This document shows, in pieces, positions 1-6,052 of a DNA stretch of 6,052 nucleotides. This DNA comes from Candidatus Fermentibacterales bacterium. GTDB lineage: Bacteria > Fermentibacterota > Fermentibacteria > Fermentibacterales > JAFGKQ01. The stretch lies in contig JAFGKQ010000172.1 of NCBI GenBank assembly GCA_016928495.1, forward strand, positions 1 through 6,052, in the 5' to 3' direction. Within the stretch, counting starts at the first letter, position 1. Every line of letters starts with the position of its first letter. A program made the position numbers and the translations under genes. The notes beneath the pieces were generated by a model. The model saw nothing but the letters and a program-made list of their open reading frames with translations, made no database searches and was not told where the DNA came from.

Positions 1-771
1 GAGTGCGTGCAAGTCTCGTCCGTGGTGATGCACTTCGCGGCCGCGGTCGGTGTCGAGCAGATCATCAGAAGGCCCATCGATACCATAGAGATCAACGTCA
101 GGGGAACGGAGAACGTGCTCAGGGCAGCCTCCAGGAAGACCCGCAGGGTGTTCATCGCCTCCACCTCCGAGGTATACGGCAAGAGCCAGGCTGCCCCGTT
201 CAGGGAGGACGGGGACATCGTTCTCGGGGCCACCAGCAGGAGCAGGTGGAGCTACGCCTGCTCGAAGGCGATGGATGAGTTCCTGGCTCTCGCATACAGC
301 AAGGCCAGGGGCCTAGACATAGTCATCGGGAGGCTGTTCAACACGGTTGGTCCGAGGCAGACAGGCGAGTACGGCATGGTCCTGCCGAGGTTCGTCGATC
401 AGGCTCTCTCCGGAGATCCGATAACGGTCTACGGGGACGGCACGCAGACGCGCTGCTTCAGCCTGGTGGGCGAGGTGGTCGAGTGCATCAGGGCTCTGAT
501 GGCCAACCCCGCGTCAGCCGGCATGGCCGTCAACATCGGGTCTACCGAGGAGATAACGATCCTCGAGCTTGCACGGACCGTGAAGCGGATCACCGGCTCC
601 TCCTCCGGGATTCGCGTCATCCCCTACGAGGAAGCATACCCAACCGACTTCGAGGACATGCAGAGACGGGTACCGGACGTCTCCAGGCTTCTTCAGCTCA
701 CGGGAAAGGCCCCCGGGGCCCGCATCGAGGAGATCGTCCGGGCAGTCGTCGATTGGCGCAGATCTGTCTGA
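1..771 (+). CDS. NAD-dependent epimerase/dehydratase (extended SDR family), 5'-truncated by the window
   Basis: This is the C-terminal part of a sugar-nucleotide epimerase, dehydratase or decarboxylase of the extended short-chain dehydrogenase/reductase family, a cytoplasmic enzyme that remodels NDP-sugars with bound NAD. Frame 1 is open from base 1, so the gene begins upstream; the GTG at base 7 is internal. The glycine-rich Rossmann motif and roughly the first 60-70 residues of a usual 310-320 are missing. Counting from base 7, visible landmarks are HFAAAVGVE (9-17), INVRGTENVL (29-38), the STSEVYG strand (52-58), the catalytic YACSK (Tyr83, Lys87; YxxxK), RLFNTVGPRQ (109-118) and ITVYGDGTQTRCF (139-151). 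These resemble UDP-glucose 4-epimerase and UDP-glucuronate decarboxylase-like enzymes. The usual DDVV after the RCF motif reads GEVV here. The substrate cannot be told from the sequence. The stop codon lies at the start of the TrmH gene, suggesting coupled translation. Confidence 0.9.
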   Translation, partial: ECVQVSSVVMHFAAAVGVEQIIRRPIDTIEINVRGTENVLRAASRKTRRVFIASTSEVYGKSQAAPFREDGDIVLGATSRSRWSYACSKAMDEFLALAYSKARGLDIVIGRLFNTVGPRQTGEYGMVLPRFVDQALSGDPITVYGDGTQTRCFSLVGEVVECIRALMANPASAGMAVNIGSTEEITILELARTVKRITGSSSGIRVIPYEEAYPTDFEDMQRRVPDVSRLLQLTGKAPGARIEEIVRAVVDWRRSV

Positions 772-1612
772 TCCCACCGACTTCCCGGTCATCGAGAGCA
801 GCTCCAACAGGAAGCTGATCCTGGCGAGGAAGCTGTCCACCGCCTCCGGCGCAAGGAAGCACCGCCTGATGCTTCTCGAGGGTCCCAGGTTCCTGGAAGA
901 CTGCCTCGGCTCGCCCTGCAGGAGCATGATCGATTTCGTTCTGGTATCGAGCGCTCCTTCCCGCAAGGCCGGCGAAGTGGCCCGCCTCGCGCTGGGCTCG
1001 GAAGTCCCGACCTTCGAGCTTTCGCCGGAGCTGCTCGAAGGCATCTCCCAGACGCAGCACAGCCAGGGGATAGTGGCAGTGTGCAGGACCCCTGATGTCC
1101 CGGGGAGCGCCATCGAGGCGGCCTGCTTCGTCCTCGCCCTGGACGCGGTTGCGGATCCCGGCAACGTGGGCACGATCATAAGGTCGGCGGCGGCCTTCGG
1201 GATCGACGTCGTTGTCATGGGCAAGGGCTCCGCCTGTCCGTTCACGCCCAAGGTCACCAGGGCCTCGGCGGGCGCCAACCTCCTGGTCCCGCTGATCGAG
1301 AAGGTCGACCTGGCCAGCTTCCTGGCGGGCTGCCGGGAGCGGGGGCTGTCTCTCGTCGGGGCCTCGGCGAGGGCGGAGAGCCACGGGAGAGACCTGCCGG
1401 AGCCCCCCCTGGTCCTGGTAGCGGGCTCAGAGCCGGGTGGCCTGTCCGCCGGTGTCTCGTCCATGCTGGACCGGTTCGTGCCCGTCGAGATGCGCCCCGG
1501 CATTGACTCCCTCAACGTCGCGGTGTCCGCTTCCATCCTCATGCATGACATCGCCAGGAGCTGCGGCAGGATACCCGGGGATGCCTCCACGGGGAAGGGA
1601 GCGTCACGATGA
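764..1612 (+). CDS. TrmH/SpoU family RNA 2'-O-ribose methyltransferase, start codon uncertain
   Basis: This is a SAM-dependent methyltransferase of the SPOUT superfamily that probably methylates a ribose 2'-OH in rRNA or tRNA. The first standard start is ATG 869, but the reading frame upstream encodes a recognisable substrate-binding N-terminus (SNRKLILARKLS, then RKHRLMLLEGPR) running into it, so the protein must begin before 869. No ATG, GTG or TTG exists in this frame between a stop at 581 and 869. Candidate rare starts are ATT 752, CTG 764 and ATC 791; I chose CTG 764 arbitrarily among them, and ATC 791 lies nearest the usual N-terminus of homologues. Counting from ATG 869, the knot motifs are DPGNVGTIIRSA (96-107), PKVTRASAGA (127-136), VAGSEPGGL (184-192) and SLNVAVSASIL (214-224). 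The catalytic domain appears complete. The gene overlaps the epimerase end and the next gene (ATGA). The exact RNA target is unknown. Confidence 0.88.
   Translation: MSDPTDFPVIESSSNRKLILARKLSTASGARKHRLMLLEGPRFLEDCLGSPCRSMIDFVLVSSAPSRKAGEVARLALGSEVPTFELSPELLEGISQTQHSQGIVAVCRTPDVPGSAIEAACFVLALDAVADPGNVGTIIRSAAAFGIDVVVMGKGSACPFTPKVTRASAGANLLVPLIEKVDLASFLAGCRERGLSLVGASARAESHGRDLPEPPLVLVAGSEPGGLSAGVSSMLDRFVPVEMRPGIDSLNVAVSASILMHDIARSCGRIPGDASTGKGASR
1593..1601 (+). promoter_or_regulatory. Ribosome binding site for the radical SAM gene
   Basis: A purine-rich GGAAGGGAG lies seven bases before ATG 1609, inside the end of the TrmH gene. Together with the ATGA stop-start overlap it fixes the start of the radical SAM gene and suggests translational coupling. 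Confidence 0.6.
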
Positions 1613-3048
1613 GGATCCTCTTCCTCATACACGACCCGATAACGGCGCCGCTAGGGGTCGGATACCTCTCGACCCTGGCGAGGAGCGCAGGTCACGATGT
1701 GGGTGTCGCGGCCCTCGTGGAGCAGGACCCGGTGGGAACCGCCCGGGCCTTCCATCCCGACATCATCGCCTTCGGCTCGACCTCGGGCTTCCACAGGAAG
1801 TACCTGGAGCTGAACGCGGAGCTCGCACGAGAGACCGGTGCGGTCTCGATAATGGGAGGCGCTCATCCCACATTCTTCCCCGAGGTGGTGACGGCCGAGC
1901 AGCATCCGCCGGACTTCGCGGTCAGAGGCGAGGGAGAGCACTCCTTTCTGGCCTTCCTCGAGCACATGGAGGGCCGCAGGGGCCTGGACGACGTGGGCAA
2001 CCTGCTCTACAGGGCGGAGGACGGCTCCCTCCGGGCAAACCCGCTCAACCCCCTGATAGAGGACCTCGATACGGTTCCCTACCCGGACAGGGGGCTGACG
2101 TCACGCTTCGGCGCCTGGGAGCACCGCAAGGCCGTGTTCGTGATCACGGGCCGCGGGTGTCCCTATGACTGCAGCTACTGCTTCAACCACTCCTACAACG
2201 AGCTCTACTCGGGCCTCGGCACCAGGGTCAGGAGACGAAGCGTGGCCAACGTCATGGGTGAGCTCCACGAGCTGAGGGGGCTGATCCCGGAGCTACAGAT
2301 GATCGTCTTCCAGGACGACGTGTTCATCCTGGATCACGAATGGGTCCTGAAGTTCACCGATTCATACGCACGGGAGATAGGCCTTCCGTTCCACTGCCAT
2401 CTGAGGGCTAACCTCGTCACGCGCGAGATCGCCCGCGCCCTGCGGGCAGCGGGTTGCGTCAGCATCAAGATGGCAATAGAGACGGCCGACGACCGCCTGA
2501 GGAACGAGCTTCTGAACCGCAGGATGAGCCGGCAGACGATAGTCGACGCATGCAGATGGGTGAGGGAGGCTGGGATAGTGCTGGTCACACAGAACATCCT
2601 GGGCATACCGACGGGCACCCTGGAGGATGACCTGGATACACTGAGGCTGAACATCGAGTGCAAGCCGGCGTTCGCCTTCGCCACGCTGCTCCAGCCCTAT
2701 CCCAGGACGAGCATAGGCGACTACTGCAGGGCCAATGGCTTCCTGGACCAGTCGTCGCCGGAGGCTGCGCGCGCTCTGCCGGACTCCTTCTTCGACATGA
2801 GTCCCCTCCGGATCGACCACAAGCGGGAGAGGGAGCGCCTGAGGAAGCTGTTCGCGCTGGCAATAGAGTTCCCGTTCCTAAGGGCCTTTCTGAGGACACT
2901 GCTCAGGACCCCTCTCGACGGGCTCTACGACAAGCTCGACAAGCTCTGGAAGGGCTTCTGCTTCAAGTTCCGCGAGTTCCCCTACAGGCTCGGCTTCGGC
3001 GAGTTCGCGAGGATAGTGCTCACCTACTTCCGCAGCCGCTACTACTAG
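1609..3048 (+). CDS. B12-binding domain radical SAM protein
   Basis: A 479-residue cobalamin-binding radical SAM enzyme, of the type that cleaves S-adenosylmethionine at a [4Fe-4S] cluster to methylate, cyclise or rearrange unactivated carbons. Residues 1-150 form a Rossmann-like B12-binding domain: LGVGYLSTLARSAGHDV (15-31), DIIAFGSTSG (51-60), IMGGAHPTFFPEVV (81-94) and DFAVRGEGE (102-110). A DxHxxG cobalamin-ligating motif is not evident, as in many of these proteins. The radical SAM core follows with CPYDCSYC (Cys184, Cys188, Cys191; CxxxCxxC), FQDDVF (234-239), KMAIETADDRLRNELLNR (287-304), which matches the usual ESG/LLNR region, and NILGIPTGT (329-337). A basic, aromatic C-terminal tail of about 70 residues ends in FRSRYY. 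No membrane segment is obvious. The substrate cannot be predicted. Relatives act on hopanoids, tetrapyrroles, lipids and natural products, and a role in modifying a sugar or lipid would fit the neighbours but is a guess. Confidence 0.9.
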   Translation: MRILFLIHDPITAPLGVGYLSTLARSAGHDVGVAALVEQDPVGTARAFHPDIIAFGSTSGFHRKYLELNAELARETGAVSIMGGAHPTFFPEVVTAEQHPPDFAVRGEGEHSFLAFLEHMEGRRGLDDVGNLLYRAEDGSLRANPLNPLIEDLDTVPYPDRGLTSRFGAWEHRKAVFVITGRGCPYDCSYCFNHSYNELYSGLGTRVRRRSVANVMGELHELRGLIPELQMIVFQDDVFILDHEWVLKFTDSYAREIGLPFHCHLRANLVTREIARALRAAGCVSIKMAIETADDRLRNELLNRRMSRQTIVDACRWVREAGIVLVTQNILGIPTGTLEDDLDTLRLNIECKPAFAFATLLQPYPRTSIGDYCRANGFLDQSSPEAARALPDSFFDMSPLRIDHKRERERLRKLFALAIEFPFLRAFLRTLLRTPLDGLYDKLDKLWKGFCFKFREFPYRLGFGEFARIVLTYFRSRYY

Positions 3049-3050
3049 AC

Positions 3051-3056
3051 AGGGGG
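3051..3056 (+). promoter_or_regulatory. Shine-Dalgarno-like AGGGGG placed before ATC 3061
   Basis: A strong purine run lies three bases after the radical SAM stop and four bases before an in-frame ATC at 3061. No ATG, GTG or TTG follows at usable spacing, so this site argues that translation of the GH43-like gene begins at or very near ATC 3061. Confidence 0.5.
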
Positions 3057-3060
3057 ACAC

Positions 3061-3957
3061 ATCACTTATCTCTCGCCGGAAGGCCCTCTGCCTCCCAATC
3101 CCGTCCTCCAGGGACTGGGCGTATGCGATCCACACGTCCGTGTCTTCGGCGACAGGCTCTTCCTCTACGCCACGCACGACAAGGGACCCGGGAACACGGA
3201 CTTCGTGATGGAGGACTGGTGGATCTGGTCCTCCGGGAACCTTCGGACCTGGAAGCACGAGTGCACCCTCCGACCTGAGACCACCTACATGGGCGCCGGC
3301 TTCGCGTCCTGCTGGGCGACCGATGCAGCGGAGAGGAACGGCAGGTACTACTGGTACCTCTCCGAGGGCTCGAGGCGAACCGGGGTAGTGGTCTCCGATA
3401 CGCCCACGGGCCCCTGGAGGGACCCGCTGGGCGGGCCGCTCCTCGATGAAGGCCTGGCGCCCTCAGGGGCCTACGACCCCGGAGTCTTCGTCGATGCCGA
3501 CGGGGCTCCCTACATCGTCTTCGGAGTCTGGGACTACTACCTGGCTCGCTTGGGCGAGGACATGATCTCTCTGGCAGGTCCGCCTCGCAAGCTGACCGTC
3601 CTTGATCCCGAGGGCCCTTACGGTGCGGGAAAGCTCGATGACAAGCCCTACCTTCACATGAGGGGCGGGCTCTACTACCTGTCCTGGGGTTGCTTCTACG
3701 CGATCTCCGACAAGCTCCACGGTCCCTACGAGTGCCAGGGCTCAATCATCCGGGAGGAGAGTGTCGCCGAGCACCTGAGATACGTCGGGCGCCCGATCAC
3801 CTTCGACCGGCATGGCTCCTTCTTCGAGTGGCGCGGCCAATGGTGCTTCGCCTGCAACGACATGAGTCAGACCGGGGACGAGCACTTCCGGGATACCTCG
3901 ATCTGTCCCATCCGCTATAGTAGCGCGGGTCTGATCGAACCTGTCCTGATTCGCTGA
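3061..3957 (+). CDS. Glycoside hydrolase family 43-like protein, probable ATC start
   Basis: A protein of about 298 residues with the look of a five-bladed beta-propeller GH43 enzyme; members cleave arabinofuranosyl, xylosyl or related linkages. The first standard start (GTG 3205) would remove 48 residues that are plainly part of the fold: NPVLQGLGVCDPHVRVF (13-29), then FLYATHD (34-40). I therefore start at ATC 3061, which follows an AGGGGG ribosome site. Numbered from there, Asp23 in CDPHVRV fits the general-base aspartate of GH43, and Asp139 in AYDPGVFVDADG fits the second conserved aspartate. The expected general-acid glutamate before the PYLH segment reads DDKPYLH (Asp193, Asp194), with Glu184 (DPEGPYG) nearby, so the acid is unclear. 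His251 in DRHGS may be the central metal-site histidine. No signal peptide is visible, implying action inside the cell on imported sugars. It sits 12 bases after the radical SAM gene and 14 before the next. Confidence 0.82.
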   Translation: MTYLSPEGPLPPNPVLQGLGVCDPHVRVFGDRLFLYATHDKGPGNTDFVMEDWWIWSSGNLRTWKHECTLRPETTYMGAGFASCWATDAAERNGRYYWYLSEGSRRTGVVVSDTPTGPWRDPLGGPLLDEGLAPSGAYDPGVFVDADGAPYIVFGVWDYYLARLGEDMISLAGPPRKLTVLDPEGPYGAGKLDDKPYLHMRGGLYYLSWGCFYAISDKLHGPYECQGSIIREESVAEHLRYVGRPITFDRHGSFFEWRGQWCFACNDMSQTGDEHFRDTSICPIRYSSAGLIEPVLIR

Positions 3958-3971
3958 GGGAGGATCACCGA

Positions 3972-4466
3972 ATGGACTTCGTGAAGCTGGACAGCAAGGC
4001 GCTCCTGCAGCAGGCCGAGATGACCGGCAGGATCTTCCGGATGAAGAGCGGCTGGAGAAAGGCGCAGATCTTCGCGGGTCTGTGCTGCTGCTTCCTGATC
4101 CTGACGATACCGCTCGGCATCTGGATCATCATCAGGGCGAAGAGGGCCTGCATCGGGCTCACCGAGGAGGGTTTCGCCTTTACCTATCTCGGCACTATCG
4201 CCCACAGGTGGGAAGAGGTCGAGTCCATCACGCCCGTGGCGATGAGCAGCGCGATGTTCGGAGGCGGGCTGGTCGGAGTCGGCGTTGCGGCGGCAGTCTC
4301 ACGCAAGACCCAGGGCCTCAAGGGCCCCCTCCAGATCAAGCTGAGGGACAAGCGCATCCCCAAGGTCATCCCTGCACACACCATAGAGAACTCGATGGAG
4401 ATGGCCAGGCAGATGGAGCAGCTCTCCGGGATCGCCTTCCTGCCGGTCGAGGTGGTCGAGGACTAG
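3972..4466 (+). CDS. Small membrane-anchored protein with PH-like region, function unknown
   Basis: A 164-residue protein I do not recognise. GGGAGGA at 3958-3964 gives a good ribosome site seven bases before ATG 3972, directly after the GH43-like stop codon. Residues 1-30 are polar and basic; residues 31-55 are a strong transmembrane helix containing three consecutive cysteines (38-40) and ending in the basic RAKR. After it comes ACIGLTEEGFAFTYLG (59-74) and a HRWEEVESI turn (79-87), the pattern of bacterial PH-like domains (a folding strand pair, then a tryptophan-containing segment). A glycine- and alanine-rich hydrophobic stretch (95-109) could be a second membrane segment or a loop. The end, LQIKLRDKRIPKVIPAHTIE (120-139), followed by a helix, fits the last strands and closing helix of such a domain. 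It is the last cellular gene before the IS region. A PH-like assignment is a pattern judgement only. Confidence 0.72.
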   Translation: MDFVKLDSKALLQQAEMTGRIFRMKSGWRKAQIFAGLCCCFLILTIPLGIWIIIRAKRACIGLTEEGFAFTYLGTIAHRWEEVESITPVAMSSAMFGGGLVGVGVAAAVSRKTQGLKGPLQIKLRDKRIPKVIPAHTIENSMEMARQMEQLSGIAFLPVEVVED

Positions 4467-4472
4467 CCGGTC

Positions 4473-4500
4473 TGCCGGTCACCTCGTCCCGGGACCGGCA
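4473..4500 (+). terminator. GC-rich hairpin after the operon, possible weak terminator
   Basis: TGCCGGTC (4473-4480) and GACCGGCA (4493-4500) form a perfect 8-bp stem with a 12-base loop, starting seven bases after the stop codon at 4466. No T-run follows, so it is not a standard intrinsic terminator; it may instead protect the transcript end or assist factor-dependent termination. A second TGCCGGTC at 4519-4526 can pair with the same GACCGGCA, giving an alternative fold. Confidence 0.35.
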
Positions 4501-4561
4501 CGGTGCCGCGCGGGGGCCTGCCGGTCCGTCCGCCCGGTGTGACCCGTGGAGTCGGCACCGC

Positions 4562-4591
4562 TGGAACATTAACTGATCATTTTGGTATACT
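4562..4591 (+). promoter_or_regulatory. Probable sigma-70-type promoter with extended -10
   Basis: In an AT-rich island within GC-rich DNA, TGG followed by TATACT (-10 at 4586-4591) matches an extended -10 element. Seventeen bases upstream only a weak -35 (GGAACA, 4563-4568) is present. Transcription would start near 4598, next to the orphan IS end at 4602, and run into the orfA/orfB element. This is predicted from motif match only. Confidence 0.45.
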
Positions 4592-4601
4592 TTCGCCGGA
4601 G

Positions 4602-4653
4602 TGCCCTGCCCCCCGAAAACTGGTCCACCTGTAATGTTAGTGGGTGGACCACG
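4602..4653 (+). repeat. Orphan IS left-end-like sequence with 9-bp hairpin
   Basis: It begins TGCCCTGCCCCCC, like the TGACCTGCCCCC ends of IS407-type elements, and aligns without gaps to the left end of the second IS at 5967 (33 identities in the first 50 bases). TGGTCCACC (4621-4629) pairs perfectly with GGTGGACCA (4643-4651) around a 13-base loop containing ATGTTAGT. It stops exactly where the complete IS begins (4654). It is either the remnant of another element cut off by that IS or part of a composite leader. Confidence 0.6.
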
Positions 4654-4700
4654 TGACCTTGCTCCCGATAACTGGACACTCTGAGGTTTAGGGATCATCC
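4654..4700 (+). repeat. Left terminal inverted repeat (IRL) of the complete IS
   Basis: Begins TGACCTTGCTCCC and shares shared blocks CTCCC, AAC, GGAC, TCTG, TTTAG, GATC and TCC, in order, with the reverse complement of 5827-5873 (about 34 matches with two small gaps). The similarity running well beyond the first 25 bases is why I place the left boundary here rather than at 4602. Confidence 0.65.
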
Positions 4701-4722
4701 TCGCCCGGGGAGGTAAGGATGG
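4695..4722 (+). promoter_or_regulatory. orfA translation start region with start-codon hairpin
   Basis: GGGGAGG (4707-4713) is a strong ribosome site five bases before ATG 4719. CATCCT (4696-4701) is complementary to AGGATG (4716-4721), so the start codon can be paired in a 6-bp stem (7 with a T-G pair at 4695/4722) with the ribosome site in its loop. A competing stem CCTC/GAGG (4699-4702 with 4710-4713) would cover the ribosome site itself. Either fold could hold orfA expression low. Confidence 0.4.
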
Positions 4723-4985
4723 GCAGGAAGAGGTACACGGAGGAGCAGATCATCTACGCTTTGCGGCAGGCGGACGGAGGTCGTCCGGTACGTGAGGTCT
4801 GTCGGGAGCTGGGTGTGACTGAGCAGTCATTCTACATCTGGCGCAGGAAGTACGGTGGGATGGGCGTGAGCGAGCTTCGCGAGCTGCGGCAGTTGCGTGA
4901 GGAGAACAGGCAGCTCAGGAAGATCGTGGCAGATCTTACGCTGGACAAGCATATCCTGCAGGAAGTCCTCTCAAAAAAAGCCTGA
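4719..4985 (+). CDS. IS3-family transposase OrfA
   Basis: An 88-residue DNA-binding subunit of the IS transposase. Residues 1-46 ([20 protein letters not shown] onward) hold the helix-turn-helix: [20 protein letters not shown] (24-43) includes the recognition helix, which binds the terminal inverted repeats. Residues 53-84 form a leucine-zipper coiled coil ([19 protein letters not shown] and following) used for multimer formation. Read without frameshifting, the protein ends SKKA with a TGA at 4983-4985; shifting back one base at the A7 run produces the OrfAB fusion. The GGGGAGG ribosome site decides the start. OrfA alone normally represses or modulates transposition. Length and motifs are normal for IS407-type elements. 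Confidence 0.93.
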
Positions 4986-5008
4986 AGGCAGCCCGGAAGC
5001 GGGAGCTG
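4973..5008 (+). promoter_or_regulatory. Programmed -1 frameshift signal (A7 slippery site plus stem)
   Basis: Seven A residues (4973-4979) followed by G span the in-frame codons tcA AAA AAA Gcc of orfA. Slipping back one base re-pairs both lysine tRNAs and enters the orfB frame, reading AGC CTG AAG onward without a stop to 5806. Nine bases downstream, CAG-CCCG (4989-4995) pairs with CGGG (5000-5003) and, after a two-base bulge, CTG (5006-5008), making a 7-bp stem at a spacing typical of frameshift stimulators. The orfA TGA (4983) lies between the slip and the stem. Confidence 0.8.
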
Positions 5009-5017
5009 GCGTCGCAG

Positions 5018-5806
5018 GTGGTGGAGTGGTACGAGATCAGCGTACGTCGTGCCTGTGTCCTTCTCGGGCTGCGGAGGTCGGTCTACTACTACAGGAGCCA
5101 TGCAAGGCGTCACGAGGCTCTCAGGGTGCGTCTACGGGAGCTTGCTCTGAGCCGTGTACGGTACGGGTACGTACGGCTGACGGTGCTTCTGAGGCGAGAG
5201 GGCTGGCGGGTGAGCAAGAAGCTGGTGTACCGGTTGTACACCGACATGGGGCTCACCTTGAAGAGCAAGCGTGGGAGGAAGCTCGCCAGGAGGGGCAGGA
5301 TATCGAGGCCTCCTGCTGCGGATGCTCCGAACCAGAGGTGGTGCATGGACTTTGTCACGGAGCGGCTGGAAAGCGGTCGCTACTTCCGCATACTGACGGT
5401 GATGGACCAGTACACCAGGGAGTGTCTCCTGCTGGAGCCCGGAGTGTCTATGAGCGGGACGAAGGTAGCACACTGCCTGGAGGGGCTGGCTCTGGCTCGG
5501 GGATCTCCCGAGTCCGTGACGATGGACAACGGGACGGAGTTCCAGTCCAGGGCGATGGATGCCTGGGCCTACGAGCGGGACGTCCGGCTGGACTTCATAC
5601 GACCCGGCAAGCCCGTGGACAACGGACTGATCGAGAGCTTCAACGGTCGACTGCGGGACGAGTGCCTGAATGTCCACCTGTTCTGGTCTCTGGAGGACGC
5701 CGGGGAGAAGCTGGGAGAATGGCGCACGGACTACAACTCGTTCAGGCCTCACAGTGCCTTAGGGCAGCTAACGCCAGAGGAGTATGCTGCAAGTAGCTGC
5801 AGTTGA
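5018..5806 (+). CDS. IS3-family transposase OrfB (DDE integrase core)
   Basis: The catalytic subunit, expected to act as the C-terminal part of an OrfAB fusion of about 362 residues made by -1 frameshifting at 4973-4979; the orfB frame is open from the slip site, and GTG 5018 is only the first standard start. Counting from 5018, residues 1-30 complete a helical region ([17 protein letters not shown], 10-26), residues 44-76 include [18 protein letters not shown], and the integrase domain follows QRWCMDF. The catalytic residues are Asp111 (CMDF), Asp170 (VTMDNGTEF) and Glu206 (NGLIESFNG), with 35 residues between the last two and a basic residue, Arg213, seven after the glutamate, as in active IS3 transposases. 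The C-terminal [19 protein letters not shown] is typical. It cuts and joins the element ends. No lesion is visible, so it is probably functional. Confidence 0.93.
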
Positions 5807-5826
5807 GCATCATCGAGATGCAGAAC

Positions 5827-5873
5827 GGACGATCTCTAAAGAAGCAGATGGTCCTGTTTTGGGGAGAAGCGCA
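5827..5873 (-). repeat. Right terminal inverted repeat (IRR) of the complete IS
   Basis: Its reverse complement begins TGCGCTTCTCCCC, then AAAACAGGACCATCTG, and pairs in order with 4654-4700. The terminal CA at 5872-5873 is the expected IS3-family end, 67 bases after the orfB stop. Confidence 0.7.
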
Positions 5874-5966
5874 TTTCCTTGGATACTACAACCTGGGCGT
5901 GGATGGTCAACTGGAGGCAATCGGCACTGAGATGGATTCCATTGTGTTTTGCTCGGATTCCGCATA
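5874..5966. other. Short AT-richer spacer between two IS elements
   Basis: A 93-base segment between the end of the first IS and the start of the second, visibly lower in GC than the cellular genes. Two + strand frames are open across it but neither shows a recognisable protein. It is probably a remnant of the DNA into which the elements inserted. Confidence 0.4.
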
Positions 5967-5969
5967 TGA

Positions 5970-6032
5970 CCTGCCCCCGGTTTTTCGGTCCAGGTTCTAT
6001 GTTAGTAGTCGGACCGAAGGAAGAAGGGCAGG
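5970..6032 (+). promoter_or_regulatory. Two-tier hairpin in the second IS leader covering the orfA ribosome site
   Basis: CCTGCCC (5970-5976) is a perfect complement of GGGCAGG (6026-6032), which lies just before ATG 6036. Inside it TTCGGTCC (5984-5991) pairs with GGACCGAA (6011-6018), extendable by two G-T pairs and a T-A pair. Transcripts entering from outside the element could fold this way and hide the ribosome site, a known way for insertion sequences to avoid activation by read-through transcription. Confidence 0.5.
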
Positions 6033-6035
6033 GAG

Positions 6036-6052
6036 ATGTCGCGGAAGCGCTA
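6036..6052 (+). CDS. Second IS transposase OrfA, N-terminal fragment at window edge
   Basis: Only five complete codons are visible, reading MSRKR, followed by TA of a probable tyrosine codon. The match to MGRKRY at the start of the first OrfA, at nearly the same distance from the IS end, supports the call. AAGAAGGG (6021-6028) or GGGCAGGGAG (6026-6035) could serve as ribosome site; the latter abuts the start. Confidence 0.6.

Follow-up and report, generated by a model that had tools for sequence, protein, structure and literature searches.

A putative RNA leader structure at the left ends of a group of IS3-family insertion sequences

The window analyzed here, one whole contig of 6,052 nucleotides (G000:C265), contains two hairpins that close around the same loop sequence, which raises the question of whether a structure is under selection at this locus and, if so, in which molecule and to what effect. 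A sequence-only reading had placed the hairpins at 4621–4651 and 5984–6018 (outer pair of the shared stem at 5986/6016) within two insertion sequence (IS) ends, and direct reading of the plus strand finds both where they had been placed, with ATGTTAGT in either loop (4634–4641 and 5999–6006). Copy 1, formed by TGGTCCACC and GGTGGACCA, pairs T4621-A4651, G4622-C4650, G4623-C4649, T4624-A4648 and C4625-G4647 and, further inward, C4626-G4646, A4627-T4645, C4628-G4644 and C4629-G4643, with T4630.G4642 possible. Copy 2 pairs C5986-G6016, G5987-C6015, G5988-C6014, T5989-A6013, C5990-G6012 and C5991-G6011, and the outer pair, as had been pointed out, is T-A in copy 1 and C-G in copy 2. Minimum free energies were -16.9 for 4619–4653 (z -3.4, 0/200 dinucleotide shuffles equal or better), -11.6 for 5986–6017 (z -2.3, 9/200) and -36.9 for the whole leader at 5967–6052 (z -3.4, 1/200).

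Both hairpins do sit in related IS3-family ends, with tips at 4602 and 5967, but the two ends differ in nature. The end at 5967–6052 (plus strand, tip TGACCTGCCCCC) belongs to a multi-copy element that runs off the contig. It is a true, intact left end, since the genome holds four identical copies of it, all at contig ends (C69, C125, C247, C265), whose flanks are unrelated up to TGACC. The start of its orfA is visible at 6036–6052 (ATG TCG CGG AAG CGC..., MSRKR...), and orfA of relatives begins at the same place. The end at 4602–4654 (plus strand, tip TGCCCTGCCCCCC) carries the hairpin without an orfA of its own. It is matched by our covariance model at 4602–4656 with 43 bits, and reading of the sequence downstream finds neither orfA nor Shine-Dalgarno (SD) region, the left inverted repeat (IR) of another IS beginning at 4655. 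Copy 1 is thus all that is present of a related IS, a solo end truncated where a different IS starts at 4655, and this truncation had previously gone unnoticed.

Relatives were collected by scanning genomes for TGACCTGCCCCC followed within 6–30 nt by ATGTTAGT. This pattern matched at least 118 stretches, and among the matches listed are Chloroflexota, Pseudomonadota, Planctomycetota, Verrucomicrobiota, an Aenigmatarchaeota bin and others, with a nearly fixed distance of 31–32 nt from tip to ATGTTAGT. Together, the IR tip plus ATGTTAG and a covariance model built from 14 left ends yielded at least about 190 related ends. The model was run on 42 genomes of the window's phylum, on 10 genomes of known loci and on 298 genomes belonging to the same class as a Caldilineaceae genome, with matches in 8 of the 298; the left-end set was in part gathered with a model that already contained the structure. 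Mapping of transposase genes revealed that the matches are a mixture of left and right ends. Either end of a complete element has the tip, followed by a GGTCC/GTACCA block and by ATGTTAG, and at right ends ATGTTAGT also lies about 31 nt from the tip, without such a hairpin. As the motif occurs at both ends of complete elements, its constancy is that of a terminal-repeat motif: the loop sequence is identical, as had been proposed, but not because it is a loop. ATGTTAG/ATGTTAGT is best read as a subterminal transposase-binding motif rather than a hairpin-loop signal. Ends of IS3-family elements have been described as bipartite, the outer domain being catalytic and the inner one binding protein (PMC3219604), and the IS911 transposase has been proposed to bridge or bind the subterminal region (PMC2909936); ATGTTAG would be a natural candidate for the inner protein-binding domain here. 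Right ends of Caldilineaceae elements (such as L038, L092 and L153) show a possible CCGAC...GTCGG stem, with variants, adjoining ATGTTAGT, perhaps a terminator-like element after orfB.

What is confined to left ends is the 3′ arm (GGACCG, 6011–6016 in the window) and its pairing with the 5′ arm, both found upstream of orfA and absent from right ends; the GGTCC of the 5′ arm (CGGTCC, 5986–5991) also occurs within the terminal repeat motif. In an arm-swap test, 3′ parts were exchanged between elements, using 30 hand-picked distinct left ends and 37 right-end controls. At left ends, the 5′ arm pairs with its own 3′ region at a duplex energy of -12.3, compared with -10.1 ± 0.43 for swapped regions, and 0/20000 permutations reach the own value, whereas right ends show no effect (-10.1 own vs -10.3 swapped, 13069/20000 permutations as good). 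Chimeras of whole leaders gave 0/20000 at left and 1656/20000 at right ends. In these tests phylogeny was handled by clustering, hand picking and the right-end controls, and shared ancestry is not fully removed. The stem itself takes many forms: GGTCCACC/GGTGGACC in the window, CAGGTC/GACCTG (L163), GTCCAGGTG/CACCTGGAC (L190), GGCCC/GGGCC (L123), CTAGTCC/GGGCTAG and CTAGCCC/GGGCTAG (L036, L188) and CCACAC/GTGTGG (L165, L167).

Formal covariation gave a mixed outcome. In a covariance-model alignment of 83 distinct rows, which as a model-fitted alignment leans toward the structure, 13 cells were changed on both sides of the stem, compared with 5.0 ± 1.7 in shuffles (0/500). The first MAFFT alignment of 14 rows contained the structure, with covariation not clearly above shuffles because the arms shift by one base between branches, and RNAalifold predicted no pairs and no consensus structure on 96 covariance-model rows, probably on account of differing registers between branches. 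The fold is absent from some relatives (L101, L136 and the ISSen4-like L033 and L156). Selection for structure, first suggested from two copies and a single compensatory change, is supported for the IS left end by the many further compensatory differences and by the left-only arm-swap signal.

As to which molecule folds, the inner stem contains 200 G.U cells and 19 A.C cells, most of the G.U cells falling in two columns that are fixed in the Chloroflexota branch and hence amounting to one or a few events; among 30 cluster representatives, G.U cells are only slightly above shuffles (58 vs 55.2 ± 2.3). Since G.U pairs form only in sense RNA, action as sense RNA is favored over a DNA cruciform or an antisense RNA. 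The hairpin might instead work at the DNA level, as a left-specific site for transposase or a host factor or as a cruciform whose arms are palindromic binding half-sites, and the presence of the 5′ arm motif and ATGTTAG within the terminal repeats of both ends would suit this, as would the bipartite IS3-family ends and subterminal binding in IS911 (PMC3219604, PMC2909936). We nevertheless consider it unlikely, as right ends have no 3′ arm, arm sequences vary between branches with pairing kept, and the sense-strand G.U pairs would be mismatches in a DNA cruciform. The earlier suggestions of an RNA leader or a transposase-recognition feature appear each to hold for a different part: the former fits the stem, which is left-only, precedes orfA, has many G.U pairs on the sense strand and is joined by an outer stem over the SD region, and the latter fits ATGTTAG and the 5′ arm motif, common to both ends. 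An intrinsic terminator was rejected for want of a U-run: what follows the stem is GAAGGAAGAAGGG in the window and a purine-rich stretch in the left ends that were read.

The outer stem, which the sequence-only reading had not included, connects the IR tip with the translation start of orfA. In the window, CCTGCCC (5970–5976) forms a perfect 7-bp stem with GGGCAGG (6026–6032, overlapping the SD region GAAGGG of orfA) in both the MFE and the centroid fold. Folds of single sequences place the tip (CCTGCCC or CCCCCC) opposite the SD region (GGGCAGG or GGGGGG) in many left ends, and the two strands change together, as in CTTGCCCC/GGGGCAAG (L087) and CCCCCCG/CGGGGGG (L163), or in TACTGCC/GGCAGTG and TCCTGCC/GGCAGGA from two elements of one group. 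Tips pair better with their own than with swapped leaders (0/20000 permutations reach own). However, a C-rich tip will to some extent pair with any purine-rich leader, and the energy alone is not special: the same tip pairs with ordinary gene leaders of the GC-rich window at -11.5 to -17.6 kcal/mol, its own leader reaching -18.2. The predicted cost of opening the SD region of the window element is 11.1 kcal/mol with the tip, 3.0 without it and 1.6 for an RNA that starts at 6007, and the means over 20 leaders, including three automatic starts that are not real orfA starts (L036+, L238, L244), are 7.3 kcal/mol with the tip and 2.9 for internal starts.

Taken together, we think it fairly probable that the 5′ leader of orfA in this IS3-family group serves to block translation of transposase from read-through transcripts. 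The tip, the GGTCC/GTACC block and ATGTTAG would form a bipartite terminal repeat to which transposase presumably binds at either end. We infer that the sense RNA of the left end, and of no other, folds in the cell. Its inner stem (GGTCC.../...GGACC) would close a loop that contains ATGTTAG, and the outer stem of many members would pair the IR tip with the SD region of orfA. A transcript initiated outside the element would carry the tip and the 5′ arm, so that its ribosome-binding site would be buried and little transposase made, while one initiated within the element, past the 5′ arm, would lack both and be translatable. Shielding from read-through is the simplest account because the SD pairs with the outermost bases of the IS, and these would be missing from RNA that starts inside. 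No convincing internal promoter was identified. By eye, TATAAT overlapping ATGTTAG is common only in left ends of Chloroflexota, and with it as -10 of a sigma-70 candidate the expected -35 position falls on TGCCCC; a promoter overlapping ATGTTAG is at best a weak idea.

Alternatively, the RNA stem could have a different role: it might reduce translation of orfA on all transcripts, the element's own among them, or it might make the leader a target of an RNase or antisense RNA. Transposase leaders that occlude the ribosome-binding site and have antisense RNAs are known, as in ISPpu9 (PMC8450116), and with no internal promoter placed with confidence, the element's own transcripts may keep the 5′ arm. 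We hold this to be improbable, given that one strand of the outer stem is the IS terminus itself, which inside-started RNA would lack, and that the Chloroflexota TATAAT, as seen by eye, would start RNA just past the 5′ arm. Chance or shared ancestry, by which a GC-rich terminus would pair with a GC-rich SD anyway and the two window copies would be alike by simple homology, draws on the good pairing of host leaders with the tip and on the small early alignment without clear covariation. This is disfavored and seems very unlikely in light of the swap permutations, with a signal at left ends and none at right ends of the same group, and of the many differing stems that keep their pairing. It is more doubtful still that the leader is autoregulatory, with OrfA or OrfAB binding or switching its own mRNA leader through the ATGTTAG shown in the loop and copy number thereby linked to translation.

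A leader that shields transposase from read-through would be of a known kind (IS10, IS50, IS200, ISPpu9). IS10 and IS50 are protected from external transcripts in that the start region of transposase is covered when read-through RNA folds back on itself. Likewise, an outside-initiated RNA of the present group would hold terminal sequence that pairs with the translation start, but unlike these IS4-type elements the group is of the IS3 family, its fold, known here from prediction, has two stems, the IR tip serves as anti-SD and the subterminal motif is looped out. IS200 has a stem-loop by which the ribosome-binding site is occluded and a second one that protects against impinging transcripts (PMC3196728); unlike the present elements, it lacks terminal inverted repeats and also has a stem of the terminator type, the hairpin here being without a U-run. 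The ribosome-binding site of ISPpu9 tnp is buried in the fold of its 5′-UTR, and weakening the fold raised reporter activity 26-fold (PMC8450116), but ISPpu9 is a different IS with a long UTR under the antisense RNA Asr9. No description of such a leader in IS3-family elements was found in the open-licence papers searched. If the proposal is correct, a very large IS family has members whose terminal repeat doubles as an RNA safety catch, its bases being at once DNA recognition site and anti-Shine-Dalgarno. This would explain the odd poly-G or GGGCAGG ribosome-binding sites of these elements, and fold plus motif would provide a left-end marker for IS annotation in fragmented metagenome assemblies of several phyla.

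The group resembles IS407-type IS3 elements and is assigned by that resemblance. IS3-family OrfA with HTH and OrfB with DDE (rve) domains are present in the element at 4655 (element 1: PF01527, PF00665, PF13683, NF033516), while the element at 5967 displays MSRKR alone and OrfA/OrfB are encoded by relatives that share its left end. Terminal inverted repeats of the form 5′-TG...CA-3′ were seen where both ends were found (L038, L076, L110, L111, L153 and others). Flanking 4-bp repeats surround some complete elements, TTGC in L042, CCTC in L101 and CACC in L113; no such IS407-type target duplication was found at most other complete elements or for the window. The best annotated relatives are ISSen4 and ISRle4, which we take to be IS407-type; OrfB transposases of this kind are 45–47% identical to that of element 1, and ISSen4-type left ends share the TGACCTGC(T)CCCC tip and ATGTTAGTA. 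Their leaders differ in that the inner stem is absent and the GAGGA beside the orfA ATG is covered by a hairpin of local sequence, ATGTCTTCAT/ATGAGGACAT (ISSen4-like L033, L039, L146, L156, L157). Short hairpins around the SD were also noted by eye in L155, L160 and L161, and hiding of the SD may have arisen repeatedly. An Rfam scan of the window returned nothing credible, and a distant DNA search of plasmids with an 83-nt end gave no match.

Element 1 itself is a 1217-bp IS3-family element at 4655–5871 on the plus strand, with left IR TGACCTTGCTCCCGATAACTGGACA and right IR TGCGCTTCTCCCCAAAACAGGACC (reverse complement, near 5846–5871), and a homologue in G006 (L166) has the same limits at 75% DNA identity. 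Its orfA (4719–4985) encodes HTH_Tnp_1 (PF01527, 6e-24) and its orfB (5018–5806) an rve integrase core (rve/rve_3; NF033516 IS3 family transposase, 1.3e-68). A run of A followed by G (A7G, near 4974–4981) is a candidate slippery sequence, and orfB, which lies in another frame than orfA, is presumably read by -1 frameshift. The solo end and element 1 were considered as one nested double-ended unit, which was rejected, the G006 homologue being oppositely oriented; neither a matching far end nor a target duplication was found for such a unit. Three separate genomes have an element of this type within a solo IS end of the ATGTTAGT type, 50–54 nt inward (window 4602–5871; L166, G006:C30; L093), in both orientations and adjoining left-type or right-type ends. 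The remainder of the invaded IS is absent wherever the far side is readable, and no target duplication was seen. This placement suggests end-directed insertion, which is known for IS911. Between the two ISs of the window, 5872–5966 holds an open frame (FLGYYNLGVDGQLEAIGTEMDSIVFCSDSAYDLPP) resembling part of a gene that the IS at 5967 has interrupted. Solo left ends that terminate just past the hairpin, after about 50–55 nt, recur (L036 at 4841–4895, L229, L237 and window 4602), perhaps as remains of one-ended events or as miniature elements. Finally, two left ends of the same group stand in tandem, 241 nt apart, at positions 250 and 491 of G046:C874 (L190/L236).
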